From: Hansschlegelia zhihuaiae | GTDB lineage: Bacteria; Pseudomonadota; Alphaproteobacteria; Rhizobiales; Methylopilaceae | Direction: 5' to 3' | Assembly: GCF_004103825.1 (NCBI RefSeq) | Contig: NZ_RYFI01000020.1 | Span: forward strand, 42,655-77,786 | Length of the DNA stretch: 35,132 nucleotides | Shown: positions 1 to 35,132 of the stretch, piece by piece | How positions within the stretch are numbered: the stretch's first letter is position 1 | How the letters are laid out: the number at the start of each line of letters is the position of its first letter | Program-made: the position numbers and the translations under genes | The notes under the pieces: model-generated | What the model was told of the DNA's origin: nothing | What the model saw: only the letters and a program-made list of their open reading frames with translations | The model's database searches: none

Positions 1-83
1 AAGCGCCGGCTCGCTCGGGCCCTGAACAAGCCCATGTGATTTTAGCTACCGTCTCGGTGATCGTTCAACGCAGCATCGCCCTT

Positions 84-99
84 GATCATCGCAATGATC
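84..99. promoter_or_regulatory. Perfect palindrome GATCAT-CGCA-ATGATC
   Basis: Six-base perfect arms surround a 4-base centre. The half-site resembles the TGATCCGGATC-type sequence upstream of ftsH, so this may be a second, diverged operator of the same regulator lying 25 bases from the better FNR/FixK-like box. This is inference from symmetry only. No gene can be confidently placed immediately downstream. Confidence 0.25.
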
Positions 100-124
100 C
101 GGACCGAGCGCGGGTGCTGGGCGT

Positions 125-138
125 GTGATCTCGATCAA
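125..138. promoter_or_regulatory. FNR/FixK-like box GTGAT-CTCG-ATCAA
   Basis: The site matches 9 of 10 defined positions of the FNR-type consensus TTGAT-N4-ATCAA, and 7 of 8 of the FixK/FnrL form TTGA-N6-TCAA. It lies 445 bases upstream of the HAD/ATPase gene at 583, which is far for a class II activator site. It may therefore serve a small or decayed transcription unit in between. Similar boxes occur upstream of ftsH (7470-7483) and between the BON and Cys-rich genes (8356-8369), which supports a common regulator for the locus. Confidence 0.45.
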
Positions 139-582
139 GGCGCGTCTCGCGAGCAGTGTCAAATCTCGCCTGGTCGGCGAGTGCGCCGACCCAAGCGGGG
201 GGAGTCGTGATGAGCTTGAGTGCATTCCCGGGGGTCCGCTCCGCGCCGATTGCAGGTGACCTCGATCTCGCAGCAATTCCCATCTTTGCCGACGCATACG
301 GCGACGGATTAATTGGGTTGCGCGTCGATCAGGCCATGGGGCACCGGGGTCACGCGGGCGAGCCGGCGGCGAGCCAAGGACGAACCGATCGTTCTTCCGC
401 TGGCCGTCAGGGACGTGCGGTCCCATGGAGGCCGCAGAGACGCCATATGGCGTGGGGTCAAACCGGCCGCTCGTTGAACTCGTCGTTCTCCGAACTCTCG
501 AGCGGCTCATGACGCTCACCACAGAGTACGCGAGCCGCGGATCTAAAGGCTATCGGCGCGGCGCCTGAGATCGGAGCTCGCC

Positions 583-2271
583 GTGTATTTCTTGGCGTTG
601 GCAGCCGATTACGACGGCACTCTCGCAGACCAAGGCGTCGTGAGCGCAGAGACCCTTGAGGCTCTCCGGGCGTTCAAGCGCTCAGGGCGGCGGCTGCTTC
701 TGGTCACGGGACGAGAACTGGACGACTTGAGGCGATCATTCCCGGATCTGCCGCTGTTCGACCGTGTAATCGCCGAGAATGGCGGCTTGCTTTACGATTC
801 GGAGAGCGGGCGAGAGCGCCTCCTCGGCTCGCCTCCTCCGGCGGAGTTCGTCAGAAAGCTTATGGAGAAGAACGTGGCGCCGATATCGGTCGGCCGCACG
901 ATCGTCGCCACGTGGCGTCCGCATGAGACCGCGATCCTCCAGGCTATCCAGGAGCTTCACCTCGATCTGCAGATAACCTTCAACAAGGCCGCCGTCATGG
1001 TGTTGCCGCCGGGGGTCAACAAAACCAGCGGCCTCAAAGCCGCGCTCGACGAGCTTGACCTGTCACCGCACAACGTCGTCGCGGTCGGCGACGCGGAGAA
1101 TGATTACGGCTTCATGGCGGCCTGCGGCTGCTCCGCCGCCGTGGCGAACGCACTCCCAACAGTCGCCGAAAGCGCGGATATCAGGCTGAAGTCGGATCAC
1201 GGCGCTGGCGTCGTCGAGCTCCTGCGGGAGGTCCAGGCTCGAGACATGGGCGTCGCGCCGCTGTCCCGCCTGGGCGTGGACATCGGACCCGATCGGGACG
1301 GCGCGCCGGCTTATCTGCTGCCTACGGACACGGCGCTCGTCGTCGGCCCTTCAGGATGCGGGAAATCCAGCTTCGCCACGCGGTTCACGGAGCTGCTAGT
1401 CGATAAGCGGTTCGAGTTCTGCGTCATCGATCCGGAAGGCGACTACGAGAACCTTCGCGACGCGATCAGGCTGGGAGACGGCGCGACGCCTCCCTCCACC
1501 GAGCGGGCGATTCATTTCCTCCGGGAATCGGGCCTCAACCTCGTGGTCAACACGATCGCGATGACGCTTGATGAACGGCAGCGTTTACTCGAAACGTTCT
1601 TGCGAGCTCTGCTTGAGCTTCGACACGAGACCGGGCGCCCGCACTTCCTGCTGATCGACGAGGCCCATCATTTCCTTCCGCGCAGCGACGCCGAGCACGG
1701 CGAGGCCCTGCTGAGCCGCATTCCTGGCGTCGTGCTGATTACCGTGAAACCTGAGCTGGTCGCTCGGGCGGCGCTCGCCGAGATCGACGTGGTGTTGGGC
1801 GCCGGCCCCGTGCAGTCGGCGTTCGCCGCAATCGCTGAAGTGAATGGCGTGGCGGCGCCGCGGGGGCCAGTTCCGAACGCAGGAGAGTTTCTTTTCTGGA
1901 GGGTGAAAGACTCCGGGCCCGCGCGCATCGTTCCAAACAGAGCGCCAGCCCAGCCGCACAATCGGCATCGCGGCAAATACGCCGCGGGCGACGTCGGACG
2001 CCTGAAGGGATTTCGATTTGGCCACTTGGGCGAAGACGCGCCTTGCGCGAAGAACCTGAACGACTTCGTTCGGCTCGCCGCCGCCGTCGAAGACGGTGTT
2101 TGGTTGAGGCACCTCCGATCCGGAGACTTCGCCGCATGGTTCTTGAACGTGATCCGGGACGAACAGCTCGCCAGGACGGCGGCGGAGATCGGGTCTCAGA
2201 CCGGTTTGCCAACGGCCGAAAGCCGAAGGCGCATCATCGAGAGCGTGAAAGAACGCTACGTTCTGTCATAG
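583..2271 (+). CDS. HAD-IIB phosphatase fused to HerA-like ATPase
   Basis: The 562-residue product has two enzyme modules. Residues 1-215 form a HAD-IIB (Cof/sucrose-phosphatase-like) hydrolase: DYDGT at 9-13 with the nucleophile Asp9, the TGR motif at 42-44, a conserved Lys around 147, and GDAENDYGFM at 169-178. Residues 240-450 look like a HerA/DUF87-type P-loop ATPase, with Walker A GPSGCGKS at 255-262 and Walker B FLLIDE at 355-360 followed by AHH. The tail (about 505-560) contains HLRSGDFAAWF and resembles the DUF5752-type segment found after sugar-phosphate phosphatases. The start is GTG, with GGAG at 573-576 as ribosome site. Substrate is unknown; a sugar phosphate is possible. No signal peptide or membrane segment is seen, so it is probably cytoplasmic. 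It stands alone before a gene-poor gap. Confidence 0.8.
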   Translation: MYFLALAADYDGTLADQGVVSAETLEALRAFKRSGRRLLLVTGRELDDLRRSFPDLPLFDRVIAENGGLLYDSESGRERLLGSPPPAEFVRKLMEKNVAPISVGRTIVATWRPHETAILQAIQELHLDLQITFNKAAVMVLPPGVNKTSGLKAALDELDLSPHNVVAVGDAENDYGFMAACGCSAAVANALPTVAESADIRLKSDHGAGVVELLREVQARDMGVAPLSRLGVDIGPDRDGAPAYLLPTDTALVVGPSGCGKSSFATRFTELLVDKRFEFCVIDPEGDYENLRDAIRLGDGATPPSTERAIHFLRESGLNLVVNTIAMTLDERQRLLETFLRALLELRHETGRPHFLLIDEAHHFLPRSDAEHGEALLSRIPGVVLITVKPELVARAALAEIDVVLGAGPVQSAFAAIAEVNGVAAPRGPVPNAGEFLFWRVKDSGPARIVPNRAPAQPHNRHRGKYAAGDVGRLKGFRFGHLGEDAPCAKNLNDFVRLAAAVEDGVWLRHLRSGDFAAWFLNVIRDEQLARTAAEIGSQTGLPTAESRRRIIESVKERYVLS

Positions 2272-2818
2272 CGGCCGGGAGCAGCTTCCTGAAGGACGCC
2301 GCGGCCGACTACTGGCGCGAAGCTGAGGAGCTGGCAAAGAACATGGGGGGCGTCGGAGGCCGCCAGGTTCAACATGCTGCTCACGGCGCCCTGGCTGGAT
2401 CACGCCTTCCGGACCGCCGCGCTCCGCCGGGCGGAGTGGGCGAGACGAGCCCCCTGCCAAGGCCACGGCCACGCGTCCCGAGATCTTGGCGAGTTCACGG
2501 CTCGTCACCTGATCGAGATGGCGGCCGGTCTAAGAATTTGCGTCATGGCGCTCAGCGCACCCGGCGAGCGGCCAAGATTCGAAGAGCCCCATCCCGTCCA
2601 CCTCAGGATCGAAGGCTGCGCGGTGTGTCGGATCGATCTGCAAGCGGGGGCGTTCCTTGGCTCTGTGCGTGCGGCAGTGTGCGGTGGCGTCCGACGCTGG
2701 ATGCGGCGGCGCTCACCGTGAGGGCCGCCCGCGGCCAGATATCGGGCGCCGACGCCGCCGGCCTCGTGCTCGCCGCGCGGGTCTCGATCGTCCTGACAAA
2801 CCAGTCCGACTCGCCGCG
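2272..2818. other. Gap with no recognisable gene; possibly decayed DNA
   Basis: This 547-base stretch separates the HAD/ATPase fusion from the P-type ATPase. Plus-strand frames are open for some distance (one at 2374-2721; one running through from 2043 to 2822), but the translated text changes from ordinary to Arg-rich within each frame and no domain is recognised. The pattern would fit an old gene broken by frameshifts, for example around KDAAADYWREAEELAKNMGG near 2290-2350, but that is a guess. No clear hairpin terminator or operator was seen. Confidence 0.4.
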
Positions 2819-5383
2819 ATGAGCGACGACCTGCCACTCGCTGTCCGCGGGGTCGGAAGCGCCGAGCCGCACTCCTTCTGGTCGATCGCGCTTCCGCAAG
2901 CCTTCCTGCGCCTCGCGACGTCGCGGTCGGGCCTGTCGAACCGGGAAGCGAGGGCGCGCCTCGAGCGATACGGACCGAACCAGATGCGCCCGGATCGCCG
3001 CGAAGGCGTCGTTCGCGGACTGTGGCGTCGACTGACGCAGCCGCTGGTCGCGCTCCTGCTGATCGCCGCCGTGCTTGCCGGGAGCGTCGGGGACTTCGTC
3101 AGCAGCAGCATCATCGCTGTCGTCATCTTGCTCTCGATCGCGCTTGAGATCTGGCAGAACCGGAGAGCCGAGGCCGCCGCGGACAAACTGAAGCGCTCGG
3201 TCGCAATGCGCGCCGCCGTCATGCGCGACGGGGTCGTGGCCGAAGTTCCGGTCGCGCAACTGGTTCCGGGCGACGTCGTCGAACTGCGGCCGGGCGACAT
3301 CGTGCCGGCCGACGGATGGGTGGTCGAAAGCCGGTCAATGAGGGTCGACGAGGCCGCGCTGACGGGCGAACCCTACCCGGTGGAGAAGCGTGTCGGTCCG
3401 AGCGGCGCCGCCACGCCCGCCGAGGCCTATGACGTCATGTTCGCCGGCGCGAGTTTGGTCAGCGGGTCGGGCGTCATGCTGACCGCCGTCACGGGCGCGG
3501 ACACCGCTCTTGGCCGCGTCGCCGCCGCGCTCGAGACCGAGCCACCGGCGAGCGCATTCCAGCGCGGTCTCACAGATCTCGGTCGGCTGATCGTCAAACT
3601 GACGATCTTTCTGTCACTTTTCGTAATTGCTGCTCAGATTGCGTTCGACCGCCCCCTGATGGAGGCCTTCCTGTTCGCGCTGGCGCTCGCCGTCGGCGTG
3701 ACGCCCGAACTCCTGCCGATGGTCACCACCGTGACGCTCTCGCGCGGCGCCGTCCGGATGGCCGAGCGACGCGTCATCTGCAAGACGTTGTCCGCGATCC
3801 ACGATCTCGGAGCGATGGACGTGCTTTGCACGGACAAGACCGGGACGCTGACCGCGGCGCGGATCGGACTGACCTCCGCGCTCGACATCGACGGCCAGCC
3901 AAGCGCGCAGGTGCTCGCGCTCGCCGCGGCGAGCGCTCGTCTCGGCGGGGACAACAGCCCTCTCGACAAGGCGCTGTCCGCGGCGGGCCCATCCGGCGAG
4001 GATTGGCGGGCGCTCGCCGCGGCGCCGTTCGATTTTCAAAGGCGGCGATCTTCGGTTTTCGCGGAGAGAGCAGGCGCACGACTGATCATCGTGAAGGGAG
4101 CGCCGGAAGCCGTGCTCGCGGTCTGCAGCACGGTCAGGCGGGCGGGCGCGTGGCGCGAGCTTGACGACGACGCGCGCATGCGTGTCGCGGACGTCGTCGA
4201 TCAGGCGGCGTCGCAGGGCTTGCGCTGCCTGGCGGTGGCGACGCGCGCGCCGGCGGAGTCGGACGCCCCGACGCTCTCTCCAGCCGACGAGCGCGAGCTC
4301 GCGCTCGAGGGTCTCTGCTTCTTCGCTGATCCCGTGAAGCCGACGAGCCGTGACGCGATCGCGCGGCTGGCCGGGATGGGGGTGCGCGTCAAGATCCTGT
4401 CCGGCGACGCCCAGGCGGTCGTGGCCCATGTCGCCCGCGAGGTCGGACTGCACGCGTCGACCGTGCTGACCGGAGATCAGGTGGCGGCTCTCGGGGATGA
4501 AGCCCTCGCCGAGAGGGCGGCCAGCGTCGATCTGTTCGCGCGCCTTGATCCCGACCAGAAGGTGCGCGTCGTCCGGGCGCTTTCACAAGCCGGACATACA
4601 GTTGGCTTCCTTGGCGACGGCATCAACGACGCGCCGGCGATCAGGGCGGCGGACGCTGGCCTCTCGGTCGACGGCGCGACCGACGTCGCTCGCGCGGCCG
4701 CCGACCTTATCCTGCTCGAAGCCGATCTCGGCGTGCTCGCCGAAGGCGTCGCCGAGGGCAGGCGGACCCATGCGAACATCCTGAAATACATCCGGATGGC
4801 GACGTCATCGAACTTCGGGAACATGATTTCGATGGCGGTCGCGTCGATCGCGTTGCCGTTCCTACCGCTCACGCCAGTGCAGGTCCTGCTGAACAACCTG
4901 CTCTACGACGTCAGCGAAGCCGGTATCCCTTATGACGCGGTCGACCCTGACGAGGCGCGCGCGCCGCATGGATGGGACATCGCGCACATCTACCATTTCA
5001 CGCTGATCATGGGACTTCTGTCCTCGGCCTTCGACCTGGCGTCGTTCGCGATCCTCCGACTGGCGTTCGGGGCGCCGGAGGCGGCTTTCCAGACAGCCTG
5101 GTTCATCGAGTCGATGATCACGCAGATCCTGGTGGTCTTCGTCATCAGGACAGGCGGCCCCTGCTGGGCGACCCGACCTCACCCTCTCCTCATCGCGTCG
5201 TCGCTCGGCGCGCTCGGCTGCGCGATCGCCCTCGCGCTGGCGCCGCTCGGATCGCTGTTCGGTTTTGCAAATCCCGGCGCGCCGGCGCTTGCCGCCATGC
5301 TGGCCATCAGCTGCGGCTATCTGATCGCGGCCGAACTCGCCAAACGGATGATTATGCGCGGGCCTGCGACGTCGCGGACCTGA
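2819..5383 (+). CDS. mgtA: Mg2+-translocating P-type ATPase (MgtA/MgtB type)
   Basis: The 854-residue membrane pump would drive Mg2+ uptake using ATP. Landmarks are the actuator motif TGEP, the phosphorylation motif DKTGTLT with Asp339, GDGINDAPA beginning at 599, and an N-terminal cation-ATPase segment with RYGPN. The family assignment rests on GVTPELLPMVTTVTLSRGA before the phosphorylation site and NNLLYDVSEAGIPYD in the C-terminal membrane part, both characteristic of P3B Mg2+ ATPases. Several hydrophobic helices flank these motifs. Length is close to the usual 850-900. The frame is open upstream to 2657, but family similarity begins shortly after the ATG at 2819 (MSDDLPL), so that start is chosen; no strong ribosome site is seen. 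It converges with ftsH, 142 bases away. It probably helps ion homeostasis in the stress locus. Confidence 0.9.
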   Translation: MSDDLPLAVRGVGSAEPHSFWSIALPQAFLRLATSRSGLSNREARARLERYGPNQMRPDRREGVVRGLWRRLTQPLVALLLIAAVLAGSVGDFVSSSIIAVVILLSIALEIWQNRRAEAAADKLKRSVAMRAAVMRDGVVAEVPVAQLVPGDVVELRPGDIVPADGWVVESRSMRVDEAALTGEPYPVEKRVGPSGAATPAEAYDVMFAGASLVSGSGVMLTAVTGADTALGRVAAALETEPPASAFQRGLTDLGRLIVKLTIFLSLFVIAAQIAFDRPLMEAFLFALALAVGVTPELLPMVTTVTLSRGAVRMAERRVICKTLSAIHDLGAMDVLCTDKTGTLTAARIGLTSALDIDGQPSAQVLALAAASARLGGDNSPLDKALSAAGPSGEDWRALAAAPFDFQRRRSSVFAERAGARLIIVKGAPEAVLAVCSTVRRAGAWRELDDDARMRVADVVDQAASQGLRCLAVATRAPAESDAPTLSPADERELALEGLCFFADPVKPTSRDAIARLAGMGVRVKILSGDAQAVVAHVAREVGLHASTVLTGDQVAALGDEALAERAASVDLFARLDPDQKVRVVRALSQAGHTVGFLGDGINDAPAIRAADAGLSVDGATDVARAAADLILLEADLGVLAEGVAEGRRTHANILKYIRMATSSNFGNMISMAVASIALPFLPLTPVQVLLNNLLYDVSEAGIPYDAVDPDEARAPHGWDIAHIYHFTLIMGLLSSAFDLASFAILRLAFGAPEAAFQTAWFIESMITQILVVFVIRTGGPCWATRPHPLLIASSLGALGCAIALALAPLGSLFGFANPGAPALAAMLAISCGYLIAAELAKRMIMRGPATSRT

Positions 5384-5525
5384 TCCTGATGCGCCCATTC
5401 ATCGCGGCGCTCCGCCGCCTCACGCGGGTGCGCGCTACCGGCTCACCGCCGAGATCGCCAAGCCTATTGCGCATCTCGCCACGACTGAGATCGAAACGCA
5501 TCTGAGCGAAGCGCGGCGGAGCCGC

Positions 5526-7349
5526 TCACGCGGCTTCGCGCGCGCGCCGATCCTGAGCGGCGATCGGCGGGAAGTCGGCCGCCGTCAACGTCTCCCTCTC
5601 CAGCAGCAACTGCGCCCCGCGCTCGAGTTCGGCGGACCGCGCCGCGAGGATCGACTTGGCGCGCTCGAAAGCCTCAGCGACGACAGCTTTGACGGCGAGA
5701 TCCACCTCGCGCTGGGTCGCCTCCGACGCGTTCGGCCGGTCGACGCCAAGCTGGCCAAGAAACGGATTGGCGGGCGGAAGATAGACTCGCTGGCCGAGCT
5801 CCTCGCTCATGCCGAAGCGGGTGATCATGTCGAGCGCGACCTCGGTGGCGCGCTGGAGATCGTCGGCGGCGCCGGTCGAAACGTCGCCGTCGAACGTTAG
5901 CGCCTCCGCCGCCCTACCGCCCATGAGCACGGCGATCCGGCCGCGGAGTTCGCTCGCCGTGACGAGAAATCGATCTTCCGTCGGCCGCTGCATGGTGTAG
6001 CCGAGCGCGCCGACGCCGCGCGGGACGATCGACACCTTCAGCACGGGATCGACGCCAGGGACGTTCGCCGCGACCAGCGCATGTCCCATCTCGTGGAACG
6101 CGACGCGCCTGCGCTCCGCCGGACCGAGCACCCGGCTGCGCCGCTCGATCCCGGCCACGATCCGCTCCAGAGCGGCGGACATGTCGGCCATCGTGACGTC
6201 CGAGCCGCCCCGCCGCGTCGCTGCGATCGCCGCCTCATTGACCAGGTTGGCGAGATCCGCGCCCGTGAAGCCTGTGGTCATCGCGGCGACCTCGGCGAGA
6301 TCGAGGGACGCCGACAGCGCGACCTTTCGCGCATGCACCTCCAAGATCTCTTTGCGGCCCTTCCGATCAGGCCGATCGACCAGAACCTGACGATCGAAGC
6401 GGCCCGGGCGAAGTAGGGCCGGATCCAGAACCTCGGGCCGGTTGGTGGCCGCGAGCAGGATGACCCCGACGGTCGGATCGAAGCCGTCCAGCTCCGCGAG
6501 GAGTTGGTTGACGGTTTGTTCGCGCTCGTCATGTCCGCCGGGCAAATTGGCGCCGGCCCGGCTCTTTCCAAGCGAGTCCAGCTCGTCGATGAAGATGATC
6601 GCGGGCGCCGCCTGACGCGCGCGATCGAACAGATCGCGCACCCGCGCCGCGCCGACGCCGACAAACATCTCGATGAATTCGGCGCCCGAAATCGAGAAGA
6701 AGGAGACGCCGGCCTCGCCGGCGACCGCCCGCGCCAACAGCGTCTTGCCGGTCCCGGGAGGGCCAACGAGAAGGACGCCTTTCGGGGCATGCGCGCCGAG
6801 ACGGCCGAAGCTCGCCGGATCCTTCAGAAACGCGACCGTCTCCTGCAACTCCGCCTTGGCTTCGTCGATGCCCGCGACGTCCTTGAACGTCACCTTGACG
6901 TCGGTCTCGGCGTAAATCTTCGCGCTTGATCGTCCGACGGTCATCAGGCCCCCAAGTCCGCCCGAGCCGGGCGAGGCCAACCGCCAGAGCAAATAGAACG
7001 CCAGGAGCGGCACGAGCCAGCCGAGCAGCGCCGACCACCAGGCGCCGCTCGCTGATCCGACGACCTTCACGTCGTTCTGGGACAGACGGTCGGCGAGCGG
7101 CTGGTCGACCTTGAGCGTCGAGAACCGCCTTGCGCCGTCCGGCAGCGGTGTCTTCAGCGTCCCGGAGATGACGTCCTCGCCGATGGCGACGTCGGCGACG
7201 TTGCGGTCCTCCACCTGCTTCAGGAAGTCGCTGTATGTCAGAACCTCGATCTTGTCGCTCGTGAGGAAGAACAAGGACGCAAGCGCGGCCAGCACGCCGG
7301 CGCTGAGCAGCGCATGCAGTTTCCAGCTCGGTGTTTGTGACTTGGCCAC
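5526..7349 (-). CDS. ftsH: ATP-dependent zinc metalloprotease FtsH (accessory copy)
   Basis: The 607-residue membrane-anchored AAA+ protease degrades misfolded membrane and regulatory proteins. Two N-terminal membrane helices (about 11-30 and 104-125) flank a short periplasmic domain. The AAA module has Walker A GPPGTGKT at 196-203, Walker B IIFIDE at 251-256 and the second region of homology [21 protein letters not shown] around 301-321. The zinc site HEMGH is at 419-423, with a later Asp in [10 protein letters not shown]. The frame is open to 7454, but the GTG at 7349 has a GGAGAGG ribosome site just upstream and begins a normal FtsH N-terminus, so it is preferred. An FNR/FixK-like box lies 121 bases upstream. 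Its place among BON, CbpA and an Mg2+ pump suggests an extra stress copy rather than the housekeeping gene. Confidence 0.93.
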
Positions 7350-7633
7350 CGGTCCTCTCCGGCGACTAGACAAGCCCAGAAGGATCCCGCGTCGCGAGAA
7401 CGCCTTAGCCTTCTGGGAGTCGTCGCCATGCGAACAGCCTAATGACAGCATCATCGTTCGACGCTCGCGATGATCCGGATCAAGCGCAGCGTACGAAGCC
7501 TCTGATCTACTTGGCTAAGCTAATCAATGTCGAACGCACGGCCCTGCTGATCATGTTCAGATGAAAGCCTCGGAAAGAGGCCCCGCCTAACGTATCGTGA
7601 CGGCAGACGGAGCCGACCAGTCTTTCTCGTTTC
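7350..7633. promoter_or_regulatory. ftsH upstream region with FNR/FixK-like box
   Basis: This 284-base gap lies between the BON gene end and ftsH, both on the minus strand. At 7470-7483 the sequence ATGAT-CCGG-ATCAA matches 9 of 10 defined positions of TTGAT-N4-ATCAA. Read toward ftsH it is about 120 bases before the GTG start, a position compatible with activation from near -41. No coding sequence was recognised elsewhere in the gap. Confidence 0.5.
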
Positions 7634-8281
7634 TCAGACCGCGATGCTGATTTTGTCGTCGACCGACTTCACTCCGGCCGCGGACCATGCCGCTCGCTCG
7701 GCGAGGTTGCGCTCGTACCAAGTGTGAACTTTGCCCTCCAGGCTGACTTTTCCGCCGGCGACGGAAACCCGGATCGCGTTGACGTCGAGCTCGGCGTTAC
7801 GCTTGAGGGCCTGTTCGATCTTCTGCTTCACGTCGATCGCTTTCGCGGCGTCGGCGAGGTCGATCAGATTGGAGACGCCGACCACGCCGGTCAGCTTGCG
7901 CACGGCCGACTCCGCCGCCTGACGCTGATATTGCCAGTCGACTTTTCCAGTTAGCGTCACCCAACCCTTCTCGACCTTGACCTTGACCGATTCCGGAACC
8001 TGAGCGTGCCAGGAGATGATCTGCACGGCGCGCTTGGCGATCTCGTCGTCCGCGGTCTTCTTGTCGTTCGGGTAGCGGACCTCGATCTCCTGCGCGATCG
8101 CACTGACCCCCTTCACGCGCTTGACGGCCTGCTCCGCCGCCACCTTCTCGGCATAGCTGCCGACGTGACCACTCAGTGTGACGACGCCGTTCTCGACGGC
8201 GACGCCTATGTGCTCCGCGTCAATGCTCGGCTCGAACTCAAGCTCCTCAACGACGAGGCTCCTCAGATACTTATCAGTCAT
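7634..8281 (-). CDS. Triple-BON-domain protein
   Basis: The 215-residue product is built of three BON repeats, at about residues 1-70, 72-140 and 145-215. Each has the alternating pattern ending in a V-x-L-x-G-x-V strand (VTLSGHVGSY, VTLTGKVDW, VSLEGKVHTW) and a following helix ending in a G-V turn. BON domains are thought to bind membranes or lipids, and OsmY-like BON proteins are induced by osmotic stress. No signal peptide is evident, which is unusual compared with periplasmic OsmY and suggests a cytoplasmic or membrane-associated protein. The ATG at 8281 has AAGGAGG immediately upstream; an upstream extension to 8332 is rejected. A FixK-like box lies at 8356-8369. Confidence 0.88.
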   Translation of the reverse strand: MTDKYLRSLVVEELEFEPSIDAEHIGVAVENGVVTLSGHVGSYAEKVAAEQAVKRVKGVSAIAQEIEVRYPNDKKTADDEIAKRAVQIISWHAQVPESVKVKVEKGWVTLTGKVDWQYQRQAAESAVRKLTGVVGVSNLIDLADAAKAIDVKQKIEQALKRNAELDVNAIRVSVAGGKVSLEGKVHTWYERNLAERAAWSAAGVKSVDDKISIAV

Positions 8282-8355
8282 TATCGCCTCCTTCTCAGGG
8301 CGCTGCGTCGAACGCGCCTGTCCGAGAAGCAATGAGGCCTTCTGGCTGATATGCT

Positions 8356-8369
8356 TTGATCTGCGTCAG
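8356..8369. promoter_or_regulatory. FixK-like box TTGAT-CTGC-GTCAG between divergent genes
   Basis: The left half is a perfect TTGAT; the right half GTCAG matches 3 of 5, giving 7 of 8 for the FixK/FnrL form TTGA-N6-TCAA. It sits between the BON gene (start 8281, minus) and the small exported-protein gene (start 8428, plus). It is about 60-75 bases from each start, so it could control either or both. Confidence 0.45.
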
Positions 8370-8427
8370 CCATGAGGGTCGCAGGCGACGGCATTCTGAT
8401 CTGAGTTCGCATGCTGGGGAGCACGGG

Positions 8428-8697
8428 GTGGCGTTTCGTCGGGCCTTGAAGTCGCTCATGGCCGCTTGGGCGATCGTCCTGGCGGCGGATCAAGCGAGAG
8501 CGGATGCCCTTGCGATGGGCGAGGCCCCGCCCGTTGGAAGGGACGCCGTCGATCGCGATTGCCGTCGCCAGTGCGCGAATTGGCTGATGCCGCAATGCCG
8601 GCCGGAGACGATGCGGCGCGGCGAAACCCCTTTCGAATGCATCAGCCGTCTCGGCCCGGCGTTCGACGACTGCATAAAGCGGTGCAGAGGCGATTGA
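8428..8697 (+). CDS. Small exported Cys-rich protein
   Basis: This is an 89-residue protein of unknown function. The first 27 residues look like a signal peptide: basic FRRALKS, a hydrophobic stretch MAAWAIVLAA, then an AxA-type site near ARADA. The mature part has six cysteines (CRRQC, QC, EC, DC, RC), suggesting disulfides or metal binding in the periplasm. The start is GTG at 8428 with GGGGAG six bases before it; an ATG at 8356 in the same frame would overlap the FixK-like box and is less likely. It is divergent from the BON gene and may share its control site. No named family was recognised. Confidence 0.6.
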   Translation: MAFRRALKSLMAAWAIVLAADQARADALAMGEAPPVGRDAVDRDCRRQCANWLMPQCRPETMRRGETPFECISRLGPAFDDCIKRCRGD

Positions 8698-8785
8698 CCC
8701 GGCGGAGACGCAGCCCGCCGATCTGCGGGGTTCGCTCGTCTGGAGAGAGCGCCGGGCTCGGTGCAGGGCGCATGCTCTCGCTAGC

Positions 8786-9127
8786 TCACGACCGCCCTGA
8801 GGCGATCCGCGCGAGATGGTCGGCGAGAGCCCTTCGCACCTCAGCCGGCGCCACTCTCTGAAGGGCGTCGTCCAGCTCGCGCATGCGCCGCCGCGCGTCG
8901 AACAGCTGGTCGAGCAGCGAAAGCACCACAGGCAGGGCGTCCTCCCCGATCTCCATGTCGTCGCGAAGCTCCAGGATGAGCTGGATGCGGGCGACGTCGA
9001 TCTCGTGAAAGGCCAAAGACCCGGCGGCCGTCACATGCGGCCTCACCCAGGAGTGGGCCATCCAGCGCTCGACGTCGGCCTGCCGGAGGGCGGGAAAGCG
9101 CGTGACCAGGTCGTCGATGCCGATCAT
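8786..9127 (-). CDS. cbpM: Chaperone modulator CbpM
   Basis: The 113-residue product resembles CbpM, the small MerR-like-fold protein that binds the J domain of CbpA and inhibits it. The N-terminal part (about 1-60) has the helix-turn-helix-like VTRFPALRQADVERWMAHSWVRP followed by a helix, and the C-terminal half is an amphipathic helix rich in Leu/Arg/Asp. Its ATG overlaps the stop codon of the upstream cbpA gene by four bases (ATGA), so the two are translationally coupled, the standard cbpA-cbpM order. Confidence 0.85.
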   Translation of the reverse strand: MIGIDDLVTRFPALRQADVERWMAHSWVRPHVTAAGSLAFHEIDVARIQLILELRDDMEIGEDALPVVLSLLDQLFDARRRMRELDDALQRVAPAEVRRALADHLARIASGRS

Positions 9128-10047
9128 GACCGCGCCTCCATGGTCTCCCGCGGATTCGTCCCGTGCTCGGGCGTCCAGTCGCGCAGGAAGGCTTCGAGCT
9201 CGGGATCGGGCTTGCCGATCCTGACCCGCAGGACGGCGTAAAGATCGCCCGCCGGCCGACCCTGACGCGCCGGGATGCCGCGGCCGCGCAACCTGAGCTC
9301 GGTCCCGCTGTCCGAGCCCGCCGGAACGCGGACCCGCACCCTGCCGCCAGGCGTCGGAGCCTCGACCGGACCGCCCAGAACGGCTTCCTTGAGCGTGACG
9401 GGCAGCTCAAGACGGATGTCGTCCCCTTCTCTCGTAAAATAGGGGTGCGGCTCCACCGTCAACTGCACCAATGCGTCGCCGGACGGCCCGCCGTTCCAGC
9501 CTGGGCCGCCCTCCCCCTTGAGACGCAGGGTCTGGCCGTCCTCCATCCCAGCCGGAATCTTCAGGTCGAGCGTTTTGCCGTCGGGCAATGTCAGGCGGCG
9601 CGTCGCGCCGTTGACGGCGTCGAGGAACGCGACCGAAAGACTGTAGAACTCGTCCCGCCCGCGCAGCTTGATCTCGCCGTCCGCGGAACGGCCGCCGCCG
9701 AACATCGAGCCGAAAAGATCGCCGAGGTCGTCCGCGGCCCAACCCTCGGCCGAGGGGCCGCGGCTGTAACGGCGTCCGGCGCTCCCCTCGGCGTGGTCGC
9801 GATAGGACCGCCAGGCGCGGCTCGGTTCTCCGGATGCGTCGATCTCGCCGCGATCGAACTGAGCCTTCTTCTCCGGATCGGACAACAAGGCGTGCGCAGC
9901 CGAGATCGCTTTGAAGCGCTCCTCAGCCTGGGCGTCCCCCGGATTGAGGTCCGGATGGTGCTGCTTTGCGAGTTTGCGATAGGCCGCGCGTATGTCGTCC
10001 GCGCTGGCGTCCTTGGCGAGGCCGAGCGTCGCATAGGGATCATCCAA
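9124..10047 (-). CDS. cbpA: DnaJ-class co-chaperone CbpA (curved-DNA-binding protein)
   Basis: This 307-residue J-protein would stimulate DnaK ATPase and deliver unfolded substrates. The J domain spans residues 1-70 with the essential HPD at 31-33. A Gly/Phe-containing linker follows (about 75-130, including DLGDLFGSMFGGG), then two beta-rich substrate-binding domains (about 135-290) with the signatures TLPDGKTLDLKIPAGMEDG and LRLRGRGIP. There is no zinc-finger CxxCxGxG region, which separates CbpA from true DnaJ. It is the first gene of the cbpA-cbpM operon. Its upstream side holds IS110-derived debris, so this operon may lie near the edge of a transferred stress island. Confidence 0.92.
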   Translation of the reverse strand: MDDPYATLGLAKDASADDIRAAYRKLAKQHHPDLNPGDAQAEERFKAISAAHALLSDPEKKAQFDRGEIDASGEPSRAWRSYRDHAEGSAGRRYSRGPSAEGWAADDLGDLFGSMFGGGRSADGEIKLRGRDEFYSLSVAFLDAVNGATRRLTLPDGKTLDLKIPAGMEDGQTLRLKGEGGPGWNGGPSGDALVQLTVEPHPYFTREGDDIRLELPVTLKEAVLGGPVEAPTPGGRVRVRVPAGSDSGTELRLRGRGIPARQGRPAGDLYAVLRVRIGKPDPELEAFLRDWTPEHGTNPRETMEARS

Positions 10048-10271
10048 GAATCCGCACTCCAGCTTTGTCTGATCTTAAGGGGCGCGCCGCAGAGCGAAAC
10101 ACGAGCCGAAACGCGCGGCCAGACGAAATTGGAATCGGACGCCGGCCCGTCCTTCGCAGGCCGGGCCCGCGTCTTCTGTCTCAGAGAAGCGGCTCGAGAG
10201 GCCTAGGTGTATGTGTGGACGGCGCCCGCGGGTCCAGAGGTTTGGGGGGATGATGACCTGATCGGCAGCAG

Positions 10272-10409
10272 TCATGTGTCCGGCCAGATCAGAAACTCTG
10301 ATGACCTCCGCCCGTCCAGCCTCCGGCGAAGGACGATTGCGCCCTCCTGGTCGACACCGTGGACCTCGAACACGTGTTTGGCGAGGTCGAGACCGATCGA
10401 CGAGGCCAC
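10272..10409 (-). pseudogene. IS110-family transposase, N-terminal remnant
   Basis: Read on the minus strand from GTG at 10409, 45 codons give a protein start containing SIGLDLAKHVFEVHGVD and then EGAIVLRRRL. This is the hallmark N-terminus of IS110-type DEDD transposases, with the first catalytic Asp in GLDLAK. The frame then diverges and stops at 10272. The rest of the roughly 340-residue transposase, including the C-terminal serine domain, is missing. It is a relic of an earlier insertion, useful as a sign of past mobility at this border. Confidence 0.75.
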
Positions 10410-10655
10410 TGCCTAAGCCGTTCTTCCCGCCGAGATGGCGGGATTAGCAGCTAGTGAGGCAGTTCCGCGCCTTCAACCAGGTCTCTCGTGCGCCCGGCGG
10501 GCAGGCGTCTTGACGATCCCTCGCGGCGGCAAGGATTTCGCTTTGGGAGCGGACCTACGAATGAGGGATTGGCGTTCGGTCCCCGAAAACCGGCCCAGCC
10601 ATGGCTGCGGCAAACATCTGAAAAAGCAGGATTGCTCAATCATTAGGATGCGAGG

Positions 10656-10674
10656 TGGTAGCGGAGGAGGGACT
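10656..10674. repeat. attL: 19-bp copy of the tRNA-Met 3' end
   Basis: TGGTAGCGGAGGAGGGACT is identical to 23746-23764, which is the last 19 bases of the tRNA-Met gene (minus strand) including CCA. The bases immediately outside the repeat differ on both sides (G versus T to the left, T versus C to the right). This is therefore a true limited repeat and the expected product of integration into a tRNA 3' end. Confidence 0.9.
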
Positions 10675-10995
10675 TACAGTATAAATCTAAGCGATTGAGT
10701 TCATTTCAGAAATAAATTCCCGTCACGCCAAAGATACCGTTGTTTGTACCGACCGGTGAAGCACGCTAGCAGCTAAGCTATGAGGGTGTGGACAAGTCGG
10801 ATATGCACTGAGTCGTGTGGCCAAAAAATGAGGCAGCGTCGGTAAAGTAGCTTTCACCATTTAAACCACGTCGGAACGAGTGGCTTCAGACGCAAATTAT
10901 CTCAGTAATGCCGCTGCCGCCAATCCTTGAATCAAGCCCCTTGAGTTGCGCGCGCGCGCGAGGTTCAACTGACGAAGTAGCGGGAGATTCAGCAT

Positions 10996-12189
10996 ATGGC
11001 GCGCGCTCCGAAGAAGGCCGGGGAAGCCCCCGCCCAGAAGCCGATTGAAGAAACGATCAAAGAAGCGAATGCCAAGGTGGAGAGCGAGGTTGCGCGTCGA
11101 AAAAGGGTCGTGCGGAACTTCCCGGCAGCACCTTTTGAGGAACCTTTAGGGTTTGCCCGAGAAATATTCGACTTCGGCAGCGGCAGCCCGGTTCGTCGGC
11201 TGAGCCTATTCGACCACATTGGGCGAACGCCAGAAAGCGGCGGCAGTCGCCAGCTAATTACTAATTCAAACAAATATGGTTTGACTAAAGGCGGCTATCA
11301 ATCGGAGATGATTGAGCTAACGGATGATGGCGCAAGGGCTGTTGATCCTGAAATACCACCAAGAGATCAAGCACGAGCGCGCATAAAACTTGCTGTCGAA
11401 GACATAGAGATATTTGCTAAGCTACATGAGAGATTCGTCGGAAAAGCGCTTCCAGCTAAAGCTGCTTTAGTTGACGCGGCGAAGGAGTTCGGTGCCAGCG
11501 ATGACGCAGCTCAGGAAGCCATAGATACTTTTATCTTGAACTTAAGATTTGTAGGTCTGCTTGTGTCCTTATCAGGCGCAGAGCGCATTGTTTCGAAAGA
11601 GCATGCTCTCGACCAACTTCCATCATCAGGCTTGGTAGAGAGGCCGTCCGCGCGACCCAATCAGGCGAGCGCCTCTGTCGTAACCGCCGAGCATGCAAAG
11701 TTTGAATCCACGTGCTTCTATATTACGCCAATTGGCAGTCCTGATAGCGAGGAGCGAAAGCATTCGGATTTGTTTTTGGGCTCTTTTGTAGAGCCCGCTC
11801 TCGAAAATTTTGGACTTACAGTGGTAAGGGCTGACGGGATAGATAAGCCTGGTGTTATCACTAAGCAAGTTATCGAATATATAGTTAGGTCTAGACTCGT
11901 CATAGTTGATCTTTCTTTTCATAATCCCAATGTATTTTACGAACTCGCAATCCGCCACATGATGAAGTTGCCAATTGTACAGATTATCAGGAAGCGAGAT
12001 TCTATACCATTTGATATAAACCAAATGAGAACAATCATTATCGATAATACGGACATATATTCGCTGCTTCCAAAGCAAGCGTCATATCAATCTGAAATAT
12101 CGTCTCAGGTGCGACGTGCATTAGAAAATGCGGATAACGTCGAAACGCCCATCTCGACTTATTTTCCAAGTTTGAAAGTTTCATTTTAG
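10996..12189 (+). CDS. Winged-helix plus NDT/TIR-like domain protein, possible defence gene
   Basis: The 397-residue product begins with a basic, Lys/Ala-rich segment (1-40). A winged-helix-like region follows (about 60-115, including LITNSNKYGLTKGGYQSEMIELTDDG) and a second helical region (130-205). The C-terminal domain (about 238-350) has FYITPIGSPDSEERKHSD, a mid-domain VIVDLSFHNPN, and VFYELAIRH with Glu316. This is the pattern of nucleoside 2-deoxyribosyltransferase-like proteins related to TIR and SLOG folds, several of which act on NAD+ or nucleotides in anti-phage defence. The ATG at 10996 has GGGAGA nearby. Its last nine bases overlap the convergent terL end. The 3' half is clearly AT-richer than neighbouring genes, a sign of cargo. 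The defence role is inference from fold and position. Confidence 0.6.
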   Translation: MARAPKKAGEAPAQKPIEETIKEANAKVESEVARRKRVVRNFPAAPFEEPLGFAREIFDFGSGSPVRRLSLFDHIGRTPESGGSRQLITNSNKYGLTKGGYQSEMIELTDDGARAVDPEIPPRDQARARIKLAVEDIEIFAKLHERFVGKALPAKAALVDAAKEFGASDDAAQEAIDTFILNLRFVGLLVSLSGAERIVSKEHALDQLPSSGLVERPSARPNQASASVVTAEHAKFESTCFYITPIGSPDSEERKHSDLFLGSFVEPALENFGLTVVRADGIDKPGVITKQVIEYIVRSRLVIVDLSFHNPNVFYELAIRHMMKLPIVQIIRKRDSIPFDINQMRTIIIDNTDIYSLLPKQASYQSEISSQVRRALENADNVETPISTYFPSLKVSF

Positions 12190-13959
12190 TATGTTTATCC
12201 AGCTTGACCTAGCCACATTTGACCTTCTATCTGTAAACCTGCCTTTCGCAGAAACTTCCTGCTCTCTTCGTTCCAATGACACGTTGACCAAGCTCCGGGC
12301 GGCGAACGCATAGACAAGGCAGTCCAGCGCCTCCGCGCGCCGTCCCGGTAGCCGTTCAAACGCCCGGTAAGGCTGTCCACGAACGTAGCGCACCACGCGC
12401 CGCTCGGACGCCAGTTGCTCGAACCATGTGAGGCTGAGCGACGCCCCGAAGCGGATCGACGTGCCCGCCTGAAGTCGGTTGACGATCTGGCTCTTGACCG
12501 CATCCACGCCCACAAGGATCAGCCGCAGCGCCTTCGCCTTGGACATCTCCGCCATCGGCCGCGCGAAGCCAGCCACGCCCTTGCCAGCGAACACGCGGCG
12601 CATCGTGCGCGGCCGGGCGAAGCTATAGACCGCATCGGCGTGGCCGCCCGACCCCGAGTCCACGATTGCGGCGTCAACTCGGAGCGTTCCGCCGTTCGGG
12701 TGCGGCCACATTCGGCGGAGCATGTCGTCAACCTCCGCCCAGGTATCGGACTCAAGAGGCGATCCCCACACGACATCATGCGCGAGCACGAGCGCCGCGC
12801 CGTCCTTCGTCCAGCCCACGGTGCTGATCTCGACTCGATCGTCCTGCACGTCGCACCCGGCAGTGACGACAAGCGTCTCGGGAGGGATGGCGTCGAGGCC
12901 GAACGGCTCGCGGCGGTTTGCGAGGGCGCCTTCGTCCAACTCTTCCCCATCGTCGCGCCACGCCTCCCCGAGCACAGTGTTGACGAAGGACTGGAGCGTC
13001 TGCGGGCTCTTCTTCGCCTCCAGAAACTCCGCCGCGAGCCGCCCCCATGCGGCGTTCGGCAGAAGGCTCACAAGCGCGGAGACCCGATAGCCGTGATGGT
13101 CGCGGACGTGCGGCGCGGTCGCGCGCCAGCGGCCCGAACGGATGAACGCGGCCTTGGCCGCATCTTCGACGACGCCTCCGCACGAGGGGCATGCCCAGAA
13201 GGCGCGCTCGGGCTCGCCATCGGGCCAACGGATATCGGCCCAGCGCAGTTCATGGCGCGCGCCGCAAGACGGGCATTCGGGCTCATAGACGCGCCGGTCG
13301 GATCGCTCATAGGCCCGCAGGATGCGGCTCGTGCTCTCGTGGACGGGCGTGGAGCCCATGACGATCTTCCGGTTGCCGAAGGTCGCCGTGCGGCGCTCCG
13401 CGAGCGCCACGGGGTCGCCTTCGCCGCGCACGTCCACTTCAAAGCCGTCCACTTCGTCGAGCAGCAGGACGCGCGCGGTGTGGCCGCGAAGGTTGCGGGG
13501 AGCGCGGGCGGAGACGAGCTTCAGCGATCCGCCCCGGAAGCGGCGGCTGAAGAGCGTGTCGCGGTCGCTTTCCGCCGACGACAGCGCGGCCCGCAGCGAT
13601 GGGCTCTCAGCGAAGGTTGGCTCGATGTTGCCCACGATGAGGTCGCGACAGTCGGACTCCGCCGGGAGCACTACCAGGATCGGTGCGGGGTCATTAGCGA
13701 CGAAGTGCCCGAGCATGGACACGGCAAGCTGCGTGTAGCCGACGCGAGCGCTCTTTAAGATGGACACGCGCTCCACTGCGGGGTCGCCCATGCTGCGGGC
13801 GATCTCGATTTGATGCGGCCACAGACGCATCCGCCCCGGATGCGCCGCGAGGCTCGACGGGAGATGCACGTTGGCCTCGACCCATGTGGAGAGGTCGAGC
13901 AGTGGCGGCGGCCTCAGCGCGGCCATGGCGTCGCGGCGAACGGCGGCGAGGTCAGCCAT
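12181..13959 (-). CDS. terL: Phage terminase large subunit (GpA family)
   Basis: The 592-residue DNA-packaging motor has an N-terminal ATPase and a C-terminal nuclease. Motifs seen: P-loop-like KSARVGYTQ at 69-77, Walker B VLLLDEVD at 164-171, coupling motif GSTP at 202-205, and a CPSC/CPSC zinc ribbon at 229-232 and 257-260. Nuclease-type acidic motifs follow, AGCDVQDDRVE near 365-375 and DSGSGGHADAVYSF further on. The zinc ribbon between ATPase and nuclease is typical of lambda GpA. It is coupled to terS by an 8-base overlap and ends against the convergent NDT-like gene. Length is near the family's 600-640, so it looks intact. Confidence 0.92.
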   Translation of the reverse strand: MADLAAVRRDAMAALRPPPLLDLSTWVEANVHLPSSLAAHPGRMRLWPHQIEIARSMGDPAVERVSILKSARVGYTQLAVSMLGHFVANDPAPILVVLPAESDCRDLIVGNIEPTFAESPSLRAALSSAESDRDTLFSRRFRGGSLKLVSARAPRNLRGHTARVLLLDEVDGFEVDVRGEGDPVALAERRTATFGNRKIVMGSTPVHESTSRILRAYERSDRRVYEPECPSCGARHELRWADIRWPDGEPERAFWACPSCGGVVEDAAKAAFIRSGRWRATAPHVRDHHGYRVSALVSLLPNAAWGRLAAEFLEAKKSPQTLQSFVNTVLGEAWRDDGEELDEGALANRREPFGLDAIPPETLVVTAGCDVQDDRVEISTVGWTKDGAALVLAHDVVWGSPLESDTWAEVDDMLRRMWPHPNGGTLRVDAAIVDSGSGGHADAVYSFARPRTMRRVFAGKGVAGFARPMAEMSKAKALRLILVGVDAVKSQIVNRLQAGTSIRFGASLSLTWFEQLASERRVVRYVRGQPYRAFERLPGRRAEALDCLVYAFAARSLVNVSLERREQEVSAKGRFTDRRSNVARSSWINILK

Positions 13960-14437
13960 CGGACAGCGCCTCCAGCGCAGCGCGGATTTCGGAGTCGACC
14001 CTAGCGACGGCGGCGCGGTCCAATTCGGGAAGACGGCTCGGGATCGCCAGCATGGCGGCGCGCACGTCCGTCAGGATCGACGCCCACTCCGCCGTCACGT
14101 CGGACGCCCGGAGGAGGTCGCCTTGCGCAAGCGAGTTCGCAGTCTCCAGCTTCACGGCCTGCGCTTCGGCCGTGCGGGTTTTTGCGGCCGTCCATTCCGC
14201 ATCCGACCGGCCGCGCCGCCGCTGCCCGAGATATCCGACGATGCTGCGACGGGTTGCGAATGTGTCCCGGCCTATTTTCTCAACGGCACCCGACTTGGCG
14301 AGAACGTCGAGGTAGCGTGTCGATACGCCGAGCAGTTCCGCGAGGTCAGCAGCCCGCATGCGGCCAGGCAAATCAGGGTGCCCATCGCCGCCGATGAGAT
14401 CGCGTCTGTCTAATTCGCGTTGACGCGCCGAGATCAT
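13952..14437 (-). CDS. terS: Phage terminase small subunit (Nu1-like)
   Basis: The 161-residue protein would recognise the packaging site and load terL. Residues about 25-60 form a Nu1-type winged helix (MRAADLAELLGVSTRYLDVLAKSG), followed by a long Ala/Glu/Arg-rich helix and an acidic C-terminus likely to contact terL. The stop overlaps the terL start by eight bases. The frame is open to 14527, but the upstream 30 residues are Pro/Arg-rich and unlike the family, so the ATG at 14437 is chosen. Together with the primase it forms a leftward operon. Confidence 0.8.
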   Translation of the reverse strand: MISARQRELDRRDLIGGDGHPDLPGRMRAADLAELLGVSTRYLDVLAKSGAVEKIGRDTFATRRSIVGYLGQRRRGRSDAEWTAAKTRTAEAQAVKLETANSLAQGDLLRASDVTAEWASILTDVRAAMLAIPSRLPELDRAAVARVDSEIRAALEALSDG

Positions 14438-14752
14438 CGCAGGAATCCGATTTTGTTTTTGAGTTTGGAGAGCGACACGTCGGGGTCTGGGAGCCCCGCA
14501 ACCCGGCACCCCCGAAGAGGGACCCATGCATGTCGGTTGTTATGCGGAGTTACAGCCCTACGCCTCAGCCTCCCAACCCGCGAGAAGCTCAAGCCCAAGA
14601 GAATCTTGGACTGGAGAGGCTGAAAGGGTAAAATCCTTAGATGTGTGTACGCGCGCGCGTGCGGGGGCAAATATACCTTCAGCCTCTCCAGCCTCTCCAC
14701 ATTTAGAGAATCAACGGGTTGAGCCTCTCCGCCCAGCCTCTCGCCGCCCCTC
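14438..14752. repeat. AGCCTCTCC repeat cluster, possible replication origin
   Basis: Between the primase stop and terS lies a 315-base gap without a gene. AGCCTCTCC occurs in direct orientation at 14681-14689, 14690-14698 and 14722-14730, with an 8/9 copy at 14735-14743, and in inverted orientation at 14613-14621. CTGGAGAGGCTGAA (14611-14624) and TTCAGCCTCTCCAG (14678-14691) form a perfect 14-bp inverted repeat around an alternating GC tract (about 14650-14661). P4-type primases bind short iterons near their own gene, so this is a candidate origin. A transcription-termination role for the inverted repeat is also possible, though its 53-base loop makes that weaker. Confidence 0.5.
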
Positions 14753-16945
14753 CTAATCATCGAAGCCATCCCGCGCCCGCACGCCGCGCCACCCCGCTCC
14801 GCGATTTCGTCCCAGCAATTCGGCCTTAGAAAACCCGGCCTCTTTCAGCTTGATGGGAAATGTGCGCGTCCGGCTGTACCGCTCTTTGACGCCATTCTCC
14901 GCGCACCAGTCGTTCCACGACTCCCAAAGCCGCTGAGATGTCTCAACGTTCTCCGCGTCGAGGTCGCATCGTTCCGCAAGCCATCGACCGATATCGTTCT
15001 CGGCTTCGAAGTAGTCGTTGGTCGCCGCCTGCACGGCCTTGGGCTTGGCGAGTCCCTCGCGCTGCCAAACAAGGCAGCCTTGCAGCGCCCATGAAAGTAT
15101 TCCCGCGCGCTCGCGCTTAAGCTTGGTCGTAAGGTCGGGATCAGGACGCGCGGGCTTTACGTTGAATTCAATTATATTGAAGCGGCGCCGGATTGCGTCG
15201 TTCACGCTGCTGAGCGCGGGGCGATGATTTCCCATCACTGTTAGCTTGAACTGCGGCGTGTATTCGAAGAAGTCCTTGTGCAGAAAGCGGGCCGCCACAA
15301 CGTCGCCGCCCGTTATTTGTGTGATCCGCTGGGAATTCCATGTGCTGCCTTCGGTCGTCTCCGAAGTTACGACAAGGCGGGCACCGACGAGGCGCGCAAG
15401 CTCGGTTGGGTGCTCTGTGAACGCTCTGCGCTCGAACGTCGAGACCGGCGCCGTTGTGGCATAGTCGCCGAGCACGGCCTGAAGTGTGTTGAGGAAAGTT
15501 CCTTTACCGCGTCCCCCGTCGCCGTACAGGAAAAAGAGGGCGTGTTCCTTCGTGTCGCCTGTCAGGCAGTAGCCTGCGACCTTCTGCAAATAGGTGATGA
15601 CCTCGGGATCGCTGTTCGTCGCCTCGCGGATGAACCGAATCCACTGCGGGCAGTCCGTAGCCGGGTCGAACCGTTCGAGAGGAACGGGCGCAACGACTGA
15701 ACATTTCGAGATCATATCTTCGCGGCGGGCCGGTCGCAGCAGCCCCGTCCGCAGTTCGACAACACCTCCCGGTGTTCCGAAAAGGTAGGGGTCGCGATCC
15801 CATTCGTCTGATGTGATCGCGAGGGCAGGATTAGCTTGGGCCAACGCCTCGACGCCCGACGCGGCTGTTTTTCGAAGCAGCGCTTTCGCCTTCGGATTAC
15901 CTTTTGCAAGTTCGGCGGCAAGCGAAGCGGCGTAATGGAACGCGCAGCGGGTCTTGTCGCGCCGCCAACGGGCACCGTTCCAGACGAACCATGATTTCGC
16001 GTCGTGGTCGAAGCGCAATTCGTCGGCGAAGCATTCGGCGAAAGTCTGCGCGACCGAAGATTCGGAAAGGTCGTCGAGCTTCGGTGCGCGCTCCCACGCG
16101 CGACCGACTCCTCGTTCGCCGCTCTCCTGCGCCCACTCCGCCAGATCGGAGTTGCGCCCCAACTCTTTCTCGAAGTCGCGGAACGCGCCGCCTTCCGCCC
16201 TTACTCTGATCGCCAGGCGGAACGCACGGCCGCTGCGGCTTTCATCTCGCGACTTTGACGCTTTGCGCCCGAGGAACGCGGGACCGGCCTCCTCGATCAA
16301 CCATCGCAAGTCTTCGAGTGGGACCGTGCGTAGCTCGACCGGAAACGGTTGATCCATCTGACGCCCGGTTACGGCGAAGTATCGGCCGCCGAGATGGAGA
16401 GCGATTTCGTCGTGGGAGCCGCGCGAAAAGCTCTTCGACCAATCGGTCTTTGTGAGTTTGCGGAGGGGCGCCAGATCGGCGGGGTTATAGAAAAAGAAGA
16501 GCTTCACGCCTCGCCGGCTTGGCGACACTTCGCTGTAGGTGTCGAAGCGTGCGACGATCTCGCGAGCCTCGCGCGAGAAGCGCCTGGTCTCAATGTCGAG
16601 GCATGAGTCGAGGTCGATCCCCCCGAGGGCGCGACCATCGGCGAGTTCGCCGAGCACCAAGCCGACGCCATCGTATTCCCTAGCTGCGCGCTGCGCGCAT
16701 TCGAGACTAGCCCACGTTTCCGGATCATTTGAAGATGCTTCACGTCCACTTCTGGCGGCATACGGGACCTTAGTGCGCCCGTTACCTCGTAATACATCTT
16801 TCCATACTAGCCATCTGTTGTCGTCGATTATTTGACTGAGACCGTGAATGGCCTTATCAGTATCGACTATCACTGCTAGTGTCCTCGTCTTGGTACTGCT
16901 CGTGGCCCCGGCCGATCTTGCGACGGTCAGCCGGGGCTCTTTCAT
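14753..16945 (-). CDS. P4-type primase-helicase (phage/plasmid primase)
   Basis: This 730-residue replication protein has an N-terminal primase-polymerase-like region (about 35-200) with GGIDLDSC around Asp111 and Asp113, and a D5-N/SF3 helicase at about 430-610. The helicase has Walker A GDGGRGKGT at 475-483, a beta-strand RLVVTSET at 523-530, sensor-1 MGNHRP at 571-576 and the Arg-finger segment AIRRRFN. The C-terminal part (about 640-720) is a helical DNA-binding-like region. It resembles the alpha protein of satellite P4, which primes, unwinds and binds its origin. It is the first gene of the leftward operon and starts 57 bases from the divergent regulator gene. It carries no obvious ribosome site, so leaderless translation is possible. 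Confidence 0.88.
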   Translation of the reverse strand: MKEPRLTVARSAGATSSTKTRTLAVIVDTDKAIHGLSQIIDDNRWLVWKDVLRGNGRTKVPYAARSGREASSNDPETWASLECAQRAAREYDGVGLVLGELADGRALGGIDLDSCLDIETRRFSREAREIVARFDTYSEVSPSRRGVKLFFFYNPADLAPLRKLTKTDWSKSFSRGSHDEIALHLGGRYFAVTGRQMDQPFPVELRTVPLEDLRWLIEEAGPAFLGRKASKSRDESRSGRAFRLAIRVRAEGGAFRDFEKELGRNSDLAEWAQESGERGVGRAWERAPKLDDLSESSVAQTFAECFADELRFDHDAKSWFVWNGARWRRDKTRCAFHYAASLAAELAKGNPKAKALLRKTAASGVEALAQANPALAITSDEWDRDPYLFGTPGGVVELRTGLLRPARREDMISKCSVVAPVPLERFDPATDCPQWIRFIREATNSDPEVITYLQKVAGYCLTGDTKEHALFFLYGDGGRGKGTFLNTLQAVLGDYATTAPVSTFERRAFTEHPTELARLVGARLVVTSETTEGSTWNSQRITQITGGDVVAARFLHKDFFEYTPQFKLTVMGNHRPALSSVNDAIRRRFNIIEFNVKPARPDPDLTTKLKRERAGILSWALQGCLVWQREGLAKPKAVQAATNDYFEAENDIGRWLAERCDLDAENVETSQRLWESWNDWCAENGVKERYSRTRTFPIKLKEAGFSKAELLGRNRGAGWRGVRARDGFDD

Positions 16946-16953
16946 ATTGCATT

Positions 16954-16974
16954 ATCCTACGTGATATGTAGGAT
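16954..16974. promoter_or_regulatory. Palindromic operator ATCCTAC-N7-GTAGGAT between divergent operons
   Basis: Seven-base perfect arms around a 7-base centre lie midway in the 56-base gap between the primase (minus) and the MerR-like regulator (plus). Each arm contains TAGGAT, a 4/6 match to a -10 hexamer in the outward direction, so repressor binding would cover both promoters. The likely binder is the product of the adjacent 17002 gene or a helper-phage factor. This is inference from symmetry and position. Confidence 0.55.
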
Positions 16975-17001
16975 GTAGCAAATGGGGAATGGAGAAAGCG
17001 A

Positions 17002-17568
17002 ATGAGCAGCTACACTGTCGGCGAAACGGCAGCCCTTCTGGCGGCGCAGACCGGCCAGCCTGCCGATATGATCGCCCGGCAGCTTCGGTCATGGATTCAG
17101 CAGGGACTGGTTATGCCTGCCGAGCGCGAGGCTCGAGGGACAACCGGCCAGATTGCAGCGGCGCTGTTCGATCAGCGCGCCGTTGCAGCCCTTCGCATCA
17201 TGATGGCGCTGTCGGCCATGTCGCGTGGCGCCCTAGTCGGTTCTTGGCAGGCTATGCATTCGGCCGCCGACGCTCGACTCGAGCTTCCCGCAATCGATTC
17301 AACGTTTCCGCCGCGCGGGATCGACGCTGTAATCAGAAGTATCCGTGAAAATGACGGATGCCACTGGTCATTCGTAACAATTCAGAAACTGAACGCCAAG
17401 ACTGGAGAGCGATTTCATTTAGGCGGCTTCATTCGTGATGATCAGAAAGACTATCCGGAGTCCGATCCGCGCTCGAATTCAGCCATGTGGCGCGAGGAGG
17501 GGCTAGTCCACGAAGGAAAGCACATCATTGACGCGTCTGCGCTGCTCGCGCCGATCCTCGCGGACTGA
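17002..17568 (+). CDS. MerR-like HTH regulator of the satellite
   Basis: The 188-residue product begins with a MerR-type winged helix: YTVGETAALLA, a second helix ending ARQLRSWIQQGLVMPAERE, and a wing ending in GQIAAALFDQRAVAALRIMMAL (to about residue 75). The remaining 110 residues have no recognised domain and no effector-binding cysteines, so this is a phage-type rather than metal-sensing member. GGAGAAAG lies just before the ATG. It heads the rightward capsid operon, six bases before the portal gene, and lies next to the palindromic operator. It is therefore a good candidate for the autoregulated switch controlling both operons. Confidence 0.65.
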   Translation: MSSYTVGETAALLAAQTGQPADMIARQLRSWIQQGLVMPAEREARGTTGQIAAALFDQRAVAALRIMMALSAMSRGALVGSWQAMHSAADARLELPAIDSTFPPRGIDAVIRSIRENDGCHWSFVTIQKLNAKTGERFHLGGFIRDDQKDYPESDPRSNSAMWREEGLVHEGKHIIDASALLAPILAD

Positions 17569-17574
17569 CTCCCA

Positions 17575-18936
17575 ATGCTCGATGCTGCTCGCTCAGCCAT
17601 TGGCCGCCTGATGCGCCGCTCGGCGAAGCCCGAGTGCGCGCGCCGCTTCGACGGTGCAGCGGGCGGTCGGCGGTTGGGCGGCGTTGGGACGTTCGGCCCG
17701 ATCAACCCGGAGGTCGGCGCGGCGGCATCCATGGTCCGCAGCCGCGCTCGCTATCTGACGCGGAACAATCACTGGATCAGCAACGCGGTCGCGAACTGGA
17801 CAACTGCGCTCGTCGGCTCGGGCATCCGCCCCACGAGCGAGAGCGTGGAGTCCGTCAACGCCTTCGACGGTTGGGCGCTCGACGCTGACATGGACGGCCG
17901 CACGGACCTTTGGGGTCTTCAGGCCACCATAGCCCGCGCACTCGTCGAGGACGGTGAGTCATTCGTCATTCTCCGGGCCGACGAAGACGGCCTCCGCGCA
18001 CTCGTGATCCCGGCCGAACAGGTTGACGAGTCGATGACCCGCGACCTCGACGGCGGGAGTTATATCGTTCAAGGCGTCGAGTTCGACGTTTCCGGCCGCC
18101 GCGTCGCCTATCACGTGCTACCGCACCGTCCGACGCAGGCATTCGCGAGCTATGCGCCGCCTGTGCGCATGGACGCCGCCGACGTGCTGCACGTCATGGC
18201 GCCGATCGCGCCGGGGCAGGTGCGCGGCGTGTCGTGGCTCGCGCCCATCATCCTGCCCGCCAATGAACTGGATCAGCTTTCCGACGCCCTTCTCGTGGGC
18301 GTGAAGATCGCTGCCATGCATGCGGGCTTTCTGATCGATCTCAACGGGACGGGGGAGCCCTTCGAAGGCGATCTGTCCGACGTCTCCATGGAGCCGGGCA
18401 TCATGCGCCGCGTTCCGGGAGGCTTCGACGTCAAGTTCTCGACGCCGCAGCAGGCGCAGCAGACCGCCGAGTTCCTGAAGCACAATCTTAGGGGCCTGGC
18501 GGCTGGTCTCGGCCTGCCGAGCCACATGCTCGACGGCGATCTGAGCGGGGCGAACTATTCAAGCCTTCGCGCCGGGCTTCTGCCGTTCCGCGCCCGCGTC
18601 GAGCAAGTGCAGTACGGCGTGCTCGTGCCGCAGCTTCTCCGTCCCGTCTGGCGACGCGTCCAACTGCTCGCGGGCGATCCCGAGGCGACCGCCGAATGGA
18701 TCATGCCGAAGCCGCTTCAGGTCGATCCGCAAAAGGACGTGGAAGCGGACGTCGCTGAGATCGAGGCCGGTCTCACAAGTCGCCGCCAGAAGGTCGCGGC
18801 TCGTGGTTGGAGCGTCGAGGAATTGGATGCCGAGATCGCCGCCGACCGCAAGCGCGAGGCTTCGCTCGGGCTGGGCTTTGGCGTGAGTCCTCAGCCGCAG
18901 TTCAAGCCTGACAATGAGGAAAATCCCGATGCCTGA
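17575..18936 (+). CDS. Phage portal protein (lambda GpB family)
   Basis: The 453-residue product would form the ring at the capsid vertex through which DNA enters. Family features include the N-terminal MVRSRARYLTRNNHWISNAVANWTTALVGSG region (split by short gaps in conservation), the stem-like YSSLRAGLLPFRARVEQVQYGVLVPQLLRPVW segment near 325-360, and the C-terminal VDPQKDVEADVAEIEAGLTSR motif with RGWSVEELDAEIAADR. Length is somewhat below the usual 500 but all regions are present. It begins six bases after the regulator stop and its end overlaps the next small gene by eight bases. Confidence 0.9.
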   Translation: MLDAARSAIGRLMRRSAKPECARRFDGAAGGRRLGGVGTFGPINPEVGAAASMVRSRARYLTRNNHWISNAVANWTTALVGSGIRPTSESVESVNAFDGWALDADMDGRTDLWGLQATIARALVEDGESFVILRADEDGLRALVIPAEQVDESMTRDLDGGSYIVQGVEFDVSGRRVAYHVLPHRPTQAFASYAPPVRMDAADVLHVMAPIAPGQVRGVSWLAPIILPANELDQLSDALLVGVKIAAMHAGFLIDLNGTGEPFEGDLSDVSMEPGIMRRVPGGFDVKFSTPQQAQQTAEFLKHNLRGLAAGLGLPSHMLDGDLSGANYSSLRAGLLPFRARVEQVQYGVLVPQLLRPVWRRVQLLAGDPEATAEWIMPKPLQVDPQKDVEADVAEIEAGLTSRRQKVAARGWSVEELDAEIAADRKREASLGLGFGVSPQPQFKPDNEENPDA

Positions 18937-19150
18937 CGCGAACCTTTTGGCAGCGATGACGCTGGTGCAAAAAATGCAAGTCATCACGGACTTACATCAG
19001 CACGGCGTGAAGCTGACGCGCGCGCAGATGCGTCGATACCTCGGTTGTTACGCGGAGGACGCGTTTGACCGCATCGAAGACCTTACTTCGCACATCACAT
19101 TTACAGGCCCAGACGGCGAACCGATCGCGACAGCGATGCCGAGGCATTGA
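18929..19150 (+). CDS. Small protein between portal and protease-capsid gene
   Basis: This 73-residue protein is of unknown function. It is helical with LAAMTLVQKMQVITDLHQHGVKLTRAQMRRYLGCYAEDA in its first half, which could be a small helix-turn-helix. It starts inside the portal gene end (ATG at 18929, with GAGGA about eight bases before). It ends with TGA overlapping the ATG of the next gene by one base. The tight coupling on both sides supports it as a real gene of the capsid operon; its role in head assembly is a guess. Confidence 0.6.
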   Translation: MPDANLLAAMTLVQKMQVITDLHQHGVKLTRAQMRRYLGCYAEDAFDRIEDLTSHITFTGPDGEPIATAMPRH

Positions 19151-20931
19151 TGTCCGACGTCCTCACTCGCCGCGTGGGAGCGATCGGCCCGAGCAGCTTC
19201 GACGAAGCCGCTATGACGGTGGAAGCAGTCGTAAGCACCTATGCGGACGTCGCCCGTCGCGACAGTCGCGGCCCCTACGTCGAACGGCTCGACGCAGCCG
19301 GGCTTGATACGCGTCGCATCGTCGGCGCGCCGCTGCTCGACGGGCATCGGCAGGGCGGAAGCCGTGACGTCATCGGCGTCGTTCAGAGCCTTCGCCACGA
19401 GCCGGGCCGACTCGTTGCCGTGCTTCGGCTGAGCGCCGCTCAGGACGTCGCGCCCGCCGTCGCCAAAATCCGCGAGGGCATCCTTCGCGGCGTCTCTGTC
19501 GGCTACCGGGTCGCCCGCTGGGCCGAGTCCATCATCAACGGCGAGCGCGTCCGTACGGCGGCGGCGTGGTCGATCTTCGAAGTCTCCGCCGTGCCGATCG
19601 GGGCTGATCCCGACGCCAGCTTCAGGAGTGAGCCCATGAGCGAGAACGACGAACTGCCGACCGTAGAGGCGCCCTCGATCGAGATGCCCGAAGCGCAGCA
19701 GGCGCAGATTCGCAGCTTGGCGGAGGTCGCGGGACTGACGCGCGGCTGGGCGGAAGATCGGATCGACGAGGGGCTTTCGGTTGAGGACGCCCGCAAGCGT
19801 GTTCAGGACGAACTTCGCCGCCGCTCGGCGGCCACTCCTCACATCCGCACGGCTTCGCCTCAGAACGATGGCGTCGCCCGGTTCCGCGCGATGGAAGACG
19901 CGCTCGCGACCCGCAGCGGCGTCGTGATCGAGGATGCTCGTGCAGATGCGGCGCGCCCCTACATGGGCTTCAGTCTCCGCGACTTTGCGCGAGCTTCGCT
20001 TGAGGCGCGCGGCGTCTCGACAGCTGGCATGGACCCGGACGCGCTGTTCCGGGCCGCGCTTCACACGACGAGCGACTTTCCGCAGCTTCTGACGGGCGCC
20101 GGGCGACGGACGCTGCTCGCTAGCTTTACGGCCGCCGCATCCCCGCTGAAGAGCCTCGCACGGCAGGGTTCTCGGGTGGACTTCCGAACGGGCTCCACGC
20201 TTCGCCTTGGCGAGATCGGGGCTCTGCAGAAGGTCAGTGAGGCGGGCGAAATCAAATCGGTTTCCCGATCCGAAGCCGTCGAGGCTTACGCGCTCGACAC
20301 CTATGGCGCGCTATTCACGATCAGCCGCAAGGCGCTCATCAATGACGACCTCGGGGCGTTCAACGATTGGGCGTCGGCGGCAGGACAGGCTGCGGCGCAG
20401 ACAGAGGCCGCGCTTCTGTGGTCGCTGCTCAGTCAGTCGAACGGCGCCGGGCCGACGATGGGCGATGGCAAGCGCCTCTTCCACTCGGACCACGGCAACA
20501 CGCTGACAGGCGCGCCCCTGAGCGTCGAGGCTCTGTCTGACGCGCGCCTCGCCATGCGTCAGCAGACCGGACTCGACGGCAAGACGCGCATCACGGTCAC
20601 GCCGAAGTATCTCGTGGTCGGTCCCGAGCTTGAGACGGAAGCCGAGAAGGTGCTCGCCTCGATCTACGCGGCGACCACTTCGGACGCGAACCCGTTCAGT
20701 CAGAAGCTCACGCTGCTCGTGGAGCCACGAATCATCGACGATTCATGGTTTGTGTTCGCGGACCCCGCGTCCGCGCCCGCGCTCGAATACAGCTACCTCA
20801 GCAGCGCGCCAGGGCCGCAGATGAGCGAGCGCGAGGGCTGGGAAGTCCTGTCCCGCGAATTCCGAGTTGTGCTCGACTTCGGCGCGGGAGCGCTTGATTG
20901 GCGCGGCGCCGTCCGCAATCCGGGCGCCTGA
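19150..20931 (+). CDS. Prohead protease-major capsid protein fusion
   Basis: The 593-residue polyprotein has two parts. Residues 20-160 match a prohead (S78/HK97-like) protease: LLDGHRQGG with His66, GVSVGY with Ser116, and AWSIFEVSAVPIGAD with Glu144. A charged linker (about 163-240) resembles a scaffold/delta segment. Residues 250-593 match the Mu gpT/HK97-fold major capsid protein, with LKSLARQGSRVDF, YGALFTISRKALINDD and GDGKRLFHSDHGN. Self-cleavage would release mature capsid subunits. The start is ATG at 19150, overlapping the previous stop (TGATG). Fused protease-capsid genes occur in some phages, but here it saves space in a small element. This is the key evidence that the element makes its own capsid. 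Confidence 0.85.
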   Translation: MSDVLTRRVGAIGPSSFDEAAMTVEAVVSTYADVARRDSRGPYVERLDAAGLDTRRIVGAPLLDGHRQGGSRDVIGVVQSLRHEPGRLVAVLRLSAAQDVAPAVAKIREGILRGVSVGYRVARWAESIINGERVRTAAAWSIFEVSAVPIGADPDASFRSEPMSENDELPTVEAPSIEMPEAQQAQIRSLAEVAGLTRGWAEDRIDEGLSVEDARKRVQDELRRRSAATPHIRTASPQNDGVARFRAMEDALATRSGVVIEDARADAARPYMGFSLRDFARASLEARGVSTAGMDPDALFRAALHTTSDFPQLLTGAGRRTLLASFTAAASPLKSLARQGSRVDFRTGSTLRLGEIGALQKVSEAGEIKSVSRSEAVEAYALDTYGALFTISRKALINDDLGAFNDWASAAGQAAAQTEAALLWSLLSQSNGAGPTMGDGKRLFHSDHGNTLTGAPLSVEALSDARLAMRQQTGLDGKTRITVTPKYLVVGPELETEAEKVLASIYAATTSDANPFSQKLTLLVEPRIIDDSWFVFADPASAPALEYSYLSSAPGPQMSEREGWEVLSREFRVVLDFGAGALDWRGAVRNPGA

Positions 20932-21167
20932 TGAGCGCCCGCGACGCACAGTGGCTCGCAAAGCTGCGGGCCAAACGGGACGCGCTCATTGAGGCGCGTC
21001 TCGAAGGCGTCCGCGAGCTTCAGGACCAGAGCGGCGAGCGCATCGTCTATCGCAGCGACAACGAGATGCGCGCCGCGATTTCCGACGTGAACCGTCTCAT
21101 TCAGGACGCGGAGCGGGCGAGCCCGTCCACTATCCGCTTCCGCACCTCGAAAGGATTGGATCGATGA
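20931..21167 (+). CDS. Head-tail joining protein (gpW-like)
   Basis: The 78-residue product has the pattern of small gpW-type joiners: an N-terminal helix with LAKLRAKRDALIEARLEGVREL, a short beta element SGERIVYRSDNEM, and a second helix AAISDVNRLIQDAER. Such proteins sit on the portal and prepare the head for tail docking. Start ATG at 20931 overlaps the capsid stop by one base, and its end overlaps the DUF2190 gene by four (ATGA). In a tail-less satellite this would be the piece that docks helper tails. Confidence 0.7.
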   Translation: MSARDAQWLAKLRAKRDALIEARLEGVRELQDQSGERIVYRSDNEMRAAISDVNRLIQDAERASPSTIRFRTSKGLDR

Positions 21168-21481
21168 GGAACTACGTTCAGAAAGGCGAGAACGTCACCA
21201 TCCCGAGCCCGGCCGACGTCAAAAGTGGCGACGTCATCATCGTCGGGGGGCTGTCGGGCGTTGCCGCAGGCGATGCCGCGCCGGGCTCGGACCTCGACAT
21301 CGTAACGGTGGGCGTGTTCGATCTACCCAAGGTCGCGGCTGAAGGCTTTGAGATCGGCGATCCCGTCTATTTCGACGAAGCCTCCAAGCTCGTCACCACG
21401 GACGACGCCAACGCTCGCATCGGCGTCGCTGTGACGGTCGCCGCGAACCCAAGCGGCGGCGTCCACGTCCGGCTTGGCTGA
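21164..21481 (+). CDS. DUF2190 capsid-associated protein
   Basis: The 105-residue product begins MRNYVQKGENVTIPSPADV, followed by VKSGDVIIVGGLSGVAAGDAAPGSD split into beta strands, and ends GIAVTVAANPSGG-like HVRLG. This is the DUF2190 pattern of small beta-rich proteins encoded next to capsid genes, probably decoration or head-stabilising proteins. It is the last gene of the rightward operon; a strong hairpin follows at 21520. Confidence 0.85.
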   Translation: MRNYVQKGENVTIPSPADVKSGDVIIVGGLSGVAAGDAAPGSDLDIVTVGVFDLPKVAAEGFEIGDPVYFDEASKLVTTDDANARIGVAVTVAANPSGGVHVRLG

Positions 21482-21519
21482 GGATAGACGGAGAGGTTTG
21501 AGCCGACGCCTTTCTGTCT

Positions 21520-21556
21520 AAAGGCCCTCTCGTCACCAATAGGCGGGAGGGCCTTT
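21520..21556. terminator. Bidirectional terminator hairpin
   Basis: AAAGGCCCTC (21520-21529) and GAGGGCCTTT (21547-21556) form a perfect 10-bp stem with a 17-base loop. The stem ends in A's on one side and T's on the other, so it can terminate both the capsid operon and the convergent cyclase-like gene, whose stop codon overlaps its edge. Confidence 0.8.
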
Positions 21557-22338
21557 CAGCCCCACGCACCTTCAGGAGTTCCCATATTGGCGATCAACTC
21601 CGTCCAGTCGATCGGAACGATATGGGAGAAATCAAAGTCGGTCTCGATGAGTTTTTTTGTTAGGCCGGGGTGACGGTAAGAGATCATTTTCCACGCATTG
21701 GCGTGCTTAACTCTTACCTGCTCTTGTAAACTCTGATCGTTTGAATATCGGAAAACTCTACTGAGATAGGTAAGCTCATAAACAAGCCAGCCCTCGATTC
21801 CAGGCCCTGTCACGTGCTCGGCATGAATTGGATAGTCTTCATAATTAAAGCTTATTGAATTTAATGTCTGCATTATGTGCATATAGTACGAATTATCATC
21901 GAACTTCGTCAGATTGAATACATCGGAATGCTCTGAAAGAGCCGCGTCCAAGAATACGCCTGTTGATTTTATGGTTTTTTCTATCTCATAACATCTGATG
22001 AGAGCCTCACCGTAATATGCATCAAGATTTTTCATCTCAAAATGCTCGAACTCTCCAACGGTTATGTAAGCCCTGAAGTGGATGTCGCTAGTAATAATTC
22101 TGTAAAACAGATCTTGAGCAAATTCAGCCAGCCACATGACTGCCGAATTGATGTTATCTAACCAAAATTCAGAGCCATAAACAATTATAGTATCGGAAAA
22201 TACTATACATCTAAAGTCTCGATCGGTATGTACATTCAGTTCGTCGATATTTTTATAAAGTCCTTTTATGTCTTTACCGGACACAACCATGTCCTTAAAG
22301 CCAAGTATGTCTATATAGAGAAAAACTCTATCTGACAT
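21556..22338 (-). CDS. Class III nucleotide-cyclase-like protein, candidate Pycsar-type signal synthase
   Basis: The 260-residue cytoplasmic protein has the palm-type cyclase pattern: FLYIDILGF with Asp10, a second metal-site-like FSDTIIVY with Asp49, and then FRAYITVGEF and YYGEALIRCYEIEK around 90-140. The spacing of about 40 residues between the two aspartates fits class III adenylate/guanylate cyclases and the related cyclases of Pycsar defence. No GGDEF, CdnE-type or sensor domain is present. The gene is strikingly AT-rich compared with all neighbours, including the integrase 12 bases away, which marks it as foreign cargo. A bacteriophage-triggered signalling role is inference; the product nucleotide is unknown. 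No adjacent cNMP-binding effector is seen. Confidence 0.55.
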   Translation of the reverse strand: MSDRVFLYIDILGFKDMVVSGKDIKGLYKNIDELNVHTDRDFRCIVFSDTIIVYGSEFWLDNINSAVMWLAEFAQDLFYRIITSDIHFRAYITVGEFEHFEMKNLDAYYGEALIRCYEIEKTIKSTGVFLDAALSEHSDVFNLTKFDDNSYYMHIMQTLNSISFNYEDYPIHAEHVTGPGIEGWLVYELTYLSRVFRYSNDQSLQEQVRVKHANAWKMISYRHPGLTKKLIETDFDFSHIVPIDWTELIANMGTPEGAWG

Positions 22339-22350
22339 GATTTTCTTCTT

Positions 22351-23559
22351 TCAAGGATAGCTTCTGGCGATCTTATTCGACTTCATTGATTTCAACTGGT
22401 TGGCCCACCAGTCCATCAGCTTCACGCGTTCGTCCCAATATTTCGACCGATTGTAGATCGATCGAATGCGATCCGCTGGCACATGCGCGAGCTGTGCCTC
22501 GATAACGTCAGGGCTCCATTTGCCCGACTCGTTCGCGATCGTGCTGAACGTCGAGCGAAAGCCGTGGGCGCTCATCTCCTCGCCTGTGTAGCCCATGCGC
22601 CTAAGCGCGCTGTTCATGGCGTTTTCCGACAGCGGGCGTAGCACCGACCTGATCGAGGGAAAGATCAGTCGCTCGTCTCCCGAAAAGCGTTTGATGCCGT
22701 TCAGCACGACGGCAGCGGCAGGGCTGAGCGGGACGTCATGCGCGCGCCGCATCTTCATTCGTTCAGCCGGGATGCGCCATACTCCCGACTCAAGGTCGAT
22801 CTCCGCCCACGTTGCAAAGCGCACTTCCCCGGGTCGCGCTGCCGTGAGCGCAAGAAATTTCATGGCCGCTGCGAGCGTCGGCCAACCATCATAGTCGTCG
22901 AGCGCGCGCATAAGGCCGCCCAGCTTTTTTGGGTCGGTGAGCGCGGCGCGATTTACCACCTGAACCGGAAGCAACGCGTTCCGAAGGGCGCTTGTCGGGT
23001 CGCCAGTTGCTCGCAAGGTCGCGACTGCGTGACGAAAGACAGCGCCGATCGCCCCGCGCGTTTTATGGGCCGTTTCTCGACGGCCGGATGCCTCAATCTT
23101 TTGGAGCAGCTTGAGCACGTCGGCTGCGGTGACCTGCGCAATCGGCTGATCCGCAAGCGATGCGCTCAATGTCTTCAGATACCAGTGCGATTTTTCAATG
23201 GTGGCCTCTGACCGTCCCGAGGCGCGCATGCGCACAAGATATTCGTCAGCGAGGGCGCCGAACGTATTCTGCGTTTCTGCCTCTGCACGATGCTTTGCAG
23301 CCTTTCGGTCCGCCGAGGGGTCGGTCCCGTGCGCTAAGAGCTTTCGGGCCTCAGCCCTGCGCTCGCGAGCATCGGCAAGCGTGATCTCCGGGTACTTCCC
23401 AAGGCTGATCGTTTTGCGCGTACCGTCAAACCGATAATCCAGCCGCCACAGCTTCGAACCGGCTGGATTTACGAGCAGATAGAGCCCCTGCTCGTCGCTC
23501 AGTTTCATAGGTTTTTCAGCGGCTTTCGCTTTTCGAACTGCCAGATCGGAAAGGGGCAT
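22351..23559 (-). CDS. int: Tyrosine-type integrase (P4-like, DUF4102 N-terminus)
   Basis: The 402-residue recombinase catalyses integration and excision at tRNA-Met. The N-terminal arm-binding domain (about 1-85) has MPLSDLAVRKAK and LYLLVNPAGSKLWRLDYRF. A core-binding domain follows (about 105-190). The catalytic domain has ARPGEVR with the first Arg, HGFRST with the His-x-x-Arg pair, LAHV with the second His, and the Tyr in RSIYNRSKY. The frame is open to 23778 but that would enter the tRNA and att region, so the ATG at 23559 is chosen. It lies 190 bases from attR, the standard arrangement. Confidence 0.92.
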   Translation of the reverse strand: MPLSDLAVRKAKAAEKPMKLSDEQGLYLLVNPAGSKLWRLDYRFDGTRKTISLGKYPEITLADARERRAEARKLLAHGTDPSADRKAAKHRAEAETQNTFGALADEYLVRMRASGRSEATIEKSHWYLKTLSASLADQPIAQVTAADVLKLLQKIEASGRRETAHKTRGAIGAVFRHAVATLRATGDPTSALRNALLPVQVVNRAALTDPKKLGGLMRALDDYDGWPTLAAAMKFLALTAARPGEVRFATWAEIDLESGVWRIPAERMKMRRAHDVPLSPAAAVVLNGIKRFSGDERLIFPSIRSVLRPLSENAMNSALRRMGYTGEEMSAHGFRSTFSTIANESGKWSPDVIEAQLAHVPADRIRSIYNRSKYWDERVKLMDWWANQLKSMKSNKIARSYP

Positions 23560-23581
23560 TTGCGGCCGCTCCAAAGGGTCG

Positions 23582-23633
23582 TGACGGTACGATCCTGGCG
23601 GCTGACGGTAGGCGAGTCCATTTCGTACCGTCA
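23582..23633. promoter_or_regulatory. TGACGGTA repeats upstream of int
   Basis: TGACGGTACGA (23582-23592) and TCGTACCGTCA (23623-23633) are perfect 11-bp inverted copies; a partial direct copy TGACGGTA lies between (23603-23610). They occupy the integrase promoter region just before the ATG at 23559. They could be an autoregulatory or Xis-binding operator. Confidence 0.5.
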
Positions 23634-23649
23634 AATTGGCGGTATTTGT

Positions 23650-23740
23650 TGATATCCGCTGATACGCGATGATACGGAAAAAGCCGTCAAACTCCTCATT
23701 TCTGAGGAATTCTGATGCATCCTGATATGGCCTGATATGG
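23650..23740. repeat. Phased TGAT direct repeats beside attR
   Basis: TGAT begins at 23650, 23660 and 23670, and again at 23713, 23723 and 23733. These are two triplets each with exact 10-base phasing, and the last two units are TGATATGG. The second triplet ends just before the core att repeat at 23746. One-turn phasing is typical of DNA-bending protein sites; recombinase arm or excisionase sites are the natural guess. Confidence 0.5.
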
Positions 23741-23745
23741 AAATT

Positions 23746-23822
23746 TGGTAGCGGAGGAGGGACTCGAACCCCCGACACGCGGATTATGATTCCGCTGCTC
23801 TAACCAGCTGAGCTACTCCGCC
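23746..23822 (-). tRNA. tRNA-Met (CAU anticodon), elongator type
   Basis: A 77-base cloverleaf is visible: acceptor stem GGCGGAG/CTCCGCT, D arm GCTC/GAGC, anticodon stem GCGGA/TCCGC with loop ATCATAA giving CAU, T arm GGGGG-TTCGAGT-CCCTC, and an encoded CCA end. Its last 19 bases are the attR core, so integration left the gene intact by restoring its 3' end. tRNA-Ile2 also has a CAU anticodon in DNA, but this acceptor and T-arm sequence is that of elongator Met in Hyphomicrobiales. Confidence 0.93.
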
Positions 23823-23932
23823 ACGGCGCGAGAGCCCGGTCGGGAGGTCGCGGCGCGGGCGGATATAAGGAGGGCCGCCGAGCGGTGTCAAGCAAGCCGC
23901 CGGCCCCTGAAAGCGTTCGGTCCGCCGGACGT

Positions 23933-24571
23933 TCAGCCGCGCCGCCGGGCGCTCTTCGGCTCGGCCGTCGGCTGCGGGTCGTAGCCCACGAGGATGCGCC
24001 AGCCGCGGAAGCGGTTCGTCGGCGTCGGCACCACGATCTGATCGTCGATCTTGGTGAAGTCGGCCTTGGTGTCGCCCGACGGCACGCTCACCGCGATCAG
24101 GTGGACCTGCGAATAGACCGGCTTGTTCTGCTCGTCCACGACCGCGATCCGGAGCGGCACGCTGAACGTGCCGGGCGCGCCCTTCGGCCCGAGAATGACG
24201 CGGCCCACGACCCCGACGCGGATGCCGGCCTCGACGCCGAGATTGGAGCACTCGCGCGCGGTCTCGGCGATGCTGGCCTGCCAGCGCACCGAGAACGGGT
24301 CCGTCGCCTCGCCGTCGAACACACGGTGGGAGGCCGCGCCTTCGAGGATCTCGATCGGAGGACAGTCGCGCTTGATCGCCTGGTCGACCGGCGGCGTGAG
24401 CGGCGGGGGGTTGGCGTTTCCGAGCAGCAGCTTGGTGCCCAGCCCGGGATTGGCGGTCGGGCGGTTCGGGTCGTCGGGATTGACCGTGCCGCAGGCGGCG
24501 AGCGCGATGCAGAGCGCGGAGCCGAGGCCGATCCAGCCTGCTCTCGCCATGAAGGATACGCGACGCGTCAT
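23933..24571 (-). CDS. Hypothetical lipoprotein
   Basis: The 212-residue product starts with a lipoprotein signal: basic start, hydrophobic GLGSALCIALA and lipobox LAAC with the Cys near 27. A Pro-rich segment follows, then a beta-rich domain (about 80-190) including VEAGIRVGVVGRVILGPKG and VPLRIAVVDEQ. It probably sits in the outer or inner membrane. A GAGG ribosome site lies seven bases before the ATG at 24571; a second ATG at 24550 is possible. It ends near the tRNA gene and is divergent from ispH. Family not identified. Confidence 0.75.
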   Translation of the reverse strand: MTRRVSFMARAGWIGLGSALCIALAACGTVNPDDPNRPTANPGLGTKLLLGNANPPPLTPPVDQAIKRDCPPIEILEGAASHRVFDGEATDPFSVRWQASIAETARECSNLGVEAGIRVGVVGRVILGPKGAPGTFSVPLRIAVVDEQNKPVYSQVHLIAVSVPSGDTKADFTKIDDQIVVPTPTNRFRGWRILVGYDPQPTAEPKSARRRG

Positions 24572-24709
24572 CGGGAGACCTCGGACTGTCGCCGCGCCGG
24601 CCCGCGGCGGCGAGCCTTATAGCAAGCCGCCTCGCGGCTTGGGAAGGCGCAGGGCCTCGGCTTGACACCCCGGGCCCGGCCGTCCCATCTCGCCGCCGAG
24701 GCCCGATCC

Positions 24710-25672
24710 ATGTCCGCCCCCAAACCGCCCCTCACGATCCTGCTCTGCGCGCCGCGCGGCTTCTGCGCCGGGGTGGTGCGGGCGATCGACGTGGTGGAGG
24801 CGGCGCTGAAGCGCTTCGGCGCGCCGGTCTATGTGCGCCACGAGATCGTGCACAACCGCTACGTGGTCGACGCGCTCCGCGCCAAGGGCGCGATCTTCGT
24901 CGAGGAGCTCGACGAGGCGCCGGACGGCGACCGGCCGGTGATCTTCTCCGCCCATGGCGTCGCCAAGTCGGTGCCGGAGGCGGCGCGGGCGAGAGGCCTG
25001 TTCGCGATCGACGCCACCTGCCCGCTGGTCACCAAGGTGCACCGCGAGGCCGATATCCACCATCGGCGCGGGCGGACCGTCATCCTGGTCGGCCATCGCG
25101 GCCATCCGGAGGTGGTCGGCACGATGGGACAGCTGCCGGAGGGCGCCGTCCTGCTGGTCGAGACCGAGGCCGACGTCGCGCGGATCGAACCGCGGGCCGG
25201 CGCCGAACTCGCCTATGTGACGCAGACGACGCTTTCGGTCGACGACACGGCCTCGGTGGTCGCGGCGCTGAAGAAGCGCTTCCCGGCGATCCACGGGCCG
25301 CACAAGGAGGACATCTGCTACGCCACCACCAACCGGCAGGAAGCGGTGAAGCGCATCGCCTCCGCCTGCGACGCGCTGGTCGTGGTGGGGGCTGAGAATT
25401 CCTCGAATTCCCAGCGATTGCGCGAGGTCGCCGAGCGCTCCGGCTGCCCGACCGCGCAACTCGTGGCGCGCGCCGCCGACATCGACTGGCGGCTGTTCTC
25501 GAGGATCTCTACGCTCGGGATCACCGCCGGCGCCTCCGCCCCCGAGGTGCTGGTCGAGGAGGTCATCGACGCTTTCGCCGAGCGCTACGAGGTGACGGTC
25601 GAGACGGTGTCGACGGCCGACGAGCATGTGTTTTTCCCGCTGCCGAGAGAGCTGCGCTCGCCGGCGGCGTGA
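24710..25672 (+). CDS. ispH: 4-hydroxy-3-methylbut-2-enyl diphosphate reductase
   Basis: The 320-residue enzyme makes IPP and DMAPP from HMBPP, the last step of the MEP isoprenoid pathway. The three [4Fe-4S] cysteines are visible: RGFCAG with Cys19, DATCPLV with Cys104 and [11 protein letters not shown] with Cys203. Other family motifs are [37 protein letters not shown] and GASAPE. The ATG at 24710 is chosen over an in-frame upstream start at 24662 because the family N-terminus begins with [15 protein letters not shown]. It heads the ispH-thrB-rnhA cluster seen in many alphaproteobacteria. Confidence 0.97.
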
Positions 25673-25683
25673 GGGGCATAGAA

Positions 25684-25791
25684 CGTCATCCCGGACGGAT
25701 GGCGGGCCGAGCCGGGACCGCCGGCAAAATGCGGACGTCCGCCCCATTCGGAGGACGATCCCGGCTCTCGCTTCGCCCGGCCGGGATGACG
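25684..25791. repeat. Intergenic palindromic repeat element
   Basis: CGTCATCCCGG (25684-25694) and CCGGGATGACG (25781-25791) are perfect 11-bp inverted ends of a 108-base element. Internal complementary stretches (CGAGCCGGGACCG against CGATCCCGGCTCTCG) suggest a long imperfect hairpin. Elements with CGTCATCCCGG ends are scattered in intergenic regions of Hyphomicrobiales genomes. Here it sits between ispH and thrB. Confidence 0.7.
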
Positions 25792-25877
25792 CCGCTTCCC
25801 GCCGCCCATTGCGGCCGGCGGGCCAAGTCCGTAAACGCAGGCGCGGCGACCCCCCTCCCCCCGTCCTGAGTCCCCCG

Positions 25878-26842
25878 ATGGCCGTCTACACCGAAGTCAC
25901 CGACGACGACCTCGCCGCGTTCCTGCGCGGCTACGACATCGGCGACGCCGTGACGTTCAAGGGCATCGCGGAGGGTGTCGAGAACTCGAACTACCTGCTC
26001 GCCACCACCCGGGCGCGCTTCATCCTCACGCTCTACGAGAAGCGCGTCGCGCCCGCCGACCTGCCCTTCTTCCTCGGCCTGATGGAGCATCTCGCCGAGC
26101 GGGGCCTCTCCTGCCCGCTGCCCGTCAAGGCGCGCGACGGCGAGGCGCTCAAGACGCTGTGCGGCCGCCCGGCGGCGCTCGTCACATTCCTTGACGGCGT
26201 CTCGGTGCGCCGGCCGACCGCCGGCCATTGCGCGGCGCTCGGACAGGCGCTCGCGGAGCTTCATCGCGCAGGCCAGGGCTTCTCCATCCGCCGTCCGAAC
26301 GCGCTCTCGGTCGAGGGCTGGCGTCCGCTCGCCGAAGCCGCGCGCAGCCGCAGCGACGCGGTCGCGCCGGGGCTCGACGCGGAGATCGCGGCCGAGCTCG
26401 ACCATCTGGAGGCGGCCTTCGCGGCGCTCGAGCTCCCACGTGGCGTGATCCACGCCGACCTCTTCCCCAACAATGTGCTGTTCCTGGGCGACCGGCTGTC
26501 CGGCCTGATCGACTTCTATTTCGCCTGCGACGACGCGCTCGCTTACGACATCGCGATCTGCCTCAACGCCTGGTGCTTCGAGCCCGACCAGTCCTTCAAC
26601 GTCACCAAGGGCCGGGCGCTGCTCGCCGCCTATGGCGCAATCCGGCCGCTGTCGGCGGCGGAGGTCGCGGCGCTCCCGACTCTCGCCCGCGGGGCTGCGA
26701 TCCGCTTCCTGCTGACGCGCCTCGTCGACTGGCTCGACACGCCGCCGGGCGCGCTCGTCAAGAAGCTCGACCCGCTCGAATATCTGAGGAAGCTGCGCTT
26801 CCATCAGCAGGCCGAGGGGGCGGCGGCCTTCGGGTGGACCTC

Positions 26843-26846
<4 letters not shown>
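25878..26846 (+). CDS. thrB: Homoserine kinase (APH-fold, ThrB2 type)
   Basis: This 322-residue kinase phosphorylates homoserine in threonine biosynthesis. It has the aminoglycoside-phosphotransferase fold: the N-terminal lobe with [24 protein letters not shown] split by the usual loop, catalytic HADLFPNN at 192-199, and the metal-binding Asp212 in GLIDFYFA. It belongs to the ThrB type typical of alphaproteobacteria rather than the GHMP kinase. The stop overlaps the rnhA GTG start by four bases (GTGA). Confidence 0.94.
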
Positions 26847-27337
<491 letters not shown>

Positions 27338-27375
27338 AGCCGCCCCGGCCAGCCGATCAGCTCCGGACGTCGCAG

Positions 27376-27951
27376 TCAGCTGCAGGCGTCGCGCATCTCG
27401 ACCTGCACGCCGAGCAGGTCCATGTTAATGTTCTCGAAGTCGACCTTCAGAAAATAGAAGCGCTGTCCGAGCTTCAGCGCGCCGGCTGTCACGTCCGAGG
27501 TCGTGGCCTTGCGGATCGAATCCTGTACGCCGGGCGCGCTCGTGACCTCGGCCATCAGCGTCGCGGGCTCGTCCACGGCGGCCCCTATGTCCGCATTCCT
27601 GTAATAGAGGCCGACCGTCATCTTCTCCAGCTCATTGACGTCCCGGTAATAGGCCGTCAGCGAGCAGACCTTCCGGATGCCGCTATAGGGCAGCGGCGCG
27701 TAATAGGTGCTCGGCCCGTCGGGAGTCAGGACGCCCTCGCGGACCGAGGCCGACCCGATCCCGATGGTGCAGGGGCATTGCTGCACGAAGCTCGCGCCCG
27801 GGATCTGCAGCCTGGTGCTCTCGGCTCGCGCGGCCGGCGCCGCGAGCGCCATGAGCGGCGCCGCCAGAGCGAGGAGCAGCGCGCCGCGGCGGACGCGAAG
27901 GACGAAGGACGCGACGCATACGAACCAGGCGGAGTTCGATCCGGATGTCAT
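27376..27951 (-). CDS. Hypothetical exported protein
   Basis: The 191-residue product has an N-terminal export signal: basic VRRG, hydrophobic ALLLALAAPLMALA and a cleavage-like AARAES near 45. The mature part has cysteines in QQCPC, KVCSL and DACS, with beta-rich segments such as YFLKVDFENINMDLLG. AAGGAGG before the ATG at 27951 decides the start; an upstream extension to 28191 is rejected. It converges with rnhA. Function unknown. Confidence 0.7.
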   Translation of the reverse strand: MTSGSNSAWFVCVASFVLRVRRGALLLALAAPLMALAAPAARAESTRLQIPGASFVQQCPCTIGIGSASVREGVLTPDGPSTYYAPLPYSGIRKVCSLTAYYRDVNELEKMTVGLYYRNADIGAAVDEPATLMAEVTSAPGVQDSIRKATTSDVTAGALKLGQRFYFLKVDFENINMDLLGVQVEMRDACS

Positions 27952-28048
27952 GATGGCCTCCTTCGGCGCATCTCGTGGTGATACGAAAAAACTCCTCGAA
28001 CGCGTGAACAAAACGAGCCGGCGCAACGGCGCCGGCCGGGACGATCGA

Positions 28049-29221
28049 CTACTGCGCCTCGACCTCCTCGGCCTGCTGCCGTTCCTCGCCGGGCGCGTTC
28101 GCCCGATAACCCCCGCCGCCCTCCAGCGTGCCTGCGTTCTGTTCGCGCAGACGCGCGGCCGCCTCGTCGTAGAGGAAGGGCAGGAAGGCATAGCGCTTGC
28201 CGCACGTGACGCGCGAGACGGCGTGCAGGAACGAGCAGGAGAACACCACCGCGCCGCCGGGCGGCGGCTTGAAGGAGCGCGGACCGTATTCGGGGAAGCT
28301 GACCTCGCCGCCCTCGAAATCGGCGTTCAGGTTGATCGACACCGCGAAACGGCGATGCGCGGTGCCCGAGGTCGTGTTGTCGCGATGGGCGCGGAAATGG
28401 CCGCCGTCATCGGCCGTGTAGCAGCCGACGATGTAGCGCTCCATGCGCGTGACCTTGAAGGCGTGGGCCTTCAGGATCTCGGGCGCGACCCGGCGCTGGA
28501 TTCGCAGCTGCAGCTGGCGCTTGAGCTCGGGATCGTCGATCTCGGCGTCGCGGCGGCGCTTGTGGCTGTGGTCGTGGACTGCGACCGTCTTGCCGTCGAC
28601 CTGCCGCATGAAGCCGGATTCCTGACCGCCTTTCTCCTCGTAGTAGTCGATCAGCCGACGGCAAAGCCCCGGCTCGAAAACGTTGGGCAGAAAGAGCACC
28701 GGGGCCTGCAGCTCGACGCCCGCGAAGCGCCGCGGATGCGGCAGGCGGCCGAGCAGGTCGAGCGCCGCGCGCCGATCTGCGCCGTCCTCCGCGAAGGGAA
28801 TGCGCGCCAGCACCCGCATGGTCGGGTCGAGCACGATCCAGAAGCGCCGCGCCTGGACCTGGCCGCCTTCCTCCGCGTCCCGCGGGATCGCGCCGTAGAG
28901 CCGCGAGGCCTGGCCGTCGAGATCGAAGAAGTGTCGGACGCCCGGCAGCTTCGCCTGCAGCCCGCCCTCCTGCGCGTCGCGCGGATCCAGGGTCACGCCG
29001 AAGAAGCTCGCATGGTCGTCGTCGAAGATCGCGCTGGCGGCCTCGGCGGCCCGGATCGCCGCCTGCGCCGCGGGATCGGACGCGGAGGCGTAGAAGCACA
29101 GGACCAGGTAGCGGCCGGCCGCGGTGTCGAAGGCGTAGCGCGGATTGCCGGTCGCGCGCTGGATGAACCACGGCGCGGGATCTCCCGGGGTCAGCGCGAC
29201 ATAGGATTGCGGAGCGGACAT
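28049..29221 (-). CDS. Peroxiredoxin-like domain fused to 2OG-Fe(II) oxygenase
   Basis: The 390-residue protein has two modules. Residues 1-165 resemble an AhpC/TSA thioredoxin-fold domain (LTPGDPAPWF; LVLCFYASASDP), but the peroxidatic Cys position is occupied by ASASDP, so it is probably not a peroxidase. Residues 175-355 form a prolyl-4-hydroxylase-type oxygenase: HxD at 279-281 (HRD), a distal His333 in FLHAVSRVT and Arg343 in GKRYAFLPF for 2-oxoglutarate. The C-terminus is Gly/Glu-rich. Such fusions are known in proteobacteria but their substrates are not. It is divergent from the malonyl-CoA decarboxylase gene. Confidence 0.8.
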   Translation of the reverse strand: MSAPQSYVALTPGDPAPWFIQRATGNPRYAFDTAAGRYLVLCFYASASDPAAQAAIRAAEAASAIFDDDHASFFGVTLDPRDAQEGGLQAKLPGVRHFFDLDGQASRLYGAIPRDAEEGGQVQARRFWIVLDPTMRVLARIPFAEDGADRRAALDLLGRLPHPRRFAGVELQAPVLFLPNVFEPGLCRRLIDYYEEKGGQESGFMRQVDGKTVAVHDHSHKRRRDAEIDDPELKRQLQLRIQRRVAPEILKAHAFKVTRMERYIVGCYTADDGGHFRAHRDNTTSGTAHRRFAVSINLNADFEGGEVSFPEYGPRSFKPPPGGAVVFSCSFLHAVSRVTCGKRYAFLPFLYDEAAARLREQNAGTLEGGGGYRANAPGEERQQAEEVEAQ

Positions 29222-29381
29222 CTCGGAGCCTTGCTTTGCGCGACGCCGCGCATGGAGGCAGGATAGCGGCATCGTGGCGGCGCGCGAAAGTCCGGGCGAA
29301 CCCTGACGCCGGTCTTCCCGCAGCCCTATCTTACGAGACGCGGCGCGGCGGCGCGCGCCGCATCGAGCCTCGGGGTCCGGC

Positions 29382-30758
29382 ATGCGAGAATCCTCTTTCT
29401 TCGGCGACCTTCTGACCAGCATCGCCGAGCAGGGCCGCCGGCTGCTGCCGCGCGCGGCGCGCGAGGCGACGGCTTCGCCGGCGGGCTTCGAGGACGCCTG
29501 CGAGACGCTGCTGTCGAGCCGGGGCGAGGCGTCTCGGGTCGCTGTCGCCCGCGACGTCCTTCATGCTTGGACGACGAGCGACGAGGCCGGCCGGTCCGCG
29601 TTCTTCCGCATGATGCTCGACCGCTTCGGCCCGGTGGAGGGCAGGCTCGAGGCCGCGGTCGCGGCCTGGCGCGCCGAGCCGACGCAGGAGGCGGCCCAGG
29701 CCCTGAACGAGGCCTCCGAGCCGCGCCGCCAGGAGTTGATCCGCCGCCTCGCGCTCGCGCCGGAAGGCATGGGCACGCTGGTCAGGATGCGGGAGCATCT
29801 GCTGAAGATCATCGGCGACGACAAGGCGCTGAAGGTCGTGGACGACGACTTCGCGCATCTCTTCGTGTCCTGGTTCAACCGCGGCTTCCTGGTGCTGCGG
29901 CCGATCGACTGGGCGACCCCCGCCAATGTGCTGGAGAAGATCATCCGCTACGAGGCGGTGCACGAGATCCACGACTGGGACGAGCTGCGCCGCCGCGTCG
30001 AGCCTGACGACCGGCGCTGCTTCGCGTTCTTCCACCCGCGGCTGGTCGACGAGCCGCTGATCTTCGTCGAGGTCGCGCTCACCAAGTCGATGCCGGCCTC
30101 GGTCTCGGAGGTGCTGGACCCCGGCCGGGAGGCGATCGCGGCGCGCGACGCCGGCGCCGCGGTGTTCTATTCGATCTCCAACTGCCAGGAGGGCCTGCGC
30201 GGCGTCTCATTCGGCAACTTCCTGATCAAGCAGGTGGTCGAGGATCTGAGGCTCGACCTGCCCGAGATCGCGACCTTCGTGACGCTATCGCCCGTCCCTG
30301 GCTTCGCCGCATGGCTTGCGCGCGAGATCGCGGCCCCGCGCTCCGAGGCGTTGACGGCGGAAGACCGAGCGGCGCTCGCGGACATCGAGGACCGGGCCTG
30401 GATGGACGATCCCGAGAAGGTCGAGCGCCTGCGGCCCGTGCTGACGCGCGTCTGCGCCTGGTATCTGGTCAACGCCCGGACCTCTCGCGGAGGCCCGGTC
30501 GATCCGGTTGCGCGCTTCCACCTTAACAACGGCGCGCGGCTCGAGCGGATCAACTTCCTGGCCGATCGTTCGCCCCGCGCCGAGCGCCAGGCGCACGGCA
30601 TGATGGTCAACTACCTCTACGAGCTCGGCGAGATCGAGGCCAACCACGAGGCCTTCGCGGCGCGCGGCGAGATCGCGGCGTCGAGCTCAGTCAAGCGCCT
30701 CGCCCGCCGCGCCAAGCTTCAGGAGGCGCGCCCCGCGGAGACCGAAGCGGCCCGTTGA
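29382..30758 (+). CDS. Malonyl-CoA decarboxylase
   Basis: The 458-residue enzyme decarboxylates malonyl-CoA to acetyl-CoA. Family landmarks: HEIHDWDELRRRVEPDDRRC, FFHPRLVDEPLIFVEVALT, FYSISNCQEGLRGVSFGNFLIKQVV, the Ser-containing FVTLSPVPGF and the His-containing RFHLNNGARLERINFLAD, ending in HGMMVNYLYEL. The N-terminal helical domain is present, so it looks intact. No malonyl-CoA synthetase or malonate transporter gene is nearby, which leaves its pathway partner unclear. Confidence 0.93.
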   Translation: MRESSFFGDLLTSIAEQGRRLLPRAAREATASPAGFEDACETLLSSRGEASRVAVARDVLHAWTTSDEAGRSAFFRMMLDRFGPVEGRLEAAVAAWRAEPTQEAAQALNEASEPRRQELIRRLALAPEGMGTLVRMREHLLKIIGDDKALKVVDDDFAHLFVSWFNRGFLVLRPIDWATPANVLEKIIRYEAVHEIHDWDELRRRVEPDDRRCFAFFHPRLVDEPLIFVEVALTKSMPASVSEVLDPGREAIAARDAGAAVFYSISNCQEGLRGVSFGNFLIKQVVEDLRLDLPEIATFVTLSPVPGFAAWLAREIAAPRSEALTAEDRAALADIEDRAWMDDPEKVERLRPVLTRVCAWYLVNARTSRGGPVDPVARFHLNNGARLERINFLADRSPRAERQAHGMMVNYLYELGEIEANHEAFAARGEIAASSSVKRLARRAKLQEARPAETEAAR

Positions 30759-30843
30759 CCGCGGTGGGCTCCTGCTAGAAATCTCGTCGCCCGCGTCGTC
30801 GCCTCTCGGCCCGCGGCTGCGTTCTCCCCTTCCGCGAGCCCTG

Positions 30844-32430
30844 ATGTCCCTCCGCTGGCGCATCATCGTCTTCGAGATCGTCACGCTGATCTTCGTCGCG
30901 CTGATGATCGGCGTGATGGCGATCGCGCTTCGCCTCGCGGACGACTTCGTGCAGCGGGTCGACGGCGTCCATCGCCGCTTCGAGGTGATCGCCGAGCTCG
31001 ACGGCAACGCCAACAACTACGCGGAGCAGATCGCCGAAGTGCTGCTGCTCGGCGCCGAGCAGATGCCGGATTTCCAGCAGGCCCGCGCCGAGATGGTCCA
31101 GGCCTTCGACCGGCTGCGCGAGGTGACGCGCGCCGAGGTCTCGACGCTTGCGGGGCTCGACGAGGTGCGGACCGAACTCTCGGACGTCGAGGCGACGAGC
31201 CGCATGATCGAGCTCTATCGCGCGATCGACATGGCGGCCGAACGCGTCTTCGCCCTGCAGCGCGAGGGCAAGCAGGCCGAGGCGGTGGAGTCGTTCCGCC
31301 GCGATGTCGAATACCGGCTGTCGAACGACTTCGAGAACCTGCTCGAGGCGGCGCTCGACGACGAGCGCGGCGAGGTCGCGCGCGAACTTGGCGAGGTGCG
31401 CGAGCAGCAGCGCCGCCTGCTCGCCTGGTCGGCCGCGATCGGGCTGCTCGCTCTGCTGTGCGGCGCGGCGCTTGGCTACGCGTTGCATCGTTCGATCGTG
31501 CGGCCCGTGCAGGCGCTGGCGGCGGGCGCGCGGGCGATCGCCGGGGGCGCCCTCGCGCACCGCATTCCCGCCAAGGGGTCGGACGAGTTCGCGGCCCTGT
31601 CCCGCAGCTTCAACGAGATGGCGGCTTCGCTCGAAACGCAGCGCACGGGCCTGATCGCCGCGCAGCAGCGCCTGCATTCCGAGGTCGAGCTCAGGACCCG
31701 GGAGCTCCGCGACGCCAATGAGCGGCTGCGCGACGTCGACGTCAGGCGCGCGCGGTTCCTGGCCGACGTCAGCCATGAGCTCCGCACGCCGCTCACCATC
31801 CTCAGGGGCGAGACCGACGTCGCGCTCAGAGGCGGGCCCGATCCCTCGGCGCTGCGCGAGGCGCTGCTCGGCGTCCAGACCCAGGCGCGCGACCTCGGCG
31901 CATTGCTGGACGATCTGCTGGCCTTCGCGCGTTCGGACGCCGAGGACCAGTCGCTCGAGATCGCAGTGCTCCGGGTGAGGGACCTGGTGACGGCCGCGAC
32001 CCAGGAGGGCGAGATACTCGCCGGGCCCCGCGAGATCCTGATCGAGGCCGAGTTCGCCGACGGCGACGCCTGCATCGAGGCCGACGCGCGGCGGCTGAAG
32101 CAGGCGCTGGTGATCGGGCTCGACAACGCAGTGAAGCATTCGCCGGACGGCGGCCGGGTCAGCGTCTCGACGTCGGAGGTGAACGGCCGTCTGACGATCT
32201 CGATCGCCGATCAGGGCGAAGGCGTCGCGGAGACCGACCGTCCGAGGGTCTTCGACCGCTTCTACCGCGGCGAAGGCGGGCGGAGGAACGCGCAGGGCCT
32301 CGGCATCGGCCTTTCGATCGCCAAGGACATCGTCGAACGTCACGGCGGAGAGATCGCGCTCGACAACCGCAAGGACGGCGGCGCCGTGCTGACCATCACC
32401 CTGCCGACGACCGGGGCCCGCCCGACATGA
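30844..32430 (+). CDS. Sensor histidine kinase
   Basis: The 528-residue membrane kinase has TM1 at about 7-30, a periplasmic helical sensor domain of about 160 residues, TM2 at about 192-214, a HAMP domain (about 215-270), a coiled coil, a HisKA domain with the phosphorylated His311 in VSHELRTPL, and an HATPase domain with DNAVKHSP, GEGV and GLGIGLSIA. No Cys or heme motif is seen in the sensor. It overlaps the response regulator by four bases (ATGA). Divergent arrangement is absent; it follows the malonyl-CoA decarboxylase by 85 bases. Confidence 0.92.
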   Translation: MSLRWRIIVFEIVTLIFVALMIGVMAIALRLADDFVQRVDGVHRRFEVIAELDGNANNYAEQIAEVLLLGAEQMPDFQQARAEMVQAFDRLREVTRAEVSTLAGLDEVRTELSDVEATSRMIELYRAIDMAAERVFALQREGKQAEAVESFRRDVEYRLSNDFENLLEAALDDERGEVARELGEVREQQRRLLAWSAAIGLLALLCGAALGYALHRSIVRPVQALAAGARAIAGGALAHRIPAKGSDEFAALSRSFNEMAASLETQRTGLIAAQQRLHSEVELRTRELRDANERLRDVDVRRARFLADVSHELRTPLTILRGETDVALRGGPDPSALREALLGVQTQARDLGALLDDLLAFARSDAEDQSLEIAVLRVRDLVTAATQEGEILAGPREILIEAEFADGDACIEADARRLKQALVIGLDNAVKHSPDGGRVSVSTSEVNGRLTISIADQGEGVAETDRPRVFDRFYRGEGGRRNAQGLGIGLSIAKDIVERHGGEIALDNRKDGGAVLTITLPTTGARPT

Positions 32431-33113
32431 ACATCCTGATCGTCGAGGACGACCGGCGCATCGCCTCCTTCCTCAGCCGCGGCCTCGTGGCGGAGGGTTA
32501 TCAGGTGACGGTCGCCGAGGATGGACGGGATGGGCTCGAACACATCAGGCAGGGCGGCTTCGACCTCGTGATCCTGGACCGCATGCTGCCTTACCTCAAC
32601 GGGCTCGAGGTCTGCCGGATCGTGCGCGAGGAGCGCCGGCCTGTGCTGATCCTGATGCTGACCGCCAAGGACGGCATCCAGGACAAGGTCGACGGCCTGA
32701 AGGGCGGCGCCGACGACTATCTGACCAAGCCTTTCGCCTTCGACGAGCTGCTCGCCCGACTGGTGGCGCTGAAGCGGCGGCGCTCGCCCCAGGACGATCC
32801 GAACGTCCTGACCGTCGGCCAGCTCTCGCTCGATCCGGCGTCGCGACGCGTCGTCTATGACGGCCGGAGCGTCGCCCTGACGGTCCGGGAGTTCGAGCTG
32901 CTCCGCTATCTGATGGCGAACGCCGACCGCGTGGTCAGCCGCCAGAGGCTGCTCAACAGCGTCTGGGAATATGGCTACGACCCGGGCACCAAGATCGTCG
33001 ACGTCTATATCCGCTATCTCCGCAAGAAACTCGAAGACGAAGGACCAACGTCTCTCATCCAGACCGTGCGCGGCGTGGGTTACATGATTTCCGCGAGCCA
33101 CGAACCAAAATAG
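32427..33113 (+). CDS. OmpR-family response regulator
   Basis: The 228-residue regulator has a receiver domain with acidic pair Asp8-Asp9, phosphoacceptor Asp51 in VILDRML and Lys101 in TKPF, followed by an OmpR/PhoB winged helix (about 130-220) with LTVREFELLRYLM and VDVYIRYLRKKL. It is coupled to the kinase at 30844 and lies 236 bases upstream of the RTX gene, which it could control. Confidence 0.93.
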   Translation: MNILIVEDDRRIASFLSRGLVAEGYQVTVAEDGRDGLEHIRQGGFDLVILDRMLPYLNGLEVCRIVREERRPVLILMLTAKDGIQDKVDGLKGGADDYLTKPFAFDELLARLVALKRRRSPQDDPNVLTVGQLSLDPASRRVVYDGRSVALTVREFELLRYLMANADRVVSRQRLLNSVWEYGYDPGTKIVDVYIRYLRKKLEDEGPTSLIQTVRGVGYMISASHEPK

Positions 33114-33349
33114 CATCGCGGCATCGATAAGCTCGCCTGCCCCGCGAAGGACCCCTGGTCGGGAGATTCACTTCAGGCAGTCGCGGTGGAACGGCGCGAT
33201 GGCGACAGCGGGCGAGCCCGCGCCTTGGTTCCATCACAGAATTCTCACCGACTTTTAATCAACCCCTCACTTGGCTCCAACGGACTGAGCCTAAGTCTTC
33301 GATCCGAAGCGCCGGGACGGCCGGCGCGGCAATCGGATGGAGACCGCAC

Positions 33350-33883
33350 ATGGCGCGCATCGAAGGCAATGGCCGCGACAACGACCTCGAGGGACGTGGC
33401 GAAGACGACGTCATCCGCGGCCTTGGCGGCAATGACGAGCTCGACGGCAACGGCGGAAACGACACGCTGAACGGCGGCTCGGGCAATGACGAGCTGGACG
33501 GCGACGGCGGCAAAGACTCGCTCATCGGCGGCGACGGAAACGACGAGCTCGACGGCGGCTCGGGCGCCGACGTGCTGCGCGGCGGCAAGGGCGCGGATGA
33601 GCTGAACGGCGACGACGGCGACGACATGCTGTTCGGCGGCAAGGGCGACGACACCTTCAAGTTCGAGTCCCGCGAGGGCGACGACACGATCGGCGACTTC
33701 AAGTCGGGCGCCGACCGCATTCTGTTCGACATCGACGGGCTCAGCTTCAGCGACCTCAACATCGCCAACAACAATGCCGGCGACGCCGTGATCACCTGGG
33801 GCGATCCGGCGGGCTCCTCGATCACGCTCGACGGCGTCGACGCCTCGGCGCTGTCGCGCTCGGACTTCTTTTTCGACAGCTGA
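33350..33883 (+). CDS. RTX-type calcium-binding protein 1
   Basis: This 177-residue protein is almost entirely GGxGxDxLxGG-type nonapeptide repeats (about 15-100) that bind Ca2+ in parallel beta rolls. A C-terminal domain with GDDTFKFE, GDFKSGADRILFDIDGL and AGDAVITW ends in DFFFDS. There is no signal peptide, as usual for type I secreted proteins whose signal is C-terminal. A GGAG site precedes the ATG at 33350. A strong hairpin follows. No type I transporter is in the window. Confidence 0.85.
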   Translation: MARIEGNGRDNDLEGRGEDDVIRGLGGNDELDGNGGNDTLNGGSGNDELDGDGGKDSLIGGDGNDELDGGSGADVLRGGKGADELNGDDGDDMLFGGKGDDTFKFESREGDDTIGDFKSGADRILFDIDGLSFSDLNIANNNAGDAVITWGDPAGSSITLDGVDASALSRSDFFFDS

Positions 33884-33906
33884 GCGAGCGCTCCCGATGA
33901 GCGCCG

Positions 33907-33930
33907 GCGGCGCGCCGAAGGGCGCGCCGC
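33907..33930 (+). terminator. GC hairpin after RTX gene 1
   Basis: GCGGCGCGCC (33907-33916) and GGCGCGCCGC (33921-33930) form a perfect 10-bp stem with a GAAG loop, 24 bases after the stop. No long T run follows, so termination efficiency is uncertain. Confidence 0.6.
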
Positions 33931-34053
33931 TTCGCGTTCCAAAGGCGGCGCCGAGCGGTTCCTGAGCCCCGGCGATTCGCCGCCGGCCCTTCTCGCTCTA
34001 GATGCTTGGTCAGGAAGCCGGCGGTCGGCGAGGGGCTGATGGAGGTCTTCCAG

Positions 34054-34695
34054 ATGGCGGAACTCATTGGGACGCTCGGCCCGGACACGCTCGCGGGCGG
34101 CCGTGACGATGACGAAATTCGTGGCAAGGACGGCGACGACACGCTTGTCGGCCGCGGCGGAAACGACCTGATCCGCGGCGGCGGCGATCGCGACCTGATC
34201 GACGGTGGCTATGGTCGGGACTCGCTCCATGGCGGCGGCGGCAACGACACCCTGAGCGGCGGAAGCGCCGCCGACCTGCTCGATGGCGGGGGCAGCACCG
34301 ACACGCTGAACGGCGAGGCCGGCGCCGACACGCTGCGAGGCGCCGCCAAGGGCGACGAGCTCTCCGGCGATGGCGGGGCCGACGAGATCCACGGCGGCAC
34401 CGGCCTCGACCTGCTCGTCGGCGGAGGCGGCTCGGACGTCCTGTTTGGCGGCCGAGGCGACGACACGTTCCGCTTCGAAGACGGTCAGGGCCGCGACGTC
34501 ATCAAGGATTTCACGGACGGCGACAGGATCGAATTCAACATCGACGACCTGACCTTCGCCGATCTGACGATCCGCGACAACGACGCCGGCGACGCGGTGA
34601 TCACCTGGACCGCGAACGGCAACGCCGAAATCACCGTCGAAGGCGTAAGCGCAAACGGCCTCACGCGCGACGACTTCGTCTTCGGCGACGGATAG
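34054..34695 (+). CDS. RTX-type calcium-binding protein 2 (paralogue)
   Basis: This 213-residue protein is a tandem paralogue of the 33350 gene: the same repeat array (about 7-140) and the same C-terminal pattern GDDTFRFEDGQGRDVIKDF, FNIDDLTFADLTI and AGDAVITW. It ends DDFVFGDG. It is longer by about four repeat units. GGAGG seven bases before the ATG at 34054 decides the start; an upstream in-frame start at 34006 lacks one. An inverted repeat GCCGTCG/CGACGGC (34695-34718) abuts the stop. Confidence 0.85.
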   Translation: MAELIGTLGPDTLAGGRDDDEIRGKDGDDTLVGRGGNDLIRGGGDRDLIDGGYGRDSLHGGGGNDTLSGGSAADLLDGGGSTDTLNGEAGADTLRGAAKGDELSGDGGADEIHGGTGLDLLVGGGGSDVLFGGRGDDTFRFEDGQGRDVIKDFTDGDRIEFNIDDLTFADLTIRDNDAGDAVITWTANGNAEITVEGVSANGLTRDDFVFGDG

Positions 34696-34718
34696 CCGTC
34701 GCCAGCCGGCTCGACGGC
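34695..34718 (+). terminator. Hairpin after RTX gene 2
   Basis: GCCGTCG (34695-34701) and CGACGGC (34712-34718) form a perfect 7-bp stem around a 10-base loop. It begins at the last base of the stop codon; no T tract follows. Confidence 0.4.
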
Positions 34719-34723
34719 GGCCG

Positions 34724-35012
34724 ATGGCGCGCGTCGCCGAAGCGGCTGGAGCCTCGACGCGCCCTCTTGACGGAGCGCGAGGACGGACCGGACCGAGCAG
34801 CGCGGCGCCGGACGGCGTCGCCTACGAGGCTCAGCCGGAGCCCGGAGTCGTCGCGGCGAGCGTCTATTCCGGCGGACGGCGGATCGCCGGGATAGCGATC
34901 GAGGACGCGGGGCGCCGGGCGAACGAGCCGGGACATTTCGTCTGGATCGGCCTGCTGGAGCCGGAAGCCGAAGCTTCCGCCCTTTCCAGGGATGTGGAGG
35001 TCTTTGGGTCGA
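34724..35012 (+). pseudogene. Truncated corA (Mg2+/Co2+ transporter) 5' remnant
   Basis: An open frame from the ATG at 34724 gives, from about codon 42, VVAASVYSGGRRIAGIAIED followed by EPGHFVWIGLLEPEAEA. This is the characteristic N-terminal segment of alphaproteobacterial CorA (usually VYRDGRRVADI and PGHFVWIGLYEPDE). Similarity fades near FGSISAAAGG, and the frame then runs into the antisense of the flagellin gene starting at 35013. The rest of CorA, including GMN and membrane helices, is missing. The first 40 codons are also unlike CorA. It is a relic made by deletion. Confidence 0.65.
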
Positions 35013-35132
35013 TCAGCGCAGCAGCTGGAGGACGTTGGATTCCTGCTGGGTGGAGATCGAGAGCGAGGAGACGATCAGCGCCTGGCGGGTCTGCAGGGTG
35101 GCGAGGTTTGCGGCCTCGGCGTTGGTGTCGGC
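35013..35132 (-). CDS. Flagellin, C-terminal end (partial, cut by window edge)
   Basis: On the minus strand the last 39 codons before TGA at 35015-35013 read ADTNAEAANLATLQTRQ, then IVSSLSISTQQ, and end SNVLQLLR. This is the conserved C-terminal helix of flagellin, the filament subunit. The gene continues beyond the right edge, so its start, length and neighbours cannot be seen. Confidence 0.85.
   Translation of the reverse strand, partial: ADTNAEAANLATLQTRQALIVSSLSISTQQESNVLQLLR

Follow-up and report, generated by a model that had tools for sequence, protein, structure and literature searches.

The 13.1-kb element at positions 10,656-23,764 of the Hansschlegelia zhihuaiae window (the whole 35,132-nucleotide stretch analysed here) is, with a probability of roughly 0.83, an integrated phage satellite with a self-made head and a borrowed tail. 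Its mode of action most likely resembles that of a capsid-forming PICI (cf-PICI), with its own capsid and terminase and the tail of a helper. Judging from sequence comparisons, we place it in an alphaproteobacterial lineage of capsid-making satellites separate from the cf-PICIs.

The element is bounded by perfect direct repeats, as the earlier note had claimed. The 19-bp sequence TGGTAGCGGAGGAGGGACT is identical at both ends, and its right copy lies in the 3' end of a tRNA-Met gene (Table 1). The 475-aa integrase reading frame, open to 23778, begins within this tRNA gene, and an internal ATG near 23562 is the likely start. In six same-genus genomes, the tRNA-Met is intact beside the same neighbour gene, with no capsid relative there.

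Table 1 Features of the element and its integration site in the window.
Feature	Position	Strand	Evidence
attL, 19-bp core	10656..10674	.	perfect direct repeat of 23746-23764
397-aa cargo gene, candidate defence effector, TIR-like C-terminal region	10996..12189	+	PADLOC PDLC00733, phrog_3634
TerL, gpA-type terminase large subunit	12181..13959	-	PF05876, PF20454, phrog_15 4e-194
TerS, terminase small subunit	13952..14527	-	phrog_57 4e-15
Conserved cos-like sequence GGGTCCCTC..., candidate packaging signal	14453..14527	-	DNA profile, E=3e-6
Primase-helicase	14753..16945	-	D5_N 1e-23, DUF5906 7e-10, phrog_6088 2e-116 (DNA primase)
Reg, adjoining portal on its upstream side	17002..17568	+	N-terminus MerR-like, MerR_1 E=0.019, below cut-off
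Portal, lambda family	17575..18936	+	PF05136 2e-73
Small 78-aa gene, portal-capsid interval	18914..19150	+	no family above cut-off (Pfam, PHROG)
Prohead protease-major capsid fusion	19147..20931	+	PF25209 9e-48, phrog_4523 7e-167, Peptidase_S78 2e-5
gpW-like head-tail adaptor Ad1 (89 aa)	20898..21167	+	phrog_2545 2e-12; position across relatives
Cement/decoration protein DUF2190	21164..21481	+	PF09956 9e-25
260-aa cargo gene, function unknown	21556..22338	-	phrog_23933 4e-8 (unknown function)
Tyrosine integrase	22351..23562	-	PF13356, PF22022, PF00589
attR, 19-bp core	23746..23764	.	3' end of tRNA-Met
tRNA-Met(cat), integration site	23746..23822	-	ARAGORN

We sampled 397 genomes of the order, and at least 30 of them carry relatives of the element. 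The gene block is not a chance arrangement, because it recurs across many genomes. One genome (G269) carries a relative at the same tRNA-Met site, where the earlier note had suggested looking, but the relatives, typically 11-13 kb long, are in general found at various tRNA genes. tRNA-linked direct repeats are found in 24 of the 50 relatives' loci scanned, with a median span of about 12.1 kb (10.5-13.2 kb in 22 of the 24). In addition, a metagenome contig (L098) represents an excised, att-joined form in which int and the primase gene are linked through the final 21 nt of tRNA-Ser. A search of plasmids with the portal returned 123 records, all below 60% identity.

Pfam and PHROG matches identify the integrase, primase, terS/terL, portal, protease-capsid and DUF2190 genes that had been listed before. 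TerL matches GpA_ATPase at 1e-79 and GpA_nuclease at 2e-78, and the likely start of TerS, from the translation, is an ATG near 14437. The capsid protein, which has no match in a PDB sequence search, shows an HK97-type fold by its AlphaFold model (pLDDT 82.5) and Foldseek. The listed "joiner", in contrast, did not hold. The 78-aa gene at 18914-19150 is not a demonstrated joiner, and the only fetched locus that its profile matches must be L089, the viral-contig record of the window itself; the real connector is the 89-aa product Ad1. No FII-like stopper is recognised among the element genes, and the neck, too, is therefore predicted to come from the helper.

In most relatives, the genes follow the compact order Portal-Capsid-Ad1-Cement-Integrase. 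The window has the order Portal-Capsid-Ad1-Cement, with the integrase near and no tail. In tail-bearing relatives, Ad1 lies between TerL and portal, and the tail follows the cement gene. We classified 95 loci with a capsid match, which include the window and 10 near-copies and were fetched mostly in best-match-first order. Ad1 follows the capsid in 59 loci with an integrase at most 5 kb downstream and in 10 more without an integrase match within that distance; it precedes the portal in 18, none with an integrase there, and 8 are not classed. On this gene order, the position of Ad1 downstream of the capsid is the apparent family signature of the satellites. The placement of the terminase on the strand opposite the capsid, proposed as a trait of the members, is instead an exception, seen only in the window, its own record and one further locus (L105) among 62 satellite loci with TerL. 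The two ends of the inverted block in the window share no inverted repeat of at least 9 bp, and L105 has one 10-bp match.

No tail, holin or lysis family is found among the element genes in the Pfam and PHROG scans. A tail screen of the loci, with a limited query set that held few lysis genes and that divergent proteins could escape, gave no match in the window, nor in 71 of the 75 loci arranged in the satellite order, a count that covers the window and its near-copies. The same screen matched 25 of 30 tail-type loci, 4 of these 25 being sources of its queries; a 19-kb tail-type locus (L187) is among those without a match. Each of the four remaining satellite-order loci has a tape-measure match, two of them with a phrog_166-type "tail protein" gene and a third with a gene like the post-cement gene of a tailed locus (L080). 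A tape-measure gene is also present in a locus not classed by gene order (L082). Strict tail-lessness is therefore not universal among the relatives. For the element itself, the earlier description as a complete-looking, tail-less, capsid-encoding satellite is borne out by the att repeats, gene content and tail screen. That description would be contradicted, by its own account, if relatives had a complete tail module separating DUF2190 from the integrase; a search for such relatives among these 75 loci found none.

In the portal tree, all 61 satellite rows, the window among them, form one clade (SH-aLRT 100), and all 29 tail-type rows fall outside it. In the capsid tree, constraining the 58 satellite rows together yields a likelihood 6.3 above that of the free quick tree (p-AU 0.63), and one origin of the satellite capsids is not rejected. 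The labels change 4 times in the first capsid tree and 2 times in a smaller one. The dN/dS ratios are 0.08-0.46 for the capsid (15 pairs), 0.06-0.30 for the portal (15 pairs) and 0.04-0.30 for TerL (12 pairs); between the window and a Methylopila relative (L035) they are 0.19, 0.15 and 0.10, respectively. Purifying selection acts on the head genes.

The cos-like sequence sits directly upstream of the likely terS start. A DNA profile built from 28 training loci outside the window's genus and searched in 1.93 Mb matches 42 of the 57 satellite loci with TerS at E<0.01, 28 of these being the training loci, and the window is a held-out match. None of the 25 tail-type loci with TerS is matched; neither are the 15 other satellite loci, the same-genus L049 among them. 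Terminal repeats were absent from 35 viral-contig loci, 5 of which are only part of their contig. One end of the excised-form contig is a sequence that we take to be a random-PCR primer tag, so the ends of this contig are uninformative on cos.

Prophage remnants are common in bacterial genomes, and some relatives are indeed broken, with the capsid in pieces in L039 and interrupted by a TGA in G284. The element might accordingly be the remnant of a prophage whose tail and lysis genes were lost by deletion. We reject this explanation as very improbable on gene order, trees, selection and recurrence. The same compact order is found in dozens of genomes at different tRNA sites, the satellite portal clade holds no tail-type row, the head genes are under purifying selection, and the cos-like site is common to many satellites. 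Moreover, Ad1 is placed differently than in tail-type loci, so simple removal of the tail from a tail-type module does not account for the element.

Of the P4-like replication proposed earlier, only a D5_N/DUF5906 primase-helicase is borne out; one relative (L054) has Prim-Pol and AAA_25 instead. Reg evolves fast, with 15-31% identity in an alignment of 20. Its profile matches 7 loci, the other reading frames at the same position being assigned by place only. The Reg AlphaFold model (pLDDT 88) has no PDB fold match at E<=0.001, and a sub-threshold Pfam match and the alignment suggest a MerR-like protein. Ten Reg-position or small genes of relatives have no Pfam family above the cut-off. A promoter scan gave 12 sigma-70-like sites, with 3.2 expected.

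The cargo genes near both ends probably serve in anti-phage defence or as accessory genes. Residues 248-348 of the 397-aa protein match PADLOC PDLC00733 "Effector TIR" (5e-9), and the protein also matches phrog_3634 (5e-40), a family of unknown function; a PDB sequence search gave no match. GC content is low in this region (49.6% at 11001-12000). The 260-aa protein has no Pfam or PADLOC match. Each of the two genes has a match in one fetched locus, necessarily the record of the window itself. In the cargo of ten relatives, PADLOC finds REase_II in L057, weak matches in L036, L040, L055 and L067, and none in the other five. Pfam, run on a set that took in eight of the cargo genes, finds MrcB_N in L040; L055 has HEPN, and L037 a borderline DUF3800.

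In the proposed life cycle, an active tailed helper phage would cause the element to excise, and the element would replicate via its own primase-helicase. TerS and TerL would cut its DNA at the cos-like site upstream of terS and package it into small heads. The head genes are probably switched by Reg, whose gene lies directly before that of the portal. Ad1 would close the element-made heads, which would then join a helper-made neck and tail, and the helper would lyse the host cell. Two tailed prophages in the same genome encode a related TerL and a related portal, and are candidate helpers only. Alternatively, since capsid, packaging and replication genes are all there and four genes of the window are without firm function, the element could be a small virus independent of any helper, its virion tail-less or its tail made by unrecognised genes. 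We give this very little credence. Except for Reg, the genes in question match no locus other than the window's own record, no lysis gene is recognised, and a gpW-like connector, as in lambda gpW, is expected to bind neck and tail.

Like the element, cf-PICIs are integrated and small, carry their own head genes and terminases but no tail, and are expected to use helper tails (PMC10690885, PMC11389934, PMC10803314). The element has the capsid, protease, portal, connector and terminases of a cf-PICI and lacks a tail, and its size is similar to the cf-PICI average of 14 kb (PMC10803314). In addition, cf-PICI capsids are reported to fall into three distinct clades (PMC11389934), and several origins may accordingly be covered by the name. 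Even so, membership in the cf-PICI family proper, which the earlier note had asserted by definition, is very unlikely, and we reject it on three tests. First, the element has a PF25209 capsid fused to an S78 protease, with a gpA-type TerL and a lambda-type portal. A Pfam scan of the capsid to E 0.1 gives PF25209, PF10124 and PF04586 only, whereas the published cf-PICI capsids, taken from 900 cf-PICI proteins, are PF05065, in a set gathered with that profile in which other types would not appear (PMC13230959). Second and third, two genes are described as signatures of cf-PICIs, an HNH endonuclease in the packaging module and alpA (PMC10690885, PMC10448857). Pfam finds no HNH match to E 0.1 in the 12 element genes and no AlpA match at the same limit, where a gene too divergent for the profile is possible. 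Pri-Rep, a replication initiator, is a further cf-PICI trait, and the replication gene seen in the element is the D5_N/DUF5906 primase-helicase. In a literature search with most subscription papers beyond reach and judged mostly without full text, no paper was recognised as describing this satellite family.

We consider it fairly probable that capsid-making satellites arose in Alphaproteobacteria independently of cf-PICIs, through one ancient event that captured a head module of the lambda-gpA type, with Ad1 moved behind the capsid, the tail dropped, and the terminase and cos specificity kept. The lineage would then have diversified, reaching many Hyphomicrobiales families as well as Rhodobacterales and others, with exchange of integrases, replication genes and defence cargo, and some members would later have gained a lone tape-measure gene that would determine how long the borrowed tail is. 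Repeated origins have been proposed before from the cf-PICI capsid clades (PMC11389934) and the Streptomyces satellites (PMC10690885). If true, this would be a further origin, with a different type of capsid, portal and terminase. Ad1 behind the capsid would serve as a simple diagnostic order, and such satellites may escape searches that start from known cf-PICI families. Given their presence in the sampled genomes, they could commonly, and with little notice so far, mediate gene transfer and the spread of defence genes in Alphaproteobacteria. Two questions become testable with this family: how a foreign tail is found by a head of the gpW type, and whether the length of a borrowed tail can be under satellite control.

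Among phages, the RcKemmy-like Rhodobacter phages and other protease-capsid-fusion phages (L048, L124-L129) have homologous portal, capsid and cement genes in the same order, the Rhodobacter phage capsids listed being 31.7-35.9% identical to that of the window. The listed records, unlike the element, are phages of 27-86 kb, and those that were mapped have Ad1 between TerL and portal. Annotated tail genes occur in L048, L125, L126, L127 and L129; the annotations of L124 and L128 are largely hypothetical proteins. P4-like satellites are described as having no capsid of their own, Sid redirecting helper capsid assembly (PMC10690885), whereas the element has its own capsid and terminase. The E. 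coli capsid and tape-measure satellites resemble the few family members that have a tape measure without most of the tail, but are reported to lack the terminase, prohead protease and head-tail adaptor (PMC10448857), all of which the element has. The satellite-plasmids of Vibrio (PISP and cf-PISP) are likewise tail-less with their own head genes, but are episomal, with PF03864 (PISP) or PF05065 (cf-PISP) capsids (PMC13230959). MulchRoom and MiniFlayer, satellites of Streptomyces, differ from the element in their terminal repeats, virulent helpers, actinobacterial hosts and, as described, absence of a primase homologue, and MiniFlayer also in being without a lysogeny module (PMC10690885). Like the element, they encode their own capsid and packaging genes, and, reported to be unrelated to cf-PICIs, they form an earlier separate lineage of the same strategy (PMC10690885).

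The probable satellite in the window lies between two perfect direct repeats, at a tRNA-Met gene, and 12 genes are read between them. Four of the genes have no firm role (397, 188, 78 and 260 aa). The 397-aa gene has a TIR-type effector match in PADLOC, and the 188-aa gene, directly upstream of the portal, is termed Reg. No tail, holin or lysis family is matched among the 12 genes in Pfam and PHROG scans. The capsid model adopts the HK97 fold, and the SaPI1 and HK97 capsids are among its Foldseek matches. The repeats, the tRNA and the scans bear out the earlier note, which described a bounded element with these head and packaging genes and without tail or lysis genes.

Features of the window and of related loci
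Feature	Location	Strand	Remark
Left direct repeat (attL)	window 10656-10674		19 bp
Right direct repeat	window 23746-23764		19 bp; 3' end of tRNA-Met(cat)
Tyrosine integrase	element		Pfam/PHROG scans
Primase-helicase, D5_N/DUF5906	element		Pfam/PHROG scans
TerL, gpA-type, and TerS	element		Pfam/PHROG scans
Portal, lambda-family	element		Pfam/PHROG scans
S78 protease fused to PF25209 capsid	element		Pfam/PHROG scans
Head-tail adaptor Ad1 (gpW-like)	element		Pfam/PHROG scans
Cement protein, DUF2190	element		Pfam/PHROG scans
Cargo-TerL-TerS-primase block	window 10996-16945		inverted relative to most relatives
DNA-profile match	window 14527-14453	terS strand	E=3e-6 in 1.93 Mb
Short ORF flanking attL on its outer side	window 10272-10409	-	resembles the start of an IS110-type transposase
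Lone tape-measure gene	L064:5621-8204	-	
Lone tape-measure gene	L074:11748-13664		
Lone tape-measure gene	L075:2476-4860	-	
Lone tape-measure gene	L082:11060-12967		
Cargo-slot example	L040:6714-7691		
Cargo-slot example	L057:6210-7127		
Cargo-slot example	L055:5753-6571		
Integrase-primase junction	L098:9443-9786		metagenome contig
Resident prophage L083	G000:C25 (contig C25)		sheath, tube, long tape measure
Resident prophage L084	G000:C6 (contig C6)		RcKemmy-like tail

A protein search with the capsid (E<=1e-30) finds relatives in 71 of 397 genomes of the order, at 88 listed places. For gene mapping, stretches of 18-20 kb were fetched at 38 of these 88 places, the strongest matches mostly being taken first, together with two prophage regions from the window's own genome. 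A phylum-wide sample of 398 genomes supplied 20 more stretches, some of them truncated where the contig ended. A search of genome contigs gave 13 named loci, and one of viral contigs gave 35 loci. The named loci include Methylopila capsulata (78%), Chenggangzhangella (77%), Hansschlegelia, Sinorhizobium, Bosea, Lutimaribacter, Salipiger and Cypionkella. The close relative in Chenggangzhangella methanolivorans (L039) has a fragmented capsid gene, which illustrates decay within the family.

Core genes, located by iterated profile searches, fall into two orders. In the satellite type, portal, capsid, Ad1 and cement follow one another with the integrase close by; in the tail type, Ad1 lies between TerL and portal, and a tail follows the cement. 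Among 95 loci with a capsid match, a count that takes in the window and 10 near-copies, Ad1 follows the capsid in 69, precedes the portal in 18 and is assigned to neither place in 8. An integrase lies within 5 kb downstream in 59 of the 69, versus none of the 18. With the phylum-sample loci added, there are 75 satellites, 30 tail-type loci and 10 assigned to neither order; leaving out near-copies lowers these to 66, 29 and 10. Among the tail-type loci are Rhodobacter phages RcKemmy and RcMamaDuck and Stenotrophomonas phage S1, as well as prophages that carry a tail. In the 60 satellites with both genes found, the cement-integrase gap has a median of 453 bp and is 250-650 bp in 51, but reaches 3.9 kb in exceptional cases; the window's gap is 977 bp because a cargo gene sits there. 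Cement precedes Ad1 in L110 and L112, and the terminase genes follow cement in L075, L076 and L178. The satellite type occurs in at least 30 of the 397 genomes, from 16 of the family codes given (counted by hand, with G252, G269 and G363 included through named loci L035, L036 and L039). The 20 phylum-sample loci comprise 6 satellites, all from the window's class, 12 tail-type loci and 2 assigned to neither order. Outside the class, 22 genomes have a match; of 10 examined, 8 are tail type and 2 are assigned to neither.

The screen for tails (E<=1e-5) took its queries, tail proteins plus three lysis proteins, from four phages, prophage L080 and both prophages resident in the window's genome; three tape-measure genes of satellites served as queries as well. 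The earlier note had named relatives with a full tail module between DUF2190 and the integrase as the case against a satellite. No such module is found: 71 of the 75 satellite loci give no match, and L064, L070, L074 and L075 match a tape measure each. In L070 the matching gene lies at the border of the sequence retrieved and could fall outside the element. The screen is positive in 25 of 30 tail-type loci, four of the 25 being query sources; the five negatives are L048, outside the searched set, three short contigs, and L187 (19 kb), a true miss. Among the 10 loci assigned to neither order, L120 has a tail module and L082 a tape measure only. PHROG scans confirm the tape-measure proteins of L064, L074, L075 and L082, and the one further kind of tail gene recognised there is a phrog_166-type 'tail protein' gene, which L064 and L074 carry; L075 also has a gene resembling that after the cement of L080. 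The lone tape-measure genes might determine how long a borrowed tail is. This combination has precedent, since PMC10448857 describes E. coli satellites that have a tape-measure gene besides the capsid. The window's genome carries two tailed prophages whose TerL and portal are related to those of the element; both are only candidate helpers.

In a 94-row portal tree, from which near-copies and short portals were omitted and in which several long branches were flagged, the 61 satellite rows all group in a single clade (SH-aLRT 100) and all 29 tail-type rows lie outside; L082 falls among the tail type. In a first capsid tree (82 rows), the satellite label needs four changes, or two once the unassigned rows are removed. 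Holding the 58 satellite rows together gives a likelihood 6.3 above that of the free quick tree (p-AU 0.63). The portal thus supports a single origin of the satellites, and the capsid does not reject it. All pairs compared have a dN/dS below 1, for capsids (0.08-0.46, 15 pairs), portals (0.06-0.30, 15) and TerLs (0.04-0.30, 12), pointing to head genes that are kept functional; integrases are frequently too divergent for the comparison. Identity between the window and same-genus L049 is 82% for portal, 77% for capsid, 58% for TerL, 36% for TerS and 29% for integrase; modules are exchanged.

The inverted block of the window recurs, among 62 satellites with a TerL match, only in the window's own record L089 and in L105, a distant family member. 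Terminase opposite capsid, as the earlier note had it, is thus true of the window and is not the usual order of the family. Relatives have a variable cargo slot between TerL and Reg, for the most part encoded in the opposite direction to the capsid. In some it holds restriction-type (MrcB/HNH, REase_II) or HEPN genes and is possibly a defence-gene slot. Reg itself has profile matches in 7 loci. Reg-position ORFs, taken from 58 loci in a set that covers near-copies as well as a few doubtful ORFs, are likely all one family; in an alignment of 20, they are 15-31% identical to the window's.

In 24 of 50 loci scanned, a tRNA gene is overlapped by direct repeats 16-53 bp long, the 50 including tail-type loci and fragments and the 24 including L069 and L082, which are assigned to neither order. 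Spans are 9.9-15.4 kb (median about 12.1 kb; 10.5-13.2 kb in 22 of 24), at tRNAs for Met, Arg, Val, Glu, Ser, Gly, Phe, Thr, Pro, Gln and His. In 10 other genomes of the genus, the window's site holds an intact tRNA-Met by the same neighbour gene in six, without a capsid relative at that place (E<=1e-30), and the tRNA is absent there in four; the element's left neighbour is not conserved beside tRNA-Met in the genus genomes compared. The earlier note proposed looking for the 12-gene block at tRNA-Met in related genomes; G269, of the same genus, has a satellite with 61-62% identity at this same tRNA.

Upstream of terS, many satellites carry GGGTCCYTC, in many cases with a CGGGG...CCCCG dyad after it. 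A DNA profile built on 28 loci, none of them the window or from its genus, matches 42 of 57 TerS-bearing satellites at E<0.01 (the 28 training loci and 14 others, 5 of them near-copies), versus none of 25 TerS-bearing tail-type loci, the best of which reach E 0.19 and 0.69. It does not match the other 15 satellites, L049 among them, or the two resident prophages. We read the sequence as a putative cos; alternatively, it may serve as a terS operator. In L098, the integrase is joined to the primase through a stretch with the last 21 nt of tRNA-Ser(GGA). This contig is an excised circle or concatemer of a satellite, and its junction is the only direct sign of mobility in the family.

The element most likely works in a cf-PICI-like mode. 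The earlier note's filing of it with the cf-PICIs is not supported: by the features tested (capsid type, HNH and AlpA), it is not one. A published cf-PICI capsid set (PMC13230959) is PF05065, gathered with that same profile, whereas the element's capsid is PF25209. Terminases, prohead protease, alpA, head-tail adaptor, Pri-Rep and HNH are listed as cf-PICI signature genes in PMC10690885 and PMC10448857; a Pfam scan finds neither HNH nor AlpA in the element's 12 genes. The satellites are probably a family of independent origin, and some cf-PICIs of the founding paper may belong here. Separate origins of capsid-making satellites are already proposed in print: three clades of cf-PICI capsids in PMC11389934, and the Streptomyces satellites in PMC10690885.
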